DNA of 36,091 nt from a virus: positions 1 to 36,091 of the IMG/VR virus record IMGVR_UViG_3300020442_000283; one strand, written 5' to 3'. The notes under the pieces are model-generated. The model was not told the DNA's origin and ran no database searches. It was given only the letters and a program-made list of their open reading frames with translations. Below are positions 1-36,091 of the stretch, one piece after another. A program made the position numbers and the translations under genes. Within the stretch, counting starts at the first letter, position 1. Each line of letters begins with the position of its first letter.

Positions 1-230
1 CCACCTGAGGATCCTGATGAACCAGAAGATCCAGAGGAAGAACTACTACCACTGCTACTGCTGCTAGAAGAACTAGATGATGAGGAACTGCTGCTTGAAG
101 AAGACGAAGAACTGGTGCTAGATGTGCTGCTAGTTGTGCTAGTCGTGCTAGTCGTGGTCGATGTAGATGTTGTGCCTGTACTACTTACTGTAGTTGTTGA
201 AGAAGATACACCTGCTGACGTAGGTCCATT
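1..230 (-). repeat. Ser/Thr/Gly low-complexity coding tract in gp53
   Basis: Reading the gp53 frame, nearly every codon in this stretch is Ser, Thr or Gly. A Thr/Ser alternating part is followed by an almost pure Ser run and then by Gly-Ser-Ser units. Codon choice is mixed, so it is not a simple DNA microsatellite. It probably forms a flexible linker to a domain beyond the window. Confidence 0.8.
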
Positions 231-947
231 ATCAAAAGAAGTGACTGCTCCCGTAGGTTGAGTCCTTAATGTTGAAGACGAACTAGCAGTGCTACCTGCC
301 TGATTAGTAAATCTAGAAGCAATACTGAGAGGTGTTTTCTTGTTACCTTGATCATCTAATTCAGAATGTGATTCATATGCAACTAAACTATCAAACTCTT
401 CGATCATTTTTTGGACAACACTACCAGTTGGAATTCTAATGAAACGTTTTTGCTCATTTAAAAAGGTTTCATGTTCATAGTTACTTACAGGATATATTGA
501 TTGTGTTTCACCTAAGGTTGTGTTATCTGGTAACACAGTTCTCCAAGTTGAATTTACTTCAATACCTTCTTGTAGAAATATTGCACCGTTATATGATGCT
601 TCTACAGTTTCGTAGTGGTGTACATCCTCTGGATTGGAATATTTGTTTCTAACATATCGTTGTAATTCAGCTTCTGTCTTTGGCCACTGTTCATATACAT
701 CAGTAATATTGTTTGTAATTAGAATGACCCAATCAAGAAAAGGATCTTCAAACAGTGCAACTGCCATGTTGCTAGGTGTCATTCCCTCTGGAACTGAAAC
801 TCTTTCAAAAGAGGTTACAAATTTGTCTAAATCCTCTCTTACTCTAATTCTTCTGAAGATATTTTTAACTAAGCGATATCTATATGCTTGATCGGTGGTT
901 ACACCTTCAGCAACATATACATCTGGAAATTTTGAAAAATAAGACAT
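1..947 (-). CDS. gp53: Baseplate wedge subunit gp53 (C-terminus cut by window edge)
   Basis: The reading frame opens at an ATG at 945-947 on the minus strand (MSYFSKFPDVYVAEG) and runs off the left edge without a stop, so at least 315 residues are present. The first ~200 residues resemble T4 gp53: a folded part with motifs such as EDPFLDWVILITNNI and KTEAELQRYV. gp53 joins neighbouring wedges in the baseplate. T4 gp53 is only about 196 residues; here a Ser/Thr-rich tract of roughly 75 residues follows (plus-strand bases ~1-230), with long runs of Ser using mixed AGC/AGT/TCN codons, then Gly-Ser repeats. It lies 5 bp after gp48 and is probably co-transcribed from the minus-strand late promoter at 2109-2115. 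Family call is by motif and by the gp53/gp48 pairing; the Ser-rich tail is directly seen. Confidence 0.8.
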   Translation of the reverse strand, partial: MSYFSKFPDVYVAEGVTTDQAYRYRLVKNIFRRIRVREDLDKFVTSFERVSVPEGMTPSNMAVALFEDPFLDWVILITNNITDVYEQWPKTEAELQRYVRNKYSNPEDVHHYETVEASYNGAIFLQEGIEVNSTWRTVLPDNTTLGETQSIYPVSNYEHETFLNEQKRFIRIPTGSVVQKMIEEFDSLVAYESHSELDDQGNKKTPLSIASRFTNQAGSTASSSSTLRTQPTGAVTSFDNGPTSAGVSSSTTTVSSTGTTSTSTTTSTTSTTSSTSSTSSSSSSSSSSSSSSSSSSSSSGSSSSSGSSGSSGSSG

Positions 948-952
948 AATCG

Positions 953-2074
953 TTAGAACCCCGAAGCAATATCGTTCTGGTTAAGAAGTTTAACCTCAGT
1001 GAATTGTAAGTTTAAAATGATTGCAGGAACTTGAATCATATCACCAGAAATGTTTTTAAATGATGTATACTGATTATCAGGTGTGTAGTTCACTGAAACA
1101 CCAGAGCATACACAATCTGTCATTTTATAATGCAATGGCATTGATCCATTACTATTAAATTCACCTTCATCTGGATTCATACGAACGTAATCTAATGAGA
1201 AGTGATCTGGTAATTCAAAGAATCTTCCTGATAATTTATTAATTTCATTAAGTTGGTCTTTGAATTTTTTAGTTCCTTCTTTTTGTAGATCATTATACTT
1301 TGTGCCACTCTTTTTCTCAAAATCTTCTCTATTTAAAGCACCACCTAAACTATCTAATACACTTTCACCAGTACTAGAAATTTTAGGGTGAGCACCCATC
1401 TTAACATATCTAATAATATCAAAAATCTGTTTTGCTTCTTTAGAGTTCCTCGCTAACATCTTAACCGCAAAACTATGATTTCTAAAATTCATCTGAGAAA
1501 ATAACTGTTCGGTATATGGGTTGAATATCTTTCCAGTTGTTAACCCTTGTAGAACATTAGCATCTAATTGACCTTGGACACCAAAGAAACCAGATATAGC
1601 GTTAGCACCTTGAGCGATAACACTAGCACCGAATTCTGGTAAAATTGCTGAAGCTGCTTGTTGTAAGTTAGCTGCTAAACTACTTGTGTCATTACTACCT
1701 AAAGCTTTTAAAGCTGCAGCACCACCTACACCTAAATTAACCTGACGATATACAGGTTGATATTGAGCTTGGATTCCTGGTGGTAACGCGATATAACAAC
1801 TTGTTCGATGTGCATATGTTTTTCTAGTACCAGAGTTGAGATCTCCCTCTACACTTTCTGCTCCAGTAATAAAATTTGCATTAGATCCGTAATAATTCTT
1901 ACCGTTTGTGCTATATGATGTCCTTTTACGTTTAATCTTCAAATAGTCTATCATACCAGTTGCACCTGTAGCCTCATCCCCTAAAAAGTCCTCCCCACTA
2001 GCAATCGGTGCCTTTAGAGGATACCTCAAAGTCATTGCATAATCGTTATTATCGACGAAACTGGTAGATGCCAA
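953..2074 (-). CDS. gp48: Baseplate tail-tube cap gp48
   Basis: 373 residues, close to T4 gp48 (about 364). In T4, gp48 sits on the central baseplate hub and, with gp54, forms the platform on which the tail tube polymerises. Visible features are a polar N-terminus (MASTSFVDNNDYAMTLRYPL), a central Ala/Gly-rich segment and a C-terminal tube-like beta domain ending in VPAIILNLQFTEVKLLNQND, which parallels the end of T4 gp48. It is transcribed away from gp4. Its start at 2074 lies 35 bp downstream of a minus-strand late promoter (2109-2115), and its stop is 5 bp before the gp53 start. Assignment rests on length, C-terminal pattern and neighbours. Confidence 0.75.
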   Translation of the reverse strand: MASTSFVDNNDYAMTLRYPLKAPIASGEDFLGDEATGATGMIDYLKIKRKRTSYSTNGKNYYGSNANFITGAESVEGDLNSGTRKTYAHRTSCYIALPPGIQAQYQPVYRQVNLGVGGAAALKALGSNDTSSLAANLQQAASAILPEFGASVIAQGANAISGFFGVQGQLDANVLQGLTTGKIFNPYTEQLFSQMNFRNHSFAVKMLARNSKEAKQIFDIIRYVKMGAHPKISSTGESVLDSLGGALNREDFEKKSGTKYNDLQKEGTKKFKDQLNEINKLSGRFFELPDHFSLDYVRMNPDEGEFNSNGSMPLHYKMTDCVCSGVSVNYTPDNQYTSFKNISGDMIQVPAIILNLQFTEVKLLNQNDIASGF

Positions 2075-2084
2075 GAGAAACTTG

Positions 2085-2092
2085 CCTAAATA
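2085..2092 (+). promoter_or_regulatory. Late promoter for gp4 and downstream genes
   Basis: CCTAAATA, the T4-type late -10 element used by cyanophages, lies 21 bp before the gp4 ATG. It is interleaved with the opposing late promoter of gp48. Confidence 0.6.
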
Positions 2093-2108
2093 TTATGTGG
2101 TCTTTATG

Positions 2109-2115
2109 TATTTAT
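2109..2115 (-). promoter_or_regulatory. Late promoter for gp48-gp53
   Basis: ATAAATA on the minus strand, 35 bp upstream of the gp48 start and overlapping the gp4 start codon. It forms a divergent late promoter pair with 2085-2092. Confidence 0.55.
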
Positions 2116-2533
2116 GCGATATCAAGGAAAATATAGACCGTCCTTCCCTAGGAAGTACAAAGGTGATCCAAATAATGTGATTTATAGATCGTCATGGGAA
2201 TATAAGTTTATGAAATGGTGTGACTTAACTCATTCCATTCAAGAATGGGGTAGTGAAGAAATCATCATCCCATATATTTCCCCTGTTGACGGAAAACGAC
2301 ATAGATACTTTCCCGATTTTTATGTAAAAATTGAGAATCGTAAGTATTTAGTCGAAGTTAAACCATTAAAACAGACTATGGAACCCAAAACTCAAAAAAG
2401 AATTACCAAGCGATACGTTAATGAGGTTGTCACATGGAGTGTCAATCAAGCAAAGTGGAAAGCAGCAACCGAGTTTTGTAAGGATAATAATTGGGAATTC
2501 AAACTGATTACAGAAAAAGAACTTAAAATCTAA
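2114..2533 (+). CDS. gp4: Head completion protein gp4 (nuclease-fold)
   Basis: 139 residues, similar in size to T4 gp4 (also called gp50/gp65, about 150), which acts at the end of head filling before tail joining. A PD-(D/E)XK-like nuclease signature is visible: RSSWEY (E29), RYFPDFYV (D68) and YLVEVKP (E81, K83), typical of the endonuclease-like fold assigned to this family. Start ATG at 2114 follows the late promoter at 2085-2092. The stop (2531-2533) overlaps the gp54 ATG by one base (TAATG), indicating translational coupling. Whether it cuts DNA cannot be read from the sequence. Confidence 0.8.
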   Translation: MRYQGKYRPSFPRKYKGDPNNVIYRSSWEYKFMKWCDLTHSIQEWGSEEIIIPYISPVDGKRHRYFPDFYVKIENRKYLVEVKPLKQTMEPKTQKRITKRYVNEVVTWSVNQAKWKAATEFCKDNNWEFKLITEKELKI

Positions 2534-3327
2534 TGGCAGACACAGTTTTTGACACACAAAGGGCACATTATCCGTCATACCAAGAGTTTCTTGCCTTTTC
2601 TAAGAAAGAGGATACTCATCCTAGTTTCGCGAACTTATTTTCTGTACATTTTGCTACTCCAAGAGTATTACAGAATAGTGGTAATGTAAATATCGGTAGT
2701 AGTTCAAAGAGAATGCAGTCAGAAACGGGTGATCTTAGATCTCTCTTGAATTTCTACTGTCAGTCAATCAATCTTCCTAGTAAACAAGTCACTACTGGTG
2801 CAGTAAGTAATGTTGGTGCTGCTACAAAGTTTGCAACAGGAGCTGCATATAGTCAATTAAACATGACTTTCATCATGCCTAGGTCTCAATACACTCGTCA
2901 GTTCTTTGAGAAATGGGTTAATAGGATGGCACCTGATCAAAATCAATTTGTAGATTTCTTTGATAATTACGTTTGTCCTAGTATTAGAGTATATAAATTT
3001 GAAAGGGGTGGTGGAGATTATGTCTATACTGATCCAAATCTAATTTCTGCTTTAAGAAAAGCAGGTGATCCTTTCTTGTTGGCAAGAAAGTATAAAATCA
3101 CTGCTATGTTTGACATTCGCAATGCTTTTCCCTATAATATTGGATCTATTCAGTTAAACAATGATGGTTCACGAGCCATGACATTAACTGTTGGATTCCT
3201 ATATGAACGCTATCGTGTTCAAACAGAGGATGAATTTACTGATGATGGTAAATTCAAACATATAGGAGACGCGGGATCTAGTTTCGCGGAACCTCTCCGT
3301 GTTAATTCTGGAATTCTCTTCCAGTAA
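2533..3327 (+). CDS. gp54: Baseplate tail-tube initiator gp54
   Basis: 264 residues; T4 gp54 is 320. gp54 binds on gp48 and starts polymerisation of the gp19 tail tube. The protein shows the tail-tube style layout: an N-terminal segment (FANLFSVHFATPRVLQ), a middle with INLPSKQVTTGAVSNVG and MTFIMPRSQYTRQFFEKWV, and a C-terminal strand (MTLTVGFLYERYRVQ) like gp54/gp19 proteins. It overlaps gp4 by one base and is followed by the late promoter of gp26. It could also be described simply as a tube-fold baseplate protein; the place next to gp48/gp4 favours gp54. Confidence 0.72.
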   Translation: MADTVFDTQRAHYPSYQEFLAFSKKEDTHPSFANLFSVHFATPRVLQNSGNVNIGSSSKRMQSETGDLRSLLNFYCQSINLPSKQVTTGAVSNVGAATKFATGAAYSQLNMTFIMPRSQYTRQFFEKWVNRMAPDQNQFVDFFDNYVCPSIRVYKFERGGGDYVYTDPNLISALRKAGDPFLLARKYKITAMFDIRNAFPYNIGSIQLNNDGSRAMTLTVGFLYERYRVQTEDEFTDDGKFKHIGDAGSSFAEPLRVNSGILFQ

Positions 3328-3331
3328 GCAC

Positions 3332-3338
3332 CTAAATA
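3332..3338 (+). promoter_or_regulatory. Late promoter for gp26 operon
   Basis: CTAAATA in the 38-bp gap between gp54 and gp26, 27 bp before the gp26 ATG. Confidence 0.6.
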
Positions 3339-3365
3339 AAATTACTGAATTGAAATATAAATTTC

Positions 3366-4076
3366 ATGGCATTACCAAAACTGAATGTACCTAAGTACAA
3401 ACTAAAGTTACCCTCTGACAACAGAGTTGTAAATTTTAGACCTTTCTTGGTGAAGGAAGAAAAACTTCTCTTAATGGCAACTGAATCTCAAGATCAGGCT
3501 CAACTGATTTCTGCAGTTACCGATATTATTACAGATTGCACAGATGTGCAAGACGTTGATAAATTACCAACTTTTGATATTGAATATCTTTTCTTACAGA
3601 TTAGAACCAAGTCTGTTGGTGAAACTATCAAGTTATCAGTGACTTGTCCTGATGATGGTGAGACTCCTGTTGAGGTTAGTATTCCTCTTGATGAAATCAA
3701 AGTTGTTAAAACTAGAGGACACAAGAAAGACTTAAAGGTATCTGATGATGTTACCATCACTATGGGGTATCCAAAATTGGATACATTTATTAGTATGAAC
3801 TTCACTGGTGAAGATCCTGGCATGGAACAGGTATTTGATATGGCAGCAAGTTGTTTAGAAACAATCTCTGATGCTGAACAAGTATACGAGTGTTCTGATA
3901 CACCTAAGAAAGAAATCTTAGAATTCTTTGATTCAATGGATACTAAACAGTTTACAATGATTCAAAATTTCTTTGAAACAATGCCTAAGTTGCAGCATAA
4001 GGTGAAGGTAACTAATCCAAACACTAATGTGGAGAGTGAAGTAGTATTGGAGGGTTTAGCGAGTTTTTTCGCATAG
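3366..4076 (+). CDS. gp26: Baseplate hub protein / tail assembly chaperone gp26 (zero-frame product)
   Basis: 236 residues, near T4 gp26 (208). The family pattern is clear: MALPKLNVPKYKLKLPS at the N-terminus, FDIEYLFLQIRTKSVGE in the middle, and FFETMPKLQHKVKV then LEGLASFF at the end. gp26 is needed for hub assembly. The zero frame stops (TAG 4074-4076) just after a T6C tract that is a -1 slippery heptamer, and a conserved-looking frame continues in -1. With the tape-measure candidate immediately downstream, this parallels the G/GT chaperone arrangement of long-tailed phages. Start ATG 3366 follows a late promoter; no clear Shine-Dalgarno sequence is seen. Confidence 0.8.
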   Translation: MALPKLNVPKYKLKLPSDNRVVNFRPFLVKEEKLLLMATESQDQAQLISAVTDIITDCTDVQDVDKLPTFDIEYLFLQIRTKSVGETIKLSVTCPDDGETPVEVSIPLDEIKVVKTRGHKKDLKVSDDVTITMGYPKLDTFISMNFTGEDPGMEQVFDMAASCLETISDAEQVYECSDTPKKEILEFFDSMDTKQFTMIQNFFETMPKLQHKVKVTNPNTNVESEVVLEGLASFFA

Positions 4077-4264
4077 CACTCCTTCATAATGACTTAAAAA
4101 GTTATTTTGAAAGCAACTTCGCTTTGATTCATCATCACAAATGGGATATGGAGTACATCGACAATCTCATGCCTTGGGAAAAAGAGATTTATGTAAGTCT
4201 CTTGGTCAATTACCTTAAGGAAGAAGAAAAACGAATGAAGGAGCAACAAGCAAAAGGTGGCTAA
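4064..4264 (+). CDS. -1 frameshift extension of gp26 (gp26-GT-like fusion, about 299 aa in total)
   Basis: At 4064-4070 the DNA reads T TTT TTC in the gp26 frame, a textbook X XXY YYZ heptamer. Slipping back one base replaces the last Ala-stop by a 64-codon extension ending at TAA 4262-4264. The extension is protein-like: RIALLHNDLKSYFESNF, a His triplet, then DNLMPWEKEIYVSLLVNYL and a charged tail EEEKRMKEQQAKGG. It has no ATG before 4148, so most of it can only be made by frameshifting. A Shine-Dalgarno-like GGAGGG at 4049-4054 ends 9 nt before the slip site, as in dnaX-type stimulation, and a small stem (AAAGC/GCTTT, around 4110-4125) lies downstream. The next gene starts at GTG 4257, inside the end of this frame. 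By analogy to lambda gpGT the fusion would be a minor chaperone that binds the tape measure. Confidence 0.72.
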   Translation, partial: FFRIALLHNDLKSYFESNFALIHHHKWDMEYIDNLMPWEKEIYVSLLVNYLKEEEKRMKEQQAKGG

Positions 4265-6860
4265 AATAGAAGCATACAAGTTTGTCAATCCTGGAGTCCT
4301 TACTGCAAAGACTCCAGCAGTTGTTGCTGCCAGACAATCGCTTCTAGCATCTAATAGATTAGGTAAGACTATAACTGGTCTTGGTAATGAAGTAGTAGAT
4401 ATTAATAAGATAACCAACTTAAGGTTAAAGATAGCAGATAGAGCTGAAATAGCAGAGAGGAGAGCAAAACGCAAAGCACAAGATCAAGAGGCAGAGGCTC
4501 TTCAAGAAAGCGTTGCGGGTAGAAAAAATTTAAGTGATTACTTTAACGAACAAGGTAAGAAGAAACTAAGAAAGGGTAGCATCAAAGGGAACATTGGAAA
4601 AATGTTCAAAGGTGCTTTTGGTTGGATCCAACCTTTATTAGGACCATTTGTTGACATGTTTGTCAAGATTGGTGCTCTTGCCTTCATGAATGAGTTGCTC
4701 AAGTGGGCATCAGATGAAGAAAACATCGCAAAGATGGATCTCTTCTTTTGTAAAGCAGAGTTTGTATTTAAAAAGATATATGGTTTTGGTAAGTGGATTA
4801 TAAAAGATAATCTGATTGATGGTTTCAATCAATTATTTGGTTCTGATGAGACTCTTCTTGGAAGAGTAGAGGGTCTTGGTAAGTTGATGACAGGTGTAAT
4901 TGGGTTGCGATACCTGATGGCACCTTGGAAACTTATCACTGACATTCTCAACATGTTGAATGTCATTACTGGTAAGAAATTCAATCCTAACAGAAAACCA
5001 CCTGGCACTAACAGAAAACCACCTGGTACAAATTTCAGACCTAAAGTCACTACAAGTAGCGGAGCATCGGCAGGTCCTCTTAGAGGAATTAGAGAGTTTT
5101 TTAGAAAATTTAAACCGAAACCTAAACCAACTGTATCTGGTCAAACAGGTAATTGGTTTAGTAACTTATTCAAGAAGAAACCTACTGTAACTTCTAGTGG
5201 ACAAGGTAATTGGTTTTCTAATCTATTCAAAAAGAAACCTACTGTAACTTCTAGTGGAGCAACTAAAGGTAATTGGCTTTCTAATCTATTCAAAAAGAAA
5301 CCCACCACAAGTGGTTCACCACCACCTTCAATAACTCCACCGAAGGTAACTATTGGTACTGGTGGAGTTAAACCTAACGTTATTAAAAATGCCTTATCTA
5401 AGGTAAAACCTGGTACTGCACTAAGCGGTGTTAAAGGTTTTGGTGTAGGTCTTGTTCTTGATTATGCAGTCAATAGTATTGCGGATACTCTCATCACGCA
5501 GCCAATGCAGAGGGCTACCAATAATAAAAGAGAAGAAAAAGTAAATCAAAAGTTCTTAGAACTTGGTAGTGAAGGAACTGTAAAATTCTATGAGGAAGCG
5601 TTAGCCAAGGAGAATAGTAAAAAAGGTTTAAATTGGTGGCAGAACGCTGCAACATTAGGTTTCGGTAATATATTTGTTGGTCCTTCTAAACCAGTAGTTG
5701 CAGATTTAGAGTATAAACTTAATTACGCAAGGCAACTTACCACTAATAAAGACCTAACTCCTTTATACGAGAAATTTCAACCAAAAGAAGAAAAGAAAAA
5801 GAAAGGTTTATTTGGATTAGGATTTCTTGGTCTCCAAAAGGGTGGTAAATTACCTCAGTTCTTCCTTGGTGGTTTATTTAAAGGTATTAAAAGAGCAGTT
5901 AGTGGTGTTGTTAATACTGTTGGTAAAGTTGTAAGCGGTGTTGTTAATACAGTTACAAATGTTGTTAGTAATCCAATCGTTAGCACAGCACTTTCATTTA
6001 TACCAGGCATTGGTCCTATTGTTGGAGCAATAAATGCTGTAACTAATCTTTCACAAGGTAATATTTTAGGTGCAATCACCAGTGGTATTGGTGCTATAGG
6101 TAATTTCGCTGCGATTGGTTCTACTGCAAAATCAGTAGTTGACACTCCAAACTGGTTGATGAACTTGCGTATGAGTAAGTTTGGTCGAGGTCTTTCTAAT
6201 CTTTATACTAAGGGTGCTAACATATTTGGTAAAGCTAGTACATTCTTGAGTAATACTGTTGGTGCTATCACTGATAGTAGGATAGGTAAGATTGGTATGA
6301 AGTTATTAGGTGGTAATATGGGTGGTGCTATTGGTGAAGTTGTTGGTATGATACCTGGCTTAGAAGGTAGAATGCAAGGATTTGGTAATTGGTTAGAGAA
6401 GAATCAGTTACAAGGTATATTAGGAGCAGTACCTGGTGTCAGTGGTCTTTTAAAGAACATACCTAACATCATGTCTATACCTGGCATGGAAAAGATACTT
6501 GGTGCAGATGGATATGGATTCTCTGCTACTCGTGCTTTAGGTTCTGTTGCTGACAGATTTGGTATGGGAGGTGTATATGCAGCTATTATGAGTGGTGCTC
6601 AATCAGGTGATTATATACAAGGGTTGAGTGGATTGGCAGGTGAGTTAGGTGTAGATCCTAGAATCTTAGGTGTATTGGATAAGGGTAGAGCATTACTTAG
6701 AGATAATAAATTTAATGCTGAGTATGCTATGCAAACTGCTATTGAGTTCTTACCAGTTCCGTTGATTGTAGAGAAGTTAGTTCCTGCACCTACTCCCGTG
6801 CCTATAAATAGCGGTGACACCTATCTCGTAGCACCAGGATCTACAGCGTCTAGAAAGTAA
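4257..6860 (+). CDS. Tape-measure-like tail protein (candidate gp29 equivalent)
   Basis: 867 residues, starting at GTG 4257 (AAGGAG at 4238-4243 upstream), overlapping the gp26 frameshift frame. N-terminus: MAKIEAYKFVNPG, then a Lys/Arg/Glu-rich helical part (residues ~50-110), hydrophobic amphipathic segments (~115-225), a Pro/Lys-rich linker with three copies of GNWFSNLFKKKP (~297-350), and a long Gly/Ala/Val/Ile-rich region (~540-800) with possible membrane-seeking helices. This composition and the place after the chaperone-like gp26 frames fit a tape measure that sets tail length and enters the host envelope. Residues ~148-223 align with residues ~134-212 of the next gene. T4 gp29 is of comparable role but similarity is not obvious by eye, so the name is not certain. 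Confidence 0.6.
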   Translation: MAKIEAYKFVNPGVLTAKTPAVVAARQSLLASNRLGKTITGLGNEVVDINKITNLRLKIADRAEIAERRAKRKAQDQEAEALQESVAGRKNLSDYFNEQGKKKLRKGSIKGNIGKMFKGAFGWIQPLLGPFVDMFVKIGALAFMNELLKWASDEENIAKMDLFFCKAEFVFKKIYGFGKWIIKDNLIDGFNQLFGSDETLLGRVEGLGKLMTGVIGLRYLMAPWKLITDILNMLNVITGKKFNPNRKPPGTNRKPPGTNFRPKVTTSSGASAGPLRGIREFFRKFKPKPKPTVSGQTGNWFSNLFKKKPTVTSSGQGNWFSNLFKKKPTVTSSGATKGNWLSNLFKKKPTTSGSPPPSITPPKVTIGTGGVKPNVIKNALSKVKPGTALSGVKGFGVGLVLDYAVNSIADTLITQPMQRATNNKREEKVNQKFLELGSEGTVKFYEEALAKENSKKGLNWWQNAATLGFGNIFVGPSKPVVADLEYKLNYARQLTTNKDLTPLYEKFQPKEEKKKKGLFGLGFLGLQKGGKLPQFFLGGLFKGIKRAVSGVVNTVGKVVSGVVNTVTNVVSNPIVSTALSFIPGIGPIVGAINAVTNLSQGNILGAITSGIGAIGNFAAIGSTAKSVVDTPNWLMNLRMSKFGRGLSNLYTKGANIFGKASTFLSNTVGAITDSRIGKIGMKLLGGNMGGAIGEVVGMIPGLEGRMQGFGNWLEKNQLQGILGAVPGVSGLLKNIPNIMSIPGMEKILGADGYGFSATRALGSVADRFGMGGVYAAIMSGAQSGDYIQGLSGLAGELGVDPRILGVLDKGRALLRDNKFNAEYAMQTAIEFLPVPLIVEKLVPAPTPVPINSGDTYLVAPGSTASRK
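5148..5315 (+). repeat. Three tandem coding repeats GNWFSNLFKKKP in the tape-measure-like gene
   Basis: Copies begin at 5148, 5205 and 5268 (units of 57 and 63 bp). Protein units read GNWFSNLFKKKPTVTSSG, the same plus ATK, then GNWLSNLFKKKPTTSG. Between copies one and two most differences are synonymous (TTTAGTAACTTA versus TTTTCTAATCTA), so the peptide has been kept while the DNA drifted. A shorter repeat, NRKPPGT twice, precedes it near 4990-5030. Confidence 0.85.
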
Positions 6861-6863
6861 CTA

Positions 6864-9761
6864 ATGGCTACTATACAAAAAGGATCAAAAATTAATTTCT
6901 ACAAATTCGTAGATCCTCAAGGAGGTACAAGTGGTGGTGTCAATACTAAATCGCGTGAATCAAAAAGGCAACAACAATTAACTACGACAATTAAGTTACA
7001 GACCACTGCCATTAATAATCTAGGTAGTACTGTAAATTCCTTAGGGAAAGTCGTCGGTGAGATTAAAAGATCTCAGTTATCTTTATTAGAAGCAGAAAGA
7101 CAGAGAGCCAAAAATACATTTAAACCAGTTTTTTATAAACCTCAAAAAATTAAAAAGTTTGGTGGTTTTGATGCACTGTTTAAAGGTAAAATACCTAGTT
7201 TCTGGAAATCTCTTCTAAATTTAATTGGTTCTTTCTTAAAGTTTTTCTTAGTCCTACCTGCTCTTAAGTGGCTTGCTAATCCAAAAAATCAAGATAAAGT
7301 TATAACGATCTTAGAAACTCTTCATAAGGTCTTTAAGTTTATATCTGGTTGGGCAAAGTTTTCTATCAATAATACTATTGATGGATTATATGATTTGTTA
7401 AAAGATGAGGCTACAATTCAAGAACGAATTGGTGGTCTTTTCAAAGCAATGACAGGATTGGGTGCAGCATTCTTAGGAATTAGCATTCTTAAGAATCCTC
7501 TAGCTACAGTTGCAGCGTTTAAAAGTGTTCTAGTATCTTTTGCTACTGGTCTTAAAACAGCTGCTTTAACATTAAAAGCACATCCATTAGTTCTTGCTGC
7601 ACTAGCAGTCGGTGCTCTTAGTTTTGCATCATATGAACTAATTGGAAAAGATCTACAAGAGGCAAGAGAAGAAACTGATAACACAAAGAGAGAAGCCTTA
7701 AACGCAGCAGAAAGCACAAAAGACTTATCTGCTGGTGATATTGAAGCTATAATTGAAGGATCGCGACTTAAAGACGTTGGTGGTCCTGGATCTACCAACA
7801 ACATAAACAATATGTTTACCGATCCGTTAGGATTAAGAAATGATCCATTAGGTCTCGGTAATTCATTTGGCAGTGATTTTGGATTTTCTATTGGAGGTTA
7901 TTTGAATGGGTATGCTAAAGGTGGTTGGATTTCTGGTCCTCAGTCAGGGTATCCTGTATCACTAGATGGCAACAAAGCTGATTTTATTGGACATGGTACT
8001 GAGTATGTTGCTAGAAGGAGTGATGGTGGAGCATTCGTAGTTCCATTTGACACACCTGCAACTAGAAAATTGCCTACTTTGACAAGTACTAGACTTGCTG
8101 AAGCAGCATCTCAAGGATTTTTCTCAGGTGGTGGACAACTAGCAATGTCACCTAATCAGAAGAAGGCACTTGACATACTTGCTAAGTATGAGTCTATGGG
8201 CACTGGTGGATACAATGCTGTTAACCAGTATGGTGATAAGAATGGTAGGGGTAATAAGTATTACTTCCCTGATGGTACATCAACATTTGCTGGTGATTTT
8301 AGAAACATGCCCATGCATGGTGGAAAAGCATTGACATCTTTAACTCTTAAAGAAGTTCTTGCTTTACAAAAAGATGATGGGTCTCTTTCAATGAGACAAT
8401 GGAGAGATCAAGGAAAACTTCACGCTGTAGGAAGATATCAATTTATTGGTAATACATTACCAGGATTGGTTGAACGAGCAGGTGTTCCTAAAGATGGGTT
8501 CTTTGATAAGAAGATGCAAGATATTCTTGCACTTCAATTAATGAAAGAACGTGGCATCAGTCCTTGGGTAGGACCAAGTGATAAAGCAACTACAGCAGAA
8601 AGAGCACTTATCAATCTAGCAAGAAAAGATAAGCTTCCTGGTTACTTTGTAACACCACAACCAGGATCTGGATCTGCATCTCAACGTAGTAGTTCTAGGG
8701 GGTTCAACCCCCTAGGATTCCTGTTTAATCTCATAACAGGAACAGGTGCTGCTCAGGCAGAACCAAATGATATGAGTAAAGATAAGAAAGGTGCAGCATT
8801 AGCATCTAATTTAGGATCTCTGAAAGTTATACCTGCAGCTCACTCTGATACTGCTACAGGGTGGGGTATTTCTGGTGCTACTGATAAACATGGTCGTCCT
8901 ATTGTATTATCACAACCTGCTGCAGGAGCATTTATGAAAATGATGATTGACTCTAAGGGTCAAGTAAATGCCTCTGATGTTGCAAGTTCTGGTAGAAGTA
9001 TTAAGAAGAATGCTTCTGTTGGTGGACATGAAAATTCAGTTCACTTGTATGGTGAAGGTCTTGACCTCTCTGGTGCTTCACACAAGTGGATGTTAAAAAA
9101 TGGTATTAAGTACGGATGGAAATATAAGTATTCTCACGGTCCTGGTAGTGGTCACTATGACTATGTTGGACCTGGTGCACGCACAACACCTATTCTTTCA
9201 CCTTTCGGTGGTAAGTCATTTGTTGCATCAAAACCAGGTACTGATCCTGGTGGTTCAAGACCTGGCATTGCTGCTTCTGGAAGTAATGACTTCTTAAAAA
9301 TTCTAGATGGTATTAACTTCAGTAAGGGTATGGAAGCTGCCTTTGGTAGATTTATGCCAATGGAAAGAAATCAAGGTTTGATGGATGCGTTTGGTAGTAT
9401 GTTGGGTGGTGATAAAAGTGGAACACTCAGTAAACCATTCTTTAGTACAAGAAGAAGTAGTAATAACTATGAAGAGCAAGCAAGAATTAGAAGAGTAACT
9501 GAACAGAGAAACGCAGCAAGAAGGGAAATTAATAACAAAACAAATGAGATTGTTCAAATGGCACTCGCTGCTGTAGAATCATCTAACGGTAGTAATCGTC
9601 AATTTATTTCAATCGCTGAAGCAGGTATTCGTCAGTTGTTAGGTGCTCAAGCAGGTGGAGGAACATTTGCAAACGTTCAAGGAACAACAGGAACTGTTCT
9701 TAGAACTGCGGTTGCAGTTCTTAATTCCTTTAACAATCCATTACGAGGTATATTCTCATGA
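6864..9761 (+). CDS. Tape-measure-like tail protein with lytic transglycosylase and M15-type peptidase domains
   Basis: 965 residues. The N-terminal ~230 residues match the preceding protein (YKFVDP; LKW, VFK, IDG and GL-x-K-x-MTG at similar spacing), showing duplication. Around residues 430-600 lies a lambda-R-like muramidase domain: catalytic-type Glu in AKYESMG (~443), then AVGRYQFIGNTL (~520) and a DILALQLMKERG segment like the end of lambda endolysin. Around 700-770 lies a VanY/M15-like zinc peptidase pattern: SSGRSIKKN, HLYGEGLDL (H ~727, D ~733) and GHYDYVG. The protein could thus cleave both glycan and peptide bonds of host peptidoglycan during injection. It begins 3 bp after the preceding gene and overlaps the next gene by 4 bp (ATGA). 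Confidence 0.68.
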   Translation: MATIQKGSKINFYKFVDPQGGTSGGVNTKSRESKRQQQLTTTIKLQTTAINNLGSTVNSLGKVVGEIKRSQLSLLEAERQRAKNTFKPVFYKPQKIKKFGGFDALFKGKIPSFWKSLLNLIGSFLKFFLVLPALKWLANPKNQDKVITILETLHKVFKFISGWAKFSINNTIDGLYDLLKDEATIQERIGGLFKAMTGLGAAFLGISILKNPLATVAAFKSVLVSFATGLKTAALTLKAHPLVLAALAVGALSFASYELIGKDLQEAREETDNTKREALNAAESTKDLSAGDIEAIIEGSRLKDVGGPGSTNNINNMFTDPLGLRNDPLGLGNSFGSDFGFSIGGYLNGYAKGGWISGPQSGYPVSLDGNKADFIGHGTEYVARRSDGGAFVVPFDTPATRKLPTLTSTRLAEAASQGFFSGGGQLAMSPNQKKALDILAKYESMGTGGYNAVNQYGDKNGRGNKYYFPDGTSTFAGDFRNMPMHGGKALTSLTLKEVLALQKDDGSLSMRQWRDQGKLHAVGRYQFIGNTLPGLVERAGVPKDGFFDKKMQDILALQLMKERGISPWVGPSDKATTAERALINLARKDKLPGYFVTPQPGSGSASQRSSSRGFNPLGFLFNLITGTGAAQAEPNDMSKDKKGAALASNLGSLKVIPAAHSDTATGWGISGATDKHGRPIVLSQPAAGAFMKMMIDSKGQVNASDVASSGRSIKKNASVGGHENSVHLYGEGLDLSGASHKWMLKNGIKYGWKYKYSHGPGSGHYDYVGPGARTTPILSPFGGKSFVASKPGTDPGGSRPGIAASGSNDFLKILDGINFSKGMEAAFGRFMPMERNQGLMDAFGSMLGGDKSGTLSKPFFSTRRSSNNYEEQARIRRVTEQRNAARREINNKTNEIVQMALAAVESSNGSNRQFISIAEAGIRQLLGAQAGGGTFANVQGTTGTVLRTAVAVLNSFNNPLRGIFS

Positions 9762-11188
9762 GTCTTATTGGTCCTTTACCTACAAACATTGGGAATAATA
9801 ACAAAGTTGGAAGTATTGAACGTGCTGTCTCTGGTGAGATAGACGTAAAACTCTTCATGTTTAAAAATGGTAGAAAATTACAAACATCAGAGGGTAATGA
9901 TGATCTATCATCTTTCTTGAGAGGTTTTGAAGTATATGAAAGTCTGACTCAGGCTTGTATGGAAATGAGACTAATTCTGGAGGACTCTGCTGGCATCCTT
10001 CAAACTATGACTGGTAGTGAAGAATTTGCTTTGAGTGTCAAGAGTTCTATTATTGATAGAACATATAGATTTAGATGTTATCAAATTGATTCTAGAGTTA
10101 GAACTAATCAATTTACAGAAATATATTTGCTTAACTTAGTATCAGATGAGTATGTAAGAAATGAAGTAATGAATGTTTTTGGTAATTCAGAAACTATCTT
10201 TCAGAATAAAACTGAAGCAACTGAAATTATTAAAACTTTAATGGGTAAAAAATATATTAATACTGGCAAAAAAATATACATGGAGGAGACTTTAAATAAA
10301 CAAACATTTATCTCTCCTAACTGGAGACCTTTTGATCTAATTTATTGGTTGTCTCAAAGATCAATTCGTAAATCTGGAACAGGTCAAAAATTACAGAATG
10401 GATTTGCATTTTTTGAAAATGCATTGGGATTTCATTTTAAGTCTATTGATACACTGATTGATAGAATTAACGATCAATCTAAAAATGAAACTGATCCAAA
10501 ATCAGAGTTAGGTGACTACAAACTATATGAATATACTTACGCTCCTAAGAAAGTCGGAACGTTAAGTTCAAACGATCAATTCTTGATTGATGGTATTTCA
10601 TTTCCAAAAGAAAGAGATTACTTAGTTGGTTTAAGAAACGGTACTTGGTCTGGATATAGTGTTGGATTCGATCCAACTTTTATCACTAGATCAAGGTTTG
10701 GAATAAGTTCTGATTTATCTGCCGATGCTTACAGATATGCTGTAAAAGATAGTTGGAAGAGAATGTCTCACTTGAATGGATCTGGTGCTAAGAACCCTCA
10801 AATTACATTAGATACTGCTATTCAAAATGTTCAACAACAACCAAAAAGAGTTAGGTATGAAATGATTCCTAATCAAATTTTTGATCCTAAATTTAAAGAT
10901 AATCCTCAAAGAAATTACGAACAAATTGTTGAATTACAAGCGTATCAATGGATGCGTATTGAAACATTAAAGAACATTCAATTAACTATTACTGTGCCTG
11001 GTAATTTAGATTTGTATACAGGTGGTGGTATTGTTGTTAAGATTCCCTCAAATTTACCTGATACTGGTGCTGTAAAAGTTGACAAAAAGTATAGCGGACG
11101 CTACATTATAGTAGCACTAGCACACAAATCGACTGGTAGCACTCTAACTACAGAGCTTCAGTTGATGAAAGACAGTCTAACTGCATAA
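9758..11188 (+). CDS. Baseplate central hub protein (gp27-like)
   Basis: 476 residues; T4 gp27 is 391. gp27 trimers form the hub ring that carries the gp5 spike. Supporting features are an N-terminal beta domain (VKLFMFKNGRKLQTSEG, LRGFEVYESLTQACMEMRLILED), a motif typical of hub/gpD proteins (NWRPFDLIYWLSQRSI near residue 190), and a C-terminal part with NIQLTITVPGNLDLYTGGGIVVKIP, the usual strand before the last hub domain. ATG 9758 overlaps the stop of the upstream lytic tail protein (ATGA). The gene ends just before a late promoter. No other gp27 candidate is present and gp5 lies downstream, which supports the call. Confidence 0.68.
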   Translation: MSLIGPLPTNIGNNNKVGSIERAVSGEIDVKLFMFKNGRKLQTSEGNDDLSSFLRGFEVYESLTQACMEMRLILEDSAGILQTMTGSEEFALSVKSSIIDRTYRFRCYQIDSRVRTNQFTEIYLLNLVSDEYVRNEVMNVFGNSETIFQNKTEATEIIKTLMGKKYINTGKKIYMEETLNKQTFISPNWRPFDLIYWLSQRSIRKSGTGQKLQNGFAFFENALGFHFKSIDTLIDRINDQSKNETDPKSELGDYKLYEYTYAPKKVGTLSSNDQFLIDGISFPKERDYLVGLRNGTWSGYSVGFDPTFITRSRFGISSDLSADAYRYAVKDSWKRMSHLNGSGAKNPQITLDTAIQNVQQQPKRVRYEMIPNQIFDPKFKDNPQRNYEQIVELQAYQWMRIETLKNIQLTITVPGNLDLYTGGGIVVKIPSNLPDTGAVKVDKKYSGRYIIVALAHKSTGSTLTTELQLMKDSLTA

Positions 11189-11191
11189 ATA
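11184..11191 (+). promoter_or_regulatory. Late promoter for cp12-cpeT
   Basis: CATAAATA overlapping the stop of the hub gene and 25 bp before ATG 11216. It places the metabolic genes under late control. Confidence 0.6.
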
Positions 11192-11215
11192 GTACTGTAT
11201 CCTATGGTTACACAC

Positions 11216-11443
11216 ATGAAAACACTAGAAGAACACATCCAAAAGGACAGAGAAATCCTAGACAATCCGATGACTTCACCTGCAGCACGCAGACATTACA
11301 GCGAAGAGTTGCATGAGTTAGAAGTATATGCACACAATCACCGTAAAGAGATTGAAGCAGGCGATCACCATGATCCTAACTTTTTAGAATTATTTTGTGA
11401 GGTAAATCCAAGTGAGCCAGAGTGTCGCATGTACGACGATTGA
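11216..11443 (+). CDS. cp12: CP12-like Calvin-cycle inhibitor (auxiliary metabolic gene)
   Basis: 75 residues from ATG 11216 (an in-frame ATG at 11204 would lie only a few bases from the predicted transcript start). The C-terminus, DPNFLELFCEVNPSEPECR then MYDD, matches the CP12 signature FC-x-x-NP-x-x-x-EC-R-x-Y, with the redox cysteines C61 and C70. EELHELEVYAHNH resembles the AWD/VEEL helix region. CP12 ties GAPDH and PRK into an inactive complex; cyanophage copies are known and are thought to shut carbon fixation and divert NADPH to nucleotide synthesis. The N-terminal cysteine pair of many host CP12s is absent. It shares a late transcript with cpeT, whose frame overlaps its end. Confidence 0.88.
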   Translation: MKTLEEHIQKDREILDNPMTSPAARRHYSEELHELEVYAHNHRKEIEAGDHHDPNFLELFCEVNPSEPECRMYDD

Positions 11444-11882
11444 GAACTACTTACTAGGTCATTGGTCAAATAGATATCAAGCACAATCAAATCCGCACAG
11501 TTATTCCCAAGTAGAGGTTATCTGGTCTGCGGTTACAGGGGGACTTCATTCCAAAAATTTCTACAGAAGAGAAGGACCCAATAAACCTTATCGAGAAAGA
11601 TTTCATAAAGTTGAAATATTAAGTGAGACAGAAGTAATAATTCAGAACTACAATCTAGACTGGACAAGAGATGGTAAATGTGATATGATATTTACCTTCT
11701 CCAATGGTTCATGGTTTGGTAAATTACAAGGCAATGAATGCATTGGTTTGAAAGGTGATCGTGTTGTTTCTGAATTAGAACTTCATGGAACTAAAATGTT
11801 GAACCGAGATCGAGGATACGATAAGGATAACAACATGGTTTGGGGAACGGAGTATTTTTACAAATATACTCGAATCTCCTAA
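11412..11882 (+). CDS. cpeT: CpeT/CpcT-type phycobilin lyase (auxiliary metabolic gene)
   Basis: Up to 156 residues from GTG 11412; the conserved part begins at TIENYLLGHWSNRYQAQSNP, so the true start could be a non-ATG codon slightly downstream. The family motifs are plain: HWSNRYQAQSNPHSYSQVEV, then GPNKPYRERFHKVEI and IIQNYNLDW, with DGKCDMIFTF and GNECIG later, as in CpeT proteins that attach or handle phycoerythrobilin on phycobiliproteins. Cyanophage cpeT genes are known. It overlaps cp12 by 32 bp and is followed by the gp5 late promoter. Its presence points to a Synechococcus host with phycobilisomes, or to a Prochlorococcus host with residual phycoerythrin. Confidence 0.87.
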   Translation: MSQSVACTTIENYLLGHWSNRYQAQSNPHSYSQVEVIWSAVTGGLHSKNFYRREGPNKPYRERFHKVEILSETEVIIQNYNLDWTRDGKCDMIFTFSNGSWFGKLQGNECIGLKGDRVVSELELHGTKMLNRDRGYDKDNNMVWGTEYFYKYTRIS

Positions 11883-11885
11883 ATA
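11878..11885 (+). promoter_or_regulatory. Late promoter for gp5
   Basis: CCTAAATA overlapping the cpeT stop, 21 bp before the gp5 ATG. Confidence 0.6.
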
Positions 11886-11906
11886 CTAAAAAATACCGTG
11901 TGAATA

Positions 11907-14459
11907 ATGGTAGCTACGATTGATGGCATTGTAAATGAACCCACAATTAATTTCGTCGGTAAAGACGGATTTTTTTGGTGGGTTGGTGAAGTTGAAGACA
12001 ATGAAGATCCTATGGAACTTGGTCGTGTAAAGACCAGAATCTTAGGATACTATACTAATGTACAGGGAGGAACGACAGCAGATCTTCCTACAGATAAACT
12101 GCCTTGGGCAACTGTATTACAACATACCAGTCAACCAGGTAATGATGGACAAGGAGAAAGTTCTGGACAACTTCAACCTGGTGCTATTGTTATGGGTTTC
12201 TTCATGGATGGAGAAAACGCACAGATGCCTATTGTTATTGGTGTGTTGCGTGTAACTAAGTCATCTGACACTAAGAATAAACAGGTATTTGCTTTTACAG
12301 GTGAGAAGTTTGAGGAAGGTCTTGGAGTAAATCATGCTGCTAAACATCCCACAAATGTAAATGACTCATTAGCAACTGATCAAGGTGAAGGTTACTTACG
12401 TCAAGGTGATACTAACGCAGTTGCATTGCCAGGTATGAAAACTACAGAACCTGGTGGAAATGGTTCTCCTGACAACATTGGTAACGCTACTGGACTTAAT
12501 GGTGGTACTGTTAACCCTGTTAAACCTAAAGACACAGATAAACCAATTCCTACTGCTAACGGTGTTAAAGGACCGTGGGGAACATTAGAGTATAAACTTT
12601 CATATTTAGTTGAAGATATTGCAGAAACTGCAGGCACCTTAATTAAGACTGAAAAGGATGGAGAGTTTATCAGTATCATTACAGGTAAACTCGTTACTGC
12701 TAAAGTACTCACAGCAAAATTACAAAACTTCTTAAGTGCTGTATTTACTCAGGTTGTTGCTGCAGTCAGACAATCATTAGCAGGTTTAGCAGAACAATTA
12801 GAACTTGTAAATCTACTTGGTGGTGCTACAGGTGTTCCATTTGTTGTGTTTACTGCTATTCAAAAAGCAGTCACACAAATCCTAGCACAACTTTGTGTTA
12901 TTGATAATCAACTTCTTGGATATATCGCTGATCCCATTGGATCTATTCTTGGTATTGTTGAGAGTTTCTTAGAGGGAATGATTGACAAAGCAGCAATGGT
13001 CTTATCTGGTGTTCAAAAGATTATTGACGATATTGTTTGTAATGTTCAAAAAATTCTTGACACAGCATTAAAGATTGTTGATACTGTAAAGACTATTGTA
13101 GATGGTATCGGTAAAGCAAAAGAGATTATTGATGCATGGGAGAAAGGAACAAAAATCTTTGAAGATGCCACAGACATGTTTACAAAAGGTCTTACATCAA
13201 TCACTGGTTTGATGGCATTATTCCTTAAATTTACTGGTGGTAATTGTAATCGTCCTATGGATGGTGGTAAAGATACTGTTGGTTGGTATCCTTTATTCGG
13301 TGTTACACACTGTACTCCTGAGGAGTTAGAAACTATCAATAAGATTAGAGGAAAAACTAGAGGTAGTTGTGGTGACAATGGTAGTGGTGGTGGTTTGATT
13401 GATAATATTTTCAATACTGCTGATCCATATCTTTCTGCTGCTACGACTTATATTAATGGTGCATATGAATTATTTGTAGGAACACCAGGTAGAGAAGGAA
13501 CTCAAAAGAAAAATGAGAACGGAACTACTCATACCTCAGTTAAGATTAATAATAAAGAACACGCAAAGTGGAAATGGTTGCAAGAGAAAAGAAAACAAAA
13601 TGCAGACTTGAGTGATGACCAGTTAGAAGCACAGTATCAAGAATATATTAAAAGAAATACAACTAACAATAATGATGACGCAGTTTTAGTAGCAGATCAC
13701 TCTTCTTATGCAGGTAATTATACCTGTGAGGTACATGGGGATGATTGTAAAACTATTGATGGTGATTATGTTCGTAATATTGATGGTGACTACTTCTTAA
13801 AAATTACTGGTGACTGTCATATCGAAGTTGGTGGTGGTTTCTTCCTTGATGCAGAAGGTGCACCCAAGGTTGTTGATAAGAAAGGTGAAAAAGTTAATAC
13901 AAGAATCCAAAAACATGGTATCAAGTTTGGATCTGATGTTGATATGAGTGTTGTTGGTGCTAAGTTTGAACTACAAGGTGCTGAGTGTAACATAGGATCT
14001 ACATCTACAAAGATTACTGGTAGTATTTTTGAGAACTCTTCATCTCAACAAACATGTAGTGCTGCGGAAATGATTCTATCAGCAGATAATTCTATCACTC
14101 TTGCAACAACTACATTATTTGAAACTATTAACTTCCCACCATCACCTATTCCTAAGTTAAAAGCAGGTATTATTAGGAAGATTGGCGGTTCTTGTGAAAC
14201 TGTTATGACACCTGCAGGTTCTGCTGCTGATGCAATTCCAAGATATATTGTCGCAAACCCCTTAGGTCCTGTCTCAGTTACCTCTGGTGCAACTGGGTAC
14301 AATAATAATGTTGTCACAGGTTTGTATAATGTTAACGTTGCTGCAGGTGCTATTGCAATGAACTCTGCTACTGCAGCTTCTGTTACAGCAGGTGCTGCCA
14401 TGACTCTGACTGCAGGTGCAGTTATGAAACTGACAGCAGCAAGCATTTTCTTAAACTAA
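11907..14459 (+). CDS. gp5: Baseplate central spike gp5 without lysozyme domain
   Basis: 850 residues. The N-terminal OB-fold region of gp5 is recognisable (residues ~20-120: DGFFWWVGEVEDNEDPMELGR, VKTRILGYYT, LQPGAIVMGFFMDG, PIVIGVLRV). The C-terminal ~250 residues look like a beta-helix needle, with repeated short strands such as CKTIDGDYVRNIDGDYFLK and ITGDCHIEVGG, then Ala/Thr/Val-rich repeats at the end. T4 gp5 has a lysozyme domain between these parts; here there is instead a ~350-residue hydrophobic, helix-rich region (residues ~220-440) followed by a Cys-containing segment (GNCNRP, THCTPEEL, RGSCGD). The lytic activity appears to have moved to the protein at 6864-9761. It has its own late promoter. 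Confidence 0.82.
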   Translation: MVATIDGIVNEPTINFVGKDGFFWWVGEVEDNEDPMELGRVKTRILGYYTNVQGGTTADLPTDKLPWATVLQHTSQPGNDGQGESSGQLQPGAIVMGFFMDGENAQMPIVIGVLRVTKSSDTKNKQVFAFTGEKFEEGLGVNHAAKHPTNVNDSLATDQGEGYLRQGDTNAVALPGMKTTEPGGNGSPDNIGNATGLNGGTVNPVKPKDTDKPIPTANGVKGPWGTLEYKLSYLVEDIAETAGTLIKTEKDGEFISIITGKLVTAKVLTAKLQNFLSAVFTQVVAAVRQSLAGLAEQLELVNLLGGATGVPFVVFTAIQKAVTQILAQLCVIDNQLLGYIADPIGSILGIVESFLEGMIDKAAMVLSGVQKIIDDIVCNVQKILDTALKIVDTVKTIVDGIGKAKEIIDAWEKGTKIFEDATDMFTKGLTSITGLMALFLKFTGGNCNRPMDGGKDTVGWYPLFGVTHCTPEELETINKIRGKTRGSCGDNGSGGGLIDNIFNTADPYLSAATTYINGAYELFVGTPGREGTQKKNENGTTHTSVKINNKEHAKWKWLQEKRKQNADLSDDQLEAQYQEYIKRNTTNNNDDAVLVADHSSYAGNYTCEVHGDDCKTIDGDYVRNIDGDYFLKITGDCHIEVGGGFFLDAEGAPKVVDKKGEKVNTRIQKHGIKFGSDVDMSVVGAKFELQGAECNIGSTSTKITGSIFENSSSQQTCSAAEMILSADNSITLATTTLFETINFPPSPIPKLKAGIIRKIGGSCETVMTPAGSAADAIPRYIVANPLGPVSVTSGATGYNNNVVTGLYNVNVAAGAIAMNSATAASVTAGAAMTLTAGAVMKLTAASIFLN

Positions 14460-14462
14460 ATA
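14456..14462 (+). promoter_or_regulatory. Late promoter motif next to a sigma-70 promoter
   Basis: CTAAATA overlapping the gp5 stop and directly followed by the consensus TTGACA box. With it, the small-gene/tRNA cluster could be expressed both early and late. Confidence 0.45.
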
Positions 14463-14463
14463 C

Positions 14464-14492
14464 TTGACACCTACCCTCTAATACCTTATAAT
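14464..14492 (+). promoter_or_regulatory. Perfect sigma-70 consensus promoter
   Basis: TTGACA at 14464-14469 and TATAAT at 14487-14492 with exactly 17 bp between. Drives 14515-15025 and probably the two tRNAs. A start near 14499 gives a short leader with GAGG before ATG 14515. Confidence 0.85.
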
Positions 14493-14514
14493 AATGGGGT
14501 AAACGAGGGACACG

Positions 14515-14721
14515 ATGAACGATCACGAATCACTTCATATCGAACACATCTTTGTCAATTTCTCTCGTAGGTCTATCAAAGTTTTAGATAGCGAGGGTTA
14601 CGAAGACACGATTGAGTGGCAATGGAATAAGAAAGGTTCTCAAGGTTTTATTGAGACTGTATCTAACATCCAGAATGAAGTAGACTCTGATCTAGTTACC
14701 TATTGTTTTGCAGAGCAATGA
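14515..14721 (+). CDS. Small protein of unknown function
   Basis: 68 residues, not recognised. The N-terminus contains SLHIEHIFVNFSRRSIKVLDSEG, a likely beta hairpin, followed by TIEWQWNKKGSQGF and a helix (FIETVSNIQNEVD). ATG follows GAGG at good spacing and lies directly downstream of the perfect sigma-70 promoter, so this is a firm expression unit. The stop overlaps the next ATG (ATGA). Confidence 0.6.
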   Translation: MNDHESLHIEHIFVNFSRRSIKVLDSEGYEDTIEWQWNKKGSQGFIETVSNIQNEVDSDLVTYCFAEQ

Positions 14722-14942
14722 ATCCACCTATTAACTGCACTTTACAAGAAGCTGAGGATCATCTAGAATTCTTAGTGAATATGTGCGAACGTAATCGAGT
14801 CATCTGGCGAATTGAACGTGAAGATGGAAAGGCAGTATTAATGTCACCCATCTTACAATCATCTCTTCCTGTGTCAGATGATGTAGTAAATCAAGTCGAA
14901 GAGTTTCGTAAACAATTTATGGAACAGGAGGACGTTGCATGA
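14718..14942 (+). CDS. Small acidic protein of unknown function
   Basis: 74 residues from ATG 14718 (MNPPINCTLQEAEDHLEF), chosen because it forms an ATGA overlap with the preceding stop; a longer frame upstream would overlap that gene further. Mostly helical, with QEAEDHLEFLVNMCERNRVI, then a VIWRIEREDGKAVLM strand pair and a polar C-terminal helix (VVNQVEEFRKQFMEQED). No known family is recognised. Its end holds a strong Shine-Dalgarno sequence (AGGAGG) for the next microprotein. Confidence 0.6.
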   Translation: MNPPINCTLQEAEDHLEFLVNMCERNRVIWRIEREDGKAVLMSPILQSSLPVSDDVVNQVEEFRKQFMEQEDVA

Positions 14943-15025
14943 ACAATGTCGGATTAGAAGTGGTCTTTTGGACTGTCCTATCTGTTTATCTTTTAGCACG
15001 ACTCGGAGTATTCAAGAAAAAATGA
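14939..15025 (+). CDS. 28-residue membrane microprotein
   Basis: MNNVGLEVVFWTVLSVYLLA then RLGVFKKK: one hydrophobic helix with a short basic C-terminal tail, as expected for a single-span inner-membrane peptide with its Lys end in the cytoplasm. AGGAGG lies 7 nt upstream of the ATG and the start overlaps the preceding stop (ATGA), which supports real translation despite the size. It resembles in size the small photosystem or cytochrome b6f subunits, but no signature of a named one is visible. The tRNA-Leu gene begins 2 bp after its stop. Confidence 0.5.
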   Translation: MNNVGLEVVFWTVLSVYLLARLGVFKKK

Positions 15026-15026
15026 C

Positions 15027-15110
15027 GGGAGTGTGGTGGAATCGGTAGACACACCAGACTTAAAATCTGTTGACAGCAATGTCGTGGGGGTTCAAGTCCC
15101 CCCACTCCTA
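15027..15110 (+). tRNA. tRNA-Leu (anticodon UAA)
   Basis: 84 nt with acceptor stem GGGAGTG/CACTCCT (first pair G-U), D-loop with GGTAGAC, anticodon stem-loop CAGACTTAAAATCTG (anticodon TAA), a long class II variable arm, T arm GGGGG-TTCAAGT-CCCCC and discriminator A. The CCA end is not encoded. Reads UUA, a codon frequent in these AT-rich phage genes. Confidence 0.93.
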
Positions 15111-15112
15111 TC

Positions 15113-15185
15113 GCCAGATTAGCTCAGTGGATAGAGCAGTGCTTTTGTAAAGCAAAGGTCATCAGTTCAAATCTGATATTTGGCT
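15113..15185 (+). tRNA. tRNA-Thr (anticodon UGU)
   Basis: 73 nt: acceptor GCCAGAT/ATTTGGC (one G-U), D arm GCTC/GAGC, anticodon loop TTTGTAA (anticodon TGT), T arm ATCAG-TTCAAAT-CTGAT. The outermost anticodon-stem pair is G-A. No CCA encoded. The discriminator T (15185) is also the first base of the -35 box of the next promoter. Confidence 0.92.
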
Positions 15186-15213
15186 TGACAACTTCGACAG
15201 AATCTACTATAAT
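15185..15213 (+). promoter_or_regulatory. Perfect sigma-70 promoter for small RNA
   Basis: TTGACA at 15185-15190, 17 bp, TATAAT at 15208-15213. It begins on the last base of tRNA-Thr. No protein gene starts before the terminator 85-115 bp further on. Confidence 0.85.
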
Positions 15214-15219
15214 ATAAAA

Positions 15220-15328
15220 GTCATTCGGGGGGAGTACAAAAGATTTCCGTTTAGAAGGAACGCCCCTCTTTCATAAGTAAGTGTTTGTTATTACTGGAGA
15301 GGTGCTTGGGAAACACCTCTCTTTTTTT
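15220..15328 (+). ncRNA. Probable small non-coding RNA (~109 nt)
   Basis: The segment between the consensus promoter (start expected near 15220) and a strong intrinsic terminator has no convincing start codon with a reading frame. A structured 5' part is visible: the GGGG run at ~15227-15232 can pair with CCCC at ~15263-15266, enclosing TTCC/GGAA. An AT-rich single-stranded part follows, then the terminator hairpin. The product would be of typical bacterial sRNA size. Function unknown; it could base-pair with phage or host messages. Confidence 0.6.
15297..15328 (+). terminator. Intrinsic terminator of the tRNA/small RNA unit
   Basis: Stem GAGAGGTG (15297-15304) with CACCTCTC (15314-15321), 9-nt loop, followed by seven T. 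Confidence 0.9.
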
Positions 15329-15340
15329 ATTAAATAAATT

Positions 15341-15925
15341 ATGACTATCATTCCATTATTTCCAACAAATATTCATCATGTTGCTGTTGATGATTATGCC
15401 GATATAAAAGCAGACTTAATTAGTTTTATAGACGCACAGAAAGCTGCTGATCCAAAAGGGATTACTAAATCAAATACAGGTTGGCATTCTCAGTCACTAA
15501 AGGATGGTCCTGTTCTAGGAACTATTAACTCTACTCTTATTAAATTCTTCAATAGTAATAACTATTACAATATTCAAAACTTTGAAGTCACATCACATTG
15601 GTTAAATATGAACAAACCAGGTGATACTAACGTATTACACTGTCATCCTGGTGCTGAAATGTCTGGTGTGTTATGGATTCATACACCACCAGAGTCAGGA
15701 GATCTCTGTTTTGAATCTCCGAACGCTTTTAACCAGTGGGAAGTTATGAAAAATTATACAAATGAAATTAGACAACAGACTTTGGCATATACTGTATTTG
15801 ATTTTACTCCTGATGAAGGTTCATTAGTATTATTTCCTGCTTCTTTATATCATGCTGTAGGTGAAAACAAATCTGATGATGTAAGATATTCTGCAGGTTT
15901 TAATGTTAAACTGTGGTCAGCATAG
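15341..15925 (+). CDS. 2-oxoglutarate/Fe(II)-dependent oxygenase
   Basis: 194 residues, similar to the putative 2OG-Fe(II) oxygenases common in cyanophages. The double-stranded beta-helix signature is visible: NVLHCHPGAEMSGVLWI (H100, H102), GDLCFESP, then SLVLFPASLYHAVGEN (H171) and VRYSAGFNV (R182, the expected 2OG contact). Such enzymes hydroxylate proteins, sugars or nucleobases; the substrate is unknown. In cyanophages they often sit next to virion genes, so modification of tail proteins is possible. It starts 12 bp after the terminator, with TTAAATA immediately upstream but too close to act as a normal late promoter. Confidence 0.78.
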   Translation: MTIIPLFPTNIHHVAVDDYADIKADLISFIDAQKAADPKGITKSNTGWHSQSLKDGPVLGTINSTLIKFFNSNNYYNIQNFEVTSHWLNMNKPGDTNVLHCHPGAEMSGVLWIHTPPESGDLCFESPNAFNQWEVMKNYTNEIRQQTLAYTVFDFTPDEGSLVLFPASLYHAVGENKSDDVRYSAGFNVKLWSA

Positions 15926-15939
15926 ATAGTATTAGTACC

Positions 15940-16290
15940 ATGAAACAACAAGTGGGAATATACGACACCATTTTCTCTACCTTCGATCTCGGTCCTGGTT
16001 TCTGGAATAGAGAGTTGAGAACTCAAGATTTAGATGGTTATCTTGCAAATTACTGGATTGATCCAAAAGGATTTCTCTGGTCTATTGACTATACTGGCAC
16101 ATATTCATTTGAAGATAGTAAAACAATTACTGTCGTAAAAAACACTAATCATGGTAAAATATCTCCGTTCTATTTGAATAAACAGTTAGAATTATATCCT
16201 GCTGTTTGGAAAACTTACTATGCTCCTACACCAAGAGCATATGTAAAATTTGAAGACGGACACGTTGAAAACGTTATTTTTGCATCATAA
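15940..16290 (+). CDS. Conserved-type phage protein of unknown function
   Basis: 116 residues from ATG 15940 (MKQQVGIYDTIFSTF); an in-frame GTG at 15913 would overlap the oxygenase. Rich in aromatic residues and beta strands (DGYLANYWIDPKGFLWSIDY, PRAYVKFEDGHVENVIFAS). No domain recognised. It overlaps the next gene by one base (TAATG) and looks paired with it, and both lie between an oxygenase and structural genes. Confidence 0.6.
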   Translation: MKQQVGIYDTIFSTFDLGPGFWNRELRTQDLDGYLANYWIDPKGFLWSIDYTGTYSFEDSKTITVVKNTNHGKISPFYLNKQLELYPAVWKTYYAPTPRAYVKFEDGHVENVIFAS

Positions 16291-16970
16291 TGGCATACTT
16301 AGTACATCCTCTACCGCCCAGAAAAGTATGGGTTAAAAAAGAATATCTTTATGACTTGGAAGAGGGACATGGAGAACTTACGCCTGGCATTTGGATCTCA
16401 GTAAGAAGTATCCAAGCAAAGGCATTATATTTTGAGACACTACTCACTGATTATGGTGCGTTGTTTGACAAGTTACCTCTCAGTGCATTTGTATGGAAAC
16501 CAGATATTGATTGGGATAATCAATTACCATTGGATGTATTAGAACTTTGGGATTGCTTCGACTATAATATTACTGTAGTTGAAAAACCTATCTTAGGTAG
16601 ATGTTCTTTCTTTGGTAAAGATAAGCAGATGCATCCTGGTGAATATGAGTTTACGATTGATACTGCTCATCCTGATTTCTCTGTATTAGATGTAAATTTC
16701 TCAGAGCATGATCCAGAGCATAAAACATTTAATATTATTGCATTAGATAACGGACAATTTGCAGCACAACCAAACAATAGGTGTCAGTTCTTTGATAATA
16801 GTTTGGTTGATAATGATAATCTCAAACGACCTGATTTTAAGGTATGCACACAAAATTATGCGGTAGAAACTCTACCTAAATGGTGGTCTGTAGGACATAC
16901 AGATGAATGGGCATATAAAACTCAGGAAGAAGAGAATGAAGACAATCCTGACAACCTGATAGGGGGTTGA
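16290..16970 (+). CDS. Unknown protein, possible virion or assembly protein
   Basis: 226 residues: MAYLVHPLPPRKVWVKKEYLY, GIWISVRSIQAKALYFETLL, then an acidic, Trp-rich second half (VKP-type strand WKPDIDWDNQLPLDVLELWD, YAVETLPKWWSVGHTDEW) and an acidic tail EEENEDNPD. Soluble, no membrane segment. No family recognised. Coupled to the upstream gene by a one-base overlap and ends just before a late promoter. Confidence 0.6.
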   Translation: MAYLVHPLPPRKVWVKKEYLYDLEEGHGELTPGIWISVRSIQAKALYFETLLTDYGALFDKLPLSAFVWKPDIDWDNQLPLDVLELWDCFDYNITVVEKPILGRCSFFGKDKQMHPGEYEFTIDTAHPDFSVLDVNFSEHDPEHKTFNIIALDNGQFAAQPNNRCQFFDNSLVDNDNLKRPDFKVCTQNYAVETLPKWWSVGHTDEWAYKTQEEENEDNPDNLIGG

Positions 16971-16977
16971 CTTTCTT

Positions 16978-16985
16978 TATAAATA
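16978..16985 (+). promoter_or_regulatory. Late promoter for the tail-fibre gene block
   Basis: TATAAATA, an exact match to the T4 late consensus, 27 bp before the GTG start at 17013. Confidence 0.7.
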
Positions 16986-17012
16986 GACCTGTAGGAAATA
17001 GTGTGATTATTC

Positions 17013-18338
17013 GTGGGAACTAGAAAGATTTCTCAGTTGGAAACAATCTCAGATTCCAACCTATCTGGAGAAGCAATTCTTCCAGTAGTTGTATCTGACC
17101 CTTTGATTCCAAACAGAAAAGCAAAAATTAATCAACTGCATAAAGGTGTCGCAGGAGGCTCGAAGAGCGATCCTGGTCTTTGCTTTGATTTGGACAGGGA
17201 CACTGGTTTGTACCAAAATGCTTATGACCAACTGGGTCTGGGTTTTGGTAACGGTGGTTTATATATGTCTAGGATTGATAATGGTAACAGTTACACCTCG
17301 TTGTTTGTAACTGCTGTTGATAGTGTCGCAAACAATACAGATATTGTTTTAGCACCGAAAGGAACGGGTGCTGTTAAAGTTACGGGTCAGTTCTTGATGG
17401 CTGATGGTGACTTTATCTTAGAAGATGCACAAGGTCCTAAGGCAAGATTTGAAGTTTCTGGTGTAGGAACAGGAACTAATACTCGTATCATGACATTACC
17501 TGCTATTACTTCGGGTAATGGAACAACATTAGTTGGAAATGATACACAGCAGACACTAACAAACAAAACTCTTCTGATTGATGAAGATAACTTTGTTATT
17601 ACTGATGGTAGTGAAGAGGCAATCTTCCAAATTAACTGGCCAACTACATCTGGTGCAAGACGTTCTTACTTCTTACCTGATGCAGGTACAGTTACCACGA
17701 CATCTGAACCTACAGCTACTGTATCAACACTACTTGATACAAAGACAGAGCAAATCTCACTTAGTAAAACTTTTGTTGATGTAAAGTTTGTAGCAAACGC
17801 TGAAGTTGGAACTTCTTACGCTATAATGAATACTTCTTCATTAACAGCGAATAGAACCATTACAGTTCCCGATCAAAATATTGAATTGGTTGGTACTAAT
17901 GCTACTCAAACATTACAAAACAAAGCAGTAGAAACTTTAGTTTTACAAGATCCTACAGAAAATACTAAGAAAACTACTTTCTCAGTTGCTAATCAAAACA
18001 CACTATCTAATGAAGTATTTGAGTTCCCTCAGACTTCTTTACTAAATAATCCTACTGCAACCAATAACGTTCTTGTTACTGAACTTGCTACGCAAGATAT
18101 GAGAAACAAAACGTTGTTTAGTCCAACTCTGAAACAATTTGGCAACAATACTGGTTCAGTTACTTTGGACATGAGTAACATAACATTAGGAAGAACAATT
18201 AAGTTTCCTGATGCTGATGCTACGCTATTATCTACCGAAAACGTTACTACTGAAGATGTTAACTTTGGTGCAGGTATTGGAGCAGCAAACCTAACTGGTC
18301 GAACAAGACTACAACAATTCTTTTACGCAGGATTCTAA
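17013..18338 (+). CDS. Virion structural protein, tail-fibre-like
   Basis: 441 residues from GTG 17013 (MGTRKISQLETISDSNLSGE). The protein contains three spaced versions of a motif common in marine phage fibre proteins: TQQTLTNKTLL, ATQTLQNKAV and ATQDMRNKTLF, each after an LVGN/LVGT/LVTE segment and separated by beta-rich units. GLYMSRIDNGNSYTSLFV and APKGTGAVKVTGQF are also typical of fibre shafts. It is the first of at least six structural genes transcribed together from the late promoter at 16978. Exact position in the virion is unknown. Confidence 0.65.
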   Translation: MGTRKISQLETISDSNLSGEAILPVVVSDPLIPNRKAKINQLHKGVAGGSKSDPGLCFDLDRDTGLYQNAYDQLGLGFGNGGLYMSRIDNGNSYTSLFVTAVDSVANNTDIVLAPKGTGAVKVTGQFLMADGDFILEDAQGPKARFEVSGVGTGTNTRIMTLPAITSGNGTTLVGNDTQQTLTNKTLLIDEDNFVITDGSEEAIFQINWPTTSGARRSYFLPDAGTVTTTSEPTATVSTLLDTKTEQISLSKTFVDVKFVANAEVGTSYAIMNTSSLTANRTITVPDQNIELVGTNATQTLQNKAVETLVLQDPTENTKKTTFSVANQNTLSNEVFEFPQTSLLNNPTATNNVLVTELATQDMRNKTLFSPTLKQFGNNTGSVTLDMSNITLGRTIKFPDADATLLSTENVTTEDVNFGAGIGAANLTGRTRLQQFFYAGF

Positions 18339-18346
18339 TTTAAAAA

Positions 18347-19831
18347 ATGGCAAATCAAGGTATTCTTGCACAGTTAAAACCCTCGGCAAACACTAATACG
18401 GTGCTGTATTCTGCTCCTATTGATAGTAGTGCGTCTGCTGTATTAACTGTTGCAAATGACGGAACTGGTTCCGCATATAAAGTAGGACTCAAAAACTACG
18501 ATCAGAAATTAACTTTAGATGCATCAACTTACTTGTTGCATAGAGGTGATGCAATTACTGATTATAGATTTACAGTCAATACTGCAATCTCAGCGAGTAA
18601 TTCTAATTTCGCACCAGGTACTAAATTTACTTCGGACGATAAAGAATCGACATTTATATTTGAATCTTTCTATACACCACCTACTACAACTATTTACATT
18701 AAAAAGTTTGCTGCTAGGATCATCACATTAGAATCGATTAATGGAACATTTGCAGTTGGTCAAACAATTACAAAGGGAACTGGTGGTAATACTACAGTTG
18801 CTACAATTTTAGCATCATCTGGTGAAGGTGCTTCTGCTGTTACTATCGGTCCTTCTACCATTAATGGATCTGGATCTGAATTTGCTGATGGTGACGCTGT
18901 AACTGGTTCTGGTGGTGGAACTGGAACTGTATCAACTGGTGGTGTTGGTAGTGCAACGAATGAATTTGCATATTCAACTACAACTGCTGGTGGAACTTAT
19001 AATTTATATCTTACAGATACATTGACAGTATTCAATGATAGAATCTATAGATTTGATAATTCTGATAGTTCAATGTCAGGATTAGATTGGAGTTTATCTT
19101 CAACTGTTAATGGAGAGTGGGGTCCTGATAATACAGCAGGTACTGAAGATGATGGAACTGAATACACTACTGGTAAAACTGTTGTAGGAACAGCAGGTAG
19201 TGGTGGAACTGCATATATTCAGTATGATTTCTCACAAGGAACTCCACCTGATACATTATATACTTACGAAGGAACTACAGGAACTGCTGCTAATAGTGCT
19301 TATGGTGGTTCTGATAGGTCTATCTCTGTTTCAAATTCACCAACTTATACTGAGTTTTATGCTTACGATATTGATGGAACTTGGACTAACTCGACTGATA
19401 CATTCACAGTTTCTGGTGTTACATATACAGTAACAGGACAGACAGCAGGTCCTTATGGTTATGTTCGTTCTTATAGTGGAACTTCATTATATGTCGTAAA
19501 GGGAATTGGATCAGCAGATTTCTCTACTGATACTTTCCGAGACGTTCCTAAACTCGGAACTGCATCTAGGAGTACGGTGACTGTTAGTTCAGTTGCAGTT
19601 GCTACTACTGCACTTGAAGCAGAAAACTACATTGTAGATGGTGTTACCAACGGTAATAATGAAGTAGATAAAATTACTTCTATTGTTGTTGGTCCTGGCG
19701 AAAGAGTCGTGGTCAACAGCACAACAGCAAATAACGCTTTCAGTCTTGTAGGATTTGAAGATGTTACAACTGGATTCACAACACAAACCTTTAATCAATC
19801 TGCCTCTGGTGGTGGAGAAGGTGGTGGTTGA
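18347..19831 (+). CDS. Virion structural protein, beta-rich
   Basis: 494 residues, Gly/Ser/Thr/Asn-rich with almost no Cys, typical of exposed fibre or appendage proteins. N-terminus MANQGILAQLKPSANTNTVL followed by YSAPIDSSASAVLTVAND, as seen in other cyanophage structural proteins. The middle has Gly-Ser loops, and a polyglycine-type tail (GGGEGGG) ends the protein. Lies 8 bp after the preceding gene. No enzymatic motif. Its role as an adhesin-like appendage is inferred from composition and place. Confidence 0.6.
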   Translation: MANQGILAQLKPSANTNTVLYSAPIDSSASAVLTVANDGTGSAYKVGLKNYDQKLTLDASTYLLHRGDAITDYRFTVNTAISASNSNFAPGTKFTSDDKESTFIFESFYTPPTTTIYIKKFAARIITLESINGTFAVGQTITKGTGGNTTVATILASSGEGASAVTIGPSTINGSGSEFADGDAVTGSGGGTGTVSTGGVGSATNEFAYSTTTAGGTYNLYLTDTLTVFNDRIYRFDNSDSSMSGLDWSLSSTVNGEWGPDNTAGTEDDGTEYTTGKTVVGTAGSGGTAYIQYDFSQGTPPDTLYTYEGTTGTAANSAYGGSDRSISVSNSPTYTEFYAYDIDGTWTNSTDTFTVSGVTYTVTGQTAGPYGYVRSYSGTSLYVVKGIGSADFSTDTFRDVPKLGTASRSTVTVSSVAVATTALEAENYIVDGVTNGNNEVDKITSIVVGPGERVVVNSTTANNAFSLVGFEDVTTGFTTQTFNQSASGGGEGGG

Positions 19832-19838
19832 TCCTTCA

Positions 19839-19845
19839 ATAAATA
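19839..19845 (+). promoter_or_regulatory. Late promoter for the 1321-residue structural gene
   Basis: ATAAATA 21 bp upstream of ATG 19867. Confidence 0.6.
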
Positions 19846-19866
19846 ACTAAAAAAGCAGCGTAAAAG

Positions 19867-22800
19867 ATGTCACTAACTAGACTAAAGAATATTATTACGT
19901 CCAGAACTGGACGTATTATATACGTCAATCCAGACGACTTTGATGCCTCTGATGCCATTGACAACAGGGGTAACTCTGCTTTGCGACCTTTTAAATCTAT
20001 TCAAAGAGCATTTTTAGAAGTAGCAAGGTTCTCATATAGAGTTGGTCTTAGTAATGACGAATTTGATGCTTTTAGCATCATGCTTTATCCTGCTGAATAT
20101 GTTGTAGATAACAGACCAGGTGAAATTTTATACACAAACGTTGCTCCGATTGATGCTAACTCAAACTTAGATTTATCATCTCCAAATAATGTCCTCTACA
20201 AATATAACTCTGTTGAAGGTGGTATTATTGTTCCAAGAGGTTGTTCTCTAGTTGGAACTGATCTTAGAAGAACTAAGATTATCCCTAAGTATGTTCCTTA
20301 TCCTACTACATTCCCTGCCAAGGGTATTAACACAGAGTCTCAAGTTCCACCAAGAACAGCAGTATTCAAGGTAACTGGTGGTACTTACTTCTGGCAGTTC
20401 TCCTTCTTTGATGGTGCTGAAGAGGGTGTATATTATAAACCTGATAGTGTAGAAACACTAGCACCTAAGTTTTCTCATCATAGACTCACTTGTTTTGAGT
20501 TTGCTGATGGATTGAATAGTCTTGCTTCACTCATTACGGGTGGAACTGTTCCTAACGGGGACTATTCTGCTGTTCCTAATATTCTTGAAAGAACAGATTT
20601 AGAAATTTATTATCAGAAGGTATCGAAAGCATTCGCAACGATTCCCGATACCTCTGGCGATCCTGCTACTGACCAAATTCAGGCAAGGGTCGAGGAAAAT
20701 AGAATCGTTGGACCTATCTCCGATGAATACAGAGTCTTACAAATCACAAGAAATGGACAGACAGCTACGGCTGTCACTGTTGACGAGTTTGATAACCCCA
20801 GAGATCACGGATTTTCCGTTGGTGTTAACATCAACGTTAGTGGTGTTACAGGATCAACTGGACCGCAATCCGATCTTGATGCAGGAATTTATAACGGAAG
20901 TTTTACAGTCACATCCGCATCTGGCAACGTTTTTACTTACCAAATGCAAGGAGAACCAACAGGAAACGCTGTAGGTTCAAATATTACTGTTAAGACAGAG
21001 ATTGATACTGTTGACTCTGCATCACCATATGCGTTTAACTTATCCCTACGTTCTGTATGGGGTATGAACGGTATGCACGCTGATGGTAGCAAAGCAACTG
21101 GTTTCAAATCAATGGTTGTTGCCCAGTTTACTGGTCTATCTCTGCAGAAAGATGATAGAGCGTTCGTAAGATATAACGCTTCTACTGGTAACTATGATGT
21201 TGCAACTGCTGGTGATGGTGCTCACTTAGATGGTTTCGCTGAGTATCGTAAAGGATGGGGACATGAGCACATTAAGTGTAGTAATGACTCCTTCATTCAG
21301 GCAGTTTCGGTGTTCGCTGTTGGATATGCTGGTCACTTCATTGCACTGAGCGGTGGTGACATGTCGATTACTAACAGTAACTCTAACTTTGGTAATACTG
21401 CACTTCGCTCTGTAGGTTTCAAAGCAAAAGCATTCTCAAAAGATAAAGCAGGTGCGATTACGCACATCATCCCACCTAGATCTCTCAATGTTATTAGTAC
21501 AACTGCAACTGGTACTAATGCTGCATCAACTATTACTCTCGCTAATGATGGATCCATCAACGGAGTAATTCAGGGTATGACAGTTAGTGGCACCAATATT
21601 GGATCTGGTGCAACTGTAGGTAATGTCAATACAAATACAAGGGTTGTCACATTAACAGCAACAAACACTGGTACAGTTAACGGTAACGTTATCTTCGGTG
21701 AGGAAACATCTGTTAACTGGGTGAACATCGATATTCAAAGAACAAAAGTAATTAATGCGGCACTGGCGGGACAAGGAGGGACACCTGGAACTAGACTTTA
21801 TCTCTATGGATATACGGTTGAAGCGTCACCTCCTACAACAAGAGTCCAAGGTTTCACAGTTGGTGCTCGTCAAGATGGCACGGGTAATACTGCTGTCGCA
21901 GACAAATTGAATTGCTTATTGGTTGCTAATGGTGCAACTGAAGCAACAGTTCAACAGGCATCTATTTCACCATATGGTCCTTCAGTATCTGGTAAACTTG
22001 CTGGTACTGCTGGATCTCCTATCCAATATGATGAAAATACATATACAATTGGTGGTGTTGCTGGTTCTGTTGGTGGTTGGTACATCTCTGTAGATTCCAC
22101 TAACAATGAAATTTACACAACATTATCATCTAATACACAATATAATACTGTTAACTTCACTCCTACTACATTCCTTAAGAGGATTCCTGACCCTCGTGAC
22201 TTGCAGGATAGAACATATCGTGTACGTTATGTGATTGACAAGGACAAAACTAATCCTCTGCCTAGAGATCCTATTAGTGGTTTCGTACTACAACCTCTTA
22301 ATAGTGATACAACATCATATGCTTTACAGCGAACCTTCTATATCTACGATATTGAAGTTGTACAAGAATTTGAGAGAGGTGTTAACGATGGAATCTACTA
22401 TCTTACCTTGCTTTGTGCATCTATTGCACCTTCAACTTCTAACTTCAACGACAGATTCTTCTCTCAAAATGTCAACGAAGTCTATCCTACGTTTGACCGA
22501 GACAATCCTGTTGCTGACCCTCTTGCTGCGGTTTCCGTCGCTGACAACGAAACTATCGGTCTTGTAAATTCAACTGATGGTGCTAATCCTACACCTGCAA
22601 AAGATCCTAAGAGATCTATTACTAAGGAAGGTATTCAGTTCTTGTTAACTGATACTGGTTGGACACAACCAGGTACTACACCTAACTATGATTCTGTTAA
22701 TGCTAGACTTTCTAACATTGAACTGACTGCAAGAAATGGTGATGAGGAAACAAGAAAGATTAATATTAGACAAAACACTGATGGTACAGTTGCACCTATC

Positions 22801-23832
22801 AACGTTGAGTTTAGAAGGCACTCAATCCTGAGATCTGGTAACCATACGTTTGAATATCTTGGTTTCGGACCAGGTAACTATTCAACTGCATTCCCTCAGA
22901 CACAGGTAGAAACATTAACACAAGAACAGGTTAGATTCTCACAGTCTATTAAAGAAGATGGTGGAGTTTCATTCTACTCTGGTCTTAACTCTAATGGTGA
23001 CCTGTTCATTGGTAATCAGGTAATTAACCCTGTTACTGGTCAGATCACTAACGAAGATATTGCACAACTTAACGTTATTGGTGAAGAGAATACTACCATT
23101 GAAACATTCTCTGAATTAGTTCTTACTGATAAACTCACCGTTATTGGTGGTGCATCAAACCAGTTGGAATCTATTTTCGCTGGTCCCGTTACCTTCCAAG
23201 GTCTGACTACATTCACAAACAATATTCAAGCAAGAAAGATCTCCTATTATAATCAGGATGGTACGGTAATTAAACAAACCTTACTAGCACCTGAAGATGC
23301 AAATGGACTCCCCAGTTTTGCTAATATCACAGGATACGATACCCCTGCTGATGGTGATCTTGTTTATAACATCAACTGGTCACCTGGCAAGTCGCTTGGT
23401 TGGATATACTACAATGGAGCATGGAAAGAGTTTGGTCTCACAGATACTGGTGAAATCAATATTAGTTCTTACAACAACAGCACAATTATCGGTATTGGTA
23501 CTGCTGTTAATAATGATTATAGGGTAAACTTATCAGGTGATGTAAGGATTGATGGTGACTTGATTGTTACTGGTAATGGTGGTAACTCTGCTGCCAAATA
23601 CATTACTAGAAACTATACAGGTGATGGTGCAACATTAACTTTTGCTCTTACTACTTACTCTAACCCAAACATTAAGCATACTGCTAACTCAGTTATTGTA
23701 TGTCTAAATGGTGTTACACAAGTTGGTGGGCAAAATTATACTGTTGACACTAATGGTGCTAATGTTGTATTCGCATCTGGTGATGCACCTTTAGCTTCCG
23801 ATACAGTTCACATTCTTGAGTTACCTATCTAA
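19867..23832 (+). CDS. Large virion structural protein (beta-helix-like fibre/baseplate appendage)
   Basis: 1321 residues, the largest gene in the window. The N-terminal ~230 residues (IIYVNPDDFDASDAIDNRG, LRPFKSIQRAFLEVARFSY, FSIMLYPAEYVV, GGIIVPRGCSLVGTDLRRT) look like the start of a pectin-lyase-type right-handed beta-helix used by phage tail spikes. FSHHRLTCFEFADG and KCSNDSFIQAVSVFAVGYAGHF continue it. The final ~80 residues form a separate domain (NYTGDGATLTFAL, NSVIVCLNGVTQVGGQNYTV, SDTVHILELPI) that recurs at the ends of phage fibre proteins. Has its own late promoter. Receptor binding is plausible but not shown. Confidence 0.65.
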   Translation: MSLTRLKNIITSRTGRIIYVNPDDFDASDAIDNRGNSALRPFKSIQRAFLEVARFSYRVGLSNDEFDAFSIMLYPAEYVVDNRPGEILYTNVAPIDANSNLDLSSPNNVLYKYNSVEGGIIVPRGCSLVGTDLRRTKIIPKYVPYPTTFPAKGINTESQVPPRTAVFKVTGGTYFWQFSFFDGAEEGVYYKPDSVETLAPKFSHHRLTCFEFADGLNSLASLITGGTVPNGDYSAVPNILERTDLEIYYQKVSKAFATIPDTSGDPATDQIQARVEENRIVGPISDEYRVLQITRNGQTATAVTVDEFDNPRDHGFSVGVNINVSGVTGSTGPQSDLDAGIYNGSFTVTSASGNVFTYQMQGEPTGNAVGSNITVKTEIDTVDSASPYAFNLSLRSVWGMNGMHADGSKATGFKSMVVAQFTGLSLQKDDRAFVRYNASTGNYDVATAGDGAHLDGFAEYRKGWGHEHIKCSNDSFIQAVSVFAVGYAGHFIALSGGDMSITNSNSNFGNTALRSVGFKAKAFSKDKAGAITHIIPPRSLNVISTTATGTNAASTITLANDGSINGVIQGMTVSGTNIGSGATVGNVNTNTRVVTLTATNTGTVNGNVIFGEETSVNWVNIDIQRTKVINAALAGQGGTPGTRLYLYGYTVEASPPTTRVQGFTVGARQDGTGNTAVADKLNCLLVANGATEATVQQASISPYGPSVSGKLAGTAGSPIQYDENTYTIGGVAGSVGGWYISVDSTNNEIYTTLSSNTQYNTVNFTPTTFLKRIPDPRDLQDRTYRVRYVIDKDKTNPLPRDPISGFVLQPLNSDTTSYALQRTFYIYDIEVVQEFERGVNDGIYYLTLLCASIAPSTSNFNDRFFSQNVNEVYPTFDRDNPVADPLAAVSVADNETIGLVNSTDGANPTPAKDPKRSITKEGIQFLLTDTGWTQPGTTPNYDSVNARLSNIELTARNGDEETRKINIRQNTDGTVAPINVEFRRHSILRSGNHTFEYLGFGPGNYSTAFPQTQVETLTQEQVRFSQSIKEDGGVSFYSGLNSNGDLFIGNQVINPVTGQITNEDIAQLNVIGEENTTIETFSELVLTDKLTVIGGASNQLESIFAGPVTFQGLTTFTNNIQARKISYYNQDGTVIKQTLLAPEDANGLPSFANITGYDTPADGDLVYNINWSPGKSLGWIYYNGAWKEFGLTDTGEINISSYNNSTIIGIGTAVNNDYRVNLSGDVRIDGDLIVTGNGGNSAAKYITRNYTGDGATLTFALTTYSNPNIKHTANSVIVCLNGVTQVGGQNYTVDTNGANVVFASGDAPLASDTVHILELPI

Positions 23833-23835
23833 ATA
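23828..23835 (+). promoter_or_regulatory. Late promoter for 23858 gene
   Basis: TCTAAATA overlapping the preceding stop, 22 bp before ATG 23858, with GGAGGATC in the leader as ribosome binding site. Confidence 0.6.
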
Positions 23836-23857
23836 GAACGGAGGATCACATTCTGAC

Positions 23858-24286
23858 ATGGCATTAGAAAGAATTAGTGGAAATCAGATTGCTGATTCCA
23901 CCCAAGCAATTATCACAACATTATCTTTTCTAAATACTAATAGTGTTTTCAGATTACCTTCTGGTACAACTGGACAAAGACCTACTGGTGTTTCGTTAGG
24001 AACTCTAAGATTCAACACTTCTCTAGACTCTGCTGAAGTATATAAAGCGGATGCTGATGGTCAGGGAAATCCTGGTTGGACATCTGTTGGTGGTGGAGGT
24101 CCAAATGTTGGTAATGATTCTATTATCAGAACCAATGGACATATATTAACTGAGAATGCTTCAATCGGACCTTCTCAAGGTGATGAATTTCGTGCAGGTT
24201 TTTCTGCAACTCCTATTGGTGGTTTTGAAATCGCTAATGGTGTCACAGTTACCGTTGAATCTAATGGTTCATGGGTACTTTTATAA
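23858..24286 (+). CDS. Short virion structural protein
   Basis: 142 residues: MALERISGNQIADSTQAIIT, then a segment of the kind used in phage fibres to attach chains (GQRPTGVSLGTLRFNTSLDS), a glycine stretch (VGGGGPNVGND) and a C-terminal beta part ending VTVESNGSWVLL. Likely a small trimeric fibre or collar-type component. Own late promoter and a clear GGAGG upstream. Not assigned to a named gene. Confidence 0.6.
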   Translation: MALERISGNQIADSTQAIITTLSFLNTNSVFRLPSGTTGQRPTGVSLGTLRFNTSLDSAEVYKADADGQGNPGWTSVGGGGPNVGNDSIIRTNGHILTENASIGPSQGDEFRAGFSATPIGGFEIANGVTVTVESNGSWVLL

Positions 24287-24289
24287 ATA
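24282..24289 (+). promoter_or_regulatory. Late promoter for 24313-26081
   Basis: TATAAATA, exact T4 late consensus, overlapping the preceding stop and 23 bp before ATG 24313. Confidence 0.65.
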
Positions 24290-24312
24290 ACAACAAAGGA
24301 TAAACTCGTAAA

Positions 24313-24729
24313 ATGTCACAAGTAAAAGTTGATACTATCACCAATAGGGCAGGTACCGCAGGTCCGACTCTCTCTGGTGCTACTACTGTCTCAGGAAACT
24401 TACAAGTTACTGGAAGTTACTTAGATAGTGGTGGAACTGATGTTTTCGCTAACTTGCAATCTGATAGGTTGGTAAATGGTAGTGTTCAAGCAATTTTATC
24501 TTCCTCTGCACTCTATCCTAACAATAACAACTCCTACGATTTAGGAACTAGCGGTAATCGTTGGAGAGACGTATATACCAATGACCTTAATCTCAGCAAT
24601 GAAGGAAGTCAAAATGATGTAGATGGGAGTTGGGGTTCTTACACTATTCAAGAGGGTGAAAATGATCTTTTCTTGATAAATAGAAGAAGCGGTAAGAAGT
24701 ATAAGTTTAATCTTACGGAGGTTAATTGA
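24313..24729 (+). CDS. Tail-fibre-like virion protein
   Basis: 138 residues. MSQVKVDTITNRAGTAGPTL is the common N-terminus of marine phage fibre proteins. LYPNNNNSYDLGTSGNRWRD followed by VYTNDLNL is the D-x-G-x-x-x-x-RW-x-D-x-Y motif of fibre tips. The end, SYTIQEGENDLFLINRRSG then KKYKFNL, is a recurring cyanophage fibre ending. The whole looks like a minimal fibre subunit. The next gene follows after 3 bp. Confidence 0.68.
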   Translation: MSQVKVDTITNRAGTAGPTLSGATTVSGNLQVTGSYLDSGGTDVFANLQSDRLVNGSVQAILSSSALYPNNNNSYDLGTSGNRWRDVYTNDLNLSNEGSQNDVDGSWGSYTIQEGENDLFLINRRSGKKYKFNLTEVN

Positions 24730-24732
24730 ACA

Positions 24733-25158
24733 ATGGCATTTATCGGACCTAGAGAAAACCAATCTCAGTTGTATAGTAACAATTTGGACGTTAGTTCCTC
24801 AGGAAATAACACCCAAAACTCTGTTAGTGTCAACACGAGTGATCCTGGTGCATATATTATTAATGCAGGTTATTCTCCTTCAGACCAAAGTGGTAACTAT
24901 CCAAGCAATGACTGGGACGCTTGGGCAGTAAGATGTTATGTTGCTGGTTCACAATTAGGTTCTCAAATGAGAGGACAAGAAGGTGGAATTCAAACATATC
25001 GTATCGCTGGTTCACACGCTTGGTTCTGGAATAAAACTAACTCAAGTAACCAAGAAATCTCAGTAAGATGTAACTCTTATTGGGGAGAGGGAGACAATGA
25101 CAGTGGTGGAATGAGAGGATTCCTCAATGTTGGTATTTTCCGTTTAGGTAAAAATTAA
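24733..25158 (+). CDS. Virion-associated protein, possible fibre tip
   Basis: 141 residues: MAFIGPRENQSQLYSNNLDV then a Ser/Asn-rich beta protein with aromatic clusters (NDWDAWAVRCYVAG, SHAWFWNKTNSSNQEISVRC, SYWGEGDNDSGG) ending FLNVGIFRLGKN. Trp/Tyr/Asn richness suits a carbohydrate- or receptor-facing tip. No named family. Position between a fibre gene and a fibre chaperone-like gene supports this reading. Confidence 0.55.
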   Translation: MAFIGPRENQSQLYSNNLDVSSSGNNTQNSVSVNTSDPGAYIINAGYSPSDQSGNYPSNDWDAWAVRCYVAGSQLGSQMRGQEGGIQTYRIAGSHAWFWNKTNSSNQEISVRCNSYWGEGDNDSGGMRGFLNVGIFRLGKN

Positions 25159-25170
25159 TTTATTAAAACA

Positions 25171-25554
25171 ATGGCAGACATTACAACTTCAGATAATAAC
25201 AATTACATTGCAGCAGTACCCCCTTCTGGAGATTTACTCAGGAAAATGGGTATTGATGATTTTGTTGTTGAAGTGGCAACAGGAAAAATTCTTCAACCTA
25301 CTCTCACTACTGAGCAACAGAATACTTTTGAAGCACTTAAAGTAAGTGAGTGGCCCAAGATGAAACTTAGAGCAAGAAGAAACAAACTTCTTGAGCAATG
25401 TGATTGGATGGCAAATTCTGATGTAACAATGAGTGATGCATGGAAAACATATCGTCAAGCATTAAGAGATTTACCTGCTAACTCTCCTTCAGCAAGTATT
25501 AACACAACAACTGGAAGATTAGAAAACGTCACTTGGCCAACTAAACCTTCTTAA
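25171..25554 (+). CDS. Tail-fibre assembly chaperone-like protein
   Basis: 127 residues. The C-terminal half carries the phage tail-assembly chaperone pattern: LRARRNKLLEQCDWMANSDV, then TMSDAWKTYRQALRDLP, matching the R-x-x-RN-x-LL-x-x-(C/T)DW and YR-x-ALRD motifs of that family (Pfam Phage_tail_APC type). The N-terminus (GIDDFVVEVATGKILQPTL) may recognise the fibre. Such proteins help fold fibre tips and commonly follow fibre genes, as here. Confidence 0.7.
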   Translation: MADITTSDNNNYIAAVPPSGDLLRKMGIDDFVVEVATGKILQPTLTTEQQNTFEALKVSEWPKMKLRARRNKLLEQCDWMANSDVTMSDAWKTYRQALRDLPANSPSASINTTTGRLENVTWPTKPS

Positions 25555-25571
25555 TTTAATAAAATTTTATT

Positions 25572-26081
25572 ATGCAACTTGATGTGATCGAGGATTTTTT
25601 AAGTCCTCAAGATTTCAATAACCTTCAACGTCTATTCGTAGATCATCAATTTCCTTGGTACTTATCCCAAGTAGTTCCAAATGCACCCGTGTTGAGTAAC
25701 ATTCAACTGGTGCATTTTTTCTATGCTGACGGGTTACCTCAGTCTCCTTTATACAGTAAGTTAGAACCAGTCATCAATAAGATCAAAGAGAAAACCAAAT
25801 TTGCAATATTGGTGAGAGCGAAAGCAAATTTAATTACAAGAACAGAAAATATATTAGAACATGGGTATCATATTGATATAAATGATGCACCCTCAAATAT
25901 GAAGACATCCATATTGTATCTCAATACAAATGATGGATATACCAAATTCAAAGATGGTTCGGTTGTTACGTCAGAGTGCAATAGATTTGTAACCTTTGAT
26001 GGGTCAACCGAACATACAGGAACAACGTGTACTAATGAACCCATAAGAATCGTCCTCAACCTCAATTACATAACCAATTAA
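25572..26081 (+). CDS. 2-oxoglutarate/Fe(II)-dependent oxygenase (prolyl hydroxylase-like)
   Basis: 169 residues. MQLDVIEDFLSPQDFNNLQR is a typical start for this family. The metal site is visible as EHGYHIDIND (H100-x-D102), then DGSTEHTGTTC (H148) and EPIRIVLNLNY (R159, 2OG binding). Substrate unknown; placement after fibre genes suggests hydroxylation of virion proteins, but this is inference. It is unlike the oxygenase at 15341 in order and spacing of motifs, so the two are not recent duplicates. The stop lies inside the first bipartite regulatory element. Confidence 0.72.
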   Translation: MQLDVIEDFLSPQDFNNLQRLFVDHQFPWYLSQVVPNAPVLSNIQLVHFFYADGLPQSPLYSKLEPVINKIKEKTKFAILVRAKANLITRTENILEHGYHIDINDAPSNMKTSILYLNTNDGYTKFKDGSVVTSECNRFVTFDGSTEHTGTTCTNEPIRIVLNLNYITN

Positions 26082-26129
26082 AGGGGTGGCACACACCTCA
26101 TAGACACCTGAGTCCTTTTATGCTAGTAT
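26071..26129 (+). promoter_or_regulatory. Early promoter with bipartite element (site K)
   Basis: Left arm TAACCA (26071-26076), 10 bp, right arm TGGCACA (26087-26093), 30 bp, -10 TAGTAT (26124-26129). A weak -35 (TAGACA, 26101) lies 17 bp before the -10. Serves the gene at 26158. Confidence 0.6.
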
Positions 26130-26157
26130 GTAAGGGTAGTTATTGGCACTCAAACTA

Positions 26158-26364
26158 ATGCCCTCATTCACCTTGACTTGCACAGATGATGATGCAACTG
26201 TCACCACTAAAGAGTTTGAAGCAACTATCTTGACAGAAGTTGTAGAAAAAACTCAAGACTTCCTTCATGGAGTCGGATATGTCTTTGATGAAATTCAAGT
26301 AATCGAAGAGAATACGATTGATGAAGATGATAGCGACTCAACTGTCATTCCTTTCAATCGTTAA
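26158..26364 (+). CDS. Small acidic protein of unknown function
   Basis: 68 residues from ATG 26158 (MPSFTLTCTDDDATVTTKEF); an in-frame TTG at 26143 lies too close to the transcript start. A beta hairpin N-terminus precedes a helix (ATILTEVVEKTQDFLHGVG) and an acidic tail (IEENTIDEDDSDSTV). Looks like a small helical early protein; no family recognised. First gene downstream of promoter K. Confidence 0.55.
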   Translation: MPSFTLTCTDDDATVTTKEFEATILTEVVEKTQDFLHGVGYVFDEIQVIEENTIDEDDSDSTVIPFNR

Positions 26365-26404
26365 TATATACATCAAGTAGTTTATTTAATTCACTATCAA
26401 TCAA

Positions 26405-26587
26405 ATGGGTAAGACTTTTCGCAGAGGTGGGTCTGAACGAGGATCATATTATCCTGGCAAATCCATTCGTGACAAACGTCAAAACAATAACGGTACCTAC
26501 AGAGTTCCAAAAGGAGACAATTCACACTATGAAAAAGACACCAGAGGACAACAAAGGTCGAGAACTCAAGAGGAAGATAGATGGTAA
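26405..26587 (+). CDS. Small basic protein of unknown function
   Basis: 60 residues, very rich in Arg, Lys and Gly (MGKTFRRGGSERGSYYPGKS, RDKRQNNNGTYRVPKGD, GQQRSRTQEEDRW). Probably disordered and nucleic-acid binding. Overlaps the next frame by 59 bp, so one of the two could be spurious, but both have composition expected of phage proteins. Confidence 0.45.
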   Translation: MGKTFRRGGSERGSYYPGKSIRDKRQNNNGTYRVPKGDNSHYEKDTRGQQRSRTQEEDRW

Positions 26588-26681
26588 TGAATGTGATGAT
26601 ATCGAAGAATTCTATGATGACATAGAATTTGATGATAGTTCAGAAGTGGACTACGGAATAGAATACACTCTAAGTCAATGA
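26529..26681 (+). CDS. Small acidic protein of unknown function
   Basis: 50 residues from ATG 26529 (MKKTPEDNKGRELKRKIDGN); the frame is open further upstream to a GTG but that part is a shadow of the preceding basic gene. Basic start, strongly acidic end (CDDIEEFYDDIEFDDSSEVD). Its stop overlaps the next ATG (ATGA), the usual coupling in this region, which supports it. Confidence 0.5.
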   Translation: MKKTPEDNKGRELKRKIDGNECDDIEEFYDDIEFDDSSEVDYGIEYTLSQ

Positions 26682-26965
26682 AAGATCAAAATTCAGTCGG
26701 TAAAGAAACCCCTGATATCAAATATCAAAGGGCATTGGATTTGTTTACCGAATCGGTTTACAAACCAGATAGTGATCTGAGAGGTTGTGCATACAACCAA
26801 GATTGTTTTAATGAATTGATGGAAATCAGGGAACACGTCATTAATTACCTTTCTACTTTGAAAGCAACACAAATGCCACACAACCCTGATGAATCCGATA
26901 TACTAGAGAATGAAAAGTTGATTCAAACAAAGAACAACGCTAACCCTCTCTCTAAATGGCGGTAA
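26678..26965 (+). CDS. Small helical protein of unknown function
   Basis: 95 residues: MKDQNSVGKETPDIKYQRAL, with helices around LDLFTESVYKPDSDL and NELMEIREHVINYLSTL. Two Cys (GCAYNQDC). ATGA overlap with the gene before. No family recognised. Confidence 0.55.
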   Translation: MKDQNSVGKETPDIKYQRALDLFTESVYKPDSDLRGCAYNQDCFNELMEIREHVINYLSTLKATQMPHNPDESDILENEKLIQTKNNANPLSKWR

Positions 26966-27165
26966 TGACAGTTATTAGGTCTGCAATTCTAAATCACTCA
27001 CAGAAAGAACTTGTCAAGGATGCTATCCTTTCATACGTTACTAATTTACAGAAACGTTATTTCAAAGACAATGTAATTTCAGAGGAACTCTATCTTGAAA
27101 AGATGGAAGAGGTTAAAGAAATTATCAATGTTCTTCACCTCAATGAATTGTATAAACACGAATAG
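26965..27165 (+). CDS. Small helical protein of unknown function
   Basis: 66 residues from ATG 26965 (MTVIRSAILNHSQKELVKDA), which overlaps the preceding stop by one base; an in-frame ATG at 26956 is the alternative. Fully helical with amphipathic repeats (AILSYVTNLQKRYF, LEKMEEVKEIINVLHLNEL), possibly a coiled coil. Last gene before the terminator/promoter F unit; its stop is 1 bp before the GTGCCA arm of the regulatory element. Confidence 0.55.
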   Translation: MTVIRSAILNHSQKELVKDAILSYVTNLQKRYFKDNVISEELYLEKMEEVKEIINVLHLNELYKHE

Positions 27166-27166
27166 T

Positions 27167-27224
27167 GTGCCAATTTAGAAACTGGATCAGCAGAGTTGAC
27201 CTCTGCTGATTTTTGCTGTACAAT
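27167..27224 (+). promoter_or_regulatory. Early promoter with bipartite element and nested terminator (site F)
   Basis: GTGCCA (27167-27172), 10 bp, TGGATCA (27183-27189), 29 bp, -10 TACAAT (27219-27224). A -35 TTGACC (27196-27201) lies 17 bp before the -10 and forms the loop of the terminator. Leader contains AAACAAAC before ATG 27246. Confidence 0.7.
27186..27214 (+). terminator. Intrinsic terminator inside promoter F
   Basis: Perfect 10-bp stem ATCAGCAGAG / CTCTGCTGAT, loop TTGAC, then a T run. It ends the 26158-27165 unit while its loop is the -35 box of the next. Confidence 0.85.
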
Positions 27225-27245
27225 ATGATTAATTAAACAAACACA

Positions 27246-27725
27246 ATGAAACTCAGAGAACTTTCTCCTATTGAATACGACACAGTTTATACCTATGATC
27301 TTACTGGTAAGGTAAGGTTTTGGGATTTGGAAGAAGAAGACCTATATGAACTATTCAGAGACGGAAGAACATCATCACGTTTCTTGGAGAGACAAGTTCC
27401 TAAGATGTTCGCACAGTTTGAATATGTAGATGGTAAAGGATATGACTGGATTCGTGAACAGTTGAAGAAAGTTGAAGGTAAATGCTATACTAAAGGTGGA
27501 TGTAACTTTGCCCCATCTGCTATGGTAGGGTCAGGTCGTAAGGTAGTTCCCTCGGAAGTTAAGGAACATATCGAAGAATGCGATCTTGACTACATCATCA
27601 TGGACATTGTAGAGTTCCCTACAGTTCACTTTCGTTTTATTAAAGGTAAAGACTTGATCGAAACACATCCTAACTGTAAGATCACAAATGCTAAAAAGTG
27701 GAGGAAAAAGTATTTCGGAGTATGA
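27246..27725 (+). CDS. Unknown early protein next to a DNA methyltransferase
   Basis: 159 residues: MKLRELSPIEYDTVYTYDLT, then VRFWDLEEEDLYELFRDGRT, a Cys pair segment (KCYTKGGCNFAP) and a basic end (NAKKWRKKYFGV). Start ATG follows the AAACAAAC leader of promoter F, without a Shine-Dalgarno sequence. The stop overlaps the methyltransferase ATG (ATGA), so the two are translated together. No recognised domain; could be a partner or unrelated. Confidence 0.6.
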   Translation: MKLRELSPIEYDTVYTYDLTGKVRFWDLEEEDLYELFRDGRTSSRFLERQVPKMFAQFEYVDGKGYDWIREQLKKVEGKCYTKGGCNFAPSAMVGSGRKVVPSEVKEHIEECDLDYIIMDIVEFPTVHFRFIKGKDLIETHPNCKITNAKKWRKKYFGV

Positions 27726-28510
27726 TTTATTTAAAAGATTGTATAGAGGGAATGAAAGAACTTGAAGAGGGTTCTATTGATGCTATCGTTACCTCTCCAC
27801 CATATAACCTCAATATCAAATATGGGTTATATTCTGACAATAAACCTAAACATGATTATCTTGATTGGTTAAAGACAGTATTCAAAGAAGGAAAACGTGT
27901 CTTAAAAGATCAAGGACATTTATTTGTCAATATGGGTTATTCAAATATTGACCCTTTCGTTGGCATGGAAGTTGCAATGACATTGCGAGACGATTGGGTA
28001 TTACAAAATAATATTAATTGGATTAAGTCTGTACATGTCAATGGTAAGACAAGCGGACATTTTAAACCAATTAATAGTAAAAGATTCTTATGTCCTACAT
28101 GGGAAAATCTATTTCACTTCACAAAAGATGGTAACGTCAATATTGATAGACTATCTGTTGGTGTCAAATATGAATACTATGAAGCAAACATAAGAGGAAA
28201 CAATACAAAAGAAAATAAACCTAACCTTAGAGATAAAGGTAACGCATGGTTTATACCCTATGAAACAATTAATAGTAAAGATTTAAGAGGAAAACATCCT
28301 GCTACATTCCCAGTTAAATTAGTAGAGGATTGTCTTAAACTAACTGGCATTGATAAAGGTGTAGTTATTGACCCTTTCATGGGAACTGGGACAACAGCAG
28401 TTGCAGCAAATAATCTTAATTGGTCATATATTGGATATGACATTGATGAAGATTATGTTAAGTTTGCAACAAATAGAGTTAATATGGGTTTGACACCCTT
28501 GCTAACTTGA
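27722..28510 (+). CDS. Beta-class site-specific DNA methyltransferase (N6-adenine or N4-cytosine)
   Basis: 262 residues from ATG 27722, chosen because it overlaps the preceding stop (ATGA). Motif IV, IVTSPPYNL (residues 22-30), is near the N-terminus and the SAM-binding motif I, IDPFMGTGTTAVAA, is near residue 217, giving the IV-to-I order of beta-class amino-methyltransferases. SPPY is typical of exocyclic amino methylation. No restriction endonuclease is visible nearby, so it is probably an orphan enzyme that protects or marks phage DNA. Its 3' end contains a perfect sigma-70 promoter for the next gene. Confidence 0.85.
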   Translation: MIYLKDCIEGMKELEEGSIDAIVTSPPYNLNIKYGLYSDNKPKHDYLDWLKTVFKEGKRVLKDQGHLFVNMGYSNIDPFVGMEVAMTLRDDWVLQNNINWIKSVHVNGKTSGHFKPINSKRFLCPTWENLFHFTKDGNVNIDRLSVGVKYEYYEANIRGNNTKENKPNLRDKGNAWFIPYETINSKDLRGKHPATFPVKLVEDCLKLTGIDKGVVIDPFMGTGTTAVAANNLNWSYIGYDIDEDYVKFATNRVNMGLTPLLT

Positions 28511-28518
28511 TATATAAT
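28490..28518 (+). promoter_or_regulatory. Perfect sigma-70 promoter in the end of the methyltransferase gene
   Basis: TTGACA 28490-28495, 17 bp, TATAAT 28513-28518. The -35 encodes the last codons of the methyltransferase. Transcript start near 28525; ATG 28582 has AGAGGA upstream. Confidence 0.85.
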
Positions 28519-28581
28519 ACTGTCATCAACGGAACATTGCGTCTGTTTAGATGATAACCCGACCTACTATTATAGAGGATT

Positions 28582-29718
28582 ATGTCACAACTAAAGGTTG
28601 GCGAATGGTATTCGCTACCAGTTAATATTGGCGATTGTGCTAATATTGAACTGGACGAGATCGAAATTGGTCTCATCACAAGAGCAGCATTTTTAGAGTT
28701 GCCACAATGGATTACACAAAGGAGTGTAACCAACAGAATTAAAAAGAAAGGTGTATTAGATCACCTTGCTAAACTATTCCCTACGCACTTTATTGTAGCG
28801 TTAGCAGAACTTACAGAAGATGATGTATGGGAAGATGGTCGAGAGTTCAATAAAGGATCAGAGTGGACAATAGATGCTAACTCAAGGGCGTACGTCTGGC
28901 GAAATCAAATGTCAGATAACTTACCCGATCATGTCTTAGCAGTCAAATATAAAGGTAAGACTCTTAGGGATATCAGGAGTATTTACTGGGCATTTGATAA
29001 CCCTACAGCAGCAGAAGTAGCAGCAGAGGTTGTTACTGGTGTGCTGAAATCTTTGAACACTACTTTATACACAAAGAAGTTTCAAGATGGTCAATTTGTA
29101 ACAGCACTATCTTATACTTGTATGTTTGATAATGCTACTGTCTATGGTGACAGAGGATTATGGACAGATAGTGATGACGATAACATTACTAATAGTGAAT
29201 ACAAGAGGAGAATGACATCCCTTGCAGTTCAGCAATACCTACCAACTATTAAAGCAGTTGATAATTTGCTGAATGAGTGTGGTATGTCTAAAGATTTCGA
29301 TCAGACATTTATCACATCATTATTCTTATTCCACTTGAAGATGGGTGTGTTCGATAAGAACGTAGTAGAACTTATGAAACTACTAGCAGAAACCCTACTG
29401 GATGAAGATGGCGAGAAAGTTGGCATTGCCACCACTAAAACAGGTGCATTGCCACCTCAAGGATGGATTAAGAGAGAGAATGACAAGGGTTATGAGAAGA
29501 TAAATGACCTCAAGATCCCTGATAGGGGAAAGATTGATGGTTATTATCAAGGTGTCCCATTCTTCTGCTATTGGTTATACATTGCATCCGAAAATGGACT
29601 GAAAACTAAACAGAAATCAGGTCCAAAACAAGGGTACCGCAAGTGGTTTGACGATACTTTCATGACCAGAACTAACATGAGAGCGATCTTAGAACAGACA
29701 GTCAACAAAGCGTCCTAA
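28582..29718 (+). CDS. ParB/sulfiredoxin-fold-like protein of unknown function
   Basis: 378 residues. The N-terminal 150 residues resemble the ParB-like 'D-G-x-x-R' domain: FNKGSEWTIDANSRAYVWRN (here D-A-N-S-R), then LPDHVLAVKYKGKTLRDIRS and IYWAFDNPTAAEVAAEV. The rest is helical with no motif recognised (GDRGLWTDSDDDNITNSEYK, PQGWIKRENDKGYEKI). ParB-like folds occur in nucleases, in partition proteins and in phage DNA-modification proteins. Location between two methyltransferases and a helicase suggests a DNA-related job. The family call is tentative. Confidence 0.5.
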   Translation: MSQLKVGEWYSLPVNIGDCANIELDEIEIGLITRAAFLELPQWITQRSVTNRIKKKGVLDHLAKLFPTHFIVALAELTEDDVWEDGREFNKGSEWTIDANSRAYVWRNQMSDNLPDHVLAVKYKGKTLRDIRSIYWAFDNPTAAEVAAEVVTGVLKSLNTTLYTKKFQDGQFVTALSYTCMFDNATVYGDRGLWTDSDDDNITNSEYKRRMTSLAVQQYLPTIKAVDNLLNECGMSKDFDQTFITSLFLFHLKMGVFDKNVVELMKLLAETLLDEDGEKVGIATTKTGALPPQGWIKRENDKGYEKINDLKIPDRGKIDGYYQGVPFFCYWLYIASENGLKTKQKSGPKQGYRKWFDDTFMTRTNMRAILEQTVNKAS

Positions 29719-29723
29719 CCCTA

Positions 29724-29752
29724 TTGACAAACCTCACCACACACCTTATTAT
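29724..29752 (+). promoter_or_regulatory. Sigma-70-like promoter
   Basis: TTGACA 29724-29729, 17 bp, TATTAT 29747-29752, just after the ParB-like gene. A weak version of the bipartite element (CAGACA, 10 bp, CGTCCTA; 29695-29717) precedes it at the usual 29 bp from the -10. Confidence 0.75.
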
Positions 29753-29763
29753 TCAAAAGTCCT

Positions 29764-29940
29764 ATGAAACGTGAAATCAAACTACTAAAACACGCTATCA
29801 AGAAAGGGGAGCAAGACCCCTTTCTATACAGCACCGAGGAGACTCTTAAATTAAAAGCAAAACTACGTCAACTTAAACATTGGCAAGAGTGTGCTAGAAT
29901 CTCACAAAACAATGGATTTGGACAGTATCTCAAGGAATGA
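29764..29940 (+). CDS. Small basic protein of unknown function
   Basis: 58 residues: MKREIKLLKHAIKKGEQDPF, then TEETLKLKAKLRQLKHWQEC and NNGFGQYLKE. Two amphipathic Lys-rich helices, possible helical hairpin. Directly behind a good promoter (29724-29752), so expression is likely even though the transcript leader is very short. Confidence 0.55.
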   Translation: MKREIKLLKHAIKKGEQDPFLYSTEETLKLKAKLRQLKHWQECARISQNNGFGQYLKE

Positions 29941-29944
29941 ACCT

Positions 29945-30061
29945 ATGTATGATGAAGAATTCGATCTTGAATGGTCAGAAAATGACGTTGTTCAAGAACC
30001 CGAAGACGATTGGATCAGTTCAGTATTAGGAGAAGTTGAAGACTATGTGACACATCAATAA
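29945..30061 (+). CDS. Acidic microprotein of unknown function
   Basis: 38 residues, about 40 % Asp/Glu: MYDEEFDLEWSENDVVQEPE then DDWISSVLGEVEDYVTHQ. Reminiscent in charge of DNA mimics but too short to claim that. Starts 4 bp after the preceding gene; its last codons form the left arm of regulatory element G. Confidence 0.45.
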   Translation: MYDEEFDLEWSENDVVQEPEDDWISSVLGEVEDYVTHQ

Positions 30062-30104
30062 CTGACACACCCACCTTGACAGGTGGGTTTTTTCATGTCA
30101 TACT
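30047..30104 (+). promoter_or_regulatory. Early promoter with bipartite element and nested terminator (site G)
   Basis: GTGACA (30047-30052), 10 bp, TGACACA (30063-30069), 29 bp, -10 CATACT (30099-30104). -35 TTGACA (30076-30081), 17 bp before the -10, is shared with the terminator loop. Drives the helicase gene. Confidence 0.7.
30070..30093 (+). terminator. Intrinsic terminator inside promoter G
   Basis: CCCACCT / AGGTGGG stem, TGAC loop, six T. The loop and flanks contain the TTGACA -35 of the helicase promoter. Confidence 0.88.
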
Positions 30105-30125
30105 AACAGTATTGAAAGATTTGTA

Positions 30126-31367
30126 ATGATTCACCTGAGACCTCATCAGCAGCGTTGCTTCAATGCAATGCAAAAATATGCCTGTGGTCAAGTGATTGTA
30201 CCTACTGGCGGTGGTAAGACCTATATTATGATTCAACACGCACTTGAGTTGTTGAAGACAGGTAACAAAACTATTGTAGTTGTTGCACCTCGTATTCTTC
30301 TCGCTAATCAGTTGTGTGAAGAGTTCATGCAGTTCATTCCTCAAACATGGACTCATGTATGTCATGCACATAGCGGAGAGACTCATCACTTCAGCAGCAC
30401 AAAAGCGGACAAGATTGGTCTCTTTGTGAACACAGCAAGAGCAAGTGCGGAAAGTGCTATTGTATTCACTACATATCACTCACTTCACAAAGTTATTGAT
30501 AGTGGTGTTCCCATTGATTGCATCTATTATGATGAAGCACACAATGGTTGCCAAAAGAACTTTTTTCAGTCACTCAAAGCAGTTTCATATATTGCTGATC
30601 GTAAATACTATTTCACAGCAACACCTCGTATTGGACGTGGTGTAAGTGCGGAGCGTGGTATGACTAACAGCAAAGTATGGGGTCAAACTATTGCAAGCGT
30701 ATCAGCAAAAGAACTTATCGAGACTGGTGCTATCTTGCCACCTAAGGTAGTTCCCTTTGAAACTAATCGAGTGCGGAATCGAGTCAATGCTCATCAAGTG
30801 GATGCGGATAATCTTATGGACATCATGAATTCACTTGAAGGAGATCACAACAAGATTCTAGTATCAGCACCTAGTAGCAAGATTCTTGGCAATATGCTCG
30901 GTCATACTACCATTCTTGATTACTTCAGTAAAGAAGGTTATCAAGTTATGCACATTACATCTAAGTTTGGTGCAGTCATCAATGGCAAGAAAGTAGGACG
31001 TGAAGAGTTCTTCAATACTCTACAAGAGTGGGGTGCTGACGATAACATTCGCTTCGTGATCTTCCATTATTCTATTCTTAGTGAAGGCATAAATGTACCT
31101 GGTTTGACACATACAATTTTGCTCAGGAACTTGCCTATCATTGAAATGGCACAGACTATTGGTCGTGTTATTCGTGTTCACAAAGATGATCGTAAAGCAG
31201 TTGCTGACGGTCTCATTCCAGTTGGTGCTTTCCACCTATACAAAAAAGGTTTTGGACAAGTTACAATGCCTACTGGATACAAGCAAGGCAATGCTATTGC
31301 TACACGTCTCCAAAATGTAATCAATCAAATCTTTATTGAAGGAGTGCCACCCCTCGCTTATTGCTAA
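30126..31367 (+). CDS. Superfamily 2 DNA helicase
   Basis: 413 residues with the full SF2 set: LRPHQQRCFNAM (Q-like), PTGGGKT Walker A (26-32), VVVAPRILLANQL (Ia), YYDEAHN Walker B (DEAH, 136-139), FTATPR (III, 164-168), SEGINVPGL (V) and MAQTIGRVIRVHK (VI, around 345). It resembles the Res/type III restriction helicase group and T4 UvsW-like enzymes but is shorter than T4 UvsW (about 500) and has no extra N-terminal domain. Possible roles are recombination, fork processing or work with the adjacent methyltransferase, whose ATG immediately follows its TAA. Driven by promoter G. Confidence 0.85.
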   Translation: MIHLRPHQQRCFNAMQKYACGQVIVPTGGGKTYIMIQHALELLKTGNKTIVVVAPRILLANQLCEEFMQFIPQTWTHVCHAHSGETHHFSSTKADKIGLFVNTARASAESAIVFTTYHSLHKVIDSGVPIDCIYYDEAHNGCQKNFFQSLKAVSYIADRKYYFTATPRIGRGVSAERGMTNSKVWGQTIASVSAKELIETGAILPPKVVPFETNRVRNRVNAHQVDADNLMDIMNSLEGDHNKILVSAPSSKILGNMLGHTTILDYFSKEGYQVMHITSKFGAVINGKKVGREEFFNTLQEWGADDNIRFVIFHYSILSEGINVPGLTHTILLRNLPIIEMAQTIGRVIRVHKDDRKAVADGLIPVGAFHLYKKGFGQVTMPTGYKQGNAIATRLQNVINQIFIEGVPPLAYC

Positions 31368-32288
31368 ATGAAAGACACAATTTTATTTGGGGATTGTCGT
31401 CAGACTATCCCAACAATTACTGAACCTGTTAGGATGTGCGTAACATCCCCACCTTATTATGGTCTTAGAGACTATGGAGGAGAGGACAAACAAATTGGAC
31501 AAGAAGGAAGTCCAGAGGAGTTTATTGACCAACTGGTAGAGGTATTCAAAAAAGTCAGGGATGTTCTAACTGATGATGGAACTCTATGGGTCAATATGGG
31601 TGACACATACTATAACTATAGGAGTGATGGCAATTACCCTAAACAAACAGTAAGTAAAACTAATCAAGATTTACCTAGTTTTTCACCTGCAAGAGGTAAC
31701 AAACTACAAGGATTAAAAAGTAAGGATTTGATTGGTGTACCTTGGATGTTGGCATTCGCATTACGCAAAGATGGATGGTATCTTAGGCAAGATATTATTT
31801 GGCATAAACCAAACCCAATGCCCGAAAGTGTAAAGGATAGATGCACTAAATCACATGAATATATTTTCTTACTCAGTAAGAGTAAGAACTATTATTATGA
31901 TAATGAAGCGATCAAAGAACCTGCAAAAGATTGGGGAACTAGAGATCGGACTAATGGTAAGTATCATAATAAAGGAACTGGTTTACAACCTCATACTGGA
32001 CTCAGTAAGAGTTATCCAACTAAGAATAAAAGATCAGTATGGACAGTAACTAGCAAACCATATAGGGAAGCACATTTTGCTACCTACCCACCTGATTTAA
32101 TTGAACCTTGCATCAAAGCAGGTAGTCAAAAGGGTGATATTATTCTTGATCCTTTTATGGGATCAGGAACTACAGCAATGGTCGCTAAACAATTAGATAG
32201 GCATTTTATAGGATGTGAGTTACATGACTCATATAAAACACTTATAGATGGTAGGTTACCTAACACAGCGTTGAGTGATCTGTTCTAA
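31368..32288 (+). CDS. Beta-class DNA methyltransferase (likely N4-cytosine or N6-adenine)
   Basis: 306 residues. Motif IV at CVTSPPYYGLRDYG (residues 24-37), then QIGQEGSPEEFIDQLVEVFK, DGTLWVNMGDTYYN, QDIIWHKPNPMPES (target-recognition side) and SAM-binding ILDPFMGSGTTAMVA near residue 260. This layout is like the orphan methylases often found in cyanophages. It starts directly after the helicase stop (TAAATG), so the two are one transcription and translation unit. It differs greatly from the methyltransferase at 27722, so the targets probably differ. Confidence 0.87.
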   Translation: MKDTILFGDCRQTIPTITEPVRMCVTSPPYYGLRDYGGEDKQIGQEGSPEEFIDQLVEVFKKVRDVLTDDGTLWVNMGDTYYNYRSDGNYPKQTVSKTNQDLPSFSPARGNKLQGLKSKDLIGVPWMLAFALRKDGWYLRQDIIWHKPNPMPESVKDRCTKSHEYIFLLSKSKNYYYDNEAIKEPAKDWGTRDRTNGKYHNKGTGLQPHTGLSKSYPTKNKRSVWTVTSKPYREAHFATYPPDLIEPCIKAGSQKGDIILDPFMGSGTTAMVAKQLDRHFIGCELHDSYKTLIDGRLPNTALSDLF

Positions 32289-32289
32289 T

Positions 32290-32348
32290 GTGACAGTTGA
32301 CGTACTGTCACACATATGGTTGCATAGGTGTAGCGTGTGCTTTATATT
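32290..32348 (+). promoter_or_regulatory. Early promoter with bipartite element (site A)
   Basis: GTGACA (32290-32295), 10 bp, TGTCACA (32306-32312), 7 bp, TTGCAT (32320-32325), 17 bp, TATATT (32343-32348). The arms extend to a 9-bp palindrome. Start expected about 32355. Confidence 0.72.
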
Positions 32349-32354
32349 ATAAAT

Positions 32355-32432
32355 GTCGAAACAAACGAGGCAAGGGTGAGCGACCCCAGTGGAAGATGCT
32401 CTTTAAGTTGAACCTCTCAGTTTTGTTTCGAC
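32355..32432 (+). ncRNA. Structured 5' RNA element closed by an 11-bp perfect stem
   Basis: GTCGAAACAAA (32355-32365) pairs perfectly with TTTGTTTCGAC (32422-32432), enclosing 56 nt with an inner GGGT/ACCC hairpin (32374-32386). The predicted transcript start of promoter A falls on the first base of the stem. It is either a free small RNA or the 5' leader structure of the small frame at 32396-32527, whose ATG lies inside the closed loop. Confidence 0.5.
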
Positions 32433-32527
32433 CCACCAATGACCCTAACCAGTCATTAAAGCGTCACACAGACCCACACAGAGGGGTCTCAGGACGTTAT
32501 ACTAAGGACATCAACACAAGCAAATGA
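32396..32527 (+). CDS. Possible 43-residue basic protein
   Basis: MLFKLNLSVLFRPTNDPNQS then LKRHTDPHRGVSGRYTKDIN TSK. Basic, likely unstructured apart from the N-terminal strand. In favour: its stop overlaps the next ATG as ATGA, the habit of this region, and it lies behind promoter A. Against: no usable Shine-Dalgarno spacing (GGAAG abuts the ATG) and its start is inside a strong RNA hairpin. A longer version from TTG 32297 would begin before the transcript start and is rejected. Confidence 0.4.
   Translation: MLFKLNLSVLFRPTNDPNQSLKRHTDPHRGVSGRYTKDINTSK
32446..32503 (+). promoter_or_regulatory. Early promoter with bipartite element (site I)
   Basis: TAACCA (32446-32451), 10 bp, CGTCACA (32462-32468), 29 bp, -10 TATACT (32498-32503); no -35. 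Leader AAGGACATCAACACAAGCAA before ATG 32524. Confidence 0.6.
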
Positions 32528-32685
32528 ACGAAACAGTTTATGAAGCAGTCTTAGACTGTTACAACCATCCCCCCAATACTCTCAGTAGAGGATGGGATCA
32601 GGATGAAACTCTCGCAGAGACATCCTATCAGTTCAAAATCTTTGATGATTTCTACTATCAACTTTTCGCCCCTATTTACGATTAA
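32524..32685 (+). CDS. Small acidic protein of unknown function
   Basis: 53 residues: MNETVYEAVLDCYNHPPNTL, SRGWDQDETLAETSYQFK, IFDDFYYQLFAPIYD. Rich in Tyr, Phe and acidic residues. Start is set by promoter I and the ATGA overlap with the frame upstream; the last base of its stop is the first of the next ATG (TAATG). No family recognised. Confidence 0.55.
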   Translation: MNETVYEAVLDCYNHPPNTLSRGWDQDETLAETSYQFKIFDDFYYQLFAPIYD

Positions 32686-32846
32686 TGGTTTCCGAAATTC
32701 CTAACGTCCCTTTCTATGATTTTCCTCAGAGTCCAATTTTGATTCTTGGATTCTTTGGTATTCTTGTGGCATTGTTCACAGTTTACACAGTCAACAAAGC
32801 GTACTTCAATTCACCTTTTAATGATGACAATCGAGGACGTAACTAA
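32685..32846 (+). CDS. Single-span membrane protein of unknown function
   Basis: 53 residues with one hydrophobic helix, SPILILGFFGILVALFTVYT, after a short N-terminal segment (MVSEIPNVPFYDFPQ) and before a polar C-terminus (VNKAYFNSPFNDDNRGRN). Likely inner-membrane early protein. Coupled by TAATG to the gene before; overlaps the next gene. Confidence 0.5.
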   Translation: MVSEIPNVPFYDFPQSPILILGFFGILVALFTVYTVNKAYFNSPFNDDNRGRN

Positions 32847-33033
32847 TTCCCCTAAGGATTGGGAAGACTTCTGGTATTTTTCGGAAGAACTTGGTCTATC
32901 TTATCAGTTAGATCAAGAAGACTGGCAAGATCATCAAAAGTATCTTGACCGACTAAAAATCAATCGTTATGTTGAAGATGTTGTTGAAGGAAAAAACAAA
33001 CTTCAAAAACGAGAATCCCCTCTATCTGAATAA
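32824..33033 (+). CDS. Small acidic protein of unknown function
   Basis: 69 residues from ATG 32824 (MTIEDVTNSPKDWEDFWYFS); ATG 32821 is equally possible. The open frame reaches further upstream but overlaps the membrane-protein gene there. Trp- and acid-rich helical protein (LDQEDWQDHQKYLDRLKINR, YVEDVVEGKNKLQKRE). Not recognised. Confidence 0.5.
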   Translation: MTIEDVTNSPKDWEDFWYFSEELGLSYQLDQEDWQDHQKYLDRLKINRYVEDVVEGKNKLQKRESPLSE

Positions 33034-33035
33034 TC

Positions 33036-33242
33036 ATGGACATTAATTTTGAACGTCAAACATCAATCGATAATATGATTGATTCACTCTATGAAGCAAT
33101 GACTAGCAATGGTCTTAATGGACGCATTCCCGAAGCAGCAGCGTGTTACGAGGAGTGGGTAGTTAATGGAGTTGACCCTCAGGAAGTAGATCGCTACGAA
33201 TTTACTTTTTTGAACAATTTTACATTGGAGCAAGAAGCATGA
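33036..33242 (+). CDS. Small helical protein of unknown function
   Basis: 68 residues: MDINFERQTSIDNMIDSLYE, AAACYEEWVVNGVDPQEVDR, YEFTFLNNFTLEQEA. Helical, acidic. It starts 2 bp after the preceding stop and overlaps the next ATG (ATGA). Not recognised. Confidence 0.55.
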   Translation: MDINFERQTSIDNMIDSLYEAMTSNGLNGRIPEAAACYEEWVVNGVDPQEVDRYEFTFLNNFTLEQEA

Positions 33243-33409
33243 ACTGGTCAGCAAATTACTTTGATGGACTAGATGAATTTGAACATCAGTATAATGACAT
33301 TTGGTTCATGAAAATGATCTCTATGTTAAAAGATGATGGAGTTCTCTATGTTCCTATCCTAAACAAATCATTTAACAAAAGAGGACAAGAAATTGAAAAT
33401 CACTCTTAA
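33239..33409 (+). CDS. Small protein of unknown function
   Basis: 56 residues: MNWSANYFDGLDEFEHQYND, IWFMKMISMLKDDGVLYVPI, LNKSFNKRGQEIENHS. The second half (MLKDDGVLYVPIL-x-KSFNKRG) looks like a beta-hairpin/helix unit of small cyanophage early proteins. ATGA start overlap. Overlaps the following frame by 17 bp. Confidence 0.5.
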   Translation: MNWSANYFDGLDEFEHQYNDIWFMKMISMLKDDGVLYVPILNKSFNKRGQEIENHS

Positions 33410-33524
33410 GAACACTAAAAAAGAAATCTTTGAAGCATATCAAAGAGATCAAAATGTGAGAGAGGAGAGAACCATCCTCATCTACATTGCTATCATACTA
33501 TTCACATTTAATTGCTTGTTCTAG
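33393..33524 (+). CDS. Tail-anchored membrane microprotein
   Basis: 43 residues from TTG 33393, with GAGGAC upstream as ribosome binding site: MKITLKNTKKEIFEAYQRDQ, NVREERT, then a C-terminal hydrophobic helix ILIYIAIILFTFNCLF. A soluble helix plus membrane anchor. The TTG start is unusual, and no ATG is available before the helix. The stop codon merges with the left arm of regulatory element B. Confidence 0.45.
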   Translation: MKITLKNTKKEIFEAYQRDQNVREERTILIYIAIILFTFNCLF

Positions 33525-33581
33525 GACAGTTTAAGTACTGTCACATAAACGATTGCATCCCTACAACAAATCGTTTATATT
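33523..33581 (+). promoter_or_regulatory. Early promoter with bipartite element (site B)
   Basis: AGGACA (33523-33528), 10 bp, TGTCACA (33539-33545), 7 bp, TTGCAT (33553-33558), 17 bp, TATATT (33576-33581). Identical layout to site A. Start expected about 33588. Confidence 0.7.
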
Positions 33582-33587
33582 AAGAAC

Positions 33588-33639
33588 ATCAAGGTTATGC
33601 AAACATTTATCAAGTGCTTTGGGATACCTTAACCTTGAT
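33588..33639 (+). promoter_or_regulatory. 5'-terminal leader hairpin
   Basis: ATCAAGGTTA (33588-33597) pairs perfectly with TAACCTTGAT (33630-33639). The 5' arm starts at the predicted transcript start of promoter B, so the message of the gene at 33670 would begin with a hairpin, an arrangement known to protect mRNAs from RNase E. Confidence 0.5.
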
Positions 33640-33669
33640 ACATCATTCACACTTACAATCCCTAATATC

Positions 33670-34122
33670 ATGCCAAATTGGTGTCACAATCGAGTAACAG
33701 TTTACTCAGAAAATACTGAAGAGATCACTAAGATCAGAAATATATTTGAAAGCGAAGCACCTTTTAATGCACTTGTCCCTAGTCCAGTATGGTCAGAAAC
33801 ACCTAACGAAGATGGAGAGTTGCCAGTAAAAGAAGAGCATAAAGATGCTAACGGTAAAGTTATCTTTACAACTGCTAAATTTCCAAAGTCAGGAAAAAAT
33901 GACGAAAGATGGTATGACTGGCAGATTCAAAACTGGGGAACTAAATGGGATATATCTGACGTAGATATTGAACCCGAAGATGATTATGGTCTTGAAATAA
34001 CCTTTGAAACTGCATGGTCTCCACCAGAATATATTTGTGCAGCGATCAGAGAGCAATTTCCTGATACTACAGTAAGTTGGTTTTATGATGAACCTGGTTG
34101 TGAATTAGCAGGTTATCTTTAA
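33670..34122 (+). CDS. Api92/DUF1281-like ferredoxin-fold protein
   Basis: 150 residues from ATG 33670 (MPNWCHNRVTVYSENTEEIT). The MPNWC-x-N-x-V start followed by ERWYDWQIQNWGTKWDISDV, LEITFETAWSPPEYICAAIR and VSWFYDEPGCELAGY is the hallmark of the Api92-like (DUF1281/YubB) family found in phages and plasmids. Function is not known. The WYDWQ-x-x-NWGTKW and the AWSPP motifs are intact. A longer frame from TTG 33553 would start before the transcript and is rejected. Expressed from promoter B through a hairpin leader. Confidence 0.75.
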   Translation: MPNWCHNRVTVYSENTEEITKIRNIFESEAPFNALVPSPVWSETPNEDGELPVKEEHKDANGKVIFTTAKFPKSGKNDERWYDWQIQNWGTKWDISDVDIEPEDDYGLEITFETAWSPPEYICAAIREQFPDTTVSWFYDEPGCELAGYL

Positions 34123-34138
34123 ACTTGCAATAGTACTT

Positions 34139-34196
34139 GTGCCAGTTAATTATGTGTCACACACTTCCTCGCATTGGGTATAAAGCACCCTATAAT
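34139..34196 (+). promoter_or_regulatory. Early promoter with bipartite element (site E)
   Basis: GTGCCA (34139-34144), 10 bp, TGTCACA (34155-34161), 7 bp, TCGCAT (34169-34174), 16 bp, TATAAT (34191-34196). Leader AAGAACATCAAGCAAACAAA precedes ATG 34221. Confidence 0.72.
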
Positions 34197-34220
34197 AAGA
34201 ACATCAAGCAAACAAACCTC

Positions 34221-34439
34221 ATGAAACAAGAAGACCCGATTGATTTCCTAGTTACTATCTACGAGGACTTTCTTTCTAAGCATAACCTACCAGAGTATGA
34301 TGCTTCTGATATGCTTCACGCTCACTTTATCGAAGAGATCACACTTAATGATGGTCAAATCGGTTGGTTAGAAAATTTCATTCGCTTATGGGATTTTGTA
34401 AGCGAAGCAGAATATCAAAACTGGAAGGTAGCAGCATGA
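34221..34439 (+). CDS. Small acidic protein of unknown function
   Basis: 72 residues from ATG 34221 (MKQEDPIDFLVTIYEDFLSK); the open frame extends upstream into the promoter and is not used. Helical: HLPEYD-like loop, MLHAHFIEEITLNDGQIGWL, ENFIRLWDFVSEAEYQNW. Leader has the AAACAAAC box and no Shine-Dalgarno. ATGA overlap with the next gene. Confidence 0.55.
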   Translation: MKQEDPIDFLVTIYEDFLSKHNLPEYDASDMLHAHFIEEITLNDGQIGWLENFIRLWDFVSEAEYQNWKVAA

Positions 34440-34567
34440 ATAAGTATGAAATCACATGGGATGAGCAATATCAACTCATCAAATTATATGATCTCTTGAG
34501 AGATAACGGTATGATCGAAGATCTACCAAAAGAGATCGAAACATTCTTTGAAAAACTACTTGACTAA
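34436..34567 (+). CDS. Small protein of unknown function
   Basis: 43 residues from ATG 34436 (MNKYEITWDEQYQLIKLYDL), chosen for its ATGA overlap; the open frame begins earlier inside the gene before. A single long helix region (LRDNGMIEDLPKEIETFFEK). Not recognised. Confidence 0.5.
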   Translation: MNKYEITWDEQYQLIKLYDLLRDNGMIEDLPKEIETFFEKLLD

Positions 34568-34571
34568 ACTC

Positions 34572-34859
34572 ATGACTAACTTGAATGACCAAATCAAACT
34601 TGAAAAGTTTGGTATGACTCAAAATGAATTACAGGAACTTAGGTATCATTTAGTCGATCGCATTGTCGATAATATGTCAGTCGAGGATTTAGTTCAATAT
34701 GTCAAAGAGGACATGGAGAACATGATGAATGACTTGCCTGATGTAGAATTTATTGATGAAGCAAAAAACTACTGGGATGATGCTTATGATGATGTTGTTG
34801 ATGACATCAAAGAGTATGCTAACTCAGATTTTAAAAAACCAATGGAGGACAGAACATGA
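34572..34859 (+). CDS. Acidic helical protein of unknown function
   Basis: 95 residues from ATG 34572 (MTNLNDQIKLEKFGMTQNEL). Strongly acidic helices: MSVEDLVQYVKEDMENMMND, AKNYWDDAYDDVVDDIKEYA. Starts 4 bp after the preceding stop; stop overlaps the next ATG (ATGA). Negative charge and small size are common in early phage inhibitors, but no family is recognised. Confidence 0.5.
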   Translation: MTNLNDQIKLEKFGMTQNELQELRYHLVDRIVDNMSVEDLVQYVKEDMENMMNDLPDVEFIDEAKNYWDDAYDDVVDDIKEYANSDFKKPMEDRT

Positions 34860-35023
34860 ACCAGTTTAGAATTGAATGCTCAGAGATTAACTACTTCACA
34901 GTATTAGTTGAAGCAGAAAATGAAGCAGAAGCAAGAGAACTTGCCCACGCTAATATAAACGCATTCCCTATTGAAGAGGAACACGTCTCAGAGTGGACTA
35001 TAGAGACTGTAGAGGAGTTGTAA
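34856..35023 (+). CDS. Small protein of unknown function, possible ferredoxin-like hairpin fold
   Basis: 55 residues: MNQFRIECSEINYFTVLVEA, ENEAEARELAHANINAFPIE, EEHVSEWTIETVEEL. Beta-alpha-beta layout (strand FRIECS..YFTVLVEA, helix EAEARELAHANI, strand EWTIETVEEL), as in many small phage proteins of unknown function. ATGA start. Last gene before site C. Confidence 0.55.
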   Translation: MNQFRIECSEINYFTVLVEAENEAEARELAHANINAFPIEEEHVSEWTIETVEEL

Positions 35024-35032
35024 ACCGATAGT

Positions 35033-35092
35033 GTGACAGTTAAAGTACTGTCACACACTTTCCCCATTCGGGGTTTTTTTATGCCATACTAT
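35033..35092 (+). promoter_or_regulatory. Early promoter with bipartite element and nested terminator (site C)
   Basis: GTGACA (35033-35038), 10 bp, TGTCACA (35049-35055), 29 bp, -10 CATACT (35085-35090; TACTAT 35087-35092 is an alternative). The most symmetric copy: 10-bp arms GTGTGACAGT / ACTGTCACAC. No -35 seen. Confidence 0.68.
35062..35080 (+). terminator. Intrinsic terminator inside promoter C
   Basis: CCCC-ATTC-GGGG followed by seven T, ending 4 bp before the -10 box. Short stem but all G-C. Confidence 0.65.
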
Positions 35093-35117
35093 AGGTATCA
35101 AATCAAATCAGTCAATT

Positions 35118-35279
35118 ATGCGATATTCAGTTCACGTCCCATCCGCACCTTACGAAAATTCAAGTTTTGTTGACTTGGATGACTGTTGGGGTCTTTGTTA
35201 TGATCTTGCTCAGGAGTATGGTTATGCCGAAGTTAGGTATGGAAATTGCCTTATGGGTTCTTATAGTGACAAAGATTAA
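35118..35279 (+). CDS. Small protein of unknown function
   Basis: 53 residues: MRYSVHVPSAPYENSSFVDL, DDCWGLCYDLAQEYGYAEVR, YGNCLMGSYSDKD. Three Cys, beta-alpha-beta appearance. The start is set by promoter C. Its last codons (S-D-K-D-stop) contain the left arm of element D. Not recognised. Confidence 0.5.
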   Translation: MRYSVHVPSAPYENSSFVDLDDCWGLCYDLAQEYGYAEVRYGNCLMGSYSDKD

Positions 35280-35323
35280 ACTGTCACACACATACACACA
35301 TAACACAATTTTCCCTTTATACT
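35266..35323 (+). promoter_or_regulatory. Early promoter with bipartite element (site D)
   Basis: GTGACA (35266-35271), 10 bp, TGTCACA (35282-35288), 29 bp, -10 TATACT (35318-35323), no clear -35. Leader AAGAATAACAAACGAGGACA before ATG 35346. Confidence 0.68.
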
Positions 35324-35345
35324 AAGAATAACAAACGAGGACATT

Positions 35346-35621
35346 ATGCAATTCAAATCTCAAAACGAAGAAACAGTAATTGACTACTATGAAGTTCACA
35401 ATGCTAAGAGAGAGACAATCAAGAATGCTAGACTCAGAATTGTTACTTTCTTAGGTAAGACAATCTCAAGAAATCCAATTAATGTTTTTGACATGGCAGA
35501 AGAAATTGATGTTTTGTTAGAAAAGAACTATGCAGTTACTATTAACACAAAAAGACCATCCCAGTATCTGTTAGGTGTGACAGCACAGAAAGTGGCACAG
35601 TCTCGCACCTCTTTCTACTAA
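35346..35621 (+). CDS. Small basic protein of unknown function
   Basis: 91 residues: MQFKSQNEETVIDYYEVHNA, KRETIKNARLRIVTFLGKTI, NVFDMAEEIDVLLEKNYAVT, INTKRPSQYLLGVTAQKVAQ. Mixed alpha/beta with a basic C-terminus. Preceded by GAGGAC at good spacing. Element H lies in its last 45 bases. Not recognised. Confidence 0.55.
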   Translation: MQFKSQNEETVIDYYEVHNAKRETIKNARLRIVTFLGKTISRNPINVFDMAEEIDVLLEKNYAVTINTKRPSQYLLGVTAQKVAQSRTSFY

Positions 35622-35634
35622 TCCCCACTATAAT
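35577..35634 (+). promoter_or_regulatory. Early promoter with bipartite element (site H)
   Basis: GTGACA (35577-35582), 10 bp, TGGCACA (35593-35599), 29 bp, -10 TATAAT (35629-35634). The element lies within the coding end of the preceding gene. Leader AATTAAACAAACATC directly precedes ATG 35656. Confidence 0.68.
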
Positions 35635-35655
35635 AAAAGTAATTAAACAAACATC

Positions 35656-36091
35656 ATGACTACTGAAACACTTACACTAAAAGAGAGAGTTGAAGATTGG
35701 ACAGCAGAGCATTGCCTAGCACTTGAGCAGAATTATCTTGACTACCATAAAAGAATGGTGATCGCAAATTTTGAGAGATATGAAGGAGTTAGGTCTGATC
35801 TCTCAGGATATGCTAAAGAGCAGATTGATGCTATTGAAAATGGAACTTTCAAAGGTAAGAAATTCACATTTAGCGAAGGTAAAAAGTATTTGAAAGTTAT
35901 CATGAATGATTATGATGACAGAACTGGATCATATCGCTCTGGAGGAGTACATTGCTTTATTGATAAGAATACTGGACAAGTTTTTAAAGCAGCATCCTAC
36001 AAAGCACCAGCGAAGGGAGTCCGTTTTGATATGCGAATCATTACAGAGAGAGCATTAATGCACAATCCTAGTTTTTGTGACTGGGCAGGAG
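35656..36091 (+). CDS. Conserved-type early cyanophage protein (cut by window edge)
   Basis: At least 145 residues, open to the end of the window. N-terminus MTTETLTLKERVEDWTAEHC; an amphipathic helix region follows (NYLDYHKRMVIANFERYEGV), then a beta-rich part: KKFTFSEGKKYLKVIMNDYD, GGVHCFIDKNTGQVFKAASY, KAPAKGVRFDMRIITERALM. The FIDK-x-TG-x-VFKAASYKAPAKGVRFD stretch is typical of a recurrent cyanophage protein of unknown function, often near the early region. Start follows promoter H and its AAACAAAC leader. Confidence 0.65.
   Translation, partial: MTTETLTLKERVEDWTAEHCLALEQNYLDYHKRMVIANFERYEGVRSDLSGYAKEQIDAIENGTFKGKKFTFSEGKKYLKVIMNDYDDRTGSYRSGGVHCFIDKNTGQVFKAASYKAPAKGVRFDMRIITERALMHNPSFCDWAG

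Follow-up and report, generated by a model that had tools for sequence, protein, structure and literature searches.

A 24-bp dyad ahead of early promoters in marine T4-like cyanophages resembles the site upstream of host yfr2 genes and suggests the host regulator PlmA as a candidate activator

How T4-like cyanophages, which lack Alt, MotA and AsiA, switch on their early genes has been described as unclear (PMC2984593). The same question is raised by a viral stretch of 36,091 nucleotides (the window, by which we mean this stretch at its full length), where an inverted element recurs at a fixed distance from the -10 hexamers of early promoters: which protein would recognise it? A preliminary description had listed ten arm pairs with a 10-bp inner gap and a distance of 29 or 30 bp to the -10, and all ten were reproduced in the window. 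Refinement yielded a 24-bp dyad, TGTG(A/C)CA(C/G)TT-N4-AA(C/G)TG(T/G)CACA (TGTGMCASTT-N4-AASTGKCACA), whose arms reach further inward than the 6-bp and 7-bp arms originally given. The dyad ends 29-30 bp before the -10 and spans about -65 to -42. Its centre lies at about -53, in agreement with the position first proposed.

All copies described here lie on the plus strand. The first, at 26070..26093 (ATAACCAATTAAAGGGGTGGCACA), is borderline at 9.9 bits and is followed by the -10 TAGTAT (26124-26129) and an ORF in the frame 26143-26364. The copy at 27166..27189 (TGTGCCAATTTAGAAACTGGATCA, 19.5 bits) precedes the -10 TACAAT (27219-27224) and an ORF at 27246-27725, and that at 30046..30069 (TGTGACACATCAATAACTGACACA, 22.7 bits) precedes a -35 TTGACA, the -10 CATACT (30099-30104) and the helicase ORF (30126-31367). 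The element at 32289..32312 (TGTGACAGTTGACGTACTGTCACA, 28.9 bits) and its -10 TATATT (32343-32348) lead into a putative conserved phage non-coding RNA at 32350..32438 (AUGUCGAAACAAAC ... GUUUUGUUUCGACCCAC), which is closed by a long terminal stem. Directly beyond the RNA, a copy with a weak left arm (32445..32468, CTAACCAGTCATTAAAGCGTCACA, 12.0 bits) is followed by the -10 TATACT (32498-32503) and an ORF at 32524-32685. At 33522..33545 (TAGGACAGTTTAAGTACTGTCACA, 24.9 bits), where the left half matches exactly the form TAGGACAGTT found at host yfr2, the -10 TATATT (33576-33581) is followed by an inverted-repeat leader and an ORF in the frame 33553-34122. The four remaining copies are located at 34138..34161 (TGTGCCAGTTAATTATGTGTCACA, 27.4 bits; -10 TATAAT at 34191-34196, ORF in the frame 34137-34439), 35032..35055 (TGTGACAGTTAAAGTACTGTCACA, 29.0 bits; -10 CATACT at 35085-35090, ORF 35118-35279), 35265..35288 (AGTGACAAAGATTAAACTGTCACA, 17.8 bits; -10 TATACT at 35318-35323, ORF 35346-35621) and 35576..35599 (TGTGACAGCACAGAAAGTGGCACA, 25.9 bits; -10 TATAAT at 35629-35634, ORF from about 35657 toward the contig end). 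Thus, the sites with left arms at 26071 and 32446 are weak (element scores of 9.9 and 12.0), and the other eight score 17.8-29.0. An extra weak candidate, absent from the original list of ten, was observed at 29694..29717 (ACAGACAGTCAACAAAGCGTCCTA; 9.0 + 4.3 bits, marginal), with the -10 TATTAT at 29747-29752 and an ORF at 29764-29940.

The preliminary description had proposed a comparison with shuffled sequence, and in this comparison the combination of motif and fixed distance to the -10 occurs far above chance. Counting both strands of the window, we found 12 sites with at most two arm mismatches and a -10 against 0 expected, and 17 against 0 expected with a position-weight model at a threshold of at least 15 bits. 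At the same threshold, each of eight T4-like cyanophages with complete genomes, Syn9 and P-TIM40 among them, contains 12-26 sites after removal of duplicates, or 21-43 matches when both strands are counted, versus 0-1.2 in order-2 shuffles. The Pelagibacter myophage HTVC008M showed no excess at 15 bits or more (1 match versus 1.0 in shuffles), and no dyad matches were found in T4, Ma-LMM01 or T7-like cyanophages. When IMG/VR was scanned for the palindrome alone, with no -10 required, a sharp -10 peak still appeared at 29-30 bp: among 270 orientations, -10-like hexamers occurred 48 times at a spacing of 29 and 34 times at 30, and at most 15 times at any other spacing. An ATG-initiated ORF begins 18-35 nt past the -10 at 66% of sites, compared with 6% of random positions. 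Many of the promoters had been described as lacking a good -35. The -35 regions are degenerate but not simply missing, since 53 of 149 sites from nine sequences have at most two mismatches to TTGACA, versus about 17 expected from shuffled gaps.

The element stands ahead of orthologues of the peptidase-like gene in seven of the eight complete phages, and of CobS and gp183 in six of eight each. Helicase orthologues are preceded by it in six of eight and in the window, and small ORFs are also among the element-preceded early genes. Here and elsewhere, "early" is assigned by gene position and by orthology in Syn9 and P-TIM40, not by expression. None of gp43, gp44, uvsX, nrdA, gp18, gp20, gp23, gp55 and phoH carries the element in any of the eight complete phages. 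The earlier claim that late genes lack it therefore holds for gp18, gp20 and gp23 in these genomes. Because the replication orthologues are without the element while early genes have it, we regard it as a mark of the early class. The early half of the suggested early/middle regulon is thus retained and the middle half is not, as gp43, gp44, uvsX and nrdA are element-free. For the same reason, the suggestion that the element class fills the gap left by MotA and AsiA is not supported.

A dimeric-activator site that defines an early regulon and differs from those of NtcA and CRP is well supported. An NtcA site (GTA-N8-TAC) is ruled out by the half-sites and spacing of the consensus, and a CRP site (TGTGA-N6-TCACA) by the 14 rather than 6 positions between TGTGM and KCACA. 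T4 middle promoters, with their MotA box and AsiA, likewise pair a sigma-70 -10 and a weak -35 with an upstream site for an activator, but that site is centred at about -30 instead of about -53 and serves middle, not early, genes. The position from -65 to -42, the element-free gp43, gp44 and uvsX, and the absence of motA from cyanomyoviruses (PMC2984593) rule out a MotA site. Pho boxes provide a precedent for a host-regulator operator in phage promoters, in the PhoB control of P-SSM2 pstS and of S-PM2d genes (PMC10976474), although they involve another regulator and motif and phosphorus-response genes, not the core early class. In the P2 Ogr/P4 delta activator sites, too, a dyad (TGT-N12-ACA) is centred near -55, some five helical turns ahead of the start site, at promoters with weak -35 boxes. 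The present dyad reads TGT-N18-ACA, which rules out an Ogr/delta site, and Ogr and delta are phage-encoded zinc-finger activators of late genes. Doron et al. reportedly described a novel early-gene regulatory element in Syn9 and P-TIM40 in 2016 (ISME J), the same phages in which we find the present element upstream of early genes; the likeness is one of phages and gene class. Given that report, the element class itself is probably not new.

A host counterpart was found upstream of a family of small RNAs. Allowing at most three mismatches, the full dyad was not above the reversed control in marine picocyanobacterial genomes, and for this reason a phage factor was first suspected. A search of 251 genomes of the marine picocyanobacterial family with at most two mismatches gave 17-18 matches versus 2 in the control; the inspected loci have integrase-like ORFs or other genes nearby, show no clear -10 at the expected distance, and are unlike T4-like cyanophage contigs. 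Across 390 Cyanobacteriia genomes, at most one mismatch returned 21 dyads versus 1 in the reversed control. In 7 of 17 retrieved loci, the dyad is followed at about 29-31 bp by a -10-like hexamer and at about 40 nt by the start of an Rfam Cyano-1 RNA. This family is Yfr2, since the Synechocystis Yfr2a primer holds its 5' motif (PMC2662882). It was this Cyanobacteriia-wide search together with Rfam that moved our conclusion from a phage factor to a host regulator. In 29 yfr2 upstream regions, a left-half model trained on the phage sites gave 21 matches versus 3.8 expected, of which 13 fall in a 4-bp window from -62 to -59 (null maximum of 3 in 500 shuffles), and GACAGTT is the commonest 7-mer. 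The upstream half-site is thus kept at the phage-equivalent position in marine host yfr2 promoters, with a good half-site in only 17 of the 29 regions examined. The second half-site is degenerate in marine picocyanobacteria, with a mean score of -1.6 compared to +11.3 in phages and -17.8 at random. Compared with the host site upstream of yfr2, the phage version is perfected and symmetric.

Promoters of yfr2 that contain CGRE1 are bound by the GntR protein PMM1637, which also mediates the induction of Yfr2 (PMC6778093) and corresponds to PlmA (PMC6243067). CGRE1 is the element through which yfr2 promoters of marine picocyanobacteria respond to PMM1637 (Lambrecht 2018, cited in PMC6778093). Going by the regions upstream of host yfr2, we infer that the phage element corresponds to CGRE1: the half-site (G/T)GACAGTT or TGTGCCAGTT has the same position with respect to the -10 in both. 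The host element also fronts a strong promoter, with reported activation rather than repression. The phage copies differ in being symmetric full dyads, about 12-26 per genome, that drive early phage genes. Because the host yfr2 sRNA genes are preceded by this site in the equivalent position, host PlmA is favoured, and of the "phage or host" activator left open in the preliminary description it is the host that we prefer. The phages thus probably hijack PlmA as their early activator and have none of their own; PlmA is most likely the protein that recognises the phage copies and would thereby activate early transcription. In this mechanism, the early promoters of marine T4-like cyanophages are of the sigma-70 type, and PlmA (PMM1637 in Prochlorococcus MED4) would occupy their 24-bp operator, from about -65 to -42, and would help unmodified host RNA polymerase to initiate where the -35 is degenerate. 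Of 11 host genomes, 10 gave a match to GntR (PF00392); the exception is perhaps an incomplete assembly. The winged-helix region of PlmA is near-identical from Prochlorococcus to Synechocystis. Ma-LMM01, which has a cyanobacterial host yet lacks the dyad, counts against PlmA.

If the element were instead the operator of an activator encoded by the phage, delivered with the virion or produced as an immediate-early protein, this would account for a phage-wide regulon and for a dyad whose strength and symmetry far exceed those in marine hosts, where the full form was not enriched in the genomes searched; the yfr2 likeness would then reflect mimicry or shared ancestral specificity. We consider this unlikely, as the host site shares both sequence and spacing with the phage element, and GntR (PF00392) was not found in the nine phages searched. 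Among 72 ORFs common to Syn9 and seven other cyanophages, we scanned against Pfam and PHROGs ten small conserved ORFs that are present in all eight and undetected in HTVC008M, and found no DNA-binding family. The only PHROG labelled as a transcriptional regulator, phrog_385 (Syn9 gp230), had no DNA-binding Pfam match. Less probable still is that another DNA-binding protein of the host, such as a different yfr2 regulator, recognises the element. Our analysis provides only the host promoter position, and the assignment to PlmA depends on the binding result of one group (PMC6778093), but the yfr2-promoter binder reported there is PMM1637 and the half-site is the commonest 7-mer in the yfr2 upstream regions. 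That the inverted repeat acts as RNA, as a hairpin for termination or processing of the transcript from upstream, with an incidental -10 spacing, is highly improbable. Several copies sit directly 3' of an upstream stop codon, where an RNA stem is conceivable. However, the arms are mismatched in many copies, the 29-30 bp spacing is fixed even in sites picked regardless of the -10, and in hosts the copies stand ahead of a separate promoter for an sRNA. On the -10 spacing and the mismatched arms, we reject a hairpin function.

If PlmA is the activator, early promoters would be tied to a near-universal cyanobacterial regulator, providing a concrete activator candidate. Infection would be linked to host nitrogen and light signalling by a single protein, and PlmA, whose regulon is so far poorly defined, would gain many candidate sites. 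One phage is reported to keep its programme almost unchanged from one host to another, which PlmA control would fit. It is conceivable, though doubtful, that PlmA gates the whole early programme via the host PII-PipX nitrogen/carbon status and that the phages, which make a small RNA from the same kind of promoter, may take over the host PlmA-Yfr2 circuit in addition to borrowing its activator. The putative RNA at 32350..32438 had no match in Rfam. Its 29 instances, found in the window and in further cyanophage sequences, begin 4 nt past the -10 of an element promoter. This small RNA shares the Yfr2 motif GUCGAAACAA and also carries the complement of that motif.

The window, a 36-kb IMG/VR contig, derives from a T4-like marine cyanophage. 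The preliminary description had claimed ten elements upstream of its early genes, each with a left arm, 10 bp, a right arm and 29 or 30 bp to a -10 hexamer, and all ten were recovered as such. The motif was enriched over shuffled sequence: allowing up to two arm mismatches and requiring a correctly spaced -10, we found 12 matches in the window and none in second-order shuffles, counting both strands. With a position-weight model and a 15-bit cutoff, the counts were 17 and 0, again over both strands. The consensus of the element is a perfect dyad, TGTG(A/C)CA(C/G)TT-NNNN-AA(C/G)TG(T/G)CACA.

The dyad, at two or fewer mismatches, occurs 3-11 times per genome in Syn9, P-TIM40, S-PM2, P-SSM2, P-SSM4, P-RSM1, S-TIM4 and P-HM2, and was not found at this threshold in the Pelagibacter phage HTVC008M, T4 or Ma-LMM01. 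Similarly, no full consensus at up to three mismatches was found in the T7-like P-SSP7 and Syn5 or in the siphovirus S-CBS2. The full model at 15 bits returned 21-43 hits per cyanophage (both strands counted; 0-1.2 expected), corresponding to 12-26 sites per complete genome after removal of duplicates, and 1 hit in HTVC008M (1.0 expected). A previously unknown element that controls early genes of Syn9 and P-TIM40 was reportedly described by Doron et al. in 2016. Since both genomes carry the present element, it is probably the same one, and hence not new.

As an independent test, we scanned IMG/VR for the perfect palindrome TGTGACA-N10-TGTCACA only, without requiring a -10, and retrieved at least 120 loci. 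Among the matches listed, -10-like hexamers peaked sharply at 29 bp (48 of 270 orientations) and 30 bp (34 of 270) after the right arm, with no other spacing exceeding 15 of 270; 97 of the listed loci had a -10 at 28-30 bp, and 83 of these code for two or more T4-like cyanophage proteins. Across 149 element promoters, the -10 is TATAAT-like and the -35 is weak and TTG-type (two or fewer mismatches to TTGACA at 53 sites, versus about 17 expected). At 66% of these sites, compared to 6% of random positions, a reading frame opens with ATG 18-35 nt downstream of the -10. The element spans approximately -65 to -42, centered near -53.

The element lies upstream of the peptidase-like gene in seven of the eight complete phages, and of CobS, the Syn9 gp183 orthologues and the early helicase in six each, the helicase also in the window. 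None of the eight has it upstream of gp43, gp44, uvsX, nrdA, gp18, gp20, gp23, gp55 or phoH. psbA of P-SSM4 has one distant, low-scoring match, and gp32 has lower-scoring or shifted matches in three phages. By this orthologue tally, the element marks the early class, "early" being judged by gene position and orthology, rather than replication or structural genes. The early region of the window contains two DNA methyltransferase genes (27698-28510 and 31368-32288), one on each side of the helicase.

The same site is present in cyanobacteria. A search of 390 Cyanobacteriia genomes with the full dyad at up to one mismatch gave 21 sites, versus 1 in the reversed control. Seven of the 17 dyad loci retrieved contain an Rfam Cyano-1 RNA starting about 40 nt after the dyad, most with a -10-like hexamer approximately 29-31 bp from it; these loci share their architecture with the phage promoters. 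Cyano-1 corresponds to the Yfr2 family: the 5' end of the RNA, TTGTGTGTGAGGAG, matches the Synechocystis Yfr2a promoter primer (PMC2662882). Yfr2 was present in all 17 genomes searched, and the sole dyad match at up to three mismatches in Synechocystis salina is a yfr2 promoter. Across 29 regions upstream of yfr2, the left half-site as trained on phages fell 13 times within the 4-bp interval between -62 and -59 relative to the start of the RNA (maximum of 3 in 500 shuffles), as in GAGGACAGTTGAAGGAGCGCCCTG (WH7803) and TAGGACAGTTGAAATAGCGCACTA and TGTGCCAGTTAGGTTAGTTGCCTC (other picocyanobacterial genomes), compared with TAGGACAGTTTAAGTACTGTCACA in the window. The right half is strong in phages (mean score +11.3) and degenerate in marine hosts (-1.6; random sequence, -17.8), so that the phage copies resemble a perfected form of what the hosts carry. 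Near-perfect dyads in two picocyanobacterial genomes (L323, L324) adjoin integrase-like ORFs without the promoter configuration.

We then considered which protein binds the element. No phage examined encodes a GntR protein, and none of ten small proteins that the eight cyanophages all share, and that were not detected in HTVC008M, matched a DNA-binding family in Pfam. GntR-domain genes occur in 10 of 11 host genomes, as a single match in nine, and the winged-helix region of PlmA (TGLHRNTISKVY) is near-identical from Prochlorococcus to Synechocystis. PMM1637, a GntR-family regulator, binds CGRE1-containing yfr2 promoters and mediates the induction of Yfr2 (PMC6778093). This regulator goes by the name PlmA in PMC6243067 and also enters the PII-PipX complex. 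The most economical explanation is that the phages would bring host PlmA to their early promoters. Our literature search found no report tying PlmA to phages; the 2018 DNA Research paper defining CGRE1, the PMM1637 responsive element of yfr2 promoters, lay outside its reach and may mention such a link. A conserved site, TGTACCAGTTTT(G/A)CAAGTGGCACA, in three cyanobacterial genomes (L337, L338, L339) with no Cyano-1 RNA nearby is a candidate further PlmA target. Three virus contigs unlike T4-like cyanophages (L066, L014, L110), one encoding an Ant-type antirepressor, another a portal protein and the remaining one a primase, combine the dyad with a -10 some 28-31 bp away, which suggests that these viruses exploit the same host regulator independently. 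Another virus contig without evident T4-like relatives (L029, IMGVR_UViG_3300031784_003461) has 14 dyad copies, some of them in arrays of approximately 57-63 bp spacing in which every unit contains a TTGACA; this may be a titration array or a repeated promoter.

Directly downstream of the element promoter at 32290 lies a putative conserved non-coding RNA (32350-32438), with 5' end AUGUCGAAACAAAC, a variable middle and, in most sequences, 3' end GUUUUGUUUCGACCCAC. Wherever an element promoter precedes it, which is the case in 29 sequences including the window, its start lies exactly 4 nt downstream of the -10. Further copies were located in P-RSM1 (L169, ~16.4 kb), S-TIM4 (L180, ~41.6 kb) and loci L064, L406, L407, L410, L422 and L457; the RNA had no match in Rfam. 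The 10-mer GUCGAAACAA is common to this RNA and to most of the listed Yfr2 RNAs, where it belongs to the loop, and the 3' strand of the phage RNA is complementary to this 10-mer. The phage RNA could pair with the Yfr2 loop. Following the promoter at 33523, the leader (33582-33650) contains an inverted repeat (ATCAAGGTTA...TAACCTTGAT) ahead of the coding region and is possibly a structured 5' leader.
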